A stretch of 64,000 nucleotides of DNA, from positions 1 to 64,000 of the forward strand of contig NZ_CP047409.1 in assembly GCF_013487865.1 (NCBI RefSeq), in the 5' to 3' direction. A program made the translations under genes and the position numbers. Positions 1 through 64,000 of the stretch are shown in pieces; positions within the stretch are counted from its first letter, which is position 1; each line of letters opens with the position of its first letter. Source of the stretch: Lactobacillus johnsonii. GTDB lineage: Bacteria; Bacillota; Bacilli; Lactobacillales; Lactobacillaceae. Under the pieces are notes generated by a model, which saw only the letters and a list, made by a program, of their open reading frames with translations, made no database searches and was not told the origin of the DNA.

Positions 1-1365
1 TTGTTTGATCTAGATAAATTTTGGCAATTTTTTAATGCTGAGATGAAAAAAAGCTACAGCACGGTTGCCTATAATGCTTGGTTTAAAAATACTAAACCAA
101 TTTCCTTTAATAAAAAGACAAAAGAAATGATAATCGCTGTTGAATCACCCGTTGCAAAGGGATACTGGGAAAAGAACTTAGCTTCTCAACTCATTCAAGA
201 AGCATATGCTTATGCCGACATGGAAATTCAACCTAAATTTGAAGTTGCAGGTAAAGAAGGTCCTGAACGTTTAGTTACACCACAACCACGAATTAAAACT
301 AATCAAGAAATATTAGAAAATCGCAGAGATGAATTTGCTCAAGACCTTCAACTAAATAGCAAGTATACTTTCGATACCTTTGTTCAAGGTGAGGGAAACA
401 AGCTGGCAGCGGGTGCAGCCTTAGCAGTCGCTGATAATCCGGGAAGTTTTTACAATCCTTTGTTTATTTTTGGTGGGGTCGGTTTAGGTAAAACCCACTT
501 AATGCAAGCCATTGGACACCAGATGTTGGCTGAAAAACCACATGCAAAAGTGGTTTATATTCAGAGTGAAACTTTCGTAAATGATTTTATTAACTCAATA
601 AAAAACAAAACTCAGGCTGAATTTCGTAATAAGTATCGGAACTGTGATCTCCTATTAGTAGACGATATTCAATTCTTTTCTAAAAAAGAGGGAATCCAGG
701 AGGAATTCTTCCATACTTTTGAAACCCTTTATAATGATCAAAAACAGATTGTTATGACTAGTGATCGTCTACCAACCGAAATTCCTGAATTATCAGAACG
801 TTTAGTTTCACGCTTTGCTTGGGGACTACAAGTTGAAATTACGCCTCCAGATTTAGAGACTAGAATTGCGATTTTGCGAAAAAAGGCTGAAACCGATGGC
901 CTAGCAATTGACGACAGTACCCTTGACTATATTGCTTCACAAGTTGATACCAATATTCGTGAACTCGAAGGAGCTTTAGTTAAAGTTCAAGCCCATGCAA
1001 CAATTGAGCGCGAAGATATTAATGTTGACTTAGCCAAAGAGGCTCTAGCTGACTTAAAGTTGGTACAAAAAAATAGGGGGCTTCAAATTTCTAAGATTCA
1101 AGAAGTTGTGGCCAACTATTTCCAAACCTCAACTACTGAACTAAAGGGTAAGAAGCGTGTAAAACAAATTGTTGTTCCTCGACAAATTGCAATGTATTTG
1201 TCTCGTGAGTTAACAGATTCTAGTTTGCCTAAAATTGGACAGGAATTTGGCGGTAAGGATCACACAACTGTAATGCATGCTTGCGATAAAATTTCGCGTG
1301 CCTTAAAAACTGATGCTGAAATTAAAGCAGCTGTGTATGATTTAAAGGCTATGCTTGAACACTAA
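1..1365 (+). CDS. dnaA: Chromosomal replication initiator DnaA
   Basis: DnaA binds DnaA boxes at oriC, melts the origin and helps load the replicative helicase. The 454-residue product has the usual four-domain length. The AAA+ core shows Walker A GGVGLGKTH near residue 158 and Walker B LLLVDDIQ near 218. The C-terminal DnaA-box-binding signature is GGKDHTTVMHACDKI. The start codon is TTG at base 1, so the ribosome binding site and promoter lie outside the window. It is followed by a DnaA-box-containing gap and dnaN, the usual Firmicutes order. Confidence 0.98.
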   Translation: MFDLDKFWQFFNAEMKKSYSTVAYNAWFKNTKPISFNKKTKEMIIAVESPVAKGYWEKNLASQLIQEAYAYADMEIQPKFEVAGKEGPERLVTPQPRIKTNQEILENRRDEFAQDLQLNSKYTFDTFVQGEGNKLAAGAALAVADNPGSFYNPLFIFGGVGLGKTHLMQAIGHQMLAEKPHAKVVYIQSETFVNDFINSIKNKTQAEFRNKYRNCDLLLVDDIQFFSKKEGIQEEFFHTFETLYNDQKQIVMTSDRLPTEIPELSERLVSRFAWGLQVEITPPDLETRIAILRKKAETDGLAIDDSTLDYIASQVDTNIRELEGALVKVQAHATIEREDINVDLAKEALADLKLVQKNRGLQISKIQEVVANYFQTSTTELKGKKRVKQIVVPRQIAMYLSRELTDSSLPKIGQEFGGKDHTTVMHACDKISRALKTDAEIKAAVYDLKAMLEH

Positions 1366-1545
1366 AAGTTAATAACATGTGGATAACTTTTAACTTTGTC
1401 CACATTTATTAAACATGCAAAAGTGTGTTTTATTCAGGTGTTTGGCTACTTTCCCACAGATTCCACTGGCCCTACTACTACTTCTAAGTATTTAAATATA
1501 TAATTAAATAAAACAACTTACATATAATTTCACAGGAGGTAAACG
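1366..1545. other. dnaA-dnaN intergenic DnaA-box region (part of oriC)
   Basis: This spacer holds a perfect DnaA box TGTGGATAA (1378-1386, reverse of TTATCCACA), a one-mismatch box TTGTCCACA (1396-1404) and a weaker TTTCCCACA (1450-1458). They are followed by a very AT-rich stretch at about 1487-1520 that could be an unwinding element. The dnaN ribosome binding site AGGAGGT lies just before 1546. Origin function is inferred from the gene context; the part upstream of dnaA is not visible. Confidence 0.75.
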
Positions 1546-2676
1546 ATGCAGTTTACAATTAATCGTAATTTATTCCTCGAAAACCTAAATAATGCTATGC
1601 GTGCAATTTCTTCACGTGCTACTATTCCAATATTAAGTGGTATAAAACTTACCCTTACAGATGAAATGCTTACTTTAACCGGTAGTGATACTGACATTTC
1701 TATTGAAATTCAAATCCCAGTAAACGATGATTTAATTGTTCAATCTACGGGATCGATCGTTCTACCAGCACGATTTTTCAGTGAAATTGTAAAAAAATTA
1801 CCAGGTAAAGATTTTTCATTTGAAGTAAAAGAAAGTTTTCAAACAAAAATTGTTTCTGAAAATACCGAATTCATGATTAATGGTTTAGATGCAAACAATT
1901 ATCCACACTTACCAGAAATTTCTACTGATGCATCATTCAAAATTTCTGGTAAAACATTTAGAGAAATTATTAACGAAACTGTTTTTGCAGTCGCTACTCA
2001 AGAAAGTCGTCCAACTTTAACTGGTGTTAACTTTATCTTCAACAATTCATCAATTAAAGCAGTTGCTACCGACAGTCACCGACTATCTCAACGTCAAATT
2101 TCTCTAGAAAATGGTCCTCAAACAAGTACTGACTTAATTATTCCTGGAAAGAGCTTAGTAGAATTATCCCGAATTATCGGAGAAAGTGATCCCGAAATCA
2201 CAGTAAATCCTGGTGAAAATCAAGTTTTATTTGAAGTTGGAAACATTGCGTTCTATTCACGTTTACTTGATGGACAATATCCAGACACTGATCGGTTAAT
2301 TCCAACTGAATCTACAACATCAGTTGAATTTGAATTACCAGTTTTAGCTCGTTCTCTCGAACGTGCCAGTCTTCTTACTCACGAAAGCCGTAATAATGTG
2401 GTTAAGATGACTCTTGATGTTCAAAATCAATTGGTTAAACTCCAAGGTGATTCACCGGAGATAGGAAATGTGGAAGAAGAAATTGGCTTTAAGAATCTTG
2501 AAGGAGAGGGATTAACTATTTCCTTCAATCCTGATTATCTAAGAGAAGCTTTACGTGCCTCTATTACTGATTCCATTATTATGAACTTTACCCAGCCGCT
2601 AAGACCATTTACAGTGATACCGGCAAAACAAGATGTTAATTTCACTCAATTAATCACGCCAGTTAGAACATTTTAA
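1546..2676 (+). CDS. dnaN: DNA polymerase III beta sliding clamp
   Basis: This is the processivity clamp of the replicative polymerase. The 376-residue product has the family's usual length and three-domain clamp layout, opening with MQFTINRNLFLENLNNAMRA and ending in the conserved PAKQDVNFTQLITPVRTF-type tail. A strong SD (aggaggt) precedes the ATG. An insertion sequence begins only 5 bp after its stop codon, so its native 3' region and terminator have been displaced. Confidence 0.98.
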   Translation: MQFTINRNLFLENLNNAMRAISSRATIPILSGIKLTLTDEMLTLTGSDTDISIEIQIPVNDDLIVQSTGSIVLPARFFSEIVKKLPGKDFSFEVKESFQTKIVSENTEFMINGLDANNYPHLPEISTDASFKISGKTFREIINETVFAVATQESRPTLTGVNFIFNNSSIKAVATDSHRLSQRQISLENGPQTSTDLIIPGKSLVELSRIIGESDPEITVNPGENQVLFEVGNIAFYSRLLDGQYPDTDRLIPTESTTSVEFELPVLARSLERASLLTHESRNNVVKMTLDVQNQLVKLQGDSPEIGNVEEEIGFKNLEGEGLTISFNPDYLREALRASITDSIIMNFTQPLRPFTVIPAKQDVNFTQLITPVRTF

Positions 2677-2681
2677 TTTAT

Positions 2682-4515
2682 GTGTCTGGGAAAAAACTAA
2701 TTCTCAGACATGAAAAAAGAACGATGATTTCCATTTTGGATTTCATCGTTCTTTTTATGTACTTTAAGTGCCTTCCTTGCTATTATTGAATCACCACAAA
2801 ACAAAATGAAAGAAGGCAATCTCAATGTATCAAAATTATATCACAGGTCAAACTGCTTTAACACTTAATTTAGACTTCTCTATTCCTAACAATCATTTAG
2901 CTACTGTTATCAGCTGGTTTGTCGATTCAATTCCAGAAGATGTTTTATTGGGAGATACTGCCGAAACTGGACGTCCAGCCTATCATCCGGCCATGATGCT
3001 TAAAATTCTGCTTTTTGCTTATTCCAGAAGAGTATTTTCAGGCCGAAAGATCGAATTAATGTTGGAAGAAAACCTGCCCATGATGGTATTGGCAGAACAT
3101 CAAAAGATTTCTTACCATACCATCAATAACTTTAGATCTAGCAAGCATGCCAATCAGCTCATTAAGAAAAGCTTTTTGTACTTTACCAACTTATTAGAAC
3201 AAGAGGGTTTAATCAATGAAGGGACTATCTTTATTGATGGCACCAAGATTGAAGCGGATGCCAATCGCTATACTTTTGTTTGGCGTAAAGCTGTTGAAAA
3301 GTTTCATGAAAAGCTAAAAGATCAAGCAGTCAAGCTTTATGATGAATTGGTTGCCCAAGAAGTGGTTAAAGCAATGGAAAAAGAAAAAGTTCAAACTAGT
3401 CAAGGCTTAGCAGAACTAGCCCAAGAAACCGAAGCTGAAATTGAAAAACTGACTAAAGAAATTGAGCAAGAACCAAAAGCTATCCCAGGTGGCTCGCCTA
3501 GAAAAGCGAGAAGACGTGGACTTAAAAAGTATCTTCATCGCTTGAAAAAAGACTATCTGCCCCGAATGAAAAAATACGAGGAAGCCGAGAAGATTTTTGC
3601 TGGACGCAACAGCTACTCCAAGACAGACCATGATGCGACTTTCATGCATATGAAGGAAGACCACATGAAAAACGGCCAGCTTAAGCCAGGCTACAATATT
3701 CAAGCGGCTACGACGGATCAGTACGTGGTTGATTTTGCCTTATATCCTAATCCAACTGATTTCAAGACGCTGGAGCCTTTTTTGAAACAGATGACGGTCC
3801 TAGATAAGTTTGACAAGATTGTCGCCGACGCTGGCTATGGGAGTGAATATAATTACACACAGCTGGAAGAAAAGTATTCAGACAAAGAGTATTTCATTCC
3901 TTACACCATGTATGAAAAGGAACAAACCAGAAAGTACAAAAATGATCCAAGCCGGCTGTCTAACTGGTTCTACAATGAAAAAGATGATTATTATTTAGAT
4001 CAAAACGGCGTTAGATTCAATTTCAAATATTATAGCCAGCGCAAGGACCACTCTACTGGTCAGGTTCGTGATTTTAAGATATATGAAGCAGATGAATTCC
4101 AAATCACACCAGAATTGGAACGCTTAGCTAAAACAAAAAGCGGCCGTCAAAGGCAAGTACGTTATAATCCTAACTGGCAGTATTTAAAAGAAAAGACAAA
4201 AGAAGTTCTTCAAAGTCCTGAAGGCAAGCACATCTACAGCATGAGAAAGTATGATGTCGAGCCAGTTTTTGGACATTTGAAGAACGTCTTTGGCATGCGC
4301 CGAACTCATCTAAGAGGTAAAAAGAAGGTTGAAACTGATGTAGGAATAGCCTTGATGATGATGAACTTAAGCAAGTATTGGCACAGAAGATGGTCCAAAG
4401 ACCGATCTGCTTTATGTGCAAATAAAAATAGAAAAAAAAAGACGGTCAAGCTACTCAAATTAAGAGTTGGCTTGATCGTCTTTTTGTACCTGAGAATTAG
4501 TTTTTTCCCAGACAC
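2682..4515 (+). mobile_element. IS1182-family insertion sequence, complete with perfect 26-bp ends
   Basis: The ends at 2682-2707 and 4490-4515 are perfect 26-bp inverted repeats starting GTGTCTGGGAAAAAAC. The element is 1834 bp and carries one transposase gene. I see no clear target duplication in the flanks. Each end carries a hairpin (2717-2752 and about 4434-4486), which probably insulates the element from outside transcription. It sits between dnaN and yaaA; yaaA has its own promoter downstream, so recF-gyrBA expression should survive. Confidence 0.9.
2717..2752. terminator. Hairpin terminator inside left end of the IS1182 element
   Basis: The arms AGAACGATGA and TCATCGTTCT enclose a short AT-rich loop, with runs of A before and T after, so it could work in both directions. 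It would stop dnaN read-through into the transposase. Confidence 0.7.
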
Positions 4516-4540
4516 TTCTTGCATTGTATTTAAAAGCTAA
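2825..4540 (+). CDS. IS1182-family transposase
   Basis: This DDE-type transposase moves the element. The 571-residue frame has the IS1182/DUF772-type N-terminus (residues 50-110, RPAYHPAMMLKILLFAYSRR) and the catalytic-region text FIDGTKIEADANRYTFVW. It also has a basic charged helical linker (about 150-250) and the C-terminal YDVEPVFGHLKNVFGMRR. The frame runs past an A9 tract (4432-4440), through a hairpin and the right inverted repeat, and stops 25 bases outside the element. The last 40 or so residues therefore look non-native, perhaps because of an indel in the A tract. No SD is obvious directly before the ATG. Confidence 0.88.
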   Translation: MYQNYITGQTALTLNLDFSIPNNHLATVISWFVDSIPEDVLLGDTAETGRPAYHPAMMLKILLFAYSRRVFSGRKIELMLEENLPMMVLAEHQKISYHTINNFRSSKHANQLIKKSFLYFTNLLEQEGLINEGTIFIDGTKIEADANRYTFVWRKAVEKFHEKLKDQAVKLYDELVAQEVVKAMEKEKVQTSQGLAELAQETEAEIEKLTKEIEQEPKAIPGGSPRKARRRGLKKYLHRLKKDYLPRMKKYEEAEKIFAGRNSYSKTDHDATFMHMKEDHMKNGQLKPGYNIQAATTDQYVVDFALYPNPTDFKTLEPFLKQMTVLDKFDKIVADAGYGSEYNYTQLEEKYSDKEYFIPYTMYEKEQTRKYKNDPSRLSNWFYNEKDDYYLDQNGVRFNFKYYSQRKDHSTGQVRDFKIYEADEFQITPELERLAKTKSGRQRQVRYNPNWQYLKEKTKEVLQSPEGKHIYSMRKYDVEPVFGHLKNVFGMRRTHLRGKKKVETDVGIALMMMNLSKYWHRRWSKDRSALCANKNRKKKTVKLLKLRVGLIVFLYLRISFFPDTSCIVFKS

Positions 4541-4634
4541 ATTTAGGCTGATTAAGCGAATTTTTATCTAGTTAAGTATAGTCATATTAAATTGGAATAA
4601 AGCGGCTTAAAAAAGGCTACAATACGTCATAAAA

Positions 4635-4663
4635 TTGAATTTCACATAAAAAAACGGTATAAT
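4635..4663 (+). promoter_or_regulatory. Promoter of yaaA-recF-gyrBA
   Basis: A -35 TTGAAT (4635-4640) and a consensus -10 TATAAT (4658-4663) are separated by exactly 17 bp. This promoter lies downstream of the IS1182 insertion and would keep the essential downstream operon transcribed. It implies a short leader of about 25 bases before yaaA. Confidence 0.75.
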
Positions 4664-4696
4664 GACTAGGTATGACAAGGTAAATGGGGTGATATT

Positions 4697-4909
4697 ATCA
4701 AAAAATTCACAATTAAGGGAGAATATATTACGCTGGCTCAGTTTTTAAAAGAAAAGAGTGTGATATCTTCTGGTGGTCAAGCTAAATGGTATCTAAAAGA
4801 AAATCCTGTTAAGTTGAACGGTGAAGTAGAAGATCGCCGTGGAAAGAAAATACATCCTGGAGATGTACTGAACTTGGCTGGAGAAGAGTATGAATTTTTT
4901 TCAGAGTAG
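4697..4909 (+). CDS. yaaA: S4-domain RNA-binding protein YaaA, with a non-canonical start
   Basis: This small S4-like RNA-binding protein conventionally lies between dnaN and recF. About 70 residues read KKFTIKGEYITLAQFLKEKS, then SSGGQAKWYLKENPVKLNG and GKKIHPGD, the S4 core. The frame is open upstream only to 4676 and contains no ATG, GTG or TTG. A good SD (GGGGTGAT, 4686-4693) places initiation at ATC 4697 or ATT 4694. The in-frame stop at 4907 is 3 bases before the recF ATG. Identity is firm; the start codon is inference. Confidence 0.85.
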   Translation: MKKFTIKGEYITLAQFLKEKSVISSGGQAKWYLKENPVKLNGEVEDRRGKKIHPGDVLNLAGEEYEFFSE

Positions 4910-4912
4910 CCG

Positions 4913-6037
4913 ATGTATCTTGCAAACTTTGAATTAAAAGATTTTAGAAATTTTGAAGAACTAAAGATAAATTTTGACCCTCATGTAAATATTTTTATTG
5001 GTCCAAACGCCCAAGGAAAAACTAATTTACTTGAGGCGATTTATTTTTTGGCCCTAACTCGATCTCATCGAACAAATAGCGATAAAGAATTAATTCGTTT
5101 TGGAAGTAAATTTGCGGGCTTACAAGGAAAAGTTCATAAAAGTCAATTAAAAGTAGAGTTAAAATTGCGTTTAACGCCAAACGGAAAAAAAGCCTGGGTA
5201 AATAGACTAGAGCAAAAGAAGCTTTCCGCTTATGTAGGACAAATGAATGCAATTTTGTTTTCTCCCGAAGACCTAGCACTGGTTAAAGGAGCTCCATCAA
5301 TTAGAAGACGTTTTATGGATTTAGAGTTTGGGCAAATTAATTCAGAATATCTATATTTTCTAAGTCAGTATCGGCAGGTACTGCAACAAAGAAATAATTA
5401 CTTGAAGCAATTGAGCATAAAAAAGGCAAATGATCTAGTTTTTTTAGATGTGTTGTCAGATCAGCTGGCAGGAATTGCAGCAGAGATAATTTCGAGAAGA
5501 ATTAAATACATCCAAAAGCTTAATTCATATGCTCAAATTGCGCATAGTGAGATTAGTGGTCAAGCTGAAAAATTGCAGATTTTTTATCGGCCATCAGTTA
5601 AGGAAATTACCCCAGATGATGATGTAGAGACCATTTATCAAAAAGTTATTACTAGTTATAAAAAAAATCGTCCTAATGAAATTCGAAAGGGAACTACGTT
5701 AAGTGGCCCCCATCGAGATGACTTGGATTTTTTAATTAACGATAAAAATGCCCATGATTTTGCATCTCAGGGACAGCAACGGACGATTTCTTTAAGTGTA
5801 AAGTTGGCTGAAATTCAATTAGTACATGAATTGACACAAGAGTATCCAATTTTACTTTTAGATGATGTAATGAGCGAATTAGATCATCGAAGACAGAGCA
5901 GTTTACTGAATTATATTCATGGAAAAACGCAAACTTTTATCACAACAACAGATTTAGAAGGTATTTCTTGGGAAATCGTGAAAGAACCTAAGGTCTATCA
6001 CATTTCTGCTGGAACGATCAGTACAAAGGAGAGTTAA
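4913..6037 (+). CDS. recF: DNA replication and repair protein RecF
   Basis: RecF is an SMC-like ATPase that helps load RecA at gaps. The 374-residue protein shows Walker [11 protein letters not shown] near residue 29, the signature [11 protein letters not shown] near 262 and Walker [13 protein letters not shown] near 318. It starts 3 bases after yaaA and its TAA directly abuts the gyrB ATG, so it belongs to a tight yaaA-recF-gyrB-gyrA operon. Confidence 0.97.
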
Positions 6038-8005
6038 ATGGCAGAAGATAAGAGCAAGGCAGCATTAAATAAAGCTAAAGATTTTGAAAAGCGTGCTGAT
6101 ACTTATAACGCAAGTCAAATTCAAGTTCTAGGTGGACTTGAAGCAGTTAGAAAACGCCCAGGTATGTACATTGGCTCAACCAGTAGCCAAGGCTTACACC
6201 ACCTTGTTTGGGAAATTATTGACAATAGTATTGACGAACGATTAGCAGGTTTTGCAACTAAGATTGAAGTCACTGTTAATGAAGATGGCAGTGTTACAGT
6301 CCAAGATGATGGACGTGGTATTCCGGTTGATATTCAAGCTAAAACAGGTCGTCCAGCCCTAGAAACTGTATTTACTGTTTTGCATGCTGGTGGTAAATTC
6401 GGCGGTGGCGGATATAAAGTATCTGGTGGTCTTCACGGTGTTGGTGCTTCTGTAGTAAACGCCCTCTCAACTAAACTTGATGTTACTGTTATGAGGGATG
6501 GAAAGAAATATGCAATTTCTTTTGATCATGGCCGTGTAGTAGACGAAATGAAACAAGTAGGAACTGTACCTCTTGAAGAACATGGAACGACCGTTCGTTT
6601 CTATCCTGATCCAGATATTTTTACAGAAACTACAACTTTCGACGATAAAATTTTAAAGAATAGAATTCGTGAACTTGCTTTCTTAAACAAGGGCTTAAAA
6701 TTAACCTTTACCGATAAGCGTAAAGAAAGTGCTGAGACCGATGTTTACCATTTTGAAGGCGGGATCAAAGAATACGTTGCCTTTTTAAACAAAGGTCAAG
6801 AAGTATTATTTGATGAACCCATCTATGTTGAAGGTAATTATGAAGGTATTGATGTTGAAGTTGCGTTGCAATACACCGATGGCTATAAAACAACTTTAAT
6901 GACCTTCGCAAACAATATTCACACTTATGAAGGTGGGATGCACGAAGCAGGCTTTAAGACCGCTTTAACTCGTGTAGTTAACGATTATGCTCATAAGGCT
7001 AAAATCTTAAAAGATAAAGATGACAACTTATCTGGTGAGGATATTCGTGAAGGAATTACGGCAGTTGTATCGGTTAAGCACCCTAATCCTCAGTTTGAAG
7101 GTCAGACTAAGACTAAGCTTGGAAACTCAGATGCCAGAACTGCAGTGGACCGAGCATTTTCAGAAACGTTTAGTCGTTTCTTAATGGAAAACCCTTCTGT
7201 TGGTCGTAAGATTGTTGAAAAAGGACAACTTGCTGAAAGAGCTAGAACTGCTGCTAAGCGTGCACGTGAAGTTACCCGTAAGAAATCAGGACTTGAAATT
7301 GCTAACTTGCCAGGAAAACTAGCTGACAATACCAGTAATGATCCAAGTATTTCAGAGTTATTTATCGTTGAGGGTAACTCTGCCGGTGGATCTGCAAAGC
7401 AAGGACGTTCTCGTTTAACGCAAGCAATTTTGCCAATTAGAGGTAAGATTCTGAACGTTGAAAAAGCTTCAATGGATAGAATACTTGCTAACCAAGAAAT
7501 TAGATCCCTCTTTACCGCTTTAGGTACAGGATTTGGTGCTGATTTTGATGTTTCAAAGGCAAGATACCATAAGTTGATCATTATGACAGATGCCGATGTC
7601 GATGGTGCTCACATTAGAACTCTGCTTTTGACTCTCTTTTACAACTACATGCGTCCAATGATCGAAAAAGGGTATGTTTATATCGCTCGTCCGCCTCTAT
7701 ATCAAGTTCGCCAAGGTAAGGTAGAGAAATATCTCGATACCGACGAAGAATTGCATGATTACTTAGGTACCTTGCAACCAAGTCCTAAACCAATTGTTCA
7801 ACGTTATAAGGGACTAGGAGAAATGGATCCAGAGCAATTATGGGAAACTACGATGAATCCAGAAAATCGTCGTTTAGATCGAGTAAGTCCTGAATATGCT
7901 GAAGATGCTGACAAGATATTTGACCTCTTGATGGGTAATGAAGTAGGTCCAAGACGAGAATTTATTGAAAAGAACGCTAAATACGTTGAGAATTTAGATG
8001 CTTAG
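6038..8005 (+). CDS. gyrB: DNA gyrase subunit B
   Basis: This is the ATPase subunit of gyrase, which introduces negative supercoils with GyrA. The 655-residue length is normal for the short Firmicutes form. The GHKL ATP site contains EIIDNSIDE and DDGRGIPVD, with [14 protein letters not shown] as the lid. The TOPRIM domain carries [13 protein letters not shown] and [13 protein letters not shown]. The C-terminus has [19 protein letters not shown]. The ATG follows the recF stop without a gap. Confidence 0.98.
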
Positions 8006-8015
8006 GAGGCTTTAG

Positions 8016-10505
8016 ATGGCTAACGAAAATCAACCTCAAGATCATAGAATACGTAATGTTGATTTAACCTATACCATGCGTACATCCTTCTTAGACTACG
8101 CTATGTCAGTTATTGTGGCTCGTGCCTTACCTGATGTTCGAGATGGTTTAAAGCCTGTACAACGTCGTATTCTTTACGGAATGCATGAATTAGGAGTTAC
8201 ACCAGATAAGCAATATAAGAAGAGTGCCAGAATTGTTGGGGAAGTTATGGGTAAGTTTCACCCGCATGGTGACTCTTCAATCTATCTAGCTATGGCCCAC
8301 ATGGCTCAGGACTTTTCATATCGTTACATGCTAGTTGATGGACACGGAAATTTTGGTTCTGTCGATGGGGATGAGCCAGCCGCAATGCGTTATACTGAGG
8401 CAAAAATGAGTAAGATTGCGGTTGAAATGCTTCGTGATATCAATAAAGAAACTATTGATTGGCAACGTAACTATGATGATACAGAAAATGAACCAGTAGT
8501 ATTACCAGCAAGAATTCCTAACTTACTTGTCAATGGTGCCAGTGGTATTGCAGTTGGTATGACAACAAATATTCCACCACATAATTTGGCAGAGGTAATT
8601 CGCGGCATTCACATGTTGATGGATAATCCCGATGTTACTACTAAAGATTTAATGAAGGTGATTCCTGGTCCTGATTTCCCAACTGGTGGAATTGTGATGG
8701 GACGCGGAGGTATTTACCGCGCCTATGAAACAGGAAAAGGAAATATCGTTGTTCGGGCAAAGACTGAAATTGAAACTGAAAAAAATGGTCGCGAGCGAAT
8801 TGTAGTTACGGAACTTCCTTACTTAGTAAATAAGGCTGAATTAGTTAAAAAGATAGCTGATTTAGCCCGTGAAAAGACAATTGATGGTATTACTGGTGTA
8901 CGAGACGAATCAGACCAGACTGGTATGAGAATTACCATTGATATTCGCCGTGATGCAAGTGCTAGTGTGGTTTTGAATAATTTATTTAAAGAAACCCAAA
9001 TGCAAGCAAACTTCGGAATGAATATGGTAGCCATTGTTAATGGTGCACCGCATTTCCTAACTTTGAAGCAAATGCTTGAGTACTACCTTCACCACCAAGA
9101 AGATGTTATTACTCGTAGAACTAAGTTTGAGTTAAAGAAGGCTGAAGCTAGAGCACATATTTTAGCTGGATTAAGAATTGCCCTTGATCATATCGATGAG
9201 ATCATTAAGATTATTCGCGGTTCACAAAATAGCGATATTGCTAAGGCACAATTAATTCAAAACTTTGGCTTAGACGATCGTCAATCTCAAGCTATTTTAG
9301 ATATGAGATTGGTTCGTTTAACAGGCTTAGAGCGCGATAAAATTGAAACTGAATATCAAGATTTGCAAGCAAAAATAGCAGATTACAAAGATATCTTAGC
9401 TAAACCAGAACGAATTGATGAGATTATTTACAACGAGTTACTTGATATTCAAAAGCGTTTTGGTGATGATCGTCGTACTAAGATTGCCGAAGGTGAAGCT
9501 GTTTCAATTGAAGATGAAGATTTAATTGAACAAAAAGATGTTCTTTTAACTCTAACTCACAATGGCTACATTAAGCGTATGCCAGCGGATGAATTTAAGG
9601 TACAAAACCGTGGTGGACGTGGAATAAAGGGAATGGGAGTTCAAGATGATGATTTCATCAACCATTTAATCTTCTCAAGTACCCATGACTTTTTACTATT
9701 CTTCACTAACTTAGGTAAGGTTTACTCAAAGAAAGCCTATGAAATTCCAGAATTTGGAAGAAATGCTAAGGGCTTGCCAATAGTTAATCTCTTGGAACTT
9801 GATAAAGGTGAAAAAATTCAAGCTGTAATCAATGTACCTGAAGGAGCAGACGATAATTATCTCTTCTTTGTTACTAAGATGGGAACAGTTAAAAGAACAA
9901 AAGTCAGCGAATTCCAGAATATTCGTCGAAGTGGGTTAATTGCCTTAACTTTGCGAGACGGGGATGAACTGAATAATGTTTTAACTACCGATGGAAAACA
10001 AAATATTCTTATCGGTACCCATTTAGGTTATGCAGTTACCTTTAATGAAAAAGATGTTCGTTCGATGGGAAGAACAGCAGCTGGTGTCCGTGGAATCAAT
10101 TTAAGAGATAACGATTATGTCGTTGGATCTGATATTCTAGAACCTGATTCAGAAGTATTAGTAATTTCTGAAAAAGGATATGGAAAACGTACTGCAGCTT
10201 CTGAATACCCAGTTAAGGGACGCGGCGGTAAAGGAATTAAGACTGCAAACATTACTGAAAAGAACGGTCCTTTAGCCGGTGTAACAGTAGTTAATGGCGA
10301 TGAAGATATTATGCTAATTACCAGTGCGGGAGTCATGATTCGATTTGATGTGGACGATGTTTCTCAAACTGGAAGAGCTACATTGGGTGTACGTTTAATC
10401 AAGGTTGACGATGGTGCACAAGTAGCAAGTATTACTGCTGTTCCTAAAGCTAGGGATGAAGACGAAGAAACCACTACTGAAGAAGAACCAGTAGAAGAAA
10501 ATTAA
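8016..10505 (+). CDS. gyrA: DNA gyrase subunit A
   Basis: This is the DNA-cleaving subunit of gyrase. The 829-residue protein has the N-terminal [20 protein letters not shown], the catalytic tyrosine in [11 protein letters not shown] near residue 127, and the quinolone-region [12 protein letters not shown] with the usual serines. The C-terminal beta-pinwheel includes the gyrase box-like [12 protein letters not shown]. The acidic tail ends [16 protein letters not shown]. An SD (taggaggc) lies just before the ATG, 10 bases after gyrB. Confidence 0.98.
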
Positions 10506-10506
10506 T

Positions 10507-10595
10507 AAATAAAAAATTACCAAATTTTTTGCGTAATAATAATTGAGTAATAAAACTCAGGATCACGTGAAAAAATATTTGGTAATTTTTTATTT
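10507..10595. terminator. Large inverted-repeat terminator after gyrA
   Basis: Perfect 19-bp arms AAATAAAAAATTACCAAAT (10507-10525) and its complement (10577-10595) enclose a smaller GAGTAATAAAACTC hairpin. The right arm supplies a T-rich tail. It closes the yaaA-recF-gyrBA operon. Confidence 0.7.
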
Positions 10596-10617
10596 ATGTG
10601 ATAAAATCAAGCATTGT

Positions 10618-10662
10618 GAGTAATATTATTCATTACTCCTTGTTCTTGATTTTAACAAGAAC
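10618..10662 (+). promoter_or_regulatory. Structured leader upstream of rpsF
   Basis: Two consecutive perfect hairpins lie in the rpsF leader: GAGTAAT/ATTACTC (10618-10638) and GTTCTTG/CAAGAAC (10642-10662). Known S6:S18-binding leaders occupy this position in many bacteria, but I do not see the CCG bulge that marks that motif, so the function is open. Confidence 0.4.
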
Positions 10663-10691
10663 CATTTAGTCCAAGAGGAGGTGCAATTATT

Positions 10692-10988
10692 ATGGCAAAA
10701 ACTAAGTACGAAGTTACTTACATCATCAAGCCTGATATTGACGAAGATTCAAAGAAAGCATTGATCGATCGTTTCGATAAAGTTGTTACTGACAACGGTG
10801 CTGAAGAACTTGAATCTAAAGATTGGGGTAAGAGACGTTTCGCATACGAAATTGAAAAATACCGTGAAGGTACTTATCACATTATGACTTTCGTTGCAGA
10901 AAACTCTGAACCAGTTGATGAATTTGGTCGTCTTTCTCGTATTGATAACCAAATTTTACGTTCAATGACTGTAAAATTAGACAAGTAA
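10692..10988 (+). CDS. rpsF: Ribosomal protein S6
   Basis: S6 is a 30S-platform protein that pairs with S18 on 16S rRNA. The 98-residue product has the S6 fold signature: [13 protein letters not shown] at the N-terminus, then [23 protein letters not shown] and a C-terminal [17 protein letters not shown] strong SD (agaggaggtgc) precedes the ATG. It forms the usual rpsF-ssb-rpsR operon. Confidence 0.97.
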
Positions 10989-11021
10989 TTTGTTTTCGTG
11001 AATTAGGAAGGGGACAAAAGT

Positions 11022-11540
11022 ATGATTAATAATGTTGTACTTGTTGGCCGTTTAACACGTGATCCTGATTTACGTACAACCGGGAGTGGAATCTCAGTTG
11101 CTACGTTTACTCTAGCTGTTGACCGTCAATATACCAATAGTCAAGGTGAACGTGGTGCTGATTTCATCAACTGTGTAATTTGGCGTAAAGCAGCAGAAAA
11201 TTTTGCTAACTTTACTTCAAAAGGTTCATTAGTTGGTATTCAAGGTCGGATTCAAACTAGAACGTACGATGATAAAGACGGTAAGAGAGTATACGTGACT
11301 GAAGTCATTATTGATAATTTCTCTTTACTAGAATCACGTCGTGATCGTGAAAATCGTCAGACTAATGGTGGCAATTTTGCTCCCCAAGGAGGAAATGCTC
11401 CAAGTACCAATAACTTTGGTGGATCAAGTGCTCCAAGCATGAATAATGCTCCTGCTGGTGGAGAAAGCAATAAACCGCAAGATCCATTTGCAGATTCAGG
11501 TAGCACAATTGACATCTCAGATGATGATCTCCCATTTTAA
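11022..11540 (+). CDS. ssb: Single-stranded DNA-binding protein
   Basis: SSB coats single-stranded DNA during replication and recruits partners through its tail. The 172-residue protein has an OB fold ([20 protein letters not shown] to about residue 107), a Gly/Asn/Pro-rich linker and the acidic partner-binding tip DISDDDLPF. An SD (aggaagggg) precedes it. It lies between the S6 and S18 genes, as in most Firmicutes. Confidence 0.97.
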
Positions 11541-11564
11541 TTTTAATTAGAAAGGATCTTTGAT

Positions 11565-11801
11565 ATGGCTCAACAAAGAAGAGGTGGCCGTCGTCGTCGT
11601 AAGGTTGACTTTATTGCAGCTAACCACATTGACTACATCGACTACAAGGATGTTGATTTGTTGAAACGTTTTATCTCTGAAAGAGGTAAGATCTTACCAC
11701 GTCGTGTCACTGGCACTAGCGCAAAGAATCAACGTAAGTTGACTGTTGCTATTAAGAGAGCTCGTGTTATGGGCTTATTGCCATTCGTCGCAGAAGACTA
11801 A
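11565..11801 (+). CDS. rpsR: Ribosomal protein S18
   Basis: S18 is the 30S protein that partners S6. The 78-residue product has a basic start [16 protein letters not shown], followed by [20 protein letters not shown] and [26 protein letters not shown], typical of S18. It is the last gene of the rpsF-ssb-rpsR operon and is followed at once by a strong terminator. Confidence 0.97.
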
Positions 11802-11820
11802 TAACAGATCACAATTAATA

Positions 11821-11846
11821 AAAAGAGTAGCTTATGCTACTCTTTT
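11821..11846 (+). terminator. Terminator after rpsR
   Basis: The arms AAAAGAGTAGC and GCTACTCTTTT enclose a 4-base loop and are followed by T residues. Confidence 0.85.
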
Positions 11847-11894
11847 TATTTTGTTTTTTGCGGTATTATAAAAGAAGTAAATGGAAGGATTGTC

Positions 11895-12812
11895 ATGATT
11901 ATTAAGCAAAAACTAGCCGGAAACATTGATTTTGACTACAAATGGTACGATATTTATAACTGTGACGATCATGATATTAGGCTACTAAAAGATGATTTTG
12001 ATTTAACATCAGAAATTATCTCTTATATTACCGACCTTCACGAACGTCCTCACTTTGATCATGATTATATTACTAACAGTGATTTGTTGGTTTACGATGT
12101 TCCAGTTTGGCCAACAGCTGATGCAGATCATTTTACGACTTTACCAATTAAGTTTTTAATGGTCGACCATACGCTTTTTACTGTTCATTCTCCTGATACA
12201 ACTTATATGATTGAAGAATTTAGGCAACGCCCCGATGAGCATATTCATAGTGAAAAAGAATTAATTTTTGCTATTCTTTTTGCTGTTACAAAATACTTTC
12301 AAAGGGCACTTAGCCAGCTAAACAGTCAACGACTAGTCTTGGATAATAACTTAAGTAAGCGAATTCATAATAAAGACCTACAAGAATTATCACAAGTTGA
12401 AAAAAGTTTGGTTTACTTATCTAGCTCAATTAGAACTAATCTAATGATGCTTGAAAGTCTAAAAAATAAAAAGTCGGGACTTCATATGAATGCTTCTGAA
12501 GAGGAAATGTGTGATGATATTATCATTGAAGTTCAGCAATCTTCACAGATGATCAAAATTTATAGTGAAGTGACTGAAGAAATTTCTAAGACGTCCAACA
12601 ATATTCTGAATAATAACTTGAACAATACTATGCAGTTTTTGACTGTGTGGTCACTTCTTTTAACAATTCCAACAATTGTAACAGGATTCTTTGGGATGAA
12701 TGTTGACTTACCTATTTTTCATAATCCATTTGATTGGGTAATAATTATGGTAGGTTCGATTATTGTAATGGCAATTTTGCTTTGGTATCTACGTCGACAT
12801 AATATGCTGTAA
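11895..12812 (+). CDS. CorA-family divalent cation transporter
   Basis: CorA proteins form pentameric channels, usually for Mg2+ (sometimes Co2+ or Zn2+). The 305-residue protein has a soluble N-terminal domain and a long helical region (about 130-240). Two C-terminal membrane segments follow, the first ending in the selectivity motif GMN (FFGMNVDLPIF). The basic tail RRHNML fits a cytoplasmic C-terminus. An SD (ggaagga) precedes the ATG. It is flanked by terminators, so it is probably monocistronic. The metal specificity cannot be told from sequence. Confidence 0.9.
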   Translation: MIIKQKLAGNIDFDYKWYDIYNCDDHDIRLLKDDFDLTSEIISYITDLHERPHFDHDYITNSDLLVYDVPVWPTADADHFTTLPIKFLMVDHTLFTVHSPDTTYMIEEFRQRPDEHIHSEKELIFAILFAVTKYFQRALSQLNSQRLVLDNNLSKRIHNKDLQELSQVEKSLVYLSSSIRTNLMMLESLKNKKSGLHMNASEEEMCDDIIIEVQQSSQMIKIYSEVTEEISKTSNNILNNNLNNTMQFLTVWSLLLTIPTIVTGFFGMNVDLPIFHNPFDWVIIMVGSIIVMAILLWYLRRHNML

Positions 12813-12848
12813 TGCTTGCTTAGCTTAGATGATAAGCAGGCATTTTTT
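12813..12848 (+). terminator. Terminator after the CorA-family gene
   Basis: TGCTTGCTTA pairs with TAAGCAGGCA (one G-T pair) and is followed by a T6 run. Confidence 0.75.
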
Positions 12849-12919
12849 GATGTATAATATAAAATGATGCAGTATATTATTTTTGATGATATTAATGCTA
12901 TAAACAGGAAGGAATTTCA

Positions 12920-14938
12920 ATGAAAGGCTTTTTACGCAAATTAGAATTGCCTGAATTTGTTAAAGATACACGTTTAACAGCATCGTTGATTATTGTCCTT
13001 GTTTTGTCCTTATTAGGAGCAATTATTGGGACATTAATTAGTCCGCTTTTTGGACTAGCCATGGTGCTGTTATTTATCTTAACAATTATTTTTGTAATGT
13101 ATGGAATTTATGTTCTAGCCGGGAATACTAATAATTATGCTGCTAATCTTTCATACCGCATAAAGCGTGGGGAACAAGAAGCGATGATTAAAATGCCTCT
13201 TGGAATTATGCTTTATGATAAAGATCGACAAATTCAATGGATTAATCCTTATCTGCAAATGTATTTGCATGGTAAAGATATTATTGGCTCTTCTATCTCA
13301 TCTGTAGATAAAGAGTTAGCTAAATATGTTAATGATGCTATTAAGTCAAATAGCAATCAAAACAAAATTATTAAATGGGGCGACCGCAAGTTTGAAATGG
13401 TTGTCCAAGATGACTTGGGTGTCGTATATTTACTTGATATTACGCGCTATGCCAATATTGAGGAAAAGTATAAACAGGAGAGATTAGCAATTGGCTTAAT
13501 ATTTATTGATAATTATGATGAACTAAGCCAATCTATGAGTGATCAGAACTTAACAAATATGAGTTCATATGTCCAAAATGCCCTCAGCAATTACGCTGGA
13601 CAATTTAATTCATATCTTAAACGTATTGATGAAGATCACTTTATTTTGCTGACGCATATGCATGATTTAGCCAAGATGGAAGAAGATAAGTTCTCTATTT
13701 TGGATAAAGTTAGAACTGAATCAAGTCGAAAGAATATGCCATTGACCTTGTCTATTGGGATTGCATTTGGCTCAGAAAGCTTAAATGAAATTGCTGATCA
13801 AGCTCAATCCAACTTAGATTTAGCTTTAGGACGTGGTGGAGACCAAGTTGTTGTAAAACAATCGGGTCATGAAGCTCATTTTTATGGTGGAAAATCTAAT
13901 CCAATGGAGAAACGAACTCGGGTAAGAGCTAGAATGGTTTCTCAGGCCTTGGTAGAATTATTTAAGGGCGTTGACCATGTTTTTGTTCAAGGACATCGAA
14001 ATCCTGACTTAGATGCGATTGGATCTGCAATTGGAATTGTAAAAATTGCTCGAATTCATGGTGTAAAAGCTAGTGTTGTTTTAGATGTTGATCACGTTAA
14101 TTATGATGTGGGACGTTTGATTGCCAAAATGCAAGCTGCCGGTATAGATAAAGATGTATTTATTTCGCCTAAAGATGCTTTAGAAGAAGCAACAGATGAG
14201 TCTTTACTAGTTTTAACAGATCACTCTAAGTACAGTATTACTTATGATCCAGAACTTTACGACCGATTGAAGAATCGATTAATTATTATTGATCACCACC
14301 GCCGCGGGGAAGAATTCCCTGAAAATCCAATGCTGGTATACATTGAGCCGTATGCATCTTCGACTTGTGAGCTTGTAACTGAAATGATTGAGTACCAACC
14401 TCAAGGCGGAGAAGGTGTCTTGACTGATTTAGAAGCATCAGCTATGCTAGCTGGTATTACAGTCGACTCAAAGGAATTCTCCTTGAGAACTGGAACTAGA
14501 ACTTTTGATGCAGCAAGTTATTTACGGTCAATTGGAGCAGATACGCAAGTTGTATCTGAACTTTTGAAAGAAAATATCGATAATTACTTGCAAAGAAGTC
14601 ACTTAGTTTCTACGATTGACATGATTGAACCAGATATGGCTCTCTTAGTGGGTGAAGAAAATAAGATTTATGATCCCATTATTACTGCTCAAGCAGCCGA
14701 TACAGCTTTATCTCTTGAACATGTAGATGCCAGTTTTGCATTAACTAGACGGAGTAAAGATGCAGTTGGTATCTCAGCTCGTTCAATGGGTAATGTTAAC
14801 GTTCAAGTAATTATGGAGAAACTAGGCGGGGGCGGGCACTTATCTAATGCCGCAACTCAGCTCAAGGGGATAACAATCGAAGAAGCTAAAGTTAAGCTCT
14901 TGGGAGCAATTAATGACTATCTCAAAGAAAATGAATAG
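12920..14938 (+). CDS. gdpP: Cyclic-di-AMP phosphodiesterase GdpP
   Basis: GdpP hydrolyses c-di-AMP, which controls potassium, osmolyte and cell-wall homeostasis. The 672-residue membrane protein starts with two transmembrane segments (about 20-70). A PAS-like region and a degenerate GGDEF domain (about 170-300) follow. The DHH domain has [13 protein letters not shown] near 348 and [13 protein letters not shown] near 455. The DHHA1 domain has [12 protein letters not shown] near 636. It sits immediately upstream of rplI and dnaB, the conserved Firmicutes arrangement. Confidence 0.95.
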
Positions 14939-14949
14939 GAGTGAAACTT

Positions 14950-15405
14950 ATGAAAGTTATTTTTATTAAAGACATGAAGGGTAAAGGTAAACGCGGAGAA
15001 GTTAAGAACGTACCTGATGGCTATGCTCAAAACTTCTTGATTAAAAATGGATACGCTAAAGAAGCTACTAGTTCTAACTTAAATACCTTAAAACGTGTTC
15101 AAAAAGCTGAAAAAGATGCTTATGAAGCAGAAAAGGCTGCTGCTGAAGATATTAAGAAAAAACTTGAAGACGACAAAACTATTGTTAACTTTAAGTCTAA
15201 GGCTGGTACTGATTCTCGCTTATTTGGTTCTATTTCAAGTAAGAAGATTGTTGAAGGACTTGAAAAGCAATACGGAATCAAGGTTGATAAGCGTAAATTA
15301 GAGCTTCCAGAACCAATTAAATCATTAGGGTATACAAATGTACCTGTTAAATTATTTAAAGGCGTAGAAGCAGTAATTCGCGTTCACATTACGGAGCAAG
15401 ACTAA
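14950..15405 (+). CDS. rplI: Ribosomal protein L9
   Basis: L9 is an elongated 50S protein. The product has the signature [20 protein letters not shown], with NFLIKNGYA, a long charged connecting helix and a C-terminal RNA-binding domain. I start it at ATG 14950 (151 residues) because L9 proteins begin MKVIF and the SD (taggagtg, 14937-14944) fits that ATG. An upstream in-frame GTG at 14941 would add three residues. Confidence 0.95.
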
Positions 15406-15407
15406 TA

Positions 15408-16781
15408 ATGGATAATGTTGTTTCTCAACAAATTCCCCATGATAGTGAAGCAGAAAAGGCGGTCCTAGGGGCCGTCTTTTTAGATCCGGAAGCAATTATT
15501 GATGCTTCAGATGTATTACAGCCTGATGATTTTTATGAACATGCAAATAGAATTGTTTTTCAGGCAATGCTTAATATCTCAGATCGTGAGGAAGTAATTG
15601 ACCCAGTTACTTTACAAGATGAGTTAAAGAAAAATAATCAAGTGGATGATATTGGAGGTATTGCCTACGTTACAGAACTATCAATGGCAACTCCAACAGC
15701 AGCCCATGTTACTTACTACGCAAAAATTGTAAAGCGAAAAGCTATTCTTAGAAATCTAATTTCTACTAGTCAAAGGATTATTCAAAATGCAATTGAAGGC
15801 TCTGATGATGTAACTGATATCTTAGATGATGCAGAAAGCCAAATAATGGGGGTCTCCCAGGATAATGCAAGTGGTGGGTTCAAATCTATTCATGATGTAT
15901 TAAACACGGCTATGGAAGAAATTAACTCAATTCCTGATGATGGAAATATGGTGACTGGTTTACCATCTGGATTTTCTGAATTAGATAAGATGACAACTGG
16001 TTTTCACGATGATGAATTAATTATCTTGGCCGCTCGTCCTGGGGTTGGTAAAACTGCTTTTGCTCTTAATGTGGCACAATTTGTTGGACTAAAGACTGAT
16101 AAAACTGTTGCTATGTTCTCTCTTGAAATGGGAGCTGAGCAATTAGTTCAAAGAATGCTAGCTTCTGAGGGACTAATTGATTCACAGCATCTTAGAACCG
16201 GTCAACTGACTGATGAAGAGTGGCGTAAGCTAGTTGTAGCAGCTGGTTCACTAGATAATACCAGTATCTACATTGATGATACGCCAGGAATTAAAATGAG
16301 TGAGATTCGAGCTAAAGCCCGTAGATTAGCTAAAGAAAAGGGAAAATTAGGCTTAATTGTAATTGACTACTTGCAGCTAATTGAAGGACCACGCAGTGAA
16401 TCTCGTCAACAAGAAGTTTCTGCAATTTCACGTCAATTAAAGAAATTAGCTAAAGAACTACATATTCCTGTTATTGCCCTCTCACAACTTTCTCGTTCAG
16501 TTGAACAACGTCAAGATAAGCGCCCAGTTTTATCTGATATTCGTGAATCTGGGTCTATTGAACAAGATGCCGATATTGTTGCCTTCCTTTATCGTGATGA
16601 TTATTATCGTGATGAGCGCGACGAAGATGATGAGGGCGAAGTAGAAGCAGAAGAAGATAACGGCGAAGTAGAAGTAATTATCGAGAAAAACCGTTCTGGT
16701 ACACGTGGAACAGTTAAATTAATGTTCTCTAAACCATATAACCGTTTTTCAAATCTTGACTATACTCATAGCGAGGCTTAA
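15408..16781 (+). CDS. dnaB: Replicative DNA helicase DnaB (often named dnaC in Firmicutes)
   Basis: This is the hexameric helicase of the replication fork. The 457-residue protein has the DnaB N-terminal domain (PHDSEAEKAVLGAVFLD), Walker A AARPGVGKTAFALN near residue 208, Walker B LIVIDYLQLI and RQQEVSAISRQLKKLAKEL. There is no intein. An acidic insert (DEDDEGEVEAEEDNGEVEV) lies near 405-423. It begins 2 bases after the rplI stop, so it is translationally close to gdpP-rplI. Confidence 0.97.
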   Translation: MDNVVSQQIPHDSEAEKAVLGAVFLDPEAIIDASDVLQPDDFYEHANRIVFQAMLNISDREEVIDPVTLQDELKKNNQVDDIGGIAYVTELSMATPTAAHVTYYAKIVKRKAILRNLISTSQRIIQNAIEGSDDVTDILDDAESQIMGVSQDNASGGFKSIHDVLNTAMEEINSIPDDGNMVTGLPSGFSELDKMTTGFHDDELIILAARPGVGKTAFALNVAQFVGLKTDKTVAMFSLEMGAEQLVQRMLASEGLIDSQHLRTGQLTDEEWRKLVVAAGSLDNTSIYIDDTPGIKMSEIRAKARRLAKEKGKLGLIVIDYLQLIEGPRSESRQQEVSAISRQLKKLAKELHIPVIALSQLSRSVEQRQDKRPVLSDIRESGSIEQDADIVAFLYRDDYYRDERDEDDEGEVEAEEDNGEVEVIIEKNRSGTRGTVKLMFSKPYNRFSNLDYTHSEA

Positions 16782-16790
16782 AAAAAAGGT

Positions 16791-16824
16791 TTGTAAGCGT
16801 TTTATTAATTAGCTATACTATAAT
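16791..16824 (+). promoter_or_regulatory. Fructokinase promoter overlapped by a cre-like site
   Basis: A -35 TTGTAA (16791-16796) is 17 bp from the -10 TATACT (16814-16819). A cre-like sequence TGTAAGCGTTTTAT (16792-16805) covers the -35, so CcpA could repress here. The last two cre positions deviate from consensus. Confidence 0.55.
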
Positions 16825-16878
16825 AGTTAAAAGTATATCTTTTTAGTAAAGTTAAGTGAATGAGAAGGTGTAAGTTGA

Positions 16879-17763
16879 ATGGTAGAAAATAAATATGTCG
16901 GTAGTATTGAAGCTGGTGGAACTAAATTTATCTTGGCAGTTCAAGATACAGAAACTGGCAAAATTGTAGCTAAGAAGAGAATTCCAACAACAGATGCAAA
17001 AGAAACTTTAGCAAGAAGTATTGAATTCTTTAAAGAGCACCCAGTAGCTGCTTTGGGAATTGGTACTTTTGGTCCAATTGACATCAATCCAAATTCTAGA
17101 ACATTTGGTTATATCTTAGATACACCTAAGCGTGGTTGGTCAGGAACCAATGTTAAAGGCACTTTTGAAAAAGAACTAGGTATTCCTGTGGTAATGACTA
17201 CGGACGTGAATGCTTCTTGTTATGGTGAGTATATTGCACGTGGAAAAGATGATTCTAAGACTTATTTCTATGTAACAATTGGAACAGGAGTTGGTGCCGG
17301 CGCGGTACAAGCAGGTAAATTTATTGGTTTAAATAATCACCCAGAAATGGGCCACATGCTAGTCACTCCTTACCCTGGCGACAACTATACTGGGAAATGT
17401 CCATTTCATGGGAATAAATGTGTTGAAGGAATGGCAGCTGGACCTTCTCTAGAAGGAAGAACTGGTATTCCAGGTGAAAAACTACCTAGAGACCATAAGG
17501 TATTTACCTACGTTTCATACTATGTAGCTCAATTATTATTCAATGCTTACATGACTATGCGCCCAGATGTAATGGTTGTTGGCGGCTCAGTACTCAATGA
17601 TCAAGACTTGGTCCGAGTTCGTGGATTCTTTAGAGAATTTAATAATAATTATGTTGCAACGCCAGACGTTGACGAATTAATCGTACGTCCAGCAGTTGAA
17701 GATAATGGTTCTGCCACTTTAGGTGACTTTGAACTAGCTAAGGAAGCTTTGAAAAATCAATAA
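16879..17763 (+). CDS. ROK-family fructokinase
   Basis: This is a sugar kinase, probably ATP:fructose 6-phosphotransferase. The 294-residue length matches fructokinases such as ScrK. It shows the N-terminal ATP site EAGGTKFILAV, the sugar-binding GIGTFGPIDI and TDVNASCYGE, and ROK-type GTGVGAGAV. The zinc-binding region reads GHMLVTPYPGD then CPFHGNKCVEG. It is monocistronic. An ISL3 element inserted directly at its stop codon, with the target duplication starting on the last base-pairs of TAA, and pushed its terminator about 1.5 kb away. Confidence 0.9.
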   Translation: MVENKYVGSIEAGGTKFILAVQDTETGKIVAKKRIPTTDAKETLARSIEFFKEHPVAALGIGTFGPIDINPNSRTFGYILDTPKRGWSGTNVKGTFEKELGIPVVMTTDVNASCYGEYIARGKDDSKTYFYVTIGTGVGAGAVQAGKFIGLNNHPEMGHMLVTPYPGDNYTGKCPFHGNKCVEGMAAGPSLEGRTGIPGEKLPRDHKVFTYVSYYVAQLLFNAYMTMRPDVMVVGGSVLNDQDLVRVRGFFREFNNNYVATPDVDELIVRPAVEDNGSATLGDFELAKEALKNQ

Positions 17764-17769
17764 AAATAT

Positions 17770-19230
17770 GGCTCTTTTGCAAATCCTGTTGATGGATAAT
17801 TTTAAGAAGGAATTAAGCAGCTAAGAAATAGCTGTTTGATTCCTTTTCTTTTATAATATTTTCTTCGAGTCTAATTCTAATTAATAAATGTTTGAAATTT
17901 CTATAGCCATAAGCAGTACGTTCAATTTGTTTAATCTTGCGGTTAACTCCTTCAAGACAACCATTAGAATAAGTTGAGGTAATACCGTTTAGGACACCAG
18001 AATAATTATGCTTAAAGGTCAGTAGTGTTTGATGCATTTGTTTACCAACACTTTGTTTTGAATGAAGTAGATGGATAACTTTCTTTTCATCGTTATCCTG
18101 AATAGCAGTCATAAAGTCCTGCATAACCCAATAAGCATTTTCTAAGGTTTGGTCACAATCTAAACCATCTAAGACAACATGTTCCTGAGTGAGAGAGTCT
18201 TTAAAGTGCCAATCGTAGTAGGGAGTAGTCTTATTAAGTTTGTCATATTTCATGAGATAAAGCTTCCAAGGAGACTTTAAAAGCTTATATTCATGGCTTT
18301 GCTTTTTAAATTGCTTCATGATTTGAACTCTGAAAATATTAAACGATCTAGTAAGCATTTGAACCATATGAAAACGGTCAATAACTATCTGAGCATTTGG
18401 AAATAATTCTCTAGCAACTAAAGGATAATAACAATTAAGATCCATAGTTACTGTTTTAACCATTGCACGAGCTTTAGGAGTGAACTTGTAAAAATAGCGT
18501 AGAATATCAGGTTTGAAACGAGTTCTAAGAATTTGAACAACTTTGTGAGTATCACCATCTAGACAAATAAAGTGAAGCTTTTTGCCTACACCTTTGAATT
18601 CATCAAAGGCTAAGTGTTCAGGGAGATGATCAAAGTCATCATAGAACTTAGAAGAGCAGGCTTCTAATACTCTTTGAACCGTGTTGACAGATACATTATG
18701 TTCTCTAGCAATGCTGGTCATTGAACGATCTTCAGTAAGAGCAGAAAGTATTTTTCGCTTAGAAGTGTTAGAGATATAGGAGCCTTTATTAACCAGATTA
18801 GATTGAGCCATAGATCTTTTTAAACAGTCATTGCAGAGAACACGTTGTTTTCTTAATCTGATAGTAACGGGCTTACTAGCATCAGCAGTAATGAAACGAA
18901 CGTTAGAAACGTAATGACCGTTATGCTTAAGATTAGTAGAACTACAATAAGGACAAGTAGGCTGGATCAGCTCAGCTAAATATATTTTGTAAATCTTACC
19001 GTTAATATTTTCATTTGAATAATCAGAAAAAATAATGTTTTTATCTTCAATATCAAGAGTAAATTTAATATAATCATTTAAAGAGGACATAGTTTGAATC
19101 TCCATACACTTAATTGAATTGGTCGAAGAAGGATTTTAAGTAAGAGAGGACTATGGCCTCTTTTTTTACGTAAAAAAATCCTGTCGATAGAATATCATAG
19201 ATATTCATCAACAGGAAAAATTATACAGCC
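17770..19230 (-). mobile_element. ISL3-family insertion sequence, copy 1, with 8-bp target duplication
   Basis: The ends are imperfect inverted repeats (GGCTCTTTTGCAAATCCTG... at 17770 and its counterpart ending at 19230). A perfect 8-bp direct repeat AAAAATAT flanks them (17762-17769 and 19231-19238), as expected for ISL3. The element is 1461 bp with one transposase gene on the minus strand. A second hairpin (CCTGT...ACAGG) lies just inside the right end. The intact target duplication means a simple, probably recent insertion. Confidence 0.93.
17813..19090 (-). CDS. ISL3-family transposase (intact copy)
   Basis: The 425-residue transposase has an N-terminal zinc-finger-like block (CPYCSSTNLKHNG, then CNDC), an HTH (MTSIAREHNVSVNTVQRVLEA) and the DDE region (HLAFDEFKGVGKKLHFICLD, MDLNCYYPLVARELFPNA, DRFHMVQ). 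It ends with GCLEGVNRKIKQIERTAYGY. I chose ATG 19090 because it has an SD (GGAG, 9-base spacer) and matches the start in the other copy; an upstream ATG at 19105 lacks one. Confidence 0.92.
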   Translation of the reverse strand: MSSLNDYIKFTLDIEDKNIIFSDYSNENINGKIYKIYLAELIQPTCPYCSSTNLKHNGHYVSNVRFITADASKPVTIRLRKQRVLCNDCLKRSMAQSNLVNKGSYISNTSKRKILSALTEDRSMTSIAREHNVSVNTVQRVLEACSSKFYDDFDHLPEHLAFDEFKGVGKKLHFICLDGDTHKVVQILRTRFKPDILRYFYKFTPKARAMVKTVTMDLNCYYPLVARELFPNAQIVIDRFHMVQMLTRSFNIFRVQIMKQFKKQSHEYKLLKSPWKLYLMKYDKLNKTTPYYDWHFKDSLTQEHVVLDGLDCDQTLENAYWVMQDFMTAIQDNDEKKVIHLLHSKQSVGKQMHQTLLTFKHNYSGVLNGITSTYSNGCLEGVNRKIKQIERTAYGYRNFKHLLIRIRLEENIIKEKESNSYFLAA

Positions 19231-19243
19231 AAAAATATATAGT

Positions 19244-19276
19244 AAAAAGGCAACTTCATTTGAAGTTGCCTTTTTT
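19244..19276 (+). terminator. Displaced fructokinase terminator
   Basis: AAAAAGGCAACTTCA pairs with TGAAGTTGCC plus a T6 tail. Removing the ISL3 element would place it about 15 bases after the fructokinase stop, so it is probably that gene's original terminator. Confidence 0.8.
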
Positions 19277-19277
19277 G

Positions 19278-19293
19278 TGTTTCACATGAAACA
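19278..19293. other. parS-like ParB binding site
   Basis: TGTTTCACATGAAACA matches the bacterial parS consensus TGTTTCACGTGAAACA at 15 of 16 positions. It lies about 19 kb from the origin side of dnaA, where parS sites cluster. See also 59050. Confidence 0.65.
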
Positions 19294-19296
19294 AAT

Positions 19297-20439
19297 TTAA
19301 CTTCCATCATATGAATCATCAACAATTGGTCCTTTACTTGAGTCGTTGCCAAGGGGCTCTAGATGTTCAGTATGGTTAAGAAATGGAAGATTAATGTATT
19401 GACGTGCGGTTGTGGTAATATCAGATACTATTTCATTAGCAATTAAGCGAGTTTTGGGATCTAATGAAAGATAAGCATGACTAAATTGGATTGCGCCACG
19501 AATTTTATTAGTTGTTAGTTGGCTAGCATCGGTAATTTTTTGGGATTCTAGAGCAGTAAAGAAAGCAAGCCAGAGCTCTTCACGTTTTTCACGTGGAATT
19601 TTTGTATTCCAGGAAATAAATGTACTCCTAATAATTCTACTAGCATTACTGAGACCAGGAGCCATAACAAAGCTATTTCGAGCAACTTCCCAATGCAGGG
19701 GATTATGTTGCTGCATTAAATGTTTCATCTTACTTTTAACTACGATGACACGTTCAGGATGATCGAGCATCATTCCAAAAATTGATCCTTCGGGAACATA
19801 GGTAATCATCTTGGGAATAGCTCTTTGAAATTCTAGTTGATCATAAGTTTCTTTCATAAACCCAGGACCATCAAAACTATATGCTTTTATTATTTGATCT
19901 TGAATTTTAGGTGAAACAGCAGAGATAGCATAAGCAGCAAAATTTCCACCTTTTGAATGACCAGTAGTATAAATTTGCTTATCAGGATAAGTCTGGGCAA
20001 TTTTATCTAAATAGTCTGCTGCTACACTTTGTCCAAAAATTTCTGGCTGATAACTCATATCTACATCTTCATTCAGTCCGACCATGGATCCATCAGTTCC
20101 TCGATAGGCTACTAGAATAGTCTGAGGATCTAATTCAATTGTCATGGCTGTGAACTGTACTGGTGGCTTTTTCTGGGAAAGATGAGACCAGTCTAAAAAG
20201 CGCATATTTTTATATCGATCACTAAGGTTGATTAATTGAGCTTCTACTTTATCTGAATGAATTAATGTCTTTTTTTGTATTAAACGTTTTGTAGCTGCTT
20301 CGAGAGTATGCCCTTTAACACTAGAATCAAAAGGAAGATAAGCAAATGCGGCAAAAAGTCCAGCATCTAAACTATTAAATGGTTCTCGATCAAGTGTTAG
20401 GTCTCCTCGCCAGCGAACATAATCAAGTATTTTACCCAA
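19297..20439 (-). CDS. DUF2974 (Mbeg1-like) alpha/beta-hydrolase
   Basis: This is a lipase-like protein of unknown substrate. The core has GKILDYVRWRGDLTLDREPFN at the N-terminus, ILVAYRGTDGS and the nucleophile elbow TTGHSKGGNFAAYA, all typical of DUF2974. I favour TTG 20439 (380 residues) as the start: it has an SD (GAGAGG, 9-base spacer) and family members begin close to this point. An ATG at 20517 would extend it by 26 residues but has no SD and lies beside the neighbouring terminator. No signal peptide is visible, so it is probably cytoplasmic. Confidence 0.82.
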   Translation of the reverse strand: MGKILDYVRWRGDLTLDREPFNSLDAGLFAAFAYLPFDSSVKGHTLEAATKRLIQKKTLIHSDKVEAQLINLSDRYKNMRFLDWSHLSQKKPPVQFTAMTIELDPQTILVAYRGTDGSMVGLNEDVDMSYQPEIFGQSVAADYLDKIAQTYPDKQIYTTGHSKGGNFAAYAISAVSPKIQDQIIKAYSFDGPGFMKETYDQLEFQRAIPKMITYVPEGSIFGMMLDHPERVIVVKSKMKHLMQQHNPLHWEVARNSFVMAPGLSNASRIIRSTFISWNTKIPREKREELWLAFFTALESQKITDASQLTTNKIRGAIQFSHAYLSLDPKTRLIANEIVSDITTTARQYINLPFLNHTEHLEPLGNDSSKGPIVDDSYDGS

Positions 20440-20530
20440 GATAAAAGTCCTCTCATTAAGGGTTATATTATTTTTTATTTTAATGCTTTTTGGCTTAAAG
20501 ATAAAAGCAGAACACATTTATCTATAAAAA

Positions 20531-20552
20531 AAGAAGAGCTAATGCTCTTCTT
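20531..20552 (-). terminator. Terminator of the glycosidase-like pseudogene
   Basis: AAGAAGAGC/GCTCTTCTT arms with a 4-base loop are followed, in minus-strand sense, by a run of T. Confidence 0.8.
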
Positions 20553-20557
20553 GATTA

Positions 20558-22575
20558 CTAAAATATCAGTTGAATAGTTTCAAGAGGTGAAAGGGAAGAC
20601 TTAATTGTAGCAAGATTATCTCTTACATCAATTTTAACTACTTCCTTTTCAATGCTACTACCATGCTTTCTAATTAAGGTAGCCGTAGTAGATGGTAAAG
20701 GCTCACTGATGTGCCATTTAATCTCTGTATAACTATCTAAGTTGAAATTAGCTAGTCAGACTACTTTGCCATTTTCTTGAATATTTAATTTAACGTGAGG
20801 CATATTGATTAAGTAGTCAGTAGGTTTAACGCTAGCCATAATTTGTTGCATCAACCCTTGTTTATATGAAGAAAATTGTGATTCCCAACCGTGTTTTGGA
20901 TCTTGATCCATGGGAAGGACAATTATATGGTCATCAATAACTGCCATGAAATTTCCAAGTTTTTGATCGATAGAATTATAAGCCGAACTCCAAATTTTGA
21001 CATTGCTATTTGGCTGATAATCAAGCTGTAAATAATTACCAGTGTGTTGAAGCATGGTAATACGTGGATTTTTAACGCCTTGAACAGTAACACCATATGC
21101 TTGTTCAAATGATTGATATCCACTTTTAGCTGCATGCCATTTAGCCGATTGAATATGGAGTAAGTTACCTAAATCTCGATCAAGCAAAACTTGAATACTT
21201 TCACCATCAAGTAGAACTGTATTTTGTGTGATTAGTTTAGTGATTTGACTATCTGTAAGATTGCGCAGCAATTGGCCAGCGATTGCAATTGTTTGATCTT
21301 CGATTTCAAAATTATCTTGAATAGGCAAAATAGTTGTTGCAAAGCTAAAACTGGCTAAAAGACTAGCCCAGTTTTTTTCATGGGGAAGCAATTCTTCTGG
21401 CTCTTTGCCCCAAGTAGTATGAGCAGTATAAGCAGAATCCTGATCTACTAGAACTTTAATACCTCTTAATTCTTTCATATTGAGACGGTGGTTAGATAAG
21501 GCAGAAGCAAATGGTTTAATATCTGCAAGCATTTTGCCATAGCCCCAATCTTCATTAATTCCGTTGCCCATCATATCAAAGATATTAAGCATAATGCCCT
21601 TTGCACCAAGAAGGGCAGTCGTAATAATTTGAAAAGCAATAAAGGTATTAGATTTTACTTGCGGCGTCCACATTGAATTTTCTAGTTCTGGATATAATTC
21701 AGCATGTGGGCCTAAAAACGCAGCAGTAGTACGGCTATATTCTTCGAATTTGCGCCCATAAATCAAAGGAGCTACTTCGTTATAAGCTGGTAGGTGAGGC
21801 CGGGCTACACGTGGGTGTTCAGGACCAGCTTGAGCATCAAATAGTTTAGCCCAGTCTCTGCCTTCAATAGCGTGCCAGTCCGGAAATGAAGTCATTTGTC
21901 CCATATCAGTATCTGGACTTACCTTATGGACTGCTTCTTCAATCAAATGCTCGTTTTCAATCATTTCCTTGCGAGCTTGATCAAGATAAATTTTTCGTTC
22001 AATGGTAGGTTCGCCAGGCTTTAACATATTTTTGACAAATTCTGCTCGACTTTCATCCTTACCTAGTTTTTCTTGGTATAGTTTCATATGATAGTCGCAG
22101 AAACACATCAATTTTAGAGGAGTATGGTTATAGTGTCTAAAGTCATCCTCCATCCATAAACGACGAGGATGAATTGAGGCATATTGTGCATATCTCTGAG
22201 CTAAATATTTACGCCAAGTCGGATCTGCAGGACATGCCATATCTTTAGCCTTGTTACCATTAATATCTACAAAAGTATTAAAGCCAATCTTAGGATTAAC
22301 ACTAAATCCACGGTCTGAGTGCATAATAGTTGTCCATGGATTTAAACTAGTCGTAACACCAAGTTTAGCTAGTTGCTTTTGTAGGGGATAATGGCATCCA
22401 ACCAAACTTGAGTCTCTTCTTTTGTTAAGTGGCTATGGTTTAATTTTTCACCGTTAATAATGAAAGCTACGTCATCAATTTTTGCTTTTTGTACAAAATT
22501 TAAGAGTTTTTCATCTTTTTCAGGTGTGTTGGTACGTGGATCAAAAACGTAACGTAATGTATAAGTGTAGCTCAT
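20558..22575 (-). pseudogene. Broken TIM-barrel glycoside-hydrolase-like gene
   Basis: The reading frame starts at ATG 22575 (MSYTYTLRYVFDPRTNTPEK). It is frameshifted at a C4 run (22384-22387; one more C restores DAIIPLQKQLAKLG) and continues as a 550-residue frame to a TGA at 20756-20758. The same frame then continues open for 65 codons (LANFNLDSYTEIKWHISEPL) to TAG at 20558, so that TGA is an internal nonsense codon, perhaps from TGG. LWMEDDFRHYNH and CFCDYH resemble putative glycosidases; the exact family is not recognised. A cre site lies upstream. Confidence 0.85.
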
Positions 22576-22616
22576 GTTATATCCTCAATATTCATACTCA
22601 ATTAATATTAGTAATG

Positions 22617-22682
22617 TTTGTCAATGTAACTTATTATATTAAGCTACACTGACATAGTAACATTATTTGAAAGCGTTTTCCA
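22617..22682 (-). promoter_or_regulatory. Long operator-like palindrome plus cre site
   Basis: A dyad with nested arms AATGTT/AACATT and TGTCAATGTA/TACACTGACA spans about 22612-22664. It is followed by TGAAAGCGTTTTCCA (22668-22682), a near-consensus cre. They sit just upstream of the broken glycosidase-like gene and fit a sugar-specific regulator plus CcpA. The regulator is not identifiable here. Confidence 0.6.
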
Positions 22683-22782
22683 TAATAACAAAATAAAATA
22701 TTACTAACTTAACTAAAAAATCAAAAAAACTCTTGTGTATTAATAAAATATATGATTAAATACATAATTATCATATAAATAG

Positions 22783-22855
22783 GCTGACTTAGCTCAGTTG
22801 GCAGAGCACGTCACTAGTAATGATGAGGTCGAAGGTTCGAATCCTTTAGTCAGCA
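22783..22855 (+). tRNA. tRNA-Thr(AGT), copy 1
   Basis: The 73-nt cloverleaf has acceptor arm GCTGACT/AGTCAGC, D-stem GCTC/GAGC, anticodon stem CGTCA/TGATG with loop CTAGTAA (anticodon AGT), and T-arm loop TTCGAAT. Discriminator A is followed by TTA, so CCA is not encoded. It is identical to the copy at 24597. No convincing promoter is visible upstream. It is followed by AAAAGGCGCTAG-type hairpin sequence (22866-22897). Confidence 0.95.
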
Positions 22856-22908
22856 TTATAAGAACAAAAAAGGCGCTAGTTTATCTAGCGTCTTTTTTTA
22901 TTTTTATG

Positions 22909-24261
22909 CTAATCATGATTTTCATTTATTTCTATCGCCTTATTTCTACTTGTTTTTTCCTTACGCTTAAGATAGTAAAAAATAGGTAGGCCAACAGCTA
23001 CTATTCCTAAAAATAGAACTACACCAGCAGGATCATTAAATAGTTCACTGACAACGATAAATAATCCACCTAAAATTGCAACGATTGGTACTAAAGGATA
23101 GAGCGGAGTACTAAAAGGACGATTAGAATTTTCTCGTCTTAATTTAAAAATGCCGAAAAAGGCCAAAATATAAAAGCAATATATCGTAAAGACACATAAG
23201 TCTGATAAGCGATCAGGATCGAACAATACTAGCATTAAAGTTGCTAATACGGTGATAAAAATAGTAGCAACGATAGGAGATTTTCCTTTTGGAGTTAAAT
23301 AGGTTAAATAAGATGAAAATGGCAAATCATTTCTTTTAGCCATAGCATAAACAATTCTTGGAAAAGTAATAATTTTACCATTGAGAGTACCAAGCATCGA
23401 AATAATTATTCCTAATGTTAATAGCTTTCCACCAATATTACCAAAAGCTTTTGTAGCTAAATACGTAGTTGTATCCTCTCCTAGGCGCTCAATAAGGTCG
23501 GCTGGAATAAAGCGTAAGATACCGACTGTAATTAGAGTGTAGATCGTTAAAACAATCGTAATTCCTAAGATAATCGCTTGCGGAAGAACTTTTTGAGGAT
23601 TTTTCATTTCACCACCTAAGTTCGCAATTAAAATCCAGCCGTCGTAAGCAAACAAGGTAGCTAACACAGCAACTCCAAATCCGCCACTACTTTGTTTAGC
23701 GTCAGAAATAGTCTTACCTAGGGCGTTATTTTGACCCCAAAAGATACCAAAAATAATAATTGCAGCAATCGGAATCATTTTTCCAATTGTAGTAATAACA
23801 GAAAATGCGGCACCTATCTTATTGTCTAAAAAATTAATCATACTGATAAAAAGCATACAGCCGATTGATAGAGGAATGCGCCAGGAATCATCTAGATTAA
23901 AGAAATTAGCGATAAGAATTCCGGTAAAACCACCTACGGCTGCAATAATTGCTGGGCCATAGACGATAACTTGCATCCATCCGTCTAGAAAACCAAGAAT
24001 CCGCCCATATAACTTCTCGATATAAACATATAATCCGCCAGTATATGGCATTTGAGCTCCAATTTCAGCAATTGTTAAACCAGCTGCTAGTGTAATAACA
24101 CCACCAAAGATCCAAGCACTAATAGCTAGGGTTGAATTATGAGCACTTTGGAGAACTGAAGCTTGTTTGAAAAAGATACCTGATCCGATGATTGTCCCAA
24201 TAACAATTGAAATAGCTGAAAAGAAGCCTAACGAACGCTTAAGATGGTTTTGTTGTTTCAT
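22909..24261 (-). CDS. APC-superfamily permease, SteT-like Ser/Thr exchanger
   Basis: This amino-acid transporter belongs to the LAT branch of the APC superfamily, most like the B. subtilis Ser/Thr exchanger SteT. The 450-residue protein has about 12 membrane segments. Segment 1 holds the substrate-binding VIGTIIGSGIFF, and AAGLTIAEIGAQMPYTGGLYVYI follows in segment 2. A good SD (GAAAGGA, 8-base spacer) precedes ATG 24261. The Ser/Thr assignment comes from family likeness and, independently, from the Ser/Thr-rich leader peptide and attenuator directly upstream. tRNA-Thr genes lie on both sides. Confidence 0.88.
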   Translation of the reverse strand: MKQQNHLKRSLGFFSAISIVIGTIIGSGIFFKQASVLQSAHNSTLAISAWIFGGVITLAAGLTIAEIGAQMPYTGGLYVYIEKLYGRILGFLDGWMQVIVYGPAIIAAVGGFTGILIANFFNLDDSWRIPLSIGCMLFISMINFLDNKIGAAFSVITTIGKMIPIAAIIIFGIFWGQNNALGKTISDAKQSSGGFGVAVLATLFAYDGWILIANLGGEMKNPQKVLPQAIILGITIVLTIYTLITVGILRFIPADLIERLGEDTTTYLATKAFGNIGGKLLTLGIIISMLGTLNGKIITFPRIVYAMAKRNDLPFSSYLTYLTPKGKSPIVATIFITVLATLMLVLFDPDRLSDLCVFTIYCFYILAFFGIFKLRRENSNRPFSTPLYPLVPIVAILGGLFIVVSELFNDPAGVVLFLGIVAVGLPIFYYLKRKEKTSRNKAIEINENHD

Positions 24262-24283
24262 CTTGATAATCCTTTCTAAAAGA

Positions 24284-24375
24284 AAAAAAGCCCAGATTCA
24301 CAAAAATCACTCTGCTACAAAAGTGATTAAGTGAATCCAGGCTTTTTTTGAAATATTTGGCTACACAAAATCACT
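24284..24375 (-). promoter_or_regulatory. Attenuator: terminator plus competing antiterminator segment before the permease
   Basis: In minus-strand sense a long hairpin pairs AGCC..GATTCAC..AATCACT (region 2, 24322-24342) with AGTGATT..GTGAATC..GGCT (region 3, 24291-24311), then T7, 23 bases before the permease ATG. Region 1 (24364-24375, AGTGATTTTGTG) nearly duplicates region 3. It can pair with the AATCACT and CAC blocks of region 2, so 1:2 pairing would prevent the terminator. Region 1 starts at the leader-peptide stop codon, so a ribosome that finishes the leader would cover it. The mechanism is inference; the sequences are seen. Confidence 0.8.
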
Positions 24376-24443
24376 CATGTTCCACTGGAGGTGGAAGATG
24401 AGGAGGAAGAAGTATTTAAATTAGTGCGGTGTAAATATTTCAT
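24375..24443 (-). CDS. Ser/Thr-rich 22-residue leader peptide
   Basis: ATG 24443 is preceded by SD AGGAG with an 8-base spacer. The peptide begins MKYLHRTNLNT, continues SSSSSSTSS and ends GT before TGA at 24375-24377. Eight Ser codons (TCT, TCC, TCC, TCA, TCT, TCC, TCC, AGT) and four Thr codons (ACT, ACT, ACC, ACA) make 12 of 22 codons, nearly all consecutive. It has no likely function other than codon sensing. The stop codon abuts the antiterminator segment of the permease attenuator. Confidence 0.82.
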   Translation of the reverse strand: MKYLHRTNLNTSSSSSSTSSGT

Positions 24444-24473
24444 GATTTTAACTCCTAAATGATTTTATATTAG

Positions 24474-24487
24474 AATATCATGATATT
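24474..24487. repeat. 14-bp perfect palindrome upstream of the leader peptide
   Basis: AATATCATGATATT lies about 30 bases upstream of the leader-peptide ATG, in or next to its presumed promoter. It could be an operator; no regulator is known. Confidence 0.4.
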
Positions 24488-24548
24488 ATTAAAAAGCAAA
24501 TAATAAATACATCTTTAATTAAGCAATTAATTTTATTGTAAAAAAGTT

Positions 24549-24577
24549 TTGCTTTTTCCAAAATCATCTGCTATACT
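24549..24577 (+). promoter_or_regulatory. Promoter of tRNA-Thr copy 2
   Basis: TTGCTT (24549-24554) and TATACT (24572-24577) are 17 bp apart, with the tRNA 20 bases downstream. Confidence 0.65.
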
Positions 24578-24596
24578 AGTTAACGTTGTGAGAAAC

Positions 24597-24669
24597 GCTG
24601 ACTTAGCTCAGTTGGCAGAGCACGTCACTAGTAATGATGAGGTCGAAGGTTCGAATCCTTTAGTCAGCA
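24597..24669 (+). tRNA. tRNA-Thr(AGT), copy 2
   Basis: This is identical over all 73 nt to the copy at 22783, and the identity continues 6 bases downstream. It has the same anticodon AGT and no encoded CCA. Unlike copy 1 it has a clear promoter. A hairpin TTAACCTT/AAGGTTAA (24693-24738) with a T run follows and would terminate it. Confidence 0.95.
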
Positions 24670-24691
24670 TTATAAAGACTCACTTTTATTG

Positions 24692-24746
24692 ATTAACCTT
24701 GATTTATCAACGTTTTTACGAAGATAAGTTAAGGTTAATTTTTTTG
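24692..24746 (+). terminator. Terminator after tRNA-Thr copy 2
   Basis: ATTAACCTT...TTATC pairs with GATAA...AAGGTTAAT, followed by T7. Confidence 0.7.
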
Positions 24747-24895
24747 TGTGAAGAAAATGATGCACACTAAGTGCACGCAGTTAAATTATTAAAGTGCAAT
24801 TTTTGCACACAGTTTTTAGAGTGGAATAATGATTAAAGCAAGTGTTCAGGCATGATATACTTACTTTTTTTTAGTAGTTAACATTAAGATGAAAT

Positions 24896-25014
24896 AAAAA
24901 GATTTGAAAATGGTAAGATGAACTGGCCCAAGAATCAAGATGAGGTAAAAGCACTAACTTCTGAACAAGTTGATTGGTTAATGCAGGGCTTCTCTATTAC
25001 GCCAAAAATAAATG
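24896..25014 (+). pseudogene. IS66 TnpB fragment
   Basis: The frame reads RFENGKMNWPKNQDEVKAL then TSEQVDWLMQGFSITPKIK, the C-terminal half of IS66 accessory protein TnpB (Orf2). Upstream there is an in-frame stop, and the right side is cut by the ISL3 copy 2. Between the tRNA terminator and this fragment (24747-24895) I see only a GTGCAATTTTTGCAC inverted repeat and no gene. Confidence 0.75.
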
Positions 25015-26469
25015 GGCTGTTTGTCAAATCCTGTTGATGAATAGTTTGTAAAGAGAGCTAAGCAACTAGAAAATAGTTGTTTGGCTCTTTTTCTTTTACA
25101 ATATTTTCTTCAAGTCTAATTCTAATTAATAAATGTTTGAAATTTCTATAGCCATAAGCAGTACGTTCAATTTGCTTAATCTTCCGATTGACACCTTCAA
25201 GACAACCATTAGAGTAGTTAGAAGATATACCGTTTAGGACACCGGTATAATTATGCTTAAAGGTCAGTAGTGTTTGATGCATTTGTTTACCAACACTTTG
25301 TTTTGAATGAAGTAGATGGATAACTTTCTTTTCATCGTTATCCTGAATAGCAGTCATAAAGTCCTGCATAACCCAATAAGTATTTTCTAAGGTTTGGTCA
25401 CAATCTAAACCATCTAAGACAACATGTTCCTGAGTGAGAGAGTCTTTAAAGTGCCAATCGTAGTAGGGAGTAGTCTTATTAAGTTTGTCATATTTCATGA
25501 GATAAAGCTTCCAAGGAGACTTTAAAAGCTTATATTCATGGCTTTGCTTTTTAAATTGCTTCATGATTTGAACTCTGAAAATATTAAACGATCTAGTAAG
25601 CATTTGAACCATATGAAAACGGTCAATAACTATCTGAGCATTTGGAAATAATTCTCTAGCAACTAAAGGATAATAACAATTAAGATCCATAGTTACTGTT
25701 TTAACCATTGCACGAGCTTTAGGAGTGAACTTGTAAAAATAGCGTAGAATATCAGGTTTGAAACGAGTTCTAAGAATTTGAACAACTTTGTGAGTATCAC
25801 CATCTAGACAAATAAAGTGAAGCTTTTTGCCTACACCTTTGAATTCATCAAAGGCTAAGTGTTCAGGGAGATGATCAAAGTCATCATAGAACTTAGAAGA
25901 GCAGGCTTCTAATACTCTTTGAACCGTGTTGACAGATACATTATGTTCTCTAGCAATGCTGGTCATTGAACGATCTTCAGTAAGAGCAGAAAGTATTTTT
26001 CGCTTAGAAGTGTTAGAGATATAGGAGCCTTTATTAACCAGATTAGATTGAGCCATAGATCTTTTTAAACAGTCATTGCAGAGAACACGTTGTTTTCTTA
26101 ATCTGATAGTAACGGGCTTACTAGCATCAGCAGTAATGAAACGAACGTTAGAAACGTAATGACCGTTATGCTTAAGATTAGTAGAACGACAATAAGGACA
26201 ATGGGACTGAATAAGTTCAGCTACATAGAGATTATGATATTTGCCGTTAATATATTTTTTAAAATAATCAGAAAAATAATATTAGGATCTTCAATATTGA
26301 GATGAAATTTAATACAATCATTGTTAGAGGACATAAGCAATCACCTTTATTCTTTAGAGTGGAATCAGAAGATTTAATGCAGTGAGGCTTATGGCCTCTT
26401 TCTTTGTGCAATAAAAATCCTGTCGATAGAATATCATAGATATCCATCAACAGGAAAAAGTATAGAGCC
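25015..26469 (-). mobile_element. ISL3-family insertion sequence, copy 2, no target duplication
   Basis: The left end GGCTGTTTGTCAAATCCTGT begins at 25015 and the right end (reading inward GGCTCTATAC) finishes at 26469. The flanking 8-mers differ (AATAAATG and CTATTAAT). IS66 sequence is on both sides, but the end of tnpB and the start of tnpC are missing, so this copy probably arose with or caused a deletion. Most of the element is almost identical to copy 1, but the last 0.25 kb at the N-terminal coding end is clearly divergent. Confidence 0.88.
25058..26334 (-). pseudogene. Frameshifted ISL3 transposase (copy 2)
   Basis: The frame starts at ATG 26334 (MSSNNDCIKFHLNIEDPNII). It loses one T in a T run relative to copy 1 (about 26275-26280) and hits a stop. 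The correct frame resumes as VAELIQSHCPYCRSTNLKHNG and is then open to 25058. The remaining 332-residue frame from ATG 26056 lacks the zinc-finger region, so it is unlikely to act alone. The N-terminal 75 codons differ at many positions from copy 1, while the rest differs at only a few. Confidence 0.82.
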
Positions 26470-26471
26470 CT

Positions 26472-27951
26472 ATTAATAACTTAAATGAAGAAATAGCCCT
26501 TCTCAGAGAACAAGTAGCGTACTTAACGCAAAAGAGATACGGTAAATCTTCTGAACAGATGCCACTATCTGGTCAAACCAGTTTGTTTGAAGAAGATCAA
26601 ATTAGTGAAGATGATGATCTTCCCAGGAGAAGAGCCAGAAGAAACTATTATCTATAAGAGAAGTAAACATAAAGCTAAAAGAGAAGCTATTCTATCAGCT
26701 TTTCCTTCAGAAGAAGTACATCATAAACTATCTGAAGCAGAACAAATCTGTTCAGATTGCCAACATGAATTAAAAGAAATTGGCTCCTGGATTGTAAGAA
26801 AAGAATTAGTCTTTATTCCTGCACAAATTAAGCGGCTCGATCATATACAGCATGCTTACAAGTGTAAACATTGCAGCTTAAATAATGAAAGAGACAAAAT
26901 TATTAAAGCACCTATTCCTAAGGCTCCTTTAGCCCATAGTTATGGTTCAAGTTCAATTATTGCTCATAGTATTTACCAAAAGTATGAGTTAAAAATACCA
27001 GCTTACCGTCAAAAGAACGACTGGCAAAAGCTAGGCTTGCCTATTCAAAGACAAGATCTAGTTAACTGGCAAATGAAGTGCAGTGAATATTACTTCAAAC
27101 CGCTTTATGACTTATTGAAGGAAAGACTTCTGCAACAGGAGATTCTTCATGCAGATGAAACCAGTTATCGAGTACTTGAAAGTGAAACTATTAAAACTTA
27201 CTATTGGACTTTCTTATCGGGCAAACAAGAAAAGAAACCAATAATTCTTTATCATCATGACCCACACCGCAGCGGTAAAGTTGCGATAGACTTTTTAGGC
27301 AATTTTTCCGGGTATCTTCACTGTGATATGTGGCAAGCTTATAAGCCATTATCTAGTACAACGCTAGTTGGCTGCTGGGCACATGTTAGAAGAAAGTTTA
27401 AAGAAGCAATGCCACCTACTAATAAGGGAAAGTCTCTGTCTAAACAAGGGGTTCACTATTGTAATAGGATGTTTACCTTAGAGAGGTCATGGGAGAAGCT
27501 ATCTAATGAAGAACGATATCAAAGACGACAAAAAGAACTAAAGCCTTTATTTGAAGAATTCTTCGACTGGTGTCGAAATAATCAACCGATGGTTTTACCA
27601 GGATCCAAGCTTGGTAAAGCGATTGCTTATGCACTGAATCATGAAGAGACCTTCAAGAATGTCTTGCTTGATAGCAAACTGGTTTTATCTAATAATCACG
27701 CAGAACGAGCAATCAAAACATTAGTGATTGGACGAAAGAACTGGTTATTCTCACAAAGCTTTGAAGGTGCACAATCATCAGCTATAATTTTGAGTTTAAT
27801 TGAGACAGCCAAAAGAAATAGCCTTGATTCAGAAAAATATATTGAATACTTACTAGATAAATTACCAAATGAAGATACTCTGACAGATAAAGAAGCACTG
27901 TCGGCTTATTTACCATGGACAAAAGAAGTTCAGAAAGTATGTAAAACATAA
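26472..27951 (+). pseudogene. IS66 transposase TnpC, truncated and frameshifted
   Basis: The N-terminal part begins inside the gene after the ISL3 end (NNLNEEIALLREQVAYLTQK, then RYGKSSEQ and SGQTSLFEEDQ). A CCC run at 26622-26624 with one extra C shifts the frame; removing it gives DDDLPGEEPEETIIYKR. The rest is a normal IS66 core: zinc-finger CSDCQHELKEIG and CKHC, then LHADETSYRVLE, HCDMWQAYKPL and the C-terminal NNHAERAIKTLVIGRKNW. Confidence 0.88.
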
Positions 27952-28026
27952 AGCGGCCTAGCAGATACACTCTGTATCAAAGCTAGGCCGCTTTATGTTT
28001 TACATACTTCAGTTTTTGACGCTTAC
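27935..28026. repeat. Very long perfect hairpin and right end of IS66
   Basis: Perfect 28-bp arms (27935-27962 and 27982-28009) span the last tnpC codons and the sequence after them, with an inner GATACA/TGTATC stem. GACGCTTAC at 28018-28026 is the inverse of the IS66-type end GTAAGCGTC, so the element ends at 28026. I see no matching left end. Confidence 0.7.
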
Positions 28027-28202
28027 CTTACGATGCTTACGACTTTTAGAAGAAAAATATTATAAAGAAAAAGAATTAAGCAACCATTATGAGGCAGTTT
28101 GATTCTTTCCATTTATTTTTTAGCAACAGAATTTGCCAAAAAATATGATTTCTGTCTTTTTAACTTTCAGTTATTACAAAAAATAAAAACCTATAGTAGA
28201 AC
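28027..28202 (+). other. Possible transposase tail remnant, otherwise no gene
   Basis: A short frame ending at TGA about 28101 reads LRLLEEKYYKEKELSNHYEAV. It resembles the C-terminus of an ISL3-type transposase (compare IRLEENIIKEKESNSYF). The rest of the stretch shows nothing I can name. Confidence 0.35.
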
Positions 28203-30173
28203 TTATTTTGTATGCTTTCTATTATCACTCAGATTAAATAGGGTAAGTACTGAAGCTAAAGCTACGCTGATGATACCAAGAATTGAGTTGGAATGTTTCT
28301 CTCCAGTTTGTGGCAAAATTTCTTTCTTTTGATTAACTGAAACAGGAGTTTTTGGTTTAGGGTAAGTTGTTGGCTTTGGAGGATTGGATGGAGTAGGAGG
28401 ATTGGATGGAGTAGGAGGGTTAGATGGAGTAGGAGGGTTAGATGGAGTAGGAGGGTTAGATGGAGTAGGAGGGTTAGATGGAGTAGGAGGGTTGGATGGA
28501 GTAGGAGGATTAGATGGAGTAGGTATAGTACTTCCAGAGATACTACCTGTATTAAAGCCAGTATAGGTTTGAGTTTGAGTTTGAGTATTATTACCAATTC
28601 CTGCTGCAGTCATATTAGGCAAAATAATTTTGGAATAAGAAACTGCCGGACCACTCCCCCCGTCAAAAGGTGAAGTCTCTTTCATTTCTTGTGGTAGTAA
28701 TTGTGTATCAATTTGGAAGAAATAAGCACCTTTTCTTGAGTAATCTTGACCATCAACTAAGAATGGTCCATTTTGGTTAATCTCAATACCATTATTATTG
28801 AAAGTTTTGTTATCAGGATTTTGAGAAACTAAATTTCGTAAAAAGTTTTCAAAGTCGGTGTCTTCGTTTGCAAAAGTACCATTGCTGCCGTCATATTGCC
28901 CAACGATTTTTTGATAAATTTCTGAACTTATCTTAGTTCTGTTACCTGCTTGTGTAAGTAACTGAGGGTCAGTGATATGAAATACTTTAATGGACGAAGG
29001 TACAATTCTTTGATTATCGGTGAATTTAATAAATGCTTTAACATTGTCAAGTGGATCAAGGGTTGGTCCCACGCCTTTTCCAAAGTTCCAGTCAAACATA
29101 TATTGCATTAAACGAGCTTGATTTTCAGGCCCCTCTAATTCATTTGCATTAACATTCTCAGGTCCGGTATAGGTTACTGATACATTGTCGCCATAAGTTT
29201 CAATATAACGTCCATCTGAAACTTTCCCTGTTGAATTGGGGATAGCAGCGTTGTTAGGAATGTTATCGTTAGGATTCCAAGTAACCTTAGGACCAGAAAT
29301 AAATCCGTGCAATATTTCTTGCTCATTTACATTATCCTCGTATTTCTTAATAGTAGAAACAAATTCTTTTTGAACAGATGGGGTTTGAGGCAATTTAACA
29401 GTAACAGTATTCGTAACTTCAACAGAATTACTAGTAGAACTATTTGGTAAATTACCATTTACGCTAATTGAAATATTGGATGAATGTATTTGATAATTTT
29501 GCTCATTTCCGTGATAAGTAAATGTAAATATGGTAGCATCATCATTGTTTGAGGATGTAGTAGTCCAATTATCATTCAAAACAGGAAGACTGTCAGTTTT
29601 AACTTTTAAATTATGGTTACTGATGGAAATTGAAAAACTATCATTATCGTTAAAAACAGGAAGCGAGTCGCCACTTCCTGAAATGTTAACATTAACTTGA
29701 CCAGAATTTCCATCGGTGACTAATTCATTGGTACCAGTTGTGGATATGTCAACTGTATACTGATCAGTAGACGTTGATACAGCCTTACTTTCTAGTAAAG
29801 AACTTCTAGAAAATGGGGGGGTAGAACCACTGTTCGTATTTAAAGTCACAGTTCTACTTTCTACAGTGTTTCCATCTGTGGCAACGTTGGTAACTGAAGA
29901 TTCTTCATTAGCTTTTTGTGCAGCAACACCTGTGTTAATATCACTAGATTTGACTATAGTTAGAGTACTATTTGTCGGTTGAATATTGCTACTACTTTGT
30001 TGATTTTTTTCGAGTTGATTATTAGAAGCAGCTGCTTGCACTGAGTTATTAGTAACAAACAAAAAACTGGTTCCTAAAGCAACTGTAGATAAACCAATAG
30101 ATAGTTTTCTAAAACCGAATTTCTGCTTGCTATATAATTTGGCATTAAATAAATTATCATTCTTATGTTTCAT
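28203..30173 (-). CDS. YSIRK-signal, LPQTG-anchored surface protein
   Basis: This is a sortase-anchored cell-wall protein, probably an adhesin-like factor. The 656-residue product starts with a YSIRK-type signal (KFGFRKLSIGLSTVALGTSF, cleavage near AAAS at about 50). A Ser/Thr/Asn-rich region (50-330) and a globular region (about 330-530) follow. A PPTPSN repeat (eight copies) probably spans the wall, then KEILPQTGEK, a hydrophobic segment and tail NRKHTK. An SD (AAGGA) and ATG 30173 are in place. The ligand is unknown. Confidence 0.92.
   Translation of the reverse strand: MKHKNDNLFNAKLYSKQKFGFRKLSIGLSTVALGTSFLFVTNNSVQAAASNNQLEKNQQSSSNIQPTNSTLTIVKSSDINTGVAAQKANEESSVTNVATDGNTVESRTVTLNTNSGSTPPFSRSSLLESKAVSTSTDQYTVDISTTGTNELVTDGNSGQVNVNISGSGDSLPVFNDNDSFSISISNHNLKVKTDSLPVLNDNWTTTSSNNDDATIFTFTYHGNEQNYQIHSSNISISVNGNLPNSSTSNSVEVTNTVTVKLPQTPSVQKEFVSTIKKYEDNVNEQEILHGFISGPKVTWNPNDNIPNNAAIPNSTGKVSDGRYIETYGDNVSVTYTGPENVNANELEGPENQARLMQYMFDWNFGKGVGPTLDPLDNVKAFIKFTDNQRIVPSSIKVFHITDPQLLTQAGNRTKISSEIYQKIVGQYDGSNGTFANEDTDFENFLRNLVSQNPDNKTFNNNGIEINQNGPFLVDGQDYSRKGAYFFQIDTQLLPQEMKETSPFDGGSGPAVSYSKIILPNMTAAGIGNNTQTQTQTYTGFNTGSISGSTIPTPSNPPTPSNPPTPSNPPTPSNPPTPSNPPTPSNPPTPSNPPTPSNPPKPTTYPKPKTPVSVNQKKEILPQTGEKHSNSILGIISVALASVLTLFNLSDNRKHTK
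28381..28524. repeat. Eight 18-bp tandem repeats in the surface-protein gene
   Basis: The unit is GGATTGGATGGAGTAGGA-like on the + strand and codes for PTPSNP on the minus strand. Variation is at the third codon position only, so the copy number can change in frame by slippage. Confidence 0.92.
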
Positions 30174-30221
30174 ATTTAGACATTCCTTTTTAATTTAAAG
30201 AATTTTACATTTTTCGTTCAC

Positions 30222-30240
30222 TTGTAATGAGACATTACAA
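30222..30240. promoter_or_regulatory. Palindrome upstream of the surface-protein gene
   Basis: TTGTAATGAGACATTACAA is a perfect dyad with 8-bp arms, 49 bases upstream of the start, within the likely leader or promoter. It is a candidate operator. A promoter with TATAAT lies at about 30258-30263 on the minus strand. Confidence 0.5.
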
Positions 30241-30613
30241 AAATATCTACAAATCATATTATATAAGGTGCGAGGTATTAGGTATATCTTTTTAAAACAT
30301 TTAAATCCGGGAAATTAATTTAACACACAATTTGCCACAACAAAATAATTAGAGACGCTTGATATATTGTAATATTGAGAAGTTGCAGTTGAAACTTCTA
30401 TGCTTTTAGTCAGCACATGTTAAAAGTCCTAACTTAATAGTTAGGACTTTTTTTGTTGCATTTTTCACTTTATATAATAAGTAAAAAGTTTTAATACCAA
30501 TAAATTTATTTTATTCATGATTGCCATCTTTCATAGATATTGAACTCTATACCATTAAAATTGGTCTATACACATATAACTGAAAGCGCTATATTTGATG
30601 TGGAATAAGAAAT
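30241..30613. promoter_or_regulatory. Intergenic region: terminator, GntR-type operator, cre
   Basis: No gene is seen here. It holds a terminator hairpin AAAAGTCCTAACT/AGTTAGGACTTTT (30422-30451) with T tail. TATACCA...TGGTCTATA (30548-30570) resembles GntR/HutC operators. A cre-like TGAAAGCGCTATAT (30581-30594) lies before the PTS gene. A small hairpin AGAAGTT/AACTTCT lies at about 30381-30402. Confidence 0.5.
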
Positions 30614-30628
30614 TTGGGAGGAGATATT

Positions 30629-31867
30629 ATGAATAAGTTTATGCATTGGCTTCAAACTAAACTAATGCCACCAATGGCAAAAGTAGGGAATAATAAATAC
30701 TTGGTTGCTATTCGAGATGGTCTAGTTGTGACACTACCTGCAGTAATTGGTGGATCAATTTTCTTAATTATTGGTAATCTGCCTATACCGGCATGGACGA
30801 ATTTTATCAAGCCATATAGTTGGATGTTGAATCAAGCTGTTAGTGGATCATTTAGAATCATATCGTTGCGAGCAGTAATCGGAATTTCATATCAACTTGC
30901 TAGAAAAGTTGATGTAGACGCAATTTAAAGTGTAGGATTATCAGTCATGACATTTATCATTTGCTCTTTTAATGATAAACATGTATTGAATTATGATAAT
31001 TTAGGGTCAAATGGGATCTTTACTTCTATTTTGACAGCATTTGTAGCAACATTAATTTTTGCCTTTTTTGTTAAGAAGAAGATTATTATCAAGCTTCCAG
31101 AAGGAGTACCAACGGCAGTATCAAATTCCTTTGTAGCGTTATTACCTGGTATGACTGTATTAGGTCTGTTTTGGCTTGTTAGAGTAGTTTTGATAGATAT
31201 TAATCAGGTTATTCAAACGATTTTCCATCCATTAGTATTTGCTCTAAATTCATTGCCAGGAATTTTAGTATACACATTTATGGTCAGTTTGCTCTGGGTA
31301 TGTGGTATTCATGGAGATATGACTCTAGAAGGAATTTCAGATCCGATATTTTTACAATTCTTAACAGCAAATGCCACAGCTTATGCGCATCATCAGCCAC
31401 TACCGTACATAACAGCTTCTGGATTTTCTAGTTTATTAGTTAATGTTGGTGGTACTGGTGCAACTTTAACGTTAGTTGTTCTAATGCTATTTTCTAAAAG
31501 TAAGGCTTATCGTGATTTAGGTAGAGTAGCATTTCCGAGTGCACTTTTTGAAATTAATGAACCTGTTATTTTCGGATTTCCAATTGTGATGAATCCGATG
31601 ATTATGATTCCATTTATCCTTGTTCCGTTAGTATTAGCTACTTTGAGCTATATTTTAATTGCGATCCATTGGATTACCGCACCGGTTGTGATGGTTCCAT
31701 GGACGATGCCACCAATTATTGGTCCAATGATGGCATGTGGCTGGGATTGGCGTGCAGGCGTTTGGTCAGCTATTGAATGTATTATTGCAACATGTATGTG
31801 CTATCCATTCTTTAAGGCATGCGAAAGACAAATGTTAGAAAAGGTAAAAGCAGATGAAGTTAAATAA
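30629..31867 (+). pseudogene. PTS EIIC, cellobiose/lactose type, with in-frame stop
   Basis: The ATG at 30629 has SD GGGAGGAG. The first part (MNKFMHWLQTKLMPPMAKVG to ARKVDVDAI) ends at TAA 30926-30928. The same frame then continues SVGLSVMTFIICSFND through the rest of an EIIC, including HGDMTLEG, GGTGATLTL and NEPVIFGFPIVMNP. Changing one base of TAA (for example to CAA) would restore a protein of about 413 residues. It ends 14 bases inside the next frame. Sugar specificity is uncertain. Confidence 0.85.
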
Positions 31868-32928
31868 AGATAAAGAAACTTTAGATCAAGTAGCACCATT
31901 AGTTGAGTATGCTTTTTTTAAAAATAATGATATACGTAAGGATTCCAATTTTTTAACCATAGTATGGATTTTGGTGAATATAAGGATAACCATCTTGCTA
32001 GCTATATTATGGTAAATGAATTTAAGAGTAGAATTTTTGCTAAAACAGTTAAAATGGGTGGAGTTGGCTATGTTGCTTCTTATCCCGAAAATCGTGGTCA
32101 GGGTGATATTAATCGCTTGATGAAAGAAATTATTTTAGAATTACACGATCAAAATTATGCAATTTCTAATCTGGTCCCATTTTCAGAGACTTTTTATCGT
32201 CGTTATGGCTATGAAAATGCTATTTATGAAAAAATGTATCAAATTGAGCCTGCCTATTTACGTTTCTTTAAACCTATCAAAGAGGGAAAAGTGATTCGTG
32301 GCAAATGGCAGGATTTAATCTTAAGAGATGCTGTTATTAAGTTATATCAGGATAAATTAGATCAAAATGATCAAAGAAATACGGTTAATCGCGAAAATTG
32401 GTGGTGGAATAGGTTAGATACTTACTATCCTGGTAGGTCAATTTGTGTTTACTTTGATAAAAATAAACAACCACAGGGATATATGTTTTACCGAATTGTT
32501 GAGCGCAATTTCCGAGCAGAAGAAATGTACTACCAAGCTCCGCAAGCAGCTAAAGATCTACTTAGTATTATTGCAAGCCACAGCTCAAGCGACTTGAAGT
32601 ACTATGTAAAAATGCCTGAAGATAGTTTGTTAGGAGAATTTTTCCCTGAACAAGAAGGAATTACTGTAAAGACAATCCCTTATATGATGACTAGAATAAT
32701 TGATGTTAAACAGGTATTAGAAGGGTTGCCTTTAGTTAACAATAAGAAACTAAGGTAAGAAAAGTAGAAATATCACCAGACTATACTGCTTCTCTAACTA
32801 ACTGGACAAAAGTGCTTTTAGGTCATTTAACTTTAAAGCAGGCAGTTCAATTAGGTTTTGTTAAAGAAAATCACCCAGTTGATAATGACTTTGTTAAAGG
32901 CGAAGTCTCATTTTATGATTACTTTTAA
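31854..32928 (+). pseudogene. Eis-like GNAT acetyltransferase, broken
   Basis: The start MKLNKDKETLDQVAPLVEYA overlaps the PTS gene end. One base is missing near 31957 (an extra A would give NFLNHSMDFGEYKDN). The main frame (KMGGVGYVASYPENRGQGDI, FYRRYGYE) then runs to TAA at 32758. The C-terminus appears in another frame (EISPDYTASLTNW, GEVSFYDYF) to 32928. Compared with Eis proteins about 40-50 residues are absent at this second junction, so this is a real deletion and not only a sequencing slip. Confidence 0.78.
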
Positions 32929-32930
32929 TT

Positions 32931-32974
32931 AAAAATAGTTTTTCTGTTGTTCTAGAACGGAAAAACTATTTTTT
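32931..32974. terminator. Bidirectional terminator
   Basis: AAAAATAGTTTTTC pairs with GAAAAACTATTTTTT-like sequence; it serves both converging genes. Confidence 0.7.
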
Positions 32975-33823
32975 GTTATAGCCAGCAATATCCCAGTCTG
33001 TAAATTTGTAGTTTAATTTTTTATGATAGGCTTTTTCATAAGCTTGTTTCTTTTGTTGGTAGTCAATTTCTTGCATTTTTTGTGCATTTTCGCTGGTTGA
33101 GAGCTTAGGATTAGGATAGATAGTTGGTAAGACATGAAGAATCCAGTGAGTTTTATTAAATTCAGGATGCAATATCTCTCGCTTTTTTGTGTCTTTAATT
33201 TCAACAAAACAAGAAATAATAGGAACATTCATTTTAGCTGCATAATAATAGGCACCTTTTTGCAAGGGTCGAGGTTTGCGATAATTTTGCCATAATTCTT
33301 GCTCTGGATAAATTACAATCCAATTATTTCTAATCAGAATTCGCTCTAAGTGTCTTGGAAAATCCCGTCCTAAATACTCTATGCTAGCAGTAACGGGAAT
33401 GCTGTCGATGTTTCTCATTAGGAATCCAATCCAGCTAGGAAGTTTGAGGTTAGTATCTTCAATAACAAAGTACAGTCTCTTATGGTATTTCATTGCTAGA
33501 CGTTTGAGTGGTAAGCAATCGAACTGATTGTAATGGTTACAAGTAACAATAGCTGAAGAAAGATTCTTGAGCGAAGTAGAGTTATCAATTTTGGTATTGA
33601 AAGTTAATATGGGAGTTCCAACATTGAGAATTCCCCGGGCAATTAAATTAATTATTCTAGAAAATAATTTATCATGATTAGCCCAAAAGTTTTTGACTAA
33701 GTTCAAGCGTTCTTTTTTACCTAAAATTGGATCATTTGGCTCAACTTTTGCATTAAAATTTTTCTCTTTGACGCTTTTTTTGATATTTAAAATAACTTGT
33801 CGCCGATTTTTTCCAATAATCAT
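32966..33823 (-). CDS. PlsC-like lysophospholipid/1-acylglycerol-3-phosphate acyltransferase
   Basis: This protein probably transfers an acyl chain in phospholipid synthesis. The 285-residue product shows the family's catalytic NHYNQFD (NHxxxxD) near residue 112 and the later motif IYPEQELW, which replaces FPEGTRS. A hydrophobic stretch (LPSWIGFLMRN) fits membrane association. It starts MIIGKNRRQV at 33823. It is convergent with the broken acetyltransferase gene. The exact acceptor is not known. Confidence 0.82.
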   Translation of the reverse strand: MIIGKNRRQVILNIKKSVKEKNFNAKVEPNDPILGKKERLNLVKNFWANHDKLFSRIINLIARGILNVGTPILTFNTKIDNSTSLKNLSSAIVTCNHYNQFDCLPLKRLAMKYHKRLYFVIEDTNLKLPSWIGFLMRNIDSIPVTASIEYLGRDFPRHLERILIRNNWIVIYPEQELWQNYRKPRPLQKGAYYYAAKMNVPIISCFVEIKDTKKREILHPEFNKTHWILHVLPTIYPNPKLSTSENAQKMQEIDYQQKKQAYEKAYHKKLNYKFTDWDIAGYNKK

Positions 33824-33961
33824 CTATACTCTCCAAGATTTTATGTGATAGTTATAAGTTCTATTTTATTTATTTTGCTTTTTAAAACCAAATATTATCC
33901 CACTCATTGTTTTTCATGCTAAGCTAAGGTAACAGATAAAACACAGAGAGGAGAAATTATA

Positions 33962-34609
33962 ATGAAAGTAGGTATTATTGGTGCTTCAGGTATGGCAGGA
34001 AGTGCAATTTATAAATTAGCTAGTCAAAATAAAGATTTAGAAGTAACTGGCATTGTTAGAGACGAAGATAAAGCTAAGAGAGTCTTAGGTAAGGATGCTA
34101 AGCTTTTAATTGGCGACGTACTAACAATGGATGACAGTTTACTTCAAGAATTTAATGTGATTGTTGATGCTTTTGGAACTATTCCAGAAAAGGCAAGAGA
34201 CCAGGTAAAACTTGCTACTAAATTATGCGATTTAGCTAAGAATAAAGATATTAGAGTGATCTTTATTTTAGGAGCTGGTAGTCTTAGAACTGGAATTGAT
34301 AACCACCTAGTTGTTGAAGATATTAAGAAATTAACTGGTTCTGAAAACTGGATTAATACGTCAAAAGAACAGTTGAATGAATTGAATTACTTAAAGCAAG
34401 TTGAAAATGTAGATTGGCTTGGAATTTCACCAGCCTTAACCTTTGAAGCAGGTCCAGAAGCAGCTGGTTACATGTTAGGTAATGATACGCTGCTCTCCAA
34501 CGATAATAATGAATCTAAAGTAACTTCAGGCACGATGGCACGCTTAGTTGTAAATGAAATTGTTCACCCAGAACACCATAAGGAAAGAATTACTTTAGTT
34601 GATGAATAA
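33962..34609 (+). CDS. NAD(P)-binding Rossmann (NmrA/SDR-like) protein
   Basis: The 215-residue protein opens with the dinucleotide-binding VGIIGASGMAGSAIYKLA, then GDVL and VDAFGT, as in NAD(P)H-binding NmrA-like proteins. The substrate is unknown and a regulatory redox-sensing role is possible. A strong SD (GAGAGGAG) precedes the ATG. A terminator follows at 34607-34652. Confidence 0.82.
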   Translation: MKVGIIGASGMAGSAIYKLASQNKDLEVTGIVRDEDKAKRVLGKDAKLLIGDVLTMDDSLLQEFNVIVDAFGTIPEKARDQVKLATKLCDLAKNKDIRVIFILGAGSLRTGIDNHLVVEDIKKLTGSENWINTSKEQLNELNYLKQVENVDWLGISPALTFEAGPEAAGYMLGNDTLLSNDNNESKVTSGTMARLVVNEIVHPEHHKERITLVDE

Positions 34610-34652
34610 AAAATAACCGCTACAATGCTCAGGCGCTATAGCGGTTATTTTT
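34607..34652 (+). terminator. Terminator after the NmrA-like gene
   Basis: AATAACCGCTA pairs with TAGCGGTTATT, flanked by A and T runs; it can serve both directions. Confidence 0.8.
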
Positions 34653-34661
34653 ATGTAATAT

Positions 34662-35351
34662 TTAATTATTAGCAACTAATGAACGATAAAAGTTGGCTTT
34701 GGTTTGACGGTAGTAAGGAGTAATCCAAATAAATCCAATACCGCAAGTAATTAAACCAAGTAAGCCCCAACCGATGAAACTTAAGTCTAGGACAAACAAG
34801 TCCATCTTGTGTCCATCCATTAACTTACGACTTTCGGTAATAGCTTCAGTTGCTCCAATATCAGTTTGGCCAGCTGAAAACTTATCTTTCAAAATATATG
34901 GCGTCATTGCGTAGGAGTAACCTTTAATGAAGCCAGGAATAATGAATAAAATGGTCCATAAGCTAACAAATAAATTAGTCATAAATAGAGTGGATAAACT
35001 ATTTTTAAAGCGACCATTGCTATAAGCGCTAAAAATACCAGAATACCAAGTCTCCATCTTGCCTGTTTCAACGAAATCTAGGATTGTGTAGGCAACTCCC
35101 CATAAGATCAACCCTGTAATCAAGCCGACAATAAATTCTGAAAGGTTATAGGCTGGCTTATATCCTTGAAGTAAGTTGTCTTTATTAAAACGTAGAACAG
35201 TATAAGTAAAATCTTTTCCAGTCCAGATCCAGCGGTTGAGATCCATAATAACGGCGTTAACTAACCAAGCAAAGATAGTTAGGCAAATAGCCCAGCCCCA
35301 GTTGCCGCGTAGTTGATCCTTAGCAGCTTGTTTCATTTGTGCACGTGTCAT
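34662..35351 (-). CDS. DUF975 integral membrane protein
   Basis: The 229-residue protein begins MTRAQMKQAAKDQLRGNWGW, the DUF975 family start, and has about five hydrophobic segments. KDKFSAGQTDIGATEAITES then RKLMDGHKMDLFVLDLSFIGW is the other conserved block. The function is unknown. An SD (AGAGGAAG) precedes the ATG. Confidence 0.88.
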   Translation of the reverse strand: MTRAQMKQAAKDQLRGNWGWAICLTIFAWLVNAVIMDLNRWIWTGKDFTYTVLRFNKDNLLQGYKPAYNLSEFIVGLITGLILWGVAYTILDFVETGKMETWYSGIFSAYSNGRFKNSLSTLFMTNLFVSLWTILFIIPGFIKGYSYAMTPYILKDKFSAGQTDIGATEAITESRKLMDGHKMDLFVLDLSFIGWGLLGLITCGIGFIWITPYYRQTKANFYRSLVANN

Positions 35352-35491
35352 AGTATTACTTCCTCTAACAATATATTAACTTTTATTCAATTATAATCTT
35401 ACCACTAATCTTTAAGTAATTTGAAAAACTAAATTCTGCTATCTTCTGCTATAATCAAAATTACTAACTTAAATAGAAGAAGGGGTGCTAC

Positions 35492-36199
35492 TTGAAATAT
35501 AAACAATTAATTTTTGACGTTGATGATACTTTGATCGACTTTGCGGCTACGGAAGATTCATCTTTGCATGCATTATTTAAATCGCACAAGTTGCCTCTTT
35601 CTTCTGATTTGCAGAAACAATATCATACTTATAATCAAGGACTTTGGCGCAGGCTTGAACTAGGTGAGATTACGTATGATGAGTTAAGTGAGATGACGTT
35701 TCATGATTTCATTAAGGAGCATTTTGATCTAGATATAGATGGAAACGAATGGATGAATGAATACCGTTCCTACTTTGGCGAAGCACACCAGTTATTACCT
35801 GGTGTGGAAGACACGCTTAAGTTTGTCAAGAAGCAGGGATACAAGTTAACTGTATTAAGTAACGGTGAAAAGTTTATGCAGCGCCACCGCTTAGAGTTAG
35901 CAGGAATTAAGGATTATTTTGATTTGATTGTAACGTCTGAAGAAGCTCATTATTCTAAGCCAAATCCACATGCTTTTGATTATTTCTTTAGTAGAACTGA
36001 GATTGGGCCTAATGAAACATTGTTCTTTGGGGATGGTTTACAGTCAGATATTCTAGGCGCTGAAAAATACGGCTTTGATAGTATTTGGTATAACCATCGT
36101 CACAGAAAAGATACTATTGGACTTCATCCCTTGTTTGAAGTGGAAACATATCCTGAATTTGTAAAAATAATGCAAAATGATTTTCAAAAAGCATATTAA
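35492..36199 (+). CDS. HAD hydrolase, YjjG/YfnB-like nucleotidase
   Basis: This HAD-superfamily phosphatase is most like YjjG-type noncanonical pyrimidine nucleotidases. Motif I is FDVDDTLIDF at residue 8. Motif II is LTVLSNG and motif III/IV is SKPNPHAFDYFF then FFGDGLQSDILGA. It has 235 residues and an alpha-helical cap between motifs I and II. TTG 35492 is the start, with an SD (AGAAGGGG) 8 bases before it. Confidence 0.85.
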   Translation: MKYKQLIFDVDDTLIDFAATEDSSLHALFKSHKLPLSSDLQKQYHTYNQGLWRRLELGEITYDELSEMTFHDFIKEHFDLDIDGNEWMNEYRSYFGEAHQLLPGVEDTLKFVKKQGYKLTVLSNGEKFMQRHRLELAGIKDYFDLIVTSEEAHYSKPNPHAFDYFFSRTEIGPNETLFFGDGLQSDILGAEKYGFDSIWYNHRHRKDTIGLHPLFEVETYPEFVKIMQNDFQKAY

Positions 36200-36225
36200 A
36201 AGGAGTGCCTGGAGCACTCCTTTTG
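36198..36225 (+). terminator. Terminator after the HAD gene
   Basis: AAAAGGAGTGC pairs with GCACTCCTTTT. Confidence 0.85.
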
Positions 36226-36234
36226 TGTTATATA

Positions 36235-37074
36235 CTATTCCTTTTCAAAACCAACCATTAAACCGCCATCTTCGGCATAGAAACTGCAGAGGGCACCGCA
36301 TTCGCCGATAGTTACTTTAGCATCTGGGAAGTTATCTAAGATAATTTCTTTCATGCTTAGGGCAGAACCTTCATTTTGAACATGATCGATTTGAACGCGG
36401 CCACCGTTATAGCCTGACTTGACCATTTCGTCTAAGAGCTTTCTTCTAGCTTTCTTAGCGCCTCGTGCCTTACCCAAAAGTTCAAATTCACCTTTATTGT
36501 TGGCAGTTCCGATAACGAAAAGCTTTAACAAACCAGCGATTTTTGCGACTGCTGGTGGGATACGGCCATTATTTCCTAAGTTAGTTAAGTCTTGCAAGGC
36601 AAACATTAAGTCAAGATGGTGTTGATACTCTTCAGTAGCCTTAACAATTTCTTCAAAAGACTTATCAGCATTTGCTAGGCTAGCGATTTTTTCAGCTAGT
36701 AATCTTAATTGAGGACCAGCTGAGCGAGAATCAAAAACCAAGATCTTAGCTTTTGGATTCTTTTCGTGATATATTTTTGCGGCTTGAGTAGCTGAATTAT
36801 AACTACCAGAAAGTGCGCTAGTTAAAGTAATAACAAAAATTTCATCGCTGCCCTCAAAGGCTTTTAGCCAGTCATTTACGTTAGGGCAAGCAGATGTAGA
36901 TTTATTTTTCGTATGCTTTAGCGTATGAAGAAACTTGTCTAAATCAATATCAGGCGTATCCATCCAAAGTTTGCCATCAACGTGAAGTGATAAAGGAACG
37001 GTAACGTGATCAATTCCGTTAATTTGATTAGCTGTGATATTCGCAGTTGAATCTGTGATAATTTTTATTGGCAT
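36235..37074 (-). CDS. DegV-family fatty-acid-binding protein
   Basis: DegV proteins bind fatty acids, in Gram-positives as FakB-type partners of fatty acid kinase. The 279-residue protein starts MPIKIITDSTANITANQING and has the DegV block TSACPNVNDWLKAFEGSDEI with VITLTSALSGSYNSA. DSRSAGPQLRLLAEKIA and GGRVQIDHV follow. It is monocistronic with the terminator shared on the right side of the HAD gene. Ligand preference cannot be read. Confidence 0.9.
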   Translation of the reverse strand: MPIKIITDSTANITANQINGIDHVTVPLSLHVDGKLWMDTPDIDLDKFLHTLKHTKNKSTSACPNVNDWLKAFEGSDEIFVITLTSALSGSYNSATQAAKIYHEKNPKAKILVFDSRSAGPQLRLLAEKIASLANADKSFEEIVKATEEYQHHLDLMFALQDLTNLGNNGRIPPAVAKIAGLLKLFVIGTANNKGEFELLGKARGAKKARRKLLDEMVKSGYNGGRVQIDHVQNEGSALSMKEIILDNFPDAKVTIGECGALCSFYAEDGGLMVGFEKE

Positions 37075-37157
37075 ATAGATTACCTCGAATTAAATATATT
37101 AATCTGTTTTCTTTCAGTCTAGAGAAGATAGATAGTAAAGTCAAAGAAAAAGCTAGC

Positions 37158-37183
37158 AAAAAAGACAGCGCTAAGGCTGTCTT
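37158..37183 (-). terminator. Terminator of the small membrane protein gene
   Basis: GACAGC/GCTGTC arms are followed on the minus strand by T6. Confidence 0.7.
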
Positions 37184-37185
37184 GA

Positions 37186-37371
37186 TTAACGTGAAAAAAC
37201 TAGTCCAAGGAGACCGCCAATTGCGATTAATGCTAAAAGCGGTAGTACTAGATAAGAAACGAAGGCAAATAGCAAGCCAACGATGATTAAGAAACCAACA
37301 ATTTTTAGCATGCCAATTCCTAGTTTCCAGAACAGCCAAATAATTAATAAGGCTAATAAAAGTGAAAACAT
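37186..37371 (-). CDS. Small hydrophobic membrane protein, unknown
   Basis: The 61-residue protein is almost wholly hydrophobic (MFSLLLALLIIWLFWKLGIG and FVSYLVLPLLALIAIGGLLG), with two membrane segments and a short basic end. It has an SD (AAGAAGG) before the ATG and its own terminator, which supports a real gene. No family is recognised. Confidence 0.65.
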   Translation of the reverse strand: MFSLLLALLIIWLFWKLGIGMLKIVGFLIIVGLLFAFVSYLVLPLLALIAIGGLLGLVFSR

Positions 37372-37474
37372 ATTTCGAACCTTCTTATAAAAATCAATTA
37401 TATTTTAATATTAATCATAGTACGAATTAAGGAAAAAATGTAGATAAGTTTTTATTAAGAATATTTAGGATAAT

Positions 37475-37556
37475 TTTCGTTAACGAAAGTTGTGTTCAAA
37501 TACGATAAACTAAGAACATTTTAACCTCTTTATCTAAAAATGATGATAGAGGTGAA
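37475..37556 (+). promoter_or_regulatory. Palindrome and possible SD-hiding hairpin before the ABC transporter
   Basis: TTTCGTTAACGAAA (37475-37488) is a perfect 14-bp palindrome. Downstream, ACCTCT (about 37524-37529) can pair with AGAGGT (about 37548-37553), which is the SD of the ABC gene at 37561. An operator plus translational control is possible, not shown. Confidence 0.45.
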
Positions 37557-37560
37557 GAAA

Positions 37561-39168
37561 ATGAAATGCTTATTGAGATATTTAAAAAAAGAACCAGTAA
37601 AGGTTGGGGTTGTAATTATCCTAACAATTATTACTTCTGCTTTGCGTGCTACTCATGCACTAATCAATGTAAATATTCTAAATTCTTTGATCAAATTACA
37701 GATGTATAACTTTTTTAACTGGGTAATGATTGATATTGGAGTGTTTGCAATCCTATCTATTTTTCTAATTTTACTTCAAATTCAAACAGCTAAAACAATT
37801 GAATTTTTATGCTTGGATTTAAGAAAAGATATTGTTCGCCAAATTGCTAATAAGCCAATTATGAAATACCAGGAAAAAGATACAGGAGTCTATGCTTCCT
37901 GGCTAACTAATGATATAAATACAATCGAAAATAATGGTTTTTATAATATTTTACAATCCATTCAAATTATTACCGACCCATTATTTTCAATTATTGCCTT
38001 ACTACAATTCTCTTGGACATTTATACCTTTAATTTTACTAGTCTCATTTTTAACAGTTTTTTTACCACAAATTGTTCATGATAGATTAGCTAGTGCGAGT
38101 TTATCAACTACTCAAGCTAATGAAAATTTACTTAGTACTATTAATGATGGCTTGAGGGGCTTTGCAACATATTCTATTTTTGGCGTTGAGAGACAACTTG
38201 AAAATAGAATTACTGGTGCCACGATGGCCTTAATTGGTAAGAAAGTACGACAAGCGAAATATCAAGCAGTAGCTAATAATATTGCTGGTTTTTCAAATAT
38301 TTTAGGACAAACTGGTATTGAAGCTTGGACTGGTTTTCTAGCTCTGCAAAAAAGTATTTCCATTGGTGTAATCGGATCTTCAGGAAATTTGTCCTACAAT
38401 GTTTTTAATTCATTAGCTGCGATTGCACCAATGTGGGCAGAAATGACTGCGTTGACGCCAATTTTTGAAAAATATCATCTTGATGATAAAAGTAAGCCTA
38501 AACAAATTGGTAGAACACTTGAAAATAATGATTTTCAATGTTTAGATATTAAGAATCTACAAATTTCTTTTGGAGATAAACCAGTTTTTAAGCAACCATT
38601 AAATTTACATATAAGTAAAAATCAAAAGATTGCTCTTGATGGCGATTCTGGTAGTGGTAAAAGTACACTTTTAAAAATAATTTCAGGTCAAATAAAAAAT
38701 TATCAGGGGTCAGTTAAAATTAATAATCAAGATGAAAAAACTCTCAGTTATGATGCCATTAGAGAAACATTGATTTATGTGGATCAGATTCCATATTTAT
38801 TTAACGGGACGATTCGTTATAACTTAGAGTTAGGTGAGCATTTTAGCGATCAAGAGATATTCGATGCCTTAAGAAAAGCTGATTTGTTTGATTATGTTAA
38901 AGAGTTATCAGCAGGATTAAATACAAAAGTTGGCGAAAATGGCACAAAAATGTCTGGAGGACAGAAGCAAAGATTAGCTTTAGCCCGTGGCTTACTAAGA
39001 AATAGAAAGCTATTTTTATTAGATGAGAGTACAAGCAGTTTAGATAAGAAAAGTGCTTTGAATGTTGAAAATATCTTTCTGAGTCAACCAGATATTACAG
39101 TTATTTTTGTTAGCCATCAGCTACATGATGAAAACAAACAGAAATTTGATAGGATCATTAAGATATAA
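37561..39168 (+). CDS. ABC transporter, fused permease and ATPase
   Basis: This half-transporter exporter has an N-terminal membrane domain (about six segments, residues 1-300) and a C-terminal ATPase. Walker A is GDSGSGKST, the signature is MSGGQKQRLALARG and Walker B is LFLLDEST. The Q-loop and H-loop text is VDQIPYLF and VSHQ. The start at 37561 (MKCLLRYLKKEP, 535 residues) has SD AGAGGTG; an upstream ATG at 37540 does not. It converges with an Rgg-type regulator 14 bp away. The substrate (peptide or drug) is unknown. Confidence 0.88.
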   Translation: MKCLLRYLKKEPVKVGVVIILTIITSALRATHALINVNILNSLIKLQMYNFFNWVMIDIGVFAILSIFLILLQIQTAKTIEFLCLDLRKDIVRQIANKPIMKYQEKDTGVYASWLTNDINTIENNGFYNILQSIQIITDPLFSIIALLQFSWTFIPLILLVSFLTVFLPQIVHDRLASASLSTTQANENLLSTINDGLRGFATYSIFGVERQLENRITGATMALIGKKVRQAKYQAVANNIAGFSNILGQTGIEAWTGFLALQKSISIGVIGSSGNLSYNVFNSLAAIAPMWAEMTALTPIFEKYHLDDKSKPKQIGRTLENNDFQCLDIKNLQISFGDKPVFKQPLNLHISKNQKIALDGDSGSGKSTLLKIISGQIKNYQGSVKINNQDEKTLSYDAIRETLIYVDQIPYLFNGTIRYNLELGEHFSDQEIFDALRKADLFDYVKELSAGLNTKVGENGTKMSGGQKQRLALARGLLRNRKLFLLDESTSSLDKKSALNVENIFLSQPDITVIFVSHQLHDENKQKFDRIIKI

Positions 39169-39182
39169 AAGAGATGAATATA

Positions 39183-39992
39183 CTATATTTTCGGTAACAT
39201 ACTTACAAAGTCACTATATCCTGTAAGCTTTAAAACGTTGGTTATTTCCTGACAAGTAGCAGGATCCTTTTGAAAAACAGACGCGTAATATTTTCCAAGT
39301 AACTTTATAAATAGGACGGGCCCTTTGCTATTAATGGTTGAGATATATGCTAATACCTCTTGGATTAACTTTGTGGAGTTTTTCTCGTAGCAATTATCTA
39401 GGTAATTAATACAGATTGCGCCAATACATTCTTGCAAAGAACTTTGTAGAATATTTGGATTAGAATATTTCGCTAAGATAGTACCTACTAAAAAGTTCAG
39501 CTCATCTATATCGTAGATACGCATTGTTTCTCTAAAAATTTGAAGGGAATGAATATTCCAATTGTTGTTGACGAGAATGTATTGTTTCAGTTTATTTTTT
39601 AATTCAATTGGAATTTCTTTAGCTTTAGGAAGATAGACCTCTAAAGTAAGCTGCAATTGCAATTTATAATATTCAGTTTGGCGATTATTAGGAAGTAAAT
39701 CTATCTCCTGTTTTATTTTTAATAATTTATCTTTGCTTTTTTGCTCAAAAGCTACAGAAATTCTATCCATAATATCTTCTGAGATATTTTCTTTATCATT
39801 TAGATTTTCAAAAAAATAGGTAGCATTTATTTGATGTTTATTAAGAATTTGAAGGAGATCGTTAGTCCCAATATTATGAATATTTCTTTCAACTTTTGAA
39901 TAAAAAGAGGTTGAGACTACATTTGCAGCCATTTCTGTTTGAGTTAATCCTAGTTGTTTTCTAAGATTTAGCAGTGCTTCACCAATTGTCAT
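39183..39992 (-). CDS. Rgg/MutR-type transcriptional regulator
   Basis: The 269-residue protein has an N-terminal HTH (GEALLNLRKQLGLTQTEMAA, SFYSKVERNIHNI) followed by an all-helical repeat domain, typical of Rgg/MutR peptide-responsive regulators. It faces the ABC exporter gene and ends 14 bp from it. I found no short hydrophobic peptide gene of the SHP kind next to it, so the signal, if any, is unidentified. Confidence 0.83.
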   Translation of the reverse strand: MTIGEALLNLRKQLGLTQTEMAANVVSTSFYSKVERNIHNIGTNDLLQILNKHQINATYFFENLNDKENISEDIMDRISVAFEQKSKDKLLKIKQEIDLLPNNRQTEYYKLQLQLTLEVYLPKAKEIPIELKNKLKQYILVNNNWNIHSLQIFRETMRIYDIDELNFLVGTILAKYSNPNILQSSLQECIGAICINYLDNCYEKNSTKLIQEVLAYISTINSKGPVLFIKLLGKYYASVFQKDPATCQEITNVLKLTGYSDFVSMLPKI

Positions 39993-40146
39993 TCTGTATA
40001 CCTCAAATTTAATTTTTTAATAATAATCTTATTTAGTCTTTATTCTATCATGTTATAGGATGATAATAATTTCAATTGCATTAATAAGCTATAATAAAGA
40101 GAAATTACCACAAATTTACTACGATTACATTTAGAAAACTAGAAAA

Positions 40147-42066
40147 ATGAAAAAACTAACAACAGGAATTTTAGCCCATGTAGATGCTGGAAAAACTACC
40201 TTGTCAGAAGGGATGCTCTACAAAAGTGGCACATTGAGGAAATTAGGTGCAGTTGATAAAGGAACTGCCTATTTAGACAGTGATGATTTAGAAAAGAAGC
40301 GCGGGATTACGATTTTTTCCCATATTGCGCGCATTCAAACCGGTAATAGTGAATTACAAATTTTAGATACGCCGGGCCATATTGATTTCGCTCAAGAAAT
40401 GGAAGAGACGTTAAGTGTTTTAGATTATGCCATCTTAGTTGTATCAGCTAGTGAAGGAGTAACTGGATATACACGAACTCTTTGGAGCTTACTAAAAAAG
40501 CATGAAATTCCAGTTTTTGTCTTTGTCAATAAAATGGATACCTTGAAAGCTGATAAGGAAAATATTCTTAAGCAACTTAATGAGCTGGATGACAATTTTA
40601 TTGAGTTTGACAATCAAGATGCAGATTTTTATGAAAAAGTTGCTACTGCAGATGAAACAACCTTAGATCAATATCTAGAACTTGGAAAAATAGAAGATAG
40701 TGCAGTCAAAAAATTAGTTAATCAAAGAAAAATTTTTCCAGTATATTTTGGCGCAGCTTTAAAATTAATTGGAATAGATGAATTTCTAGCGGGCTTAGAT
40801 AAGTGGACTGATGGAAAAAAGTATCCCAATGACTTTGGAGCTAGAATTTTTAAGGTTTCTTATGATGAAAAAGGCGAACGCTTAACTTGGGTAAAGATTA
40901 CAGGTGGTAGTTTAAAAGCCAAGACCGAGATATTTCCTGATGAAAAGATAAATGAAATTCGTCGCTATAACGGCACTAAGTATCAAGTTATTCCACAGGC
41001 AGAAGCTAGTGAGATTATTGCTGTTAGCGGCTTGAAAAGTACTTATCCCGGACAAGGGTTGGGCTTTGAAAATGATCAGACTAATTTTACCGTTCAGCCG
41101 GTTCTAACTTATGCAGTAAAAGTTGATTCAGCTAATACAAATACTTGCTTGCAAGCATTAAAACAGCTTGAAGATGAGAATCCTCAACTCCATGTTAAGT
41201 GGAACAAGCAGACAGAAGAGATAAGTATTGATGTTTTGGGGAAGATTCAATTAGAGATTCTCCAGCAACTATTACTCGATCGCTTTAATTTAGAAGTTGA
41301 ATTTACTCAGGGCAAGATTCTTTACCAAGAAAGTATTAAAGCTTCAGTGGAAGGGGTAGGTCACTTTGAACCTTTAAGGCACTATGCAGAAGTTCACTTG
41401 TTACTCACTCCTGGTAAAAACGGAAGTAGCTTGGTTTTCAAAAATAAGTGTAGTTTAGAAGTTTTGCCTAAAAAATGGCAAGATCAAGTAATGGAAAGTT
41501 TATCTAATAAGGAACACTTAGGCGTCTTAACTGGGTCACCTATCACAGATCTTGAAATTACCCTAGTTGGAGGCCGCGGAAGCAATGTTCATACAGTTGG
41601 CGGAGATTTTCGTGAGGCAACTTATCGTGCAGTCCGGCAAGGATTAATGGAGCTAAAAGCTAAAAAACAAGTTTATTTACTTGAACCTTGGTATCAATTC
41701 ACTTTAAGAATTAATCAGGATCAAGTTGGTCGCGCAATTAATGATATTGAGAGAATGGGTGGAAAATTTGAACTTGGAGAAAGTAGTGGGAACGTCACTA
41801 CGATTACCGGTCAAGCACCGGTAGCACAGATGCAAGATTATGCCACTGAAGTTAGAAACTACACGCATGGTAGTGGACAACTAGAATGTTTATTCTTGGG
41901 TTATCGAGAATGTAAAGATAGTGCTGCTATTATTGAAGAAATGGCTTATGATCCACTATCTGACATTAACAATACTCCTAACTCCGTCTTCTGCTCACAT
42001 GGCGCAGGTCATACAGTTGTGTGGAATGAGGTACCAAGTCATGCACAGTATCCATATTTAGGATAA
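40147..42066 (+). CDS. Tet(M)-like ribosome-protection/EF-G-like GTPase
   Basis: The 639-residue translational GTPase has G1 AHVDAGKTT, a switch-region text KKRGITIFS, G3 DTPGHIDF and G4 NKMD. EF-G-like domains II-V and a C-terminal GYRECKDSAA-type extension follow, as in Tet(M)/Tet(O). Chromosomal relatives of this kind occur in lactobacilli without proven resistance. Only a weak SD is seen. I do not call tetracycline resistance from sequence alone. Confidence 0.85.
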   Translation: MKKLTTGILAHVDAGKTTLSEGMLYKSGTLRKLGAVDKGTAYLDSDDLEKKRGITIFSHIARIQTGNSELQILDTPGHIDFAQEMEETLSVLDYAILVVSASEGVTGYTRTLWSLLKKHEIPVFVFVNKMDTLKADKENILKQLNELDDNFIEFDNQDADFYEKVATADETTLDQYLELGKIEDSAVKKLVNQRKIFPVYFGAALKLIGIDEFLAGLDKWTDGKKYPNDFGARIFKVSYDEKGERLTWVKITGGSLKAKTEIFPDEKINEIRRYNGTKYQVIPQAEASEIIAVSGLKSTYPGQGLGFENDQTNFTVQPVLTYAVKVDSANTNTCLQALKQLEDENPQLHVKWNKQTEEISIDVLGKIQLEILQQLLLDRFNLEVEFTQGKILYQESIKASVEGVGHFEPLRHYAEVHLLLTPGKNGSSLVFKNKCSLEVLPKKWQDQVMESLSNKEHLGVLTGSPITDLEITLVGGRGSNVHTVGGDFREATYRAVRQGLMELKAKKQVYLLEPWYQFTLRINQDQVGRAINDIERMGGKFELGESSGNVTTITGQAPVAQMQDYATEVRNYTHGSGQLECLFLGYRECKDSAAIIEEMAYDPLSDINNTPNSVFCSHGAGHTVVWNEVPSHAQYPYLG

Positions 42067-42109
42067 ATTGCTGCACGATTTTGGTAGATTAAGCTAAATG
42101 ATTTTTATT

Positions 42110-42292
42110 ATAAAACGCTTTCATTATTTATGAAAAGGTGCTATATTAAAAGTGTGAAATAGCTCTAGTAGAAGTCACGATTAGGATTGTTAATATTTAT
42201 ATTTTTTATTAAGTCGACGATACTCTAGCTATTGCAATTCATAAATATATTTTATAAGAAAAGGAAGTTCTGATTAATGAACTTCCTTTTTT
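42110..42292 (+). ncRNA. Candidate small transcript with cre and terminator
   Basis: This is a gene-free stretch. ATAAAACGCTTTCA (42110-42123) is a cre site on the minus strand. TATATT (about 42142-42147) could be a -10. AATAGCT (near 42167) can pair with AGCTATT (near 42228). AAAAGGAAGTTC/GAACTTCCTTTT with T tail (42259-42292) terminates. Nothing protein-coding is convincing. The whole could be a CcpA-controlled sRNA, or merely a 3' terminator. Confidence 0.35.
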
Positions 42293-42319
42293 GTGCTAAT
42301 AAAAATGTAAGTAAAGTAA

Positions 42320-43672
42320 CTATTTGAATCCCATTTGCTTGCGTAGGACCGTGTAGATTGGTTCTCCACCTAAGAGAGCTAGAATTAGATAGGCAATAAA
42401 GACACTCATAATCATTGGCAAAACTTGTTCTACGGTTCCGATCATTTCTGTCAACAAAATAATTGCGGTAAATGGGGCTCGCAAAATTGCCCCGAGGTAG
42501 GCTGCCATAGAGACAACAATGATATTAGTATAGTTGTCAGTCGGAATGAGGCCTAAGTGGATAAAGACAGTCGCAAAAATCGTCCCCATTAAAGCTCCTA
42601 AAACTAAAATCGGCATAAAAGTACCACTAGGAATAGAACTACAATAAGAAATCATAGAAAAAATTAGTCTTAGTAGAAAGAAGACAACTGGGATTAAAAT
42701 CCATGAAAGCTGCCCTAGTTTTTCTTCTTGGATAATTAATGGATTGTGAAAGAGTGAATCGATCAAGTAATGTGATCCACCCAAAACATGCGGAAAGGCA
42801 AGCCCAATCGGAATAACTAATAAAAGTGGAACAATACTGTGGTATTGCATCGGAATAATTTTTAGCTTGCTGAAAAGCCATTTAGTATTTAAAAGAGACC
42901 GTTGATATCCATATGCCATTAGACCCGCTACAATTCCCACAGTGATTAAGGACCAGTAGGAGTGAACGGGTAATTTTTTAGCAATTGGAAGATAAAGACA
43001 GGGCCGAGTTCCAAAAAATATAATGGTAACTAAGTCTGCTGAAGCAGCGGCTCCTAAGGCACTGATACATTCTTTAGGTTTAAAAGAATGGGTAATGACT
43101 TCAACAAGAAAAAATACACCTGCAAGTGGGGCTGAGACTGCTGCACTAAGGCCAGCCGCAATTCCAGCGCATTGAAGCAAGCTTCTATCTTCTTCACTAC
43201 ACTCAAAAATATTTTCTGCAAAACCTTGACCTACTAAAGCTCCCATTTAGATACAAGGTCCTTCTCGTCCAAGAAAAAGACCCATTGAGCTTACTAAGAG
43301 GCCGCCTACGAATTTTCGCCATAAGACGGGGAACCAGTCAACTTCGTGTTCTCCCATTAAGGTTGCTTCGACTTGAGGAATACCTGAACCAGATAAGTCT
43401 AGTAAATATGGTTTAATAATTTTGCTCACAAGGATACAGATAAAAAATGTAAAGATGGTATATAGACTTATCCATTGGGGATGGGCTGCGAGATAGGGAT
43501 AGAGAAAGTATAAAAAATGGATGCTTTTATCGATAACAAAACGGAAAATGCTGACTATCATCCCTATAATTAATCCGATAATGATGCTTTGAACTAAAAG
43601 CTCGGGCACTCGGGTAGTGAAGGGGCGTCTAAGAAAATCTTTAGCAGGCTTCATAATTGTGACTTCTTTCAT
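42320..43672 (-). pseudogene. ClC-type chloride channel/transporter with nonsense codon
   Basis: The gene reads from 43672 through RRPFTTRVPELLVQS and GSGIPQVEA to GLFLGREGPCI, then TAA at 43247, and continues in the same frame MGALVGQGFAEN to 42320. The ClC signature is GREGPxxQ, so the stop has replaced the conserved Gln (CAA to TAA). Otherwise the 450-codon frame is intact, with about ten membrane segments. A single transition silences it unless suppressed or re-initiated. Confidence 0.88.
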
Positions 43673-43791
43673 AGATTGTTAGGTTCATTGTATGATGAAA
43701 ATAATGCGCCTTACAAAGAAAATGAATTTAATTATTAGAGGAGTACAAGCAATAAAAATAGAGAAGTAAACAATCTATTTAGAATATAGAA

Positions 43792-44718
43792 TTATTTTAG
43801 ATAATTTTTCCTCCGTAAAAAGAATGATGAAATAATAGCTAAAGCAAGTCCAAATAATAATACCCATAAAAATCCGAACTTATTTTCTTTGCCTGGCAAT
43901 CCACCTACGTTCATTCCCCAAATACTACTAATTAATGCAGGGATTGAGATAATAAGTGCAACTGAGTCAAGATACTTCATTAGGTTATTTAAGTGATTAT
44001 CCATCATTGCTGAAAATAATCCATTAATTGATTCTAAAAGATCTCGATAAACTTTGATTTGCTTAGTTATTCGCTGTTGTGAAAGAATTAGATCAATGAT
44101 TAGGATTGAGTCAGCAAGATGCTGTTCCTTAAAAAACTTTGTGAGGGAATTGATGGATGTAGTTTGGTCGTTCATTGTGTGATTAAAGTAAACCAGCGTT
44201 TTCATTAAATCAGTTGCTTGTTTTAAGGATTGAGTTTTTGTGCTAGTACGTGCTGCATGATCTAGCTCATCAATAGCTTGTTTTATGTTGTCTAATTCCT
44301 TGTTAAATTGATAATTTTGATATAGCAATTGTTTAATTAAAAGTACTTCAACTGAAAGTTTAGTAATTGAAGTTTTATCCTGAAAAATAGGTGTCGGTGA
44401 TTTTTGTAAAATTAGTATTAAATGTTGAGAATTAAATATGGCAATTGTTGGGTAAAGGGAGTCTTCAATTTCACTTTGTTTAGGGTCAAAATTAAAGGAT
44501 ACAAAAATATGTGCACCCTTTAATTTACAGTCGGGAAGAGCGTTAAAGTGAGATACTTCAGTTACAGAAGTTTGCTTAGTGAAAATATGCGTATCACAAT
44601 TTATTGTTTTTTCTAGATGGTTTAATTCAGCAGCAGTAGGTTGAACTAAAATTATAAGTTTAGCTGATAAAAGGTCATGTGATATTAACTGACCCTGATT
44701 ATTGTACATAGTAAGCAT
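43792..44718 (-). CDS. CorA-family cation transporter, second paralog
   Basis: The 308-residue protein has a soluble N-terminal domain, a long helix region (about 125-245) and two C-terminal membrane segments with the pore motif WGMNVGGLPG. It is quite different from the CorA at 11895 (low visible similarity outside the motif). ATG 44718 is chosen over TTG 44739 because AGGAGG lies 7 bases before it. The metal is unknown. Confidence 0.85.
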   Translation of the reverse strand: MLTMYNNQGQLISHDLLSAKLIILVQPTAAELNHLEKTINCDTHIFTKQTSVTEVSHFNALPDCKLKGAHIFVSFNFDPKQSEIEDSLYPTIAIFNSQHLILILQKSPTPIFQDKTSITKLSVEVLLIKQLLYQNYQFNKELDNIKQAIDELDHAARTSTKTQSLKQATDLMKTLVYFNHTMNDQTTSINSLTKFFKEQHLADSILIIDLILSQQRITKQIKVYRDLLESINGLFSAMMDNHLNNLMKYLDSVALIISIPALISSIWGMNVGGLPGKENKFGFLWVLLFGLALAIISSFFLRRKNYLK

Positions 44719-45024
44719 AAAATAACCTCCTACTCTCAACTCTCAAATTTTTAGACTAAATATATCATAAAGAGGAAGTATAAGTAGGTTTAATGCCTAG
44801 TAATGAATTATATGTGTACAATATGTGTATAGAAAATATTAATTTTTAATTAATATACATAACAAGTTATTAAGGAAATGTTAAGCTTACAGAGCTGTAG
44901 GCAGTAGAATATCTTTATTGATCAGGACTTGGTATGATTAAGTTAATCAATCATAAGTCATACAAAGATTAAAAATAGCTAGCTAAATCAATCTTTTATG
45001 TGTTTTAGGAAAGGAAGCCTAATT

Positions 45025-45189
45025 ATGATGGAAGATAAACATGGAATTAAAGACAAAGTAGCAGGTAAACTTAAAGAAGTAGAAGGAAAAATCACCGGTG
45101 ATAAAGCTCGTGAGGTCGAAGGAAAAGCTCAACAAGCTAAAGGAAAGGTGAAATCTAAGGCTACTGAAGTAAAAGAAGACTTAGAATAA
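45025..45189 (+). CDS. CsbD-family stress protein
   Basis: The 54-residue charged protein reads MMEDKHGIKDKVAGKLKEVE and GKITGDKAREVEGKAQQAKG, the CsbD pattern of general-stress proteins of unknown biochemistry. An SD (AGGAAAGGAAG) lies before ATG 45025. The region 44740-45024 upstream holds no gene. It is followed 39 bases on by a GlsB-like membrane gene, probably in one stress operon. Confidence 0.88.
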   Translation: MMEDKHGIKDKVAGKLKEVEGKITGDKAREVEGKAQQAKGKVKSKATEVKEDLE

Positions 45190-45228
45190 TCTACTTATTG
45201 TATATTTTAGAAATAGGAGGCGATCCCC

Positions 45229-45495
45229 ATGCTTCACTGGATTTGGGTTTTGATTGTCGGAGGCGTAATCGGGTTGATTGCAGGAGCCATTACTCATAAA
45301 GGCGGCTCAATGAACTGGATTGCAAATATTATTGCTGGGCTAGTAGGCTCATCTCTAGGCGAGGCTTTGCTGGGTGCCTGGGGTCCGCAAGTAGCGGGAA
45401 TGGCAATTGTTCCATCGTTACTAGGAGCTATTATTTTAGTTATCTTAGTTTCATGGATTATGACAATGCTATTTGGGTCAAAAGCTCATTCATAA
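45229..45495 (+). CDS. GlsB/YeaQ/YmgE-family membrane protein
   Basis: The 88-residue protein has three hydrophobic segments and Gly-rich repeats (GGVIGLIAGAIT, GLVGSSLGEALLGAWGPQ), characteristic of the GlsB/YeaQ/YmgE stress-protein family. A strong SD (AGGAGGCGAT) precedes the ATG. It is probably co-transcribed with the CsbD gene. Confidence 0.88.
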   Translation: MLHWIWVLIVGGVIGLIAGAITHKGGSMNWIANIIAGLVGSSLGEALLGAWGPQVAGMAIVPSLLGAIILVILVSWIMTMLFGSKAHS

Positions 45496-45530
45496 ATCAT
45501 ATTTAACACAATTTAATAATTTTCTCTCAA

Positions 45531-45558
45531 AAGAGCAGTCTTAGTCGACTGCTTTTTT
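45531..45558 (+). terminator. Terminator of the csbD-glsB pair
   Basis: AGCAGTC pairs with GACTGCT, followed by T6. Confidence 0.75.
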
Positions 45559-45631
45559 CTGTGGGCGGTCTTTTAAATTTTCATAGTATAATGGATGTGA
45601 TATAAAAATCTAGGTAAGAAAAGAGATAACA

Positions 45632-46459
45632 ATGCGTTTAATTTCATGGAATATTGACTCCCTTAATGCCGCTTTAACCAGTGATTCACCGCGTGCCCAA
45701 CTTACGCGTAGCGTTTTAAATACAATAAAAGAAAAAGATGCCGATATTATTGCTATTCAAGAAACTAAACTACGTTCTACTGGTCCAACAAAGAAGCACC
45801 AAGAAGTTCTTGCAGAGATGTTTCCTAACTATGACTATGTCTGGCGTTCTTCTGAAGAGCCGGCAAGAAAAGGCTATGCAGGAACCATGTTTTTATATAA
45901 AAACACTTTAACGCCTGAAGTAACTAAGCCGACTATTGGCGCACCGGATACAATGGATTATGAGGGACGAATTTTAACCTTAGAATTCGATAATTATTAT
46001 GTTACTCAAGTCTACACTCCTAACTCTGGTAATGAATTGAAGCGATTAGAAGATCGGCAAATTTGGGATGAAAAGTATACAGAATATTTACAAAAATTAG
46101 ATAAAAGTAAACCAGTAATTGCGAGTGGTGACTATAATGTTGCCCATACTCCAATTGATTTGAAACACCCCGAAAATAATCACCATAACGCTGGCTTTAC
46201 TGATGAAGAACGTCAAGGCTTTGATACATTATTGAAGCTTGGCTTTACTGATACCTTCAGAAAAATACATGGTAATGTAGAAGGTGTTTACTCATGGTGG
46301 GCTCAAAGAGTAAGAACGAGTAAAGACAATAACTCGGGCTGGAGAATTGACTATTACATTGTTTCTGATAGAATTGCTGATCAGGTAACTAAATCAGAAA
46401 TGATCGATACCGGAGATCGCAAAGATCATTGTCCAATTATGCTAGAAATTAATTTATAA
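45632..46459 (+). CDS. Exodeoxyribonuclease III-type AP endonuclease
   Basis: This repair enzyme cuts at abasic sites. The 275-residue protein has WNIDSLNA near residue 6, the metal-binding ADIIAIQETKL near 38, YTPNSG, the active-site SGDYNVAHTPIDL, GWRIDYYIVS and DHCPIMLEI, all exonuclease III motifs. A weak SD precedes ATG 45632. A hairpin (AAGAAGA/TCTTCTT, 46481-46508) terminates it. Confidence 0.93.
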   Translation: MRLISWNIDSLNAALTSDSPRAQLTRSVLNTIKEKDADIIAIQETKLRSTGPTKKHQEVLAEMFPNYDYVWRSSEEPARKGYAGTMFLYKNTLTPEVTKPTIGAPDTMDYEGRILTLEFDNYYVTQVYTPNSGNELKRLEDRQIWDEKYTEYLQKLDKSKPVIASGDYNVAHTPIDLKHPENNHHNAGFTDEERQGFDTLLKLGFTDTFRKIHGNVEGVYSWWAQRVRTSKDNNSGWRIDYYIVSDRIADQVTKSEMIDTGDRKDHCPIMLEINL

Positions 46460-46538
46460 TTATCCACTTGTGGATAAGTAAAGAAGATCGTTTAGGTCTT
46501 CTTTTTTAATTTAGATGGGAAGTGAAAGTTGTGGATAA
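46460..46538. other. DnaA-box cluster
   Basis: TTATCCACTTGTGGATAA (46460-46477) is an 18-bp palindrome that contains one consensus box TGTGGATAA and one single-mismatch box, head to head. A third perfect box TGTGGATAA lies at 46530-46538, over the start of the helicase gene. Three boxes in 80 bp is unusual outside oriC. Confidence 0.6.
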
Positions 46539-49371
46539 CGTTTTAAAAGAAGCAATTTTAAATGGGTTATACGATAAGGATAAAAATAATGGCAATGAAT
46601 TCTTGAGTCCCCAGTTAGTAAGTAATGATAAGGAGAACAAGATATGGTTTACTTTGCGGCAAGAATTACTGTCAGCTACTTCTTTTACTTGGGCAGTTGC
46701 ATTTATTTCTGAAAATATGCTTGTTCCATTTAAATTAGTGATGTCGGAACTAGCTAAAAAAGGAATTAGCGGTACGTTAATTACAGGTACTTATCTTGGC
46801 TTTAATAGTCCGAAAGTTTTCAAGGAATTAATGAAAATACCGAACCTGAAAGTTCGTTTAAGTGAAGAAGCTGGTTTTCATGCTAAGGGATATATCTTTA
46901 ATCATGAAGATTATCAAACTATTTTAATTGGGAGTGCAAATTTTACTAGATCAGCTTTATTAAAAAATTGTGAGTGGGGATTAAAAGTAACGTCTCATGA
47001 AAATGGCCACTTAGTTCAAGAAGTTAATAATCAAATTCAAATTACATTGACTACTAGCATTCCGCTTACCAATTCCTGGATTAGAGAATACGAGAAAAAT
47101 TGGCAGCCTGTCAAAAAGATAGCTAGGCATTTGGTAAATAATCAGAAAGAAGATATTTTGCCTAATAAGATGCAAAAAGCAGCTTTAAATAATTTAACTG
47201 CTCTAGTAAATGAGAATGCAAAAAGAGCCCTAGTCGTTTCTGCCACGGGGACTGGAAAAACATATTTAGGAGCCTTTGCAGTTCGAGAATATCACCCTAA
47301 AAAGTTTCTTTATCTAGTACATCGAGAACAAATTGCAAAAAAATCTTTAGAGAGTTTTTATAAGGTAATTGGCGGAAGTCGTGAGGACTATGGTTTATTA
47401 ACTGGAAATAAGCATGATTTTAATAAAAAGTATCTTTTTGGAACTATTCAAACTTTAAGCCAGGACAAAGTTTTAGCAAAATTGGATCCAAAAGAATTCG
47501 ATTATATTTTAATTGATGAAGCCCATCGAGTGGCGGCTCCAACTTATCAAAAAATTTTAGAACACTTTACGCCCAAATTTTTACTAGGGATGACCGCTAC
47601 GCCAGAAAGAATGGATAAGCAAAACATCTATGAAGTATTTGATTATCACTTAGCTTATGAAATTAGGCTAAAGGATGCCTTGAATGAGCAGATGTTAACA
47701 CCATTTCATTATGTGGGAGTAGAAGATTATACGGTAGGCGATGAGATAATTACTGAAACTAGTAAATTAAAAGACCTAGTTGCCGAAAAACGAGTTGATT
47801 ATGTCCTTAAGCAGCTTGATTACTATGGGTATTATGGTAAAAAAGCTAAAGGCTTAGTATTTTGCAGTCGGCAAGAAGAAGCACGAAAGTTAGCAGAATT
47901 ATTTACGCAAGCAGGCCACCCAGCACAGGCTCTGACTAATGAGGACAATCAGAAGAAACGAGTAGAAGTAACTAAGACGTTAGAAAATGGTGAATTAGAA
48001 TATATATTTACCGTAGATTTATTTAACGAAGGAATCGATATTCCGTCGCTAAATCAAATTGTGATGCTCCGAAATACCCAGTCGAGTATCATTTTTATTC
48101 AACAACTAGGGCGTGGACTGCGTAAATTTCCGGGAAAAGACTATGTAACTGTAATTGATTTCCTGGGTAATTATAAGAATAACTATCTAATTCCAATTGC
48201 CTTAAATGGTGATAAGAGTTGTGACAAAGACCAAGTTGTTAGAGAAAGTAAATTACCGCAAGTTATCGATGTTTCAACAATTAACTTTACTGAGGTAGCT
48301 TCACAAAGAATTTTAGATTCACTTGAAAAAATAAAACTAGATAGCATGCGAGAACTAAAAAAGTCTTACGAAGATTTGAAGGCAAAACTAGGTCACGCAC
48401 CTCTTTTATATGACTTCTATCAATATGGAACAACCGCTCCAACTGTTTTTGCCAAAAATCACCTTTTAGCCCACTATGGCGATTTTTTAAAGAAAATGGG
48501 AGAAAACGTCGAGCTAACAGATTATCAAAGTTCTGTTTTATCTTTTGTAACGAAGGAATTGTTATTTGGTAAAAGACCGCATGAATTATTTCTACTAGAA
48601 AACTGTTTAATTAAAGAAAAGGTAAGTGAAGCATCCTATATGCAATTACTTGAAGGAAAAAATTGTTACGTAAATGATGCTGTACTAGATTCAGTTGAGA
48701 AAGTTTTATCCTTAGGATTTTTTGACGTGAAACAGGGAAAAACAACGAAAAAAGAGCAGTATGGAAATGTTCCTTTAGTTGAAAAGACCGGAACGCACTA
48801 TCTATTTTCAAGTCAACTTTCACAGGCCCTAAGTGCTAATAAGCAATTTAAAGACCTATTTAAAGATGTCATAAAAACAGGCTTGGCGCTTTCAAAAGAA
48901 TATAATTCTGATCAACAATTTACTCTGTATAAGCAATATGATCGTAAAGACGTTTGTCGCCTCTTAAACTGGCCTAAGGACGTTTCAGCACCAATGTATG
49001 GTTATCGTGTTGGTGAAAAAGAAACGCCAATTTTTATCACTTACCAAAAAGATTCAAAGAAGAAGAGAAGTGCCCGCTATCATAATACTTTAGAAAATGG
49101 ACATAGTTTGCGCTGGTATACCCGTACGCCGCGTCACATTGATTCAGATGAGGTAAAACGGCTGCTTAATACAAAAGATATGAAATTACACCTATTTGTT
49201 AAGCAAAGCGATGCAGCGGGAAAGGAATTTTATTACTTAGGTACTGCCGATATCCAAAAGGATTCTGTTAAAGAAGAAAAAATAGGTTTAAAGCAAAAGA
49301 GTACAGTTGGAATGAATCTGATTCTCAAGCATCCGTTAAATCAGGCAATCTATGATTTGCTTTTCAGTTAA
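46531..49371 (+). CDS. PLD-nuclease, DEAD/DEAH helicase and DUF3427 fusion
   Basis: The 946-residue protein has an N-terminal phospholipase D-like nuclease (EAGFHAKGYIFNHEDYQTIL then GSANFT, one HKD, near 110-140). A superfamily 2 helicase (SATGTGKTYLGAFA, LIDEAHRV, GMTATPERMD, QQLGRGLRKFPG) and a C-terminal DUF3427 region (about 600-940) follow. The fusion occurs widely in Firmicutes and is suspected of DNA repair or phage defence, unproven here. GTG 46531 has GGGAAG upstream; an in-frame GTG at 46522 is closer to that SD than is usual. Confidence 0.85.
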   Translation: MDNVLKEAILNGLYDKDKNNGNEFLSPQLVSNDKENKIWFTLRQELLSATSFTWAVAFISENMLVPFKLVMSELAKKGISGTLITGTYLGFNSPKVFKELMKIPNLKVRLSEEAGFHAKGYIFNHEDYQTILIGSANFTRSALLKNCEWGLKVTSHENGHLVQEVNNQIQITLTTSIPLTNSWIREYEKNWQPVKKIARHLVNNQKEDILPNKMQKAALNNLTALVNENAKRALVVSATGTGKTYLGAFAVREYHPKKFLYLVHREQIAKKSLESFYKVIGGSREDYGLLTGNKHDFNKKYLFGTIQTLSQDKVLAKLDPKEFDYILIDEAHRVAAPTYQKILEHFTPKFLLGMTATPERMDKQNIYEVFDYHLAYEIRLKDALNEQMLTPFHYVGVEDYTVGDEIITETSKLKDLVAEKRVDYVLKQLDYYGYYGKKAKGLVFCSRQEEARKLAELFTQAGHPAQALTNEDNQKKRVEVTKTLENGELEYIFTVDLFNEGIDIPSLNQIVMLRNTQSSIIFIQQLGRGLRKFPGKDYVTVIDFLGNYKNNYLIPIALNGDKSCDKDQVVRESKLPQVIDVSTINFTEVASQRILDSLEKIKLDSMRELKKSYEDLKAKLGHAPLLYDFYQYGTTAPTVFAKNHLLAHYGDFLKKMGENVELTDYQSSVLSFVTKELLFGKRPHELFLLENCLIKEKVSEASYMQLLEGKNCYVNDAVLDSVEKVLSLGFFDVKQGKTTKKEQYGNVPLVEKTGTHYLFSSQLSQALSANKQFKDLFKDVIKTGLALSKEYNSDQQFTLYKQYDRKDVCRLLNWPKDVSAPMYGYRVGEKETPIFITYQKDSKKKRSARYHNTLENGHSLRWYTRTPRHIDSDEVKRLLNTKDMKLHLFVKQSDAAGKEFYYLGTADIQKDSVKEEKIGLKQKSTVGMNLILKHPLNQAIYDLLFS

Positions 49372-49460
49372 GAATTAAGCATAGTTTAGGATAAATTATA
49401 GAAATTCATAATAATTATTTGATAAATTTTAAGTTGCGAAAATGAAGGGATGAGATAAGG

Positions 49461-50348
49461 GTGAAAATAAAACTAGTCTCTTTAATTACGTTATTAGCGT
49501 TAGTTTTGACAGGATGCAGTTTTCAAAACAAACCTAATAGAGCTAATGCAGCACATAAATACTATGTTGAAAAAAGTGAAACGCCGAAAAACAATCTCAA
49601 TGTAATTCCAACATTATTTTTCCATGGTGGACTAAGTAATTATCATGGAGAAGAGAATATGGTAAAAGCTGCTCAAGAAGCTGGAGTGACGAATTCTGTC
49701 ATTAGAGCCGATGTAGATGCAAATGGAAAGGTTAAACTGATTGGTACTATTCCAAATAACGCTGTTAATCCAATTGTAGAGGTAAACTATCGAAATAACG
49801 TTCAACTTGATTTTAAAGAAAATGGACGTTACGCCAGAAATGTAGTCCAGACTTTACAAAATGAGTATGGAATTAAAAAGGTAAATATGGTGGGACATTC
49901 CCTGGGAAATACTTCAATTATGTATTATCTATTGCAAGCTGCCCATAATCCAAATTTACCAAGATTAAATAAGCAAGTCTCAATTGGTGGACATTTTGAT
50001 GGACTTGATTTTAAGCAGCTGCCAATTGCTATTAGACAGCCTTCTAATCTTCGAGTTAATAATGAAGGAAAGCCAAATAAAATGAATGCCACCTATCGTG
50101 AAATGACAAAATTACGAACTCTTTATCCAAACAAAGAAATAGACGTCTTAAACATTATTGGTAATATTGGTGGAAATTCGGATGGGATTGTAAAAAATGC
50201 TTCATCTCTTTCATTAGAATACTTAGTTGCTCCTATGGCTAAAAGCTATCGTGTAGTCACAATAACTGGCAAGAATGCGGAACATGGGCAATTAACTTAT
50301 AATAAACAGGTAGAGAAACAAATTATTAATTTTTTATGGCTACAATAG
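49461..50348 (+). CDS. DUF915-type alpha/beta-hydrolase lipoprotein
   Basis: This is a secreted or anchored lipid-like hydrolase. The signal MKIKLVSLITLLALVLTGCS carries the lipobox LTGC, so Cys19 should be lipidated. The 295-residue body shows IPTLFFHGG, the nucleophile elbow VGHSLGNTS and NIIGNIGGNSDGIV, as in the cell-surface DUF915 family. GTG 49461 is preceded by GAAGGGATGAG. The substrate is unknown. Terminator: not clear. Confidence 0.82.
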   Translation: MKIKLVSLITLLALVLTGCSFQNKPNRANAAHKYYVEKSETPKNNLNVIPTLFFHGGLSNYHGEENMVKAAQEAGVTNSVIRADVDANGKVKLIGTIPNNAVNPIVEVNYRNNVQLDFKENGRYARNVVQTLQNEYGIKKVNMVGHSLGNTSIMYYLLQAAHNPNLPRLNKQVSIGGHFDGLDFKQLPIAIRQPSNLRVNNEGKPNKMNATYREMTKLRTLYPNKEIDVLNIIGNIGGNSDGIVKNASSLSLEYLVAPMAKSYRVVTITGKNAEHGQLTYNKQVEKQIINFLWLQ

Positions 50349-50373
50349 CAAAATAAAAGAAGATGTTTGAAAG

Positions 50374-50509
50374 GTAGTGACCCCGGAATTCGGACATGGA
50401 TTTCGGGGTTTTCCTATGACCAAATTATCTAAAGAAGATCAAATGAATCTCTTTAAAGAATGGAAATACTAACATAAAGGTACTAAGTATTTAAGTAAAA
50501 ATATGGGAT
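50374..50509 (+). pseudogene. IS3-type left end and orfA stub
   Basis: GTAGTGACCCCGGAATTCGG begins at 50374 like an IS3-family (IS150-group) end. A short frame MTKLSKEDQMNLFKEWKY starts at ATG 50416, stops at 50470 and continues after the stop with HKGTKYLSKNMG, as in OrfA N-termini. The rest of the element is absent here. Confidence 0.65.
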
Positions 50510-50517
50510 GAACTAAG

Positions 50518-50643
50518 ATGAGTAAAATTCAAGAGTTTATTAGAGAAGACATTAGAAAAAATCCAGAATTGAAAGAACAATATGAGCAAGTGAATTTAAA
50601 TTTGGATGCTTCAATTTTTGTTAGAGAAATGCGCGACTGCTAA
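50518..50643 (+). pseudogene. Truncated HigA/Xre-like antitoxin
   Basis: A 41-residue frame MSKIQEFIREDIRKNPELKE ... VNLNLDASIFVREMRDC ends at TAA, just before where an Xre HTH (LGLTQxELA...) should start. It resembles the N-terminus of HigA-type antitoxins. No toxin gene is next to it. Probably a remnant. Confidence 0.55.
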
Positions 50644-50747
50644 TGTTTTTGGTTAAAAGAGATATTTTAATTAAAAACTTTTCAAATTTAGAGTACGAAA
50701 AAAGCCACTTAAGAAAAGTGACTTCTGATTGTTTTGCTCACGAAGCA

Positions 50748-50849
50748 TTAACGCTTAATTTCGTGGATCAATCGAGTGACTGAAACAACGAGTCGTGAAG
50801 CTTGGTACAATATTAAACCAATAGCAATTAAAGTAAATGCGTCAAGCAA
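50748..50849 (-). CDS. Possible small holin-like or type I toxin peptide
   Basis: A 33-residue frame from TTG 50849 (SD AAGGA, about 10 bases upstream) reads LDAFTLIAIGLILYQASRLV then VSVTRLIHEIKR: one membrane segment with a basic tail. That is the build of type I toxins and holin-like toxin families. A minus-strand terminator (AGTCACTT/AAGTGGCT, then T6; 50696-50723) follows. Homology is not established; the start codon and frame are inferred. Confidence 0.4.
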   Translation of the reverse strand: MLDAFTLIAIGLILYQASRLVVSVTRLIHEIKR

Positions 50850-50925
50850 GGCGTACAATTCCTTAAAGAGAACTTGATTAGGCTACGTTGCTAGCGCGCA
50901 TATATTTGTCAAAAGACGTCTTGTG

Positions 50926-50950
50926 GGTGGTCGTTGAACCACCTTTTTTT
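50926..50950 (+). terminator. Plus-strand terminator antisense to the possible toxin leader
   Basis: GGTGGT...ACCACC then T7. It faces away from the toxin frame, so it would end a + strand RNA that overlaps the toxin mRNA 5' part, as an antitoxin RNA would. A clear promoter for that RNA was not found. Confidence 0.55.
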
Positions 50951-51041
50951 ATTGCAAAATTTTCAGGTTTCTCGTATCACAATATATTATATTAAAAATA
51001 GCTAAAATTATAATTTAACTAATAAATAATTAAAATTATTG

Positions 51042-51360
51042 TTGACTTTTAATTTTTATCGTTGTAATATTATGTTCAATCAAAAATAAAAACGGCTTTG
51101 ATAAGGAAAGTAAGTTTTACTGAAGTCCTACAGAGAGTTTCTGGTTGGTGCGAAGAAACAACGAAGGTTTAGCTGAAAATCACCTTTGAGCAGAAATTAC
51201 GAATTGAGTAGTTTCAGGGCACGCCCTTTATAGCGTCGACGTATCGCTCTTTTTGAGCCGCACGTGCAACGAGGCTGGAGCTATGCTCAGCGAACATAGG
51301 TGGTACAGCGCATAAGCGCCCTATTAGATCAAAATAATTGGTCTGGTAGGGCGCTTTTTT
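51042..51360 (+). promoter_or_regulatory. T-box riboswitch with promoter and terminator
   Basis: A promoter TTGACT-17 bp-TAATAT lies at 51042-51070. Stem I text ACAGAGAGTTTCTGGTTGGT with GCGAAGAAAC is T-box-typical. CCTTTGAGC, then TTACGAATTGAGTAG, gives the specifier-loop 3' side. The T-box core GGTGGTACAGCG is at 51299-51310 (consensus GGTGGTACCGCG). The terminator AAGCGCCCTA/TAGGGCGCTT plus T6 is at 51314-51360. The specifier is tentatively TAC (Tyr), directly before GAA; this assignment is uncertain. Confidence 0.82.
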
Positions 51361-51406
51361 CTTTAACAAAGCTATTAAGTATAGGAATAATTGGGAGAAA
51401 ATTATT

Positions 51407-51980
51407 ATGAAAAAGTTTATCAAGAGGTGGAGTATACAGTACAAATGCTTTTTCACCTGATAGATTTGGAAAGTGTATATTAAATAAAATGGACCTAGGA
51501 GAATTAAAAAATTTGGCCAAAATAATTTTTAAACCTGCAACTGTGAGATATTTAAAATCTCATGCATGGAAGAAAGCATCAGCAATGATGGTAAATGCAA
51601 TTGTGCAGTATGCACCTAAGAAAGTTGCTAGTTTGGCTGTTAAAAAGTTTGCAAATCTTACACTGCCTGGAGTTGGTTGGGCATCAGTAGCATGGTGGGG
51701 GCTCAATGTGGTTGGGATGAATTCCATTAAAAAGTTTTTAAAATGGATATTTGGATTATTACTAATTAATTTTGCAGGACTAATACTAATTACACTTTAT
51801 TCGGCTTATTACAGCTTTGGTACTATGATTTTTGGAGTTCATACTGAAGCCGCCATAAAGGATTTTTGGAATACTGAATTTATTACTGCGGTTCCTTTTA
51901 TTATTGGAGTAAATTTACTCGCAATTAGCACTGCACTTTTTCGAATGTATAAGAATAAGAAGAAAAAAACTCTTAGTTAG
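51407..51980 (+). pseudogene. T-box-controlled unknown membrane protein, apparently frameshifted near its start
   Basis: ATG 51407 has SD GGGAG and starts MKKFIKRWSIQYKCFFT before TGA 51458. In another frame GGVYSTNAFSPDRFGKCILN leads straight into the open 163-residue frame (51489-51980). A small indel near 51425 would therefore join them into a protein of about 185-190 residues. The body has an amphipathic basic part (APKKVASLAVKKF) and two or three membrane segments (about 100-160), with tail KNKKKK. No family is recognised. Translation could also start at ATG 51489, which lacks an SD. Confidence 0.55.
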
Positions 51981-52046
51981 TTTGATAAATTGGTGTAAGT
52001 CATATTTCGAAAGATACACTCACTGGATATAGAGGACAATAATCTT

Positions 52047-52211
52047 ATGAAAAGAAAGCAATTAATTTTATATTTTATTTGTTTAACATTGGTAATTGAA
52101 CTTTATAATTTTCTAATTGCCCCATATATTTCAAATTTGTTTTTGAATATTATATTAAGCGGAATATGCGGAGGACTAATTACTTTAGTAGTTTATAAAT
52201 TGAGCAAATAG
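52047..52211 (+). CDS. Small membrane protein, unknown (54 residues)
   Basis: MKRKQLILYFICLTLVIELY is followed by further hydrophobic residues (NLFLNIILSGICGGLITLVV), giving two membrane segments. An SD (AGAGGA, 10-base spacer) precedes ATG 52047. It lies in the run of small membrane ORFs after the T-box protein. No family is recognised; a bacteriocin-immunity-like role is possible only by size. Confidence 0.5.
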   Translation: MKRKQLILYFICLTLVIELYNFLIAPYISNLFLNIILSGICGGLITLVVYKLSK

Positions 52212-52324
52212 AAAAGTTTTTAATTTAGTAGTAGATTTTTTTGCTTATTATAAAATTTATTTCATTTTTATAGTTCAAATTTAATCTAGCTACCATTAAG
52301 GATTTTTCGGAATACTGAAATCTT

Positions 52325-52609
52325 ATGAAAATACGAGAAACTATTATGAAAAAAGGTATTGTTACAACTCTTTTTTATAAATATGATGTAACAACAACTT
52401 TTGTGTTATTAGCCATATTAAATCTTGGGTCACCGTGGGGAAATATTTCTTTTCGTGTGGTTATGGTTCTAATGAACATTGTTGTTGGAGCTAGTATGGA
52501 ATATTTAGTTAATAGATTTTCTTCAACAAGACGCCCATTGTTTAAAGGGATGGTAGCTTTAATTTTACTTTTTATAAATATAATTTGGATTTTAGTTACG
52601 GTCATCTAG
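52325..52609 (+). CDS. Small membrane protein, unknown (94 residues)
   Basis: The product has three hydrophobic segments (about 25-45, 45-65, 72-92). ATG 52325 sits in the same AATCTTATGAAAA context as the gene at 52047; an alternative ATG is 52346. No strong SD is visible. Upstream text AAGGATTTTTCGGAATACTG (52300-52319) repeats a piece of the T-box-controlled gene (near 51858), so this patch holds duplicated, decayed sequence. Confidence 0.45.
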   Translation: MKIRETIMKKGIVTTLFYKYDVTTTFVLLAILNLGSPWGNISFRVVMVLMNIVVGASMEYLVNRFSSTRRPLFKGMVALILLFINIIWILVTVI

Positions 52610-52613
52610 TCAA

Positions 52614-52847
52614 GTGATGGTGAATTATGAAAAAGCTACTACTAGTTTTGAAATAGTATTAGGATTAATTCCTTTTCTTCCTATATTTTCAGATACTATT
52701 TTCAAAACGAATATCCATACTTCAATTATAAATGTGACAATGCAGTGGCCACTGTGGGTTAAGATTCCTCTTTTACTCATTTGTATTTTGTTATATCTGT
52801 ATTTTTGGTACACAATTTTTAAAGAAATTAAAAAAAAACTACTATAA
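52614..52847 (+). CDS. Small membrane protein, unknown (77 residues)
   Basis: It starts 4 bases after the previous stop, at GTG 52614 or ATG 52617. The product has two hydrophobic segments (about 12-28 and 48-68) and a basic end EIKKKLL. The tight spacing suggests translation coupled to the 94-residue frame. No family is recognised. Confidence 0.45.
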   Translation: MMVNYEKATTSFEIVLGLIPFLPIFSDTIFKTNIHTSIINVTMQWPLWVKIPLLLICILLYLYFWYTIFKEIKKKLL

Positions 52848-52865
52848 TTGAAAGATATATGTAAT

Positions 52866-52969
52866 TCTCTAAAGCGTAGCGCTTGGCTATTCCGAGACGA
52901 CACGGAAGACGGCTTTAGCTGCCTGGAGCGTCGAGGATAGACTTGCCCGAAGCGGATGGGAGTTAGAGA
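52866..52969 (+). ncRNA. GC-rich structured RNA candidate
   Basis: This roughly 104-nt island is far richer in GC than its surroundings. An outer helix TCTCTAA/TTAGAGA (52866-52872 with 52963-52969) closes a multi-branch region. The branches include AGCG/CGCT (52873-52883), a CTAT.CC/GGATAG helix (52887-52893 with 52935-52940), GACG/CGTC and CCC/GGG (52946-52960). No reading frame is convincing. Strand is uncertain; + is assumed. I cannot name a family. Confidence 0.55.
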
Positions 52970-53051
52970 GCAAAACAAAAAGCAGTTTTTGAAGTTAACC
53001 CCCGGAGTGGGGCATGAATTTGGGCGTCACTACATTGAAGCATCTTCTTTT

Positions 53052-53285
53052 TTAAATCTTATTATCATGATGCTTCTTTTTATCAAAATTATGAAGCCAG
53101 ATACCCCATGCGGCTTGAAATTCGATAATTAGCACGCTAGTAGAGATGAGTACTAAGAGAATTAAGGCATAACTAGCTGTTTCACCTAATTCAGAGGTAT
53201 CAAAACCATATGTAAAGAATTTACCGCCTCCCTACATAATCAAAATTATCCAATAAATGTTTGCTAGCCACCACAATTTTCTCAT
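53052..53285 (-). pseudogene. DUF3923-like small membrane protein with nonsense codon
   Basis: ATG 53285 begins MRKLWWLANIYWIILIM, hits TAG, then continues in frame GGGKFFTYGFDTSELGE and SYALILLVLISTSVLIIEF to TAA 53052. The 78-codon frame with two membrane segments resembles DUF3923 proteins. A GTCACTAC end (53026-53033), the inverse of the IS3-type end at 50374, lies just beyond it. Confidence 0.65.
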
Positions 53286-53416
53286 TTAGATACCGCTTTC
53301 ATTAACTATATATAGCTATTATAGCATTCTTATAGGTAATTAAAAGTTTACTGCAAAGCTCTTAGGAAAAAGATAAGTGTATAATTAAGTAAAAAATAGA
53401 GAGGCAAGTGAACTAA

Positions 53417-54466
53417 ATGGGACAAGCGTGGGATAAATTTAAAGAAAATACAACTGTGCATCGTCTTGTGACCCTCTGTTTAATTATTCTCGTTTTATAT
53501 GCAGCTCGCTCGATGATGAACACCATCTTGCTAACGTTTATTTTCACATATTTAATTGTGCATTTAATTCGGTTTACGCAAAAGAAAATTCCTAGCCTAC
53601 CCGCGCAGATAATTGTAGTTCTTGCTTATCTCTTAGTAATTGCAATTATTTATTTTGCAATTACGATCTATGTGCCAATTTTAATTAAGCAAATTGTAAA
53701 AATGACTCATTCTCTGATTAAATTCTATCAATCGGATGATATGAACTGGGTATCACGCTACTTAAGTCATTACATTAGCAATAGTGAAATTACAACACAG
53801 GCAAAACATGGTGTAACTATTTTGGTTCATGCTTTAACTAATTTTGGAACATTGACTATAGCGTTTTTCATGTCGCTAATCATGAGCTTTTTCTATACGA
53901 TTGAGCTTAATTCCATGACTGAATTTTCTCATACTTTTTTGCAGAGTCGTCACTTATCTTGGCTATTTGAAGATATTGCATATTTTGGCAATAAGTTTGT
54001 TAACACTTTTGGTGTTGTCTTAGAAGCCCAATTTTTTATTGCTTTATGTAATACTGCGATGACAATGATATGTTTAATTATTATGAGAATGCCGCAAATT
54101 ATAGCTCTAGGATTGATGGTATTTATTCTTAGTTTAATCCCGGTTGCTGGGGTTATTATTTCTTTAATTCCCTTGAGCTTAGTTGCTTATTCAGTTGGGG
54201 GACTGAGGTATGTAATCTATATCTTTATTGTGATTATGATTATTCATGCCATTGAAGCCTATATTTTGAATCCAAAGTTTATGGCAAGCAAAACAGAATT
54301 ACCAATCTTTTATACCTTCGTTGTTTTACTAGTCGGAGAACACTTTTTGGGAACCTGGGGTCTAATTGTTGGTGTGCCGATCTTTACATTTTTACTAGAT
54401 ATCCTCGGGGTAAAATCAGTTAAAAAGAAAAAACCACAAATTTTGAAAATTGAAGATAAAAAATAA
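53417..54466 (+). CDS. AI-2E/PerM-family transporter
   Basis: The 349-residue membrane protein has about eight hydrophobic segments with the AI-2E-family layout: an N-terminal pair, a soluble loop (about 95-145), and the C-terminal block VAGVIISLIPLSLVAYSVGG with ILNPKFMASKTELPIFYTFV. Family members export various small molecules; AI-2 itself is not established. An SD-like GAGAGGCAAG precedes ATG 53417. A terminator (AAAGCAGC/GCTGCTTT, 54467-54490) follows. Confidence 0.88.
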   Translation: MGQAWDKFKENTTVHRLVTLCLIILVLYAARSMMNTILLTFIFTYLIVHLIRFTQKKIPSLPAQIIVVLAYLLVIAIIYFAITIYVPILIKQIVKMTHSLIKFYQSDDMNWVSRYLSHYISNSEITTQAKHGVTILVHALTNFGTLTIAFFMSLIMSFFYTIELNSMTEFSHTFLQSRHLSWLFEDIAYFGNKFVNTFGVVLEAQFFIALCNTAMTMICLIIMRMPQIIALGLMVFILSLIPVAGVIISLIPLSLVAYSVGGLRYVIYIFIVIMIIHAIEAYILNPKFMASKTELPIFYTFVVLLVGEHFLGTWGLIVGVPIFTFLLDILGVKSVKKKKPQILKIEDKK

Positions 54467-54675
54467 AGCAGCTGTAAAGGCTGCTTTTTGTGTATTGTAA
54501 ATATGATTGTAGGATATATGAGATTATGAATGGAGTTTGGTTATTCACAATACACTATTAATTACGCAAATAATTGTCTTTTTTGTTTTTTTATAAAAAT
54601 CCCGAGTACTTATGATAGCGGTCTCATGCAACTTTTTGATAAACTGAAAATGAAAGAAAGATATGAGGCGACGTT

Positions 54676-56010
54676 ATGAAAAAATATGATTATATAATTT
54701 TAGGAACTGGGTCTGCCGCTTATAAATTAGTTAAGCTCTTAGATACACAACATAAGTCTATTTTAACCGTCGAAAGTGGTTTGTTTGGTGGGACTTGCCC
54801 GAATGTTGGCTGTGAACCAAAAATATATTTAGATGGAGCAGTTCAAGCAGTTTTATCAAATCAACAATTTGAAAAAGAGGGAATAATTTCTCAAGGCGGA
54901 AAATTAAATTGGGCTCAACTAATGAAAGACAAAAAGGCACGATTTGCAAGCTGGCCAAATGAAACAAGAAAAAATATTAGTAAAATCAGTGATGTAATTA
55001 GCGGGAGTGCCCATTTTGTTGATCGACAAACAATTGAAGTAAATAGACAATATTTCCAGGGAAATAGAATTATAATTGCAACTGGAAGGAGCCCCCATGA
55101 ACTCTCGATTCCAGGGGCGAAGTTCTTACATGATAGTTCCGATGTTTTCTCTTTAAATAAGCTTCCAGAGCATATTACGTTTATTGGCGGTGGATATGTA
55201 GCAATGGAATTAGCTACCTTTTTAGCTGCTGCGGGTAGTCAAGTAACTATTTTAGTGCGAGGAGATCGAGTATTACGGCATTTTTATCAAAAATATAGTC
55301 GTGAATTGGTTGTAAAAATGAAAGAACGAGGAATCCAATTTAAATTTGAAACGGAACCAACTCGTATTACTCAATTAAGTGATAAGTATGTTGTTGAATT
55401 GAATCAAGATGGACCAATGGTAACGGACTATGTAGTAAATGCTAGTGGACGTACTCCAAATATTGAAAAGCTAGATCTATCAGCTGCTCAAATTGATTAT
55501 TCAACTAGAGGAATTGACGTAGACCGTCATCTTCAAACAAATGTTAATAATATTTATGCTATTGGAGATGTTACGAGCCAAGACATCCCAAACTTAACTC
55601 CTGTAGCAGAATTTCAAGCACAATACCTCTTTAATTCTCTTGAAAAGGGGATTACTCAGCCAATTAACTATCCGGCTATCGGAACGGGAGTATTTGCTTT
55701 TCCGCAACTAGCTCAAGCTGGAATCAATCCTGATAGTGTTCTTGAAGATGGAGATAATTTTGAAATTAGAGAATACGAACTAAGCCAAAGTAGTTTATAT
55801 GCTGGTCAAAAGGAGAAGGACTTGTTAACTGTCGTTTATGATAAAGCCAATTACATTGTTGGTGTTAGTGAAATAAGTATGAGCGCAGTTAACGATATAA
55901 ATTATTTTGTACCAATTATTGGTCTAAGAATTAATAAAAATGAATGGCATCGAAATGTATTACCAATTTATCCTGCATTGGCCGATAAAATTGAAGGAAT
56001 TTTGAGATAG
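54676..56010 (+). CDS. Class I pyridine nucleotide-disulfide oxidoreductase
   Basis: This FAD enzyme uses NAD(P)H, close to glutathione reductase or dihydrolipoyl dehydrogenase. The 444-residue protein has the FAD site YIILGTGSAAYK, the redox-active pair GGTCPNVGCEPK near residue 38, the NAD(P) site ITFIGGGYVAMELATFLAAAG and the FAD block NIYAIGDVTSQDIPNLTPVA. The C-terminal dimer domain lacks the His-Pro pair I would expect of true glutathione reductases, so the substrate is open. A good SD (AGGCGACG) precedes ATG 54676. Confidence 0.88.
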   Translation: MKKYDYIILGTGSAAYKLVKLLDTQHKSILTVESGLFGGTCPNVGCEPKIYLDGAVQAVLSNQQFEKEGIISQGGKLNWAQLMKDKKARFASWPNETRKNISKISDVISGSAHFVDRQTIEVNRQYFQGNRIIIATGRSPHELSIPGAKFLHDSSDVFSLNKLPEHITFIGGGYVAMELATFLAAAGSQVTILVRGDRVLRHFYQKYSRELVVKMKERGIQFKFETEPTRITQLSDKYVVELNQDGPMVTDYVVNASGRTPNIEKLDLSAAQIDYSTRGIDVDRHLQTNVNNIYAIGDVTSQDIPNLTPVAEFQAQYLFNSLEKGITQPINYPAIGTGVFAFPQLAQAGINPDSVLEDGDNFEIREYELSQSSLYAGQKEKDLLTVVYDKANYIVGVSEISMSAVNDINYFVPIIGLRINKNEWHRNVLPIYPALADKIEGILR

Positions 56011-56036
56011 AAAAAAAGCACCATGAGGTGCTTTTT
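56011..56036. terminator. Bidirectional terminator between the oxidoreductase gene and guaB
   Basis: AAAAGCACC pairs with GGTGCTTTTT with a 4-base loop. Confidence 0.8.
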
Positions 56037-56053
56037 CATTACAAATATAAATT

Positions 56054-57245
<1,192 letters not shown>

Positions 57246-57278
57246 TTAGCTAAACTTTACTCGAATATCTGGCAAAAA

Positions 57279-57854
57279 TCAATTAGAAATTTGATTTAAT
57301 TTTTGACCAATTAATTTTGCGAGTAGTTCATAGCCTTTAACGCCAAAATGAAGGCCATCGTTCTTTTTACCATTGAAAATTTCTGGAAAATTTTTATTTG
57401 CCTGCATCTTACTTGCTAGATCAATAAACGAAAATTTATATTCATTTGCAATGCGTTTAATTATGTTGCTATACTCTTGCACTAAAAGATTATTTCGGAC
57501 TTTTTGCTTATTTTCATCAACTGCAGGCGGAGTGATTAAGATAACTTTTCCTGGGTAATAAAGCCAAATAATACTAGAAGCAATTAATTTTAGATTATCC
57601 TCAAATTGTTGTAAGGGGACTTGCTTGTGTACTGCTAAGTCATTAGTGCCAACTAAAATGATCAAGTAATCGCATTTTGGTTGATTAAATACCAAATTGG
57701 GTAAAGAGAGAGCAAGTCCACCAGAATTAATTCCTGAGATAGCTGTATTGTAAATCTGATACGAATTTAGTTTTTGTAATTGAAAGTTAATTTCTGGGAT
57801 AGTGTGGTTTTCTGAACGGGCAATAATACTGTCGCCAGTAAGAAGTAATTTCAT
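57279..57854 (-). CDS. SGNH/GDSL-family hydrolase
   Basis: This esterase-type enzyme has 191 residues. Block I is LLLTGDSII, block II contains SGINSGG, block III is VGTNDLA and block V has DGLHFGVKG, giving Ser, Gly, Asn and His of the SGNH site. No signal peptide is seen. ATG 57854. The next gene downstream is the broken guaB. The substrate is unknown. Confidence 0.85.
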   Translation of the reverse strand: MKLLLTGDSIIARSENHTIPEINFQLQKLNSYQIYNTAISGINSGGLALSLPNLVFNQPKCDYLIILVGTNDLAVHKQVPLQQFEDNLKLIASSIIWLYYPGKVILITPPAVDENKQKVRNNLLVQEYSNIIKRIANEYKFSFIDLASKMQANKNFPEIFNGKKNDGLHFGVKGYELLAKLIGQKLNQISN

Positions 57855-57876
57855 TGTAAAAAATCCTTTAGGGTAG

Positions 57877-57912
57877 AAAAAAGACCTTGAGAAAATCTCA
57901 AGATCTTTTTAA
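57877..57912 (-). terminator. Terminator of ldhD
   Basis: TTGAG/CTCAA with AAAGA/TCTTT extensions and flanking A and T runs. Confidence 0.7.
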
Positions 57913-57930
57913 TTATCAATAATATAATCT

Positions 57931-58947
<1,017 letters not shown>

Positions 58948-59049
58948 TTAAACCTCCGTCAAAATTAATAGTATGACCGTCTTTTATTATACACTTGAGT
59001 TTGTTAATAAAAACACAAAATCTAATTTTTTTGAAACTTCTTTTGCAGA

Positions 59050-59065
59050 TGTTTCATGTGAAACT
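59050..59065. other. parS-like ParB binding site, second
   Basis: TGTTTCATGTGAAACT matches TGTTTCACGTGAAACA at 14 of 16 positions. The site lies in the gap between ldhD and the MucBP-type gene. Weaker than the one at 19278. Confidence 0.5.
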
Positions 59066-59201
59066 GTTAATGTTATAAAAAATATATTTTCTTTTGCTTA
59101 TCAATATAGGGTGCCTTATGATAATGATTAGGAAAAAAGCATGATAAGTAAGCTACTAATATGTTATTAAAATTTGATCAAGATAGATGAGGGAATAAGT
59201 A

Positions 59202-61865
59202 ATGTCAGTTGTTGTTAAATATGTAGATCTAGACGATAATTTGGTTGAACTTGCAAATTCAGGAGAGTTAGAGGGAAAAGTAGGAGAAAGAATAGAGTAC
59301 AGTACAAAAGATGAGATAAGAAAATTACTAGTTGCTGGTTATGTACTGATTAATAATCCGTTTGATCCAAATGATGAAGTGAATTTCTTTAATGAAGACT
59401 CTCAAGAATTCACGCTTACTTTTAAACATGGGAAAGAAGAAATAACTGCCAAAAATTTAAAATATGGTTGTCATCTAGAGGATGTTCAAATGCAAGGTGA
59501 GCAAGTAGTTCACTATGTTGGACTCGATCAAAGTATCCCTGACAAGGTTAGTGAGGGTGCTTTTAATAGAAAAATTATTTATGACAAAGTCACTAAGAAA
59601 AGATTATTAACTAATACCTGGCAACCAGAAAAGTATTCCTTTCCTTTAGTTGGAAGTCCGACGGTGATGAACTATACACCCGATCAGGCAGTGATTGGTG
59701 GAGAAACAGCAACTATTCAACAGCCAAAGTATGAATATGTAGTCACTTATTCACCTAATAAGAAAAATGCTAGAAGGCAAAAAGCTGAAATAAAATTTAT
59801 TGACGTTGATGATAACAACCGCGAATTAGCAACTTCTGGAGAATTAAAAGGAAAACCTGGAAAAGAAATAGCTTATGATACTGCAGAAGTTTTGAAAAAT
59901 TTAACAGCTAAGGGATATGAAGTTGTTACTAATGATTTTGATTCTGAGGAACAGAAGCCTGTTTTTGGAAATAGTAGAGACTATATTCAAATCTTTTTTG
60001 TGGTTTTAAAGCATAAAAAACAAGTAGTTAACTCTGAACATCCATTTACAGGAATTAATGCAAGTCTGTACGAAAAAGAAGTTCATCGGACAATTAATTT
60101 TTCAGGAGTAGATAATAAAAAGCTAGATGATGTAACTCAAACAGCTATTTTAAAACGGAACTTAACAGTTGATATCGTAACTAAACAAATTATTCCCGGA
60201 GAATACACAAGTCAATGGCAAAGTAATGAAACTTATCCCTCAGTTTCCGTACATGTAGTTTCGGGATATCATACTAAGATTAGTGAAGTAGTAGCTTCAC
60301 CAGTAGAAAAACAGGATGTAACTGAAAAAGTTAAATACTATCCAAACGGATATTTAATTCCTGTTGATGTAAATTATAATGAATTTTCAGAAATAGGTAA
60401 AAAGCAACTACTTACTAATTCAATTGATCCAACTAAGGTAGTTTTACCGGAATTAGACCTAGAAAATATTGTCTTAAAACAAATTAAAGAAGAAAAAATT
60501 GCAGACCCAGGCCGTAACTATGAAATTCCATATTTATTAGTTCATAAATATGTTGCGGTCGATGAAAAACATCCTCAAGAAGCAATGAGTCCGGCCTATT
60601 ACCGCCGAATTGTTACAGCCCGAGTTCATTATCAAGGAGCAGGTAGCCAAACTCCTCCAGATGCCGAACAAACAGTGCGTTGGACAAGAACAATTACTTA
60701 TGATGAAGTAAGCAAAGAAATTATTGAGAATGGGATGTATACGACAGACTGGGTGGCTGATAAAGATATTTTTGAAGCAACTCCTACACCTGTAATTAAA
60801 GGTTTCGCCGCAAATATTGGCTTAATTGGCGAACACCCAGTTATGGAAACTGACTTAATGGCTACGATTACCTATACTCCGCTTGGAAAAATGATTCCGG
60901 TTGATGAGCATGGAAATGAAATAAAAAATGCTATGCACCCAACATACGTTAATGATCCATATGATCCTGTGCGTGTTCTCTTTACTGAAGAAGTACCAGA
61001 AGTGCCAGGATATGCACCAGTTAAAAATACAATTTCTGTCAATGATCCTTTTACGGATATTAAGGTGGCCTATACCTTAAAGCCACGCTATATCCCTGTG
61101 AATAGCGAACATCCTTATCGTCCGATTAAGCCCACTTTGTATAGCGTCCCAGTTAAAGAGATAATTAAATATGAGGGAGCTGGTGACCACACCCCAATTA
61201 CTAGAATTCAGGGTGCTAATTGGACAAGAACTTTGACTGTTGATGAGAATACGGGTGAATTAGTAGATGCGGGTAAGTATACAACAGGGTGGTTGGTAGA
61301 CAAGAAGCAATACATAGCGGTAAAAACACCAGTCATTGATGGTTATCATGCAGACAAAAATATAATTGATGAAGAGAAAGTAAAAAAAGCCGATCTAACC
61401 TTCACAGTAACTTATCAAGCTAATGGGCGAATAGTACCAGTTGATACAAAAGGTAATGTGTTGCAGGGCGTAGAGCAGCCACTCTATGTAACAGATCCAA
61501 GCGATGCAACTAAAGTAATCAAAACACAAGGTGTACCTAGAATCATGAACTATCTTCCAGAGCAAGCAATAATTACAGTAAGAAATGCTAGCGAAAATAC
61601 ACCGGTTAGATATTATACTTTTGATGAAATGAGCGAAATAAAAGCAGAATCTAAAAAAATAGCTCAAGAAAAGAATAAAGATGTAAAACCAGAAAAGAAG
61701 GTAGAGGAAAAAACTGAAGAGAAGGAAAAGGAGAAAAAGCACTCATTAAAAACAGAGGAAGAAAATAAAGCGGATACAAATCCTAAGAAAGAATCTACAC
61801 AAGTAGAAGGACAAAATGAGCAAGACCATAAAGTTTTAAAGCACATTTTTCCATGGATGAAATAG
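59202..61865 (+). CDS. MucBP/Mub-type repeat protein lacking signal peptide and anchor
   Basis: The 887-residue protein consists of repeats like those in mucus-binding surface proteins. The MucBP-like motif (KYVDLDDN...ELANSGELEGKVGE, KFIDVDDNNRELATSGELKG) is at residues 1-75 and about 193-270. Mub B2-like units (NSEHPFTG...LYEKEVHRTI, DEKHPQEAMSPAYYRRIVTA, NSEHPYRPIKPTLYSVPVKE) start near 280, 455 and 640. It ends in a Lys/Glu-rich tail. There is no signal peptide at MSVVVKYVD and no LPxTG. An SD (GAGGGA) precedes ATG 59202. Export, if any, would be unconventional. Confidence 0.82.
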   Translation: MSVVVKYVDLDDNLVELANSGELEGKVGERIEYSTKDEIRKLLVAGYVLINNPFDPNDEVNFFNEDSQEFTLTFKHGKEEITAKNLKYGCHLEDVQMQGEQVVHYVGLDQSIPDKVSEGAFNRKIIYDKVTKKRLLTNTWQPEKYSFPLVGSPTVMNYTPDQAVIGGETATIQQPKYEYVVTYSPNKKNARRQKAEIKFIDVDDNNRELATSGELKGKPGKEIAYDTAEVLKNLTAKGYEVVTNDFDSEEQKPVFGNSRDYIQIFFVVLKHKKQVVNSEHPFTGINASLYEKEVHRTINFSGVDNKKLDDVTQTAILKRNLTVDIVTKQIIPGEYTSQWQSNETYPSVSVHVVSGYHTKISEVVASPVEKQDVTEKVKYYPNGYLIPVDVNYNEFSEIGKKQLLTNSIDPTKVVLPELDLENIVLKQIKEEKIADPGRNYEIPYLLVHKYVAVDEKHPQEAMSPAYYRRIVTARVHYQGAGSQTPPDAEQTVRWTRTITYDEVSKEIIENGMYTTDWVADKDIFEATPTPVIKGFAANIGLIGEHPVMETDLMATITYTPLGKMIPVDEHGNEIKNAMHPTYVNDPYDPVRVLFTEEVPEVPGYAPVKNTISVNDPFTDIKVAYTLKPRYIPVNSEHPYRPIKPTLYSVPVKEIIKYEGAGDHTPITRIQGANWTRTLTVDENTGELVDAGKYTTGWLVDKKQYIAVKTPVIDGYHADKNIIDEEKVKKADLTFTVTYQANGRIVPVDTKGNVLQGVEQPLYVTDPSDATKVIKTQGVPRIMNYLPEQAIITVRNASENTPVRYYTFDEMSEIKAESKKIAQEKNKDVKPEKKVEEKTEEKEKEKKHSLKTEEENKADTNPKKESTQVEGQNEQDHKVLKHIFPWMK

Positions 61866-61869
61866 AAGA

Positions 61870-61909
61870 TAAAAGAGCTAGATTTGATTAAGCAAATCTA
61901 GCTCTTTTA
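61870..61909 (+). terminator. Terminator after the MucBP-type gene
   Basis: AAAAGAGCTAGATTTG and its complement form a 16-bp stem with a T tail. Confidence 0.85.
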
Positions 61910-61986
61910 TTTTTAAAGTTTTTAGACCAATTTTGATGAAGAAGTGTATAATTAATTTTCGAAAAAACTTTTTCGGAGGAAAAATT

Positions 61987-63420
61987 GTGTCTGATAAAAG
62001 CGAGTCTTTGACTAAATTAGAAGAAGATGAAAAGTATAATCGGTTAACAGCACTGAAGTTGTTCGCAATGACTTCATCGATGGTTATCTCCGTTAATGAG
62101 TTAGCTCCATTTGGAAAAACTGGCCCCACAGCAGTCTTTTATTTGCTATTGGCAGGGCTAATATGGTTTGTACCAATTACGCAAATGGCAGGAGAAATGG
62201 CATCAGTTGATGACTGGGACAAGGGTGGAATTTTTACTTGGGTAAAAGGGTCCTTAGGAGATCGAGCTGGCTGGACAGCTATGTTTTACCAATGGATTCA
62301 CATTACTGTTGGGATGAACACAATGATGTACGTAATTATTGGTGCATTATCTATTACCTTTGATACCCCTTGGTTTAACACTACACCAAGTATTAGATTT
62401 CTATTGATGATGGTAATTATTTGGTCAATTACTCTTGTTGAAATGGTAGGAGTTAAGAAAATAGGCCATATTGCAGAATGGTTATTTGGACTTGGAATAG
62501 CCTTACCTGTAATTTTGTTAATTATTACTTTCTTTGTATATCTCTTACAAGGGCGTCCTCTATACATGCATTTAAATTGGAATACTATCTTTCCGCATCA
62601 TTTAACTGGAGACACCTTAGTAGCTTTTGTGCCATTTGTGTTGGCATTTTGTGGTGGTGAAGCATCTGCTCCACATGCAAAATATTTGGAAAATCCTAAG
62701 AAGTATTCCACTGTTATGCTCGCTTTAGCTGTTACTGCTATTTCTTTTGACTTACTTGGTAGTACTGCGATTGGAATGACAATTCCGAAAGATCAAATTC
62801 AAAATTCTACTGGGTTTGTTTATGCCTTTGGAAAAATTTTAGATTCAATTGGCTTACCAGGGGATGTAATTAAGAAATTTATCGGTGTGTTACTGGCAGC
62901 TGGTATTATTGGAGAACTCGGAAATTGGCTTGCTGGCCCTAGTCAGGGGATGTTTGAAGCTGCTAAAGAAGGCTATATGCCTAAGTTTTTCGCTAAATCT
63001 ACTGATCGGGATGTACCGATGCGGCTGATTGTTTTACAGACTTTGATTGTAACTGCATCCGCAATTTTAATAACATTTACTAGTGGAAAGAACTCCGATT
63101 TTGCTTTTAATGTTTCGTTAGCTGCTACGACTGCTCAGTACTTGATGGTCTACATTTTAATGTTAATTTCCTATATTGTTTTAAAAGTAAAACACGGAAA
63201 CTTAAAACGCAGTTATTATATGACAAAGAGCAAGGCTTTAGGAGTAATAATTGCAATTATTGCCCTGGTAATAACTGTGGTAGCTTTCTTTATTTCCTTT
63301 ATTCCAGCACAAGGAACACCAGCTGAATTAAGAGGTGTTTATGTTTGGACGATGATTGGTTTGTGCCTAATCGTTACGATTTTGCCGTTGATTATCTATC
63401 ACTACCATTACAAATTTTAA
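61987..63420 (+). CDS. APC-family amino-acid permease (GadC/AGT-like)
   Basis: The 477-residue membrane protein has about 12 segments. Segment 1 holds ALKLFAMTSSMVISVNELAP, and FTWVKGSLGDRAGWTAMFYQW follows. It resembles glutamate:GABA-type antiporters of the APC superfamily; the substrate is not certain. GTG 61987 is chosen because CGGAGG lies 7 bases upstream; an ATG at 61933 would add 18 residues without an SD. A promoter TATAAT (61947-61952) lies upstream. A 17-bp hairpin (63523-63570) terminates. Confidence 0.85.
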   Translation: MSDKSESLTKLEEDEKYNRLTALKLFAMTSSMVISVNELAPFGKTGPTAVFYLLLAGLIWFVPITQMAGEMASVDDWDKGGIFTWVKGSLGDRAGWTAMFYQWIHITVGMNTMMYVIIGALSITFDTPWFNTTPSIRFLLMMVIIWSITLVEMVGVKKIGHIAEWLFGLGIALPVILLIITFFVYLLQGRPLYMHLNWNTIFPHHLTGDTLVAFVPFVLAFCGGEASAPHAKYLENPKKYSTVMLALAVTAISFDLLGSTAIGMTIPKDQIQNSTGFVYAFGKILDSIGLPGDVIKKFIGVLLAAGIIGELGNWLAGPSQGMFEAAKEGYMPKFFAKSTDRDVPMRLIVLQTLIVTASAILITFTSGKNSDFAFNVSLAATTAQYLMVYILMLISYIVLKVKHGNLKRSYYMTKSKALGVIIAIIALVITVVAFFISFIPAQGTPAELRGVYVWTMIGLCLIVTILPLIIYHYHYKF

Positions 63421-63522
63421 TAGAATAAATAAAATTATAAGAATTATTAATAAATCAAATTTTTTACTTGTAAAAAATTATAAACCATATTAAATTAGGA
63501 TTGTATTCAAGTAAAAAGTGTA

Positions 63523-63570
63523 AAGCAAAAGAGCTATGGTAAATTTGAGGTATCCATAGCTCTTTTGCTT
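63523..63570 (+). terminator. Terminator after the permease
   Basis: Perfect 17-bp arms AAGCAAAAGAGCTATGG and CCATAGCTCTTTTGCTT with a 14-base loop. It also precedes the LysR gene. Confidence 0.8.
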
Positions 63571-63602
63571 ATAATTTATAAACTATATTAAGGAAATAAA
63601 TA

Positions 63603-64000
63603 ATGAATAACCCAGAAGAAATACAGCATTTTATTGATGTATTACTCAAAGAAGATAGTTTTGTGAAAGCAGCAAAAAAGCTCTATATTTCTCAACCCTA
63701 TCTCAACCAGTTAATAAAAAGAATAGAAGACCGGTTAAGAACGCCAATTATTGATCGGGATAAAAAGCCTTATGCATTGACTCAAGCAGGATTACTGTAT
63801 TATCAATATTTAGAAAATATTTCTTATAACAAACAACAATTAAATAAAAAAATCGCCCAATACACTCATCCTAGTAAAGAAATTATCAAAATTGGAATTT
63901 TAGAGAGTCTAGGTACCTATTTACTACCAGAAATACTACCAGATTTTTGAAAACTTCCCCAGAGAAAGTGAAAGAAATTTACTAAGTGGAAATATTGATT
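63603..64000 (+). pseudogene. LysR-family regulator, frameshifted; cut by window end
   Basis: The N-terminal HTH (FIDVLLKEDSFVKAAKKLYI, SQPYLNQLIKRIEDRL) and the start of the effector domain (IKIGILESLGTYLLPEILPDF) are seen to TGA 63948. A +1 frame then continues FENFPRESERNLLSGNID to the window end, as in LysR proteins. So a frameshift, probably with a small deletion, lies near 63945. The remainder is outside the window. Confidence 0.75.

Follow-up and report, generated by a model that had tools for sequence, protein, structure and literature searches.

A serine-codon leader-peptide attenuator predicted upstream of a SteT-like permease gene of Lactobacillus johnsonii, with codon-exchanged relatives in Lactobacillaceae

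The DNA analysed, called the window below, is a stretch of 64,000 nucleotides from Lactobacillus johnsonii. The locus considered here lies on its minus strand, where a permease gene is preceded (reading from 24500 to 24261) by a promoter-like element, a Shine-Dalgarno (SD) sequence, a leader ORF, a linker of about 30 bases and a terminator. The features are listed below in the direction of transcription.

24472-24499, minus strand: promoter-like element read from the sequence, TTGCTT (24494-24499) with the extended -10 TGATATTCT (24472-24480)
24452-24456, minus strand: leader SD AGGAG, 8 nt upstream of the leader ATG, read from the sequence
24375-24443, minus strand: leader peptide ORF MKYLHRTNLNTSSSSSSTSSGT, 22 codons, ATG at 24443, stop codon TGA
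24394-24402, minus strand: segment A, putative 5' protector arm within the Ser codons (from A:B pair counts)
24370-24382, minus strand: segment B, putative partner of A or C, including the stop codon (from A:B and B:C pair counts)
24318-24328, minus strand: segment C, inner 5' terminator arm and putative antiterminator partner of B (from B:C and C:D pair counts)
24283-24342, minus strand: intrinsic terminator, the C:D hairpin, with its 5' arm from 24342, its 3' arm at 24290-24311 and a T-run at 24283-24289
22909-24261, minus strand: the gene thought to be regulated, a 450-amino-acid SteT-like APC amino-acid permease (Pfam AA_permease_2, 190.7 bits; homologs in its own genome)

The permease starts with an ATG at 24261, preceded by an SD-like AAAGG. 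All 20 of its NCBIfam matches fall below the cut-off, and its best solved relatives, 6f2g and 9h76, were deposited as putative amino acid/polyamine transport protein; 6f2g we take to be BasC, an Ala-Ser-Cys exchanger. We call the permease SteT-like, and a serine/threonine substrate is suggested by its family only. On the opposite (plus) strand, two identical tRNA-Thr (agt) genes (22783-22855 and 24597-24669) enclose the permease-leader unit; they lie inside direct repeats that are identical over 79 bases. Two such tRNA genes are also found in L. johnsonii ATCC 33200 (L040), and only one in the fetched stretches L039 and L041. Recombination between the repeats could delete the permease-leader unit. 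Beside the locus there are also transposase genes of the ISL3 family (25058-26056, minus strand) and the IS66 family (26587-27951, plus strand).

As read from the sequence, the spacing of TTGCTT and TGATATTCT resembles that of a sigma-70 extended -10 promoter; a stricter promoter scan of the window does not have the element in its output. The leader and the terminator had both been put forward in the original prediction, which was made from the sequence alone, and both are real. The ORF contains 8 Ser and 4 Thr codons among its 22, with T18 inside the Ser run, and the fold of 24278-24345 has an energy of -29.9 kcal/mol (z -8.57), with none of 200 shuffles equally good. This terminator was not reported by a pattern scan of the window, probably owing to the stem/loop limits of the scan. 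When the ORFs of the whole window were scanned for runs of the same residue, the leader ORF ranked highest (7/8) among 7 ORFs with at least 5/8. Since 20 shuffled windows also yielded 1-11 ORFs each at that level, the same-residue run alone is not decisive.

Comparison with other genomes is more informative. A scan of named genomes gave 79 permease loci. Of the loci L039-L085, the 46 that include an upstream region form the ortholog set (the L081 stretch starts within the gene); their permeases are 64-98% identical. To count as a Ser leader, a short ORF had to lie within the final 260 bases before the gene, have an SD of 4 nt or more and contain four or more Ser in a stretch of 7 residues. Such a leader was found at 39 of the 46 orthologous loci, compared with 13 of 1840 dinucleotide-shuffled upstream regions, and at none of 32 more distant relatives. 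The seven orthologs lacking the element are L066, L069, L073, L074, L077, L079 and L082. Nearly all leader-bearing records belong to Lactobacillus or Limosilactobacillus, with leaders such as MFILHTMQFSSSSSSSSS, MLVFNNQLQQSSSSASSSIRG and MLLSTNHFNLSSSSTSSSLIVVE, and 35 of the 39 upstream regions carry an extended -10 of the form TGNTANNCT. One record with a Ser leader, L043, is titled as a Bacteroides MAG, yet its permease groups with Lactobacillus; it is probably mislabelled or contaminated.

The hairpin core, when located by base pairing alone without the reading frame, coincides with the Ser leader locus by locus, being present at those 39 of the 46 and at no others; hairpin and leader codons thus stay together in the comparison, as the original prediction had expected of an attenuator. 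An SD-led ATG lies 30-50 nt upstream of the core at 37 loci, at a distance of 38, 41 or 44 nt, that is, in one frame in 37 out of 37; L055 and L061 have the core with no SD-led ATG by this distance criterion. Choosing leaders as in-frame Ser ORFs would make such a frame count partly circular, and the count given here therefore uses the core located by pairing alone. Unlike the spacing of ATG and core, that between A arm and terminator (49-72 nt) takes all residues modulo 3 (14/11/10).

The codons speak for conservation of the residue itself. Each of 40 leaders contains 4-9 Ser, while Thr varies from 0 to 4 and is missing from 17 of them. Among the 265 leader Ser codons, 233 are TCN and 32 are AGY, with TCG unused. 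No single base change leads from one of these two codon families to the other while keeping Ser. Both unrelated families are used, and therefore the residue is kept rather than a pyrimidine tract, which rules out the latter as an explanation in place of coding. TCC makes up 32% of the leader Ser codons compared with 7.5% in the window ORFs of 200 codons or more (37 ORFs), and the UCN share is 88% in the leaders compared with 62% in the window genes. Midway through the run, lineages differ in having S, T, A, V or I, and the bases of this codon co-vary with B. The N-terminal residues differ widely between lineages, and the Ser run is retained.

Alignment A1 comprises 35 of 39 distinct leader stretches (the near copies L053, L054, L057 and L078 were omitted; L085 is identical to another). 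It supports three helices, A:B, B:C and C:D, of which neighbours are mutually exclusive. In the protector A:B, nine pairs join the Ser codons with the stop region (at the window locus, 24394-24402 with 24374-24382); 93.6% of the A1 cells are paired compared with 26.6-43.2% when the arms are slid, 36 cells carry double changes compared with a shuffled mean of 10.4, and one pair occurs as G-C, A-U and U-A. For the antiterminator B:C, with eleven pairs, 84.8% of the cells are paired (24.5-51.5% when slid) and 14 carry double changes (5.1 when shuffled), although a slide of -1 also gives 14. The terminator C:D is paired in 72.1% of the cells (21.1-55.1% when slid), with 66 double-change cells compared with 33.1. 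All these pairing counts test structures drawn from the same sequences. The cells changed on both sides lie above every shuffle for all three helices, with cell counts that relatedness inflates. When pairs are counted in place of cells, those changed on both sides exceed the shuffles for C:D (15 compared with 11.0) and do not exceed them for A:B (3 compared with 3.0) and B:C (4 compared with 3.1).

The original prediction had a 'region 1' (AGTGATTTTGTG, 24364-24375) pair with the 5' arm of the terminator. Such pairing, with 24318-24328, is possible, but 'region 1' overlaps the TGA (24375-24377) instead of abutting it and amounts to the middle segment B. The protector arm A in the Ser codons was missed, and the helix A:B is better supported than the pairing of 'region 1' with the terminator 5' arm.

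Folding was then considered for single sequences, with all RNA upstream of the ribosome front masked and not the footprint alone. When the mask ends at the front of a ribosome standing at codon three of the Ser run, and the RNA extends slightly beyond C, 7-11 B:C pairs are present in the lowest-energy fold of all 35 leaders. When the mask extends past the stop codon, all 35 form the C:D terminator and none forms B:C. When the full leader is transcribed and the Ser run masked, the terminator still wins at equilibrium in 35 of 35, and the switch must therefore be kinetic. On the other hand, shuffled C arms reach at least 7 B:C pairs in 408 of 1050 control folds, and by row, at most 1 of 30 shuffles reaches the observed B:C count in only 9 of 35 rows. 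Similarly, by B:C duplex energy only 18 of 35 leaders have 10 or fewer equally good shuffled C segments out of 200, and the window leader has 21 of 200. Duplex energies and shuffled-C folds thus discriminate B:C poorly, and single-sequence folding supports it weakly; the case for this helix rests on the comparison of sequences rather than on the energy of any one of them.

The expected parts of a ribosome-mediated transcription attenuator are found together here: a short SD-led ORF kept in frame, a Ser codon run before a gene of an amino-acid transporter family, an intrinsic terminator between leader and gene, and a stop codon placed for the masking of B (it lies in B at the window locus, and the masked folds agree). 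The alignment adds an antiterminator exclusive with both terminator and protector, with the B:C pairing weak per sequence. The comparison shows that the ORF, its Ser codons, SD and promoter-like element, the terminator and the alternative pairing are conserved. Very probably the element senses charged tRNA-Ser and controls the SteT-like permease by ribosome-mediated transcription attenuation. The attenuator reading of the original prediction is thereby supported, with B:C energetics that are weak in this species.

In the mechanism that we infer, the leader would be translated and serine would be the signal, and presumably also the substrate of the permease. If serine is plentiful, the ribosome would move through the Ser run, reach the stop codon within B and cover B; C would then pair with D, and transcription would end before the permease. 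If tRNA-Ser is poorly charged, the ribosome would stall on the Ser run and cover A, leaving B free to pair with C before D is made; no terminator would form, and the polymerase would read through into the permease gene. If there is no translation, A would pair with B and the terminator would form.

This predicted anatomy is that of classical ribosome-mediated attenuation. In the amino-acid biosynthetic operons of enteric bacteria (trp, his and others), a leader peptide rich in the controlled residue precedes regions I-IV, and the position of the ribosome decides between them (PMC1183508). The present element shares the residue-rich leader peptide and the predicted protector, antiterminator and terminator hairpins, but it precedes a transporter gene, uses Ser codons and occurs in Lactobacillaceae. 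Closer in phylogeny are the ilv-leu attenuators described in Staphylococcus aureus and Listeria monocytogenes and predicted in Lactococcus lactis, a member of the same order, and in streptococci (PMC5794164, PMC6123439). They share with it the Firmicutes host, a leader rich in the sensed residue and an intrinsic terminator, but they serve the biosynthesis of branched-chain amino acids, whereas transport and other codons are involved here. His leader peptides precede the hisS/hisZ paralogs in bacilli and the his operons in the B. cereus group and others (PMC2965389, PMC9413887); unlike the present element, they concern histidine and enzyme genes. For the his genes of Lactobacillales the second of these papers reports T-boxes and not attenuators. 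In L. gasseri and L. johnsonii, an attenuator-like 'ABC-leader' is drawn in a figure of PMC2965389, according to its legend ahead of a different gene, a multidrug export operon. Leader ORFs before cysS and hflX are mentioned in passages of PMC8632094 that do not mention lactobacilli. For serine sensing through B. subtilis sinR, ribosome density rises more at UCN than at AGY codons (PMC3862929), and the leaders of the window family likewise prefer UCN; there the effect is on the protein output of the repressor, according to the same account with no dedicated RNA. Searches of the open-access literature, one of them covering the best 15 of 118 matches, found no title or abstract opening that describes a permease attenuator with a Ser, Thr or Asn leader peptide in lactobacilli. 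This agrees with the original prediction, which knew of no such description for a lactobacilli transporter; its placing of attenuation in Proteobacteria was too narrow, as the his and ilv-leu systems of Firmicutes are published. We regard the element as a well-supported new family within a known mechanism.

The family was extended with a covariance model, R1, which consists of A:B and C:D and was built from the A1 leaders, with the ThrP-like sites described below absent from it. R1 finds one strong site in the window's own genome (E 6e-18; the next E is 0.918). Matches at E of at most 0.01 occur in 42 of 397 family genomes. Permeases of 69% identity or more occur in 32 genomes, a set overlapping the model's own sequences, and by coordinate matching 27 of these have a match directly upstream of the permease; G005, G154, G177, G247 and G344 are those without one. 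Since R1 was built from these leaders, its matches before SteT orthologs are largely by construction. Among 295 genomes of the order, 9 have a match at E of at most 0.001. The three of these that lie outside the family (L241-L243) resemble simple terminators, and the sequence after them gave no permease ORF; by eye the weak matches L168 and L171-L176 have no Ser/Thr leader and no permease.

Further R1 matches precede a different permease. For L150 and L153 the best family is the Thr/Ser transporter ThrP (NF047867), with 557.2 and 564.3 bits; the cut-off is 850, and we therefore call these permeases ThrP-like only. They are preceded by Thr/Ser-rich leaders of the same architecture, MQIYNDSIIHHLTSTSTTTTITVVE and relatives, and such candidate attenuators occur in several genera (L149-L161, L163-L167, L245-L247, L255-L270). 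Alignment A2 comprises 17 leaders, most of ThrP type, among them also the Thr/Ser leaders of the SteT-like genes L162 and L169. A:B is paired in 94.0% and B:C in 95.4% of its cells, and the pairs changed on both sides exceed the shuffles for A:B (3 compared with 0.3) as well as B:C (4 compared with 1.8). The rows of A2 were found with R1, so the A:B count leans to the structure, while B:C is not a modelled pair. A second model gave sites in 48 of the 397 family genomes at E of at most 0.001, some of SteT type. All 17 second-model sites inspected, several of them already among the R1 matches, have a Thr-rich leader, and the downstream gene is ThrP-like by its N-terminus as judged by eye; L256 has only a 246-codon frame.

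SteT-like paralogs show a further exchange of codons. In genus g19 (28 genomes), some SteT-like genes have Thr/Ser leaders such as TSSDST and a SteT-like paralog has Asn-run leaders, for example MFSFVNNNNNNDRFNSTQKVIGRFRVTLEL. Inspection of 16 further upstream regions gave Asn runs in 11, Asp/Asn in 2, Ser/Thr in 2 and no such leader in 1. Before the SteT-like paralog, Asn-run leaders are found in L207, L230, L237, L238, L271, L272, L274-L279 and L283-L285, and Asp/Asn leaders in L273 and L281. A tree of 78 permeases was labelled with the four leader classes and none, where 'none' rests on ORF scans; 18 rows were re-read from the matched stretch, and L075 (short), the near copies L053, L054, L057, L060 and L078, and L081 and L082 were omitted. 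The five labels need 6 changes on this tree, where 4 is the minimum; shuffled labels need 38.9 on average, and none of 200 shuffles comes down to 6. All 34 Ser-leader permeases group together on a weakly supported branch (87/52), and near copies aid the clustering. On this tree the codon class of the leader follows the permease clade.

The SteT-like genes of genus g27 (L193 and L205) are preceded by T-box-like leaders (47.6-58 bits against a gathering score of 93, E 6e-9 to 1e-11), possibly a switch of sensor for the same gene family. Their specifier codons could not be assigned by eye, and L193 carries two such leaders in tandem. In L197, a ribosomal protein L10 leader (263-379, plus strand) lies upstream of a leaderless SteT ortholog, on the opposite strand.

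From these distributions it seems likely that Lactobacillaceae evolved diversified leader-peptide attenuators for amino-acid permeases, with the codon run exchanged as the permeases specialised: Ser for the SteT-like permeases in Lactobacillus and Limosilactobacillus, Thr/Ser for the ThrP-like permeases and for some of the SteT-like ones, and Asn or Asp/Asn for other SteT-like paralogs. If so, the leader codons would predict the permease substrate and offer a sequence code for poorly annotated APC permeases, and the attenuator would fill in these amino-acid scavengers the role that T-boxes play elsewhere. The proposed signal is serine at the window locus, and threonine and asparagine elsewhere. 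Transport genes of lactobacilli would thus be brought into a mechanism known mainly from biosynthetic operons, through leader ORFs whose small size puts them beyond ordinary gene callers. Compared with the window element, the codon-exchanged relatives before paralogous permeases are the newer aspect, and they make the evolution of amino-acid specificity in an RNA switch directly testable.

Several other readings of the window element were weighed. Joint sensing of Ser and Thr by the same machinery, as the original prediction had it, is unlikely. The four Thr codons of the window leader, with T18 within the run, would fit it, the sister ThrP-like leaders are truly Thr/Ser, and B. subtilis SteT is reported as a Ser/Thr exchanger (PMC2494555). 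However, among the 40 leaders Ser is present in each where Thr is often missing, and the mid-run position changes its residue by lineage with bases that co-vary with B. The Ser part of the claim stands, and the Thr/Ser version is found mainly before another permease.

There is a small chance that the leader answers a general translational slowdown, or arrest of the nascent peptide by a drug or metabolite, in place of tRNA-Ser charging. Antibiotic-responsive leader peptides are known in Firmicutes (MsrD, HflXr), but the N-terminal residues vary by lineage around a constant Ser run, and a drug sensor would not predict the shift of codon class to Thr/Ser or Asn with the permease clade. Harder still to credit is an ORF arisen by chance beside a simple intrinsic terminator or an attenuator that acts constitutively; the terminator is strong and SD-led short ORFs with such runs arise in shuffled windows too, but the ORF, frame, SD and Ser codons are conserved and A:B co-varies within the coding run.

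Least probable of all is a T-box or another ligand-binding riboswitch with an incidental ORF, for which the g27 leaders below gathering score and a Thr T-box before steT in the B. cereus group (PMC2494555) are precedents, but no Rfam family reaches its gathering score at the window leader. The part of that T-box survey on steT/ykbA orthologs reports the Thr T-box in the Bacillus cereus group only. Like the proposed tRNA-Ser attenuator, this T-box is an antitermination device that responds to an amino acid and precedes such a permease gene, but in it tRNA binds the RNA directly with no leader ORF. The T-box model RF00230 gives no match at the leader, and its sole match in the window is at 51089-51326 on the plus strand. 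That T-box leader scores 107.3 bits, and the sole ORF of at least 150 amino acids within 50800-52600 is one of 163 amino acids at 51489-51980.
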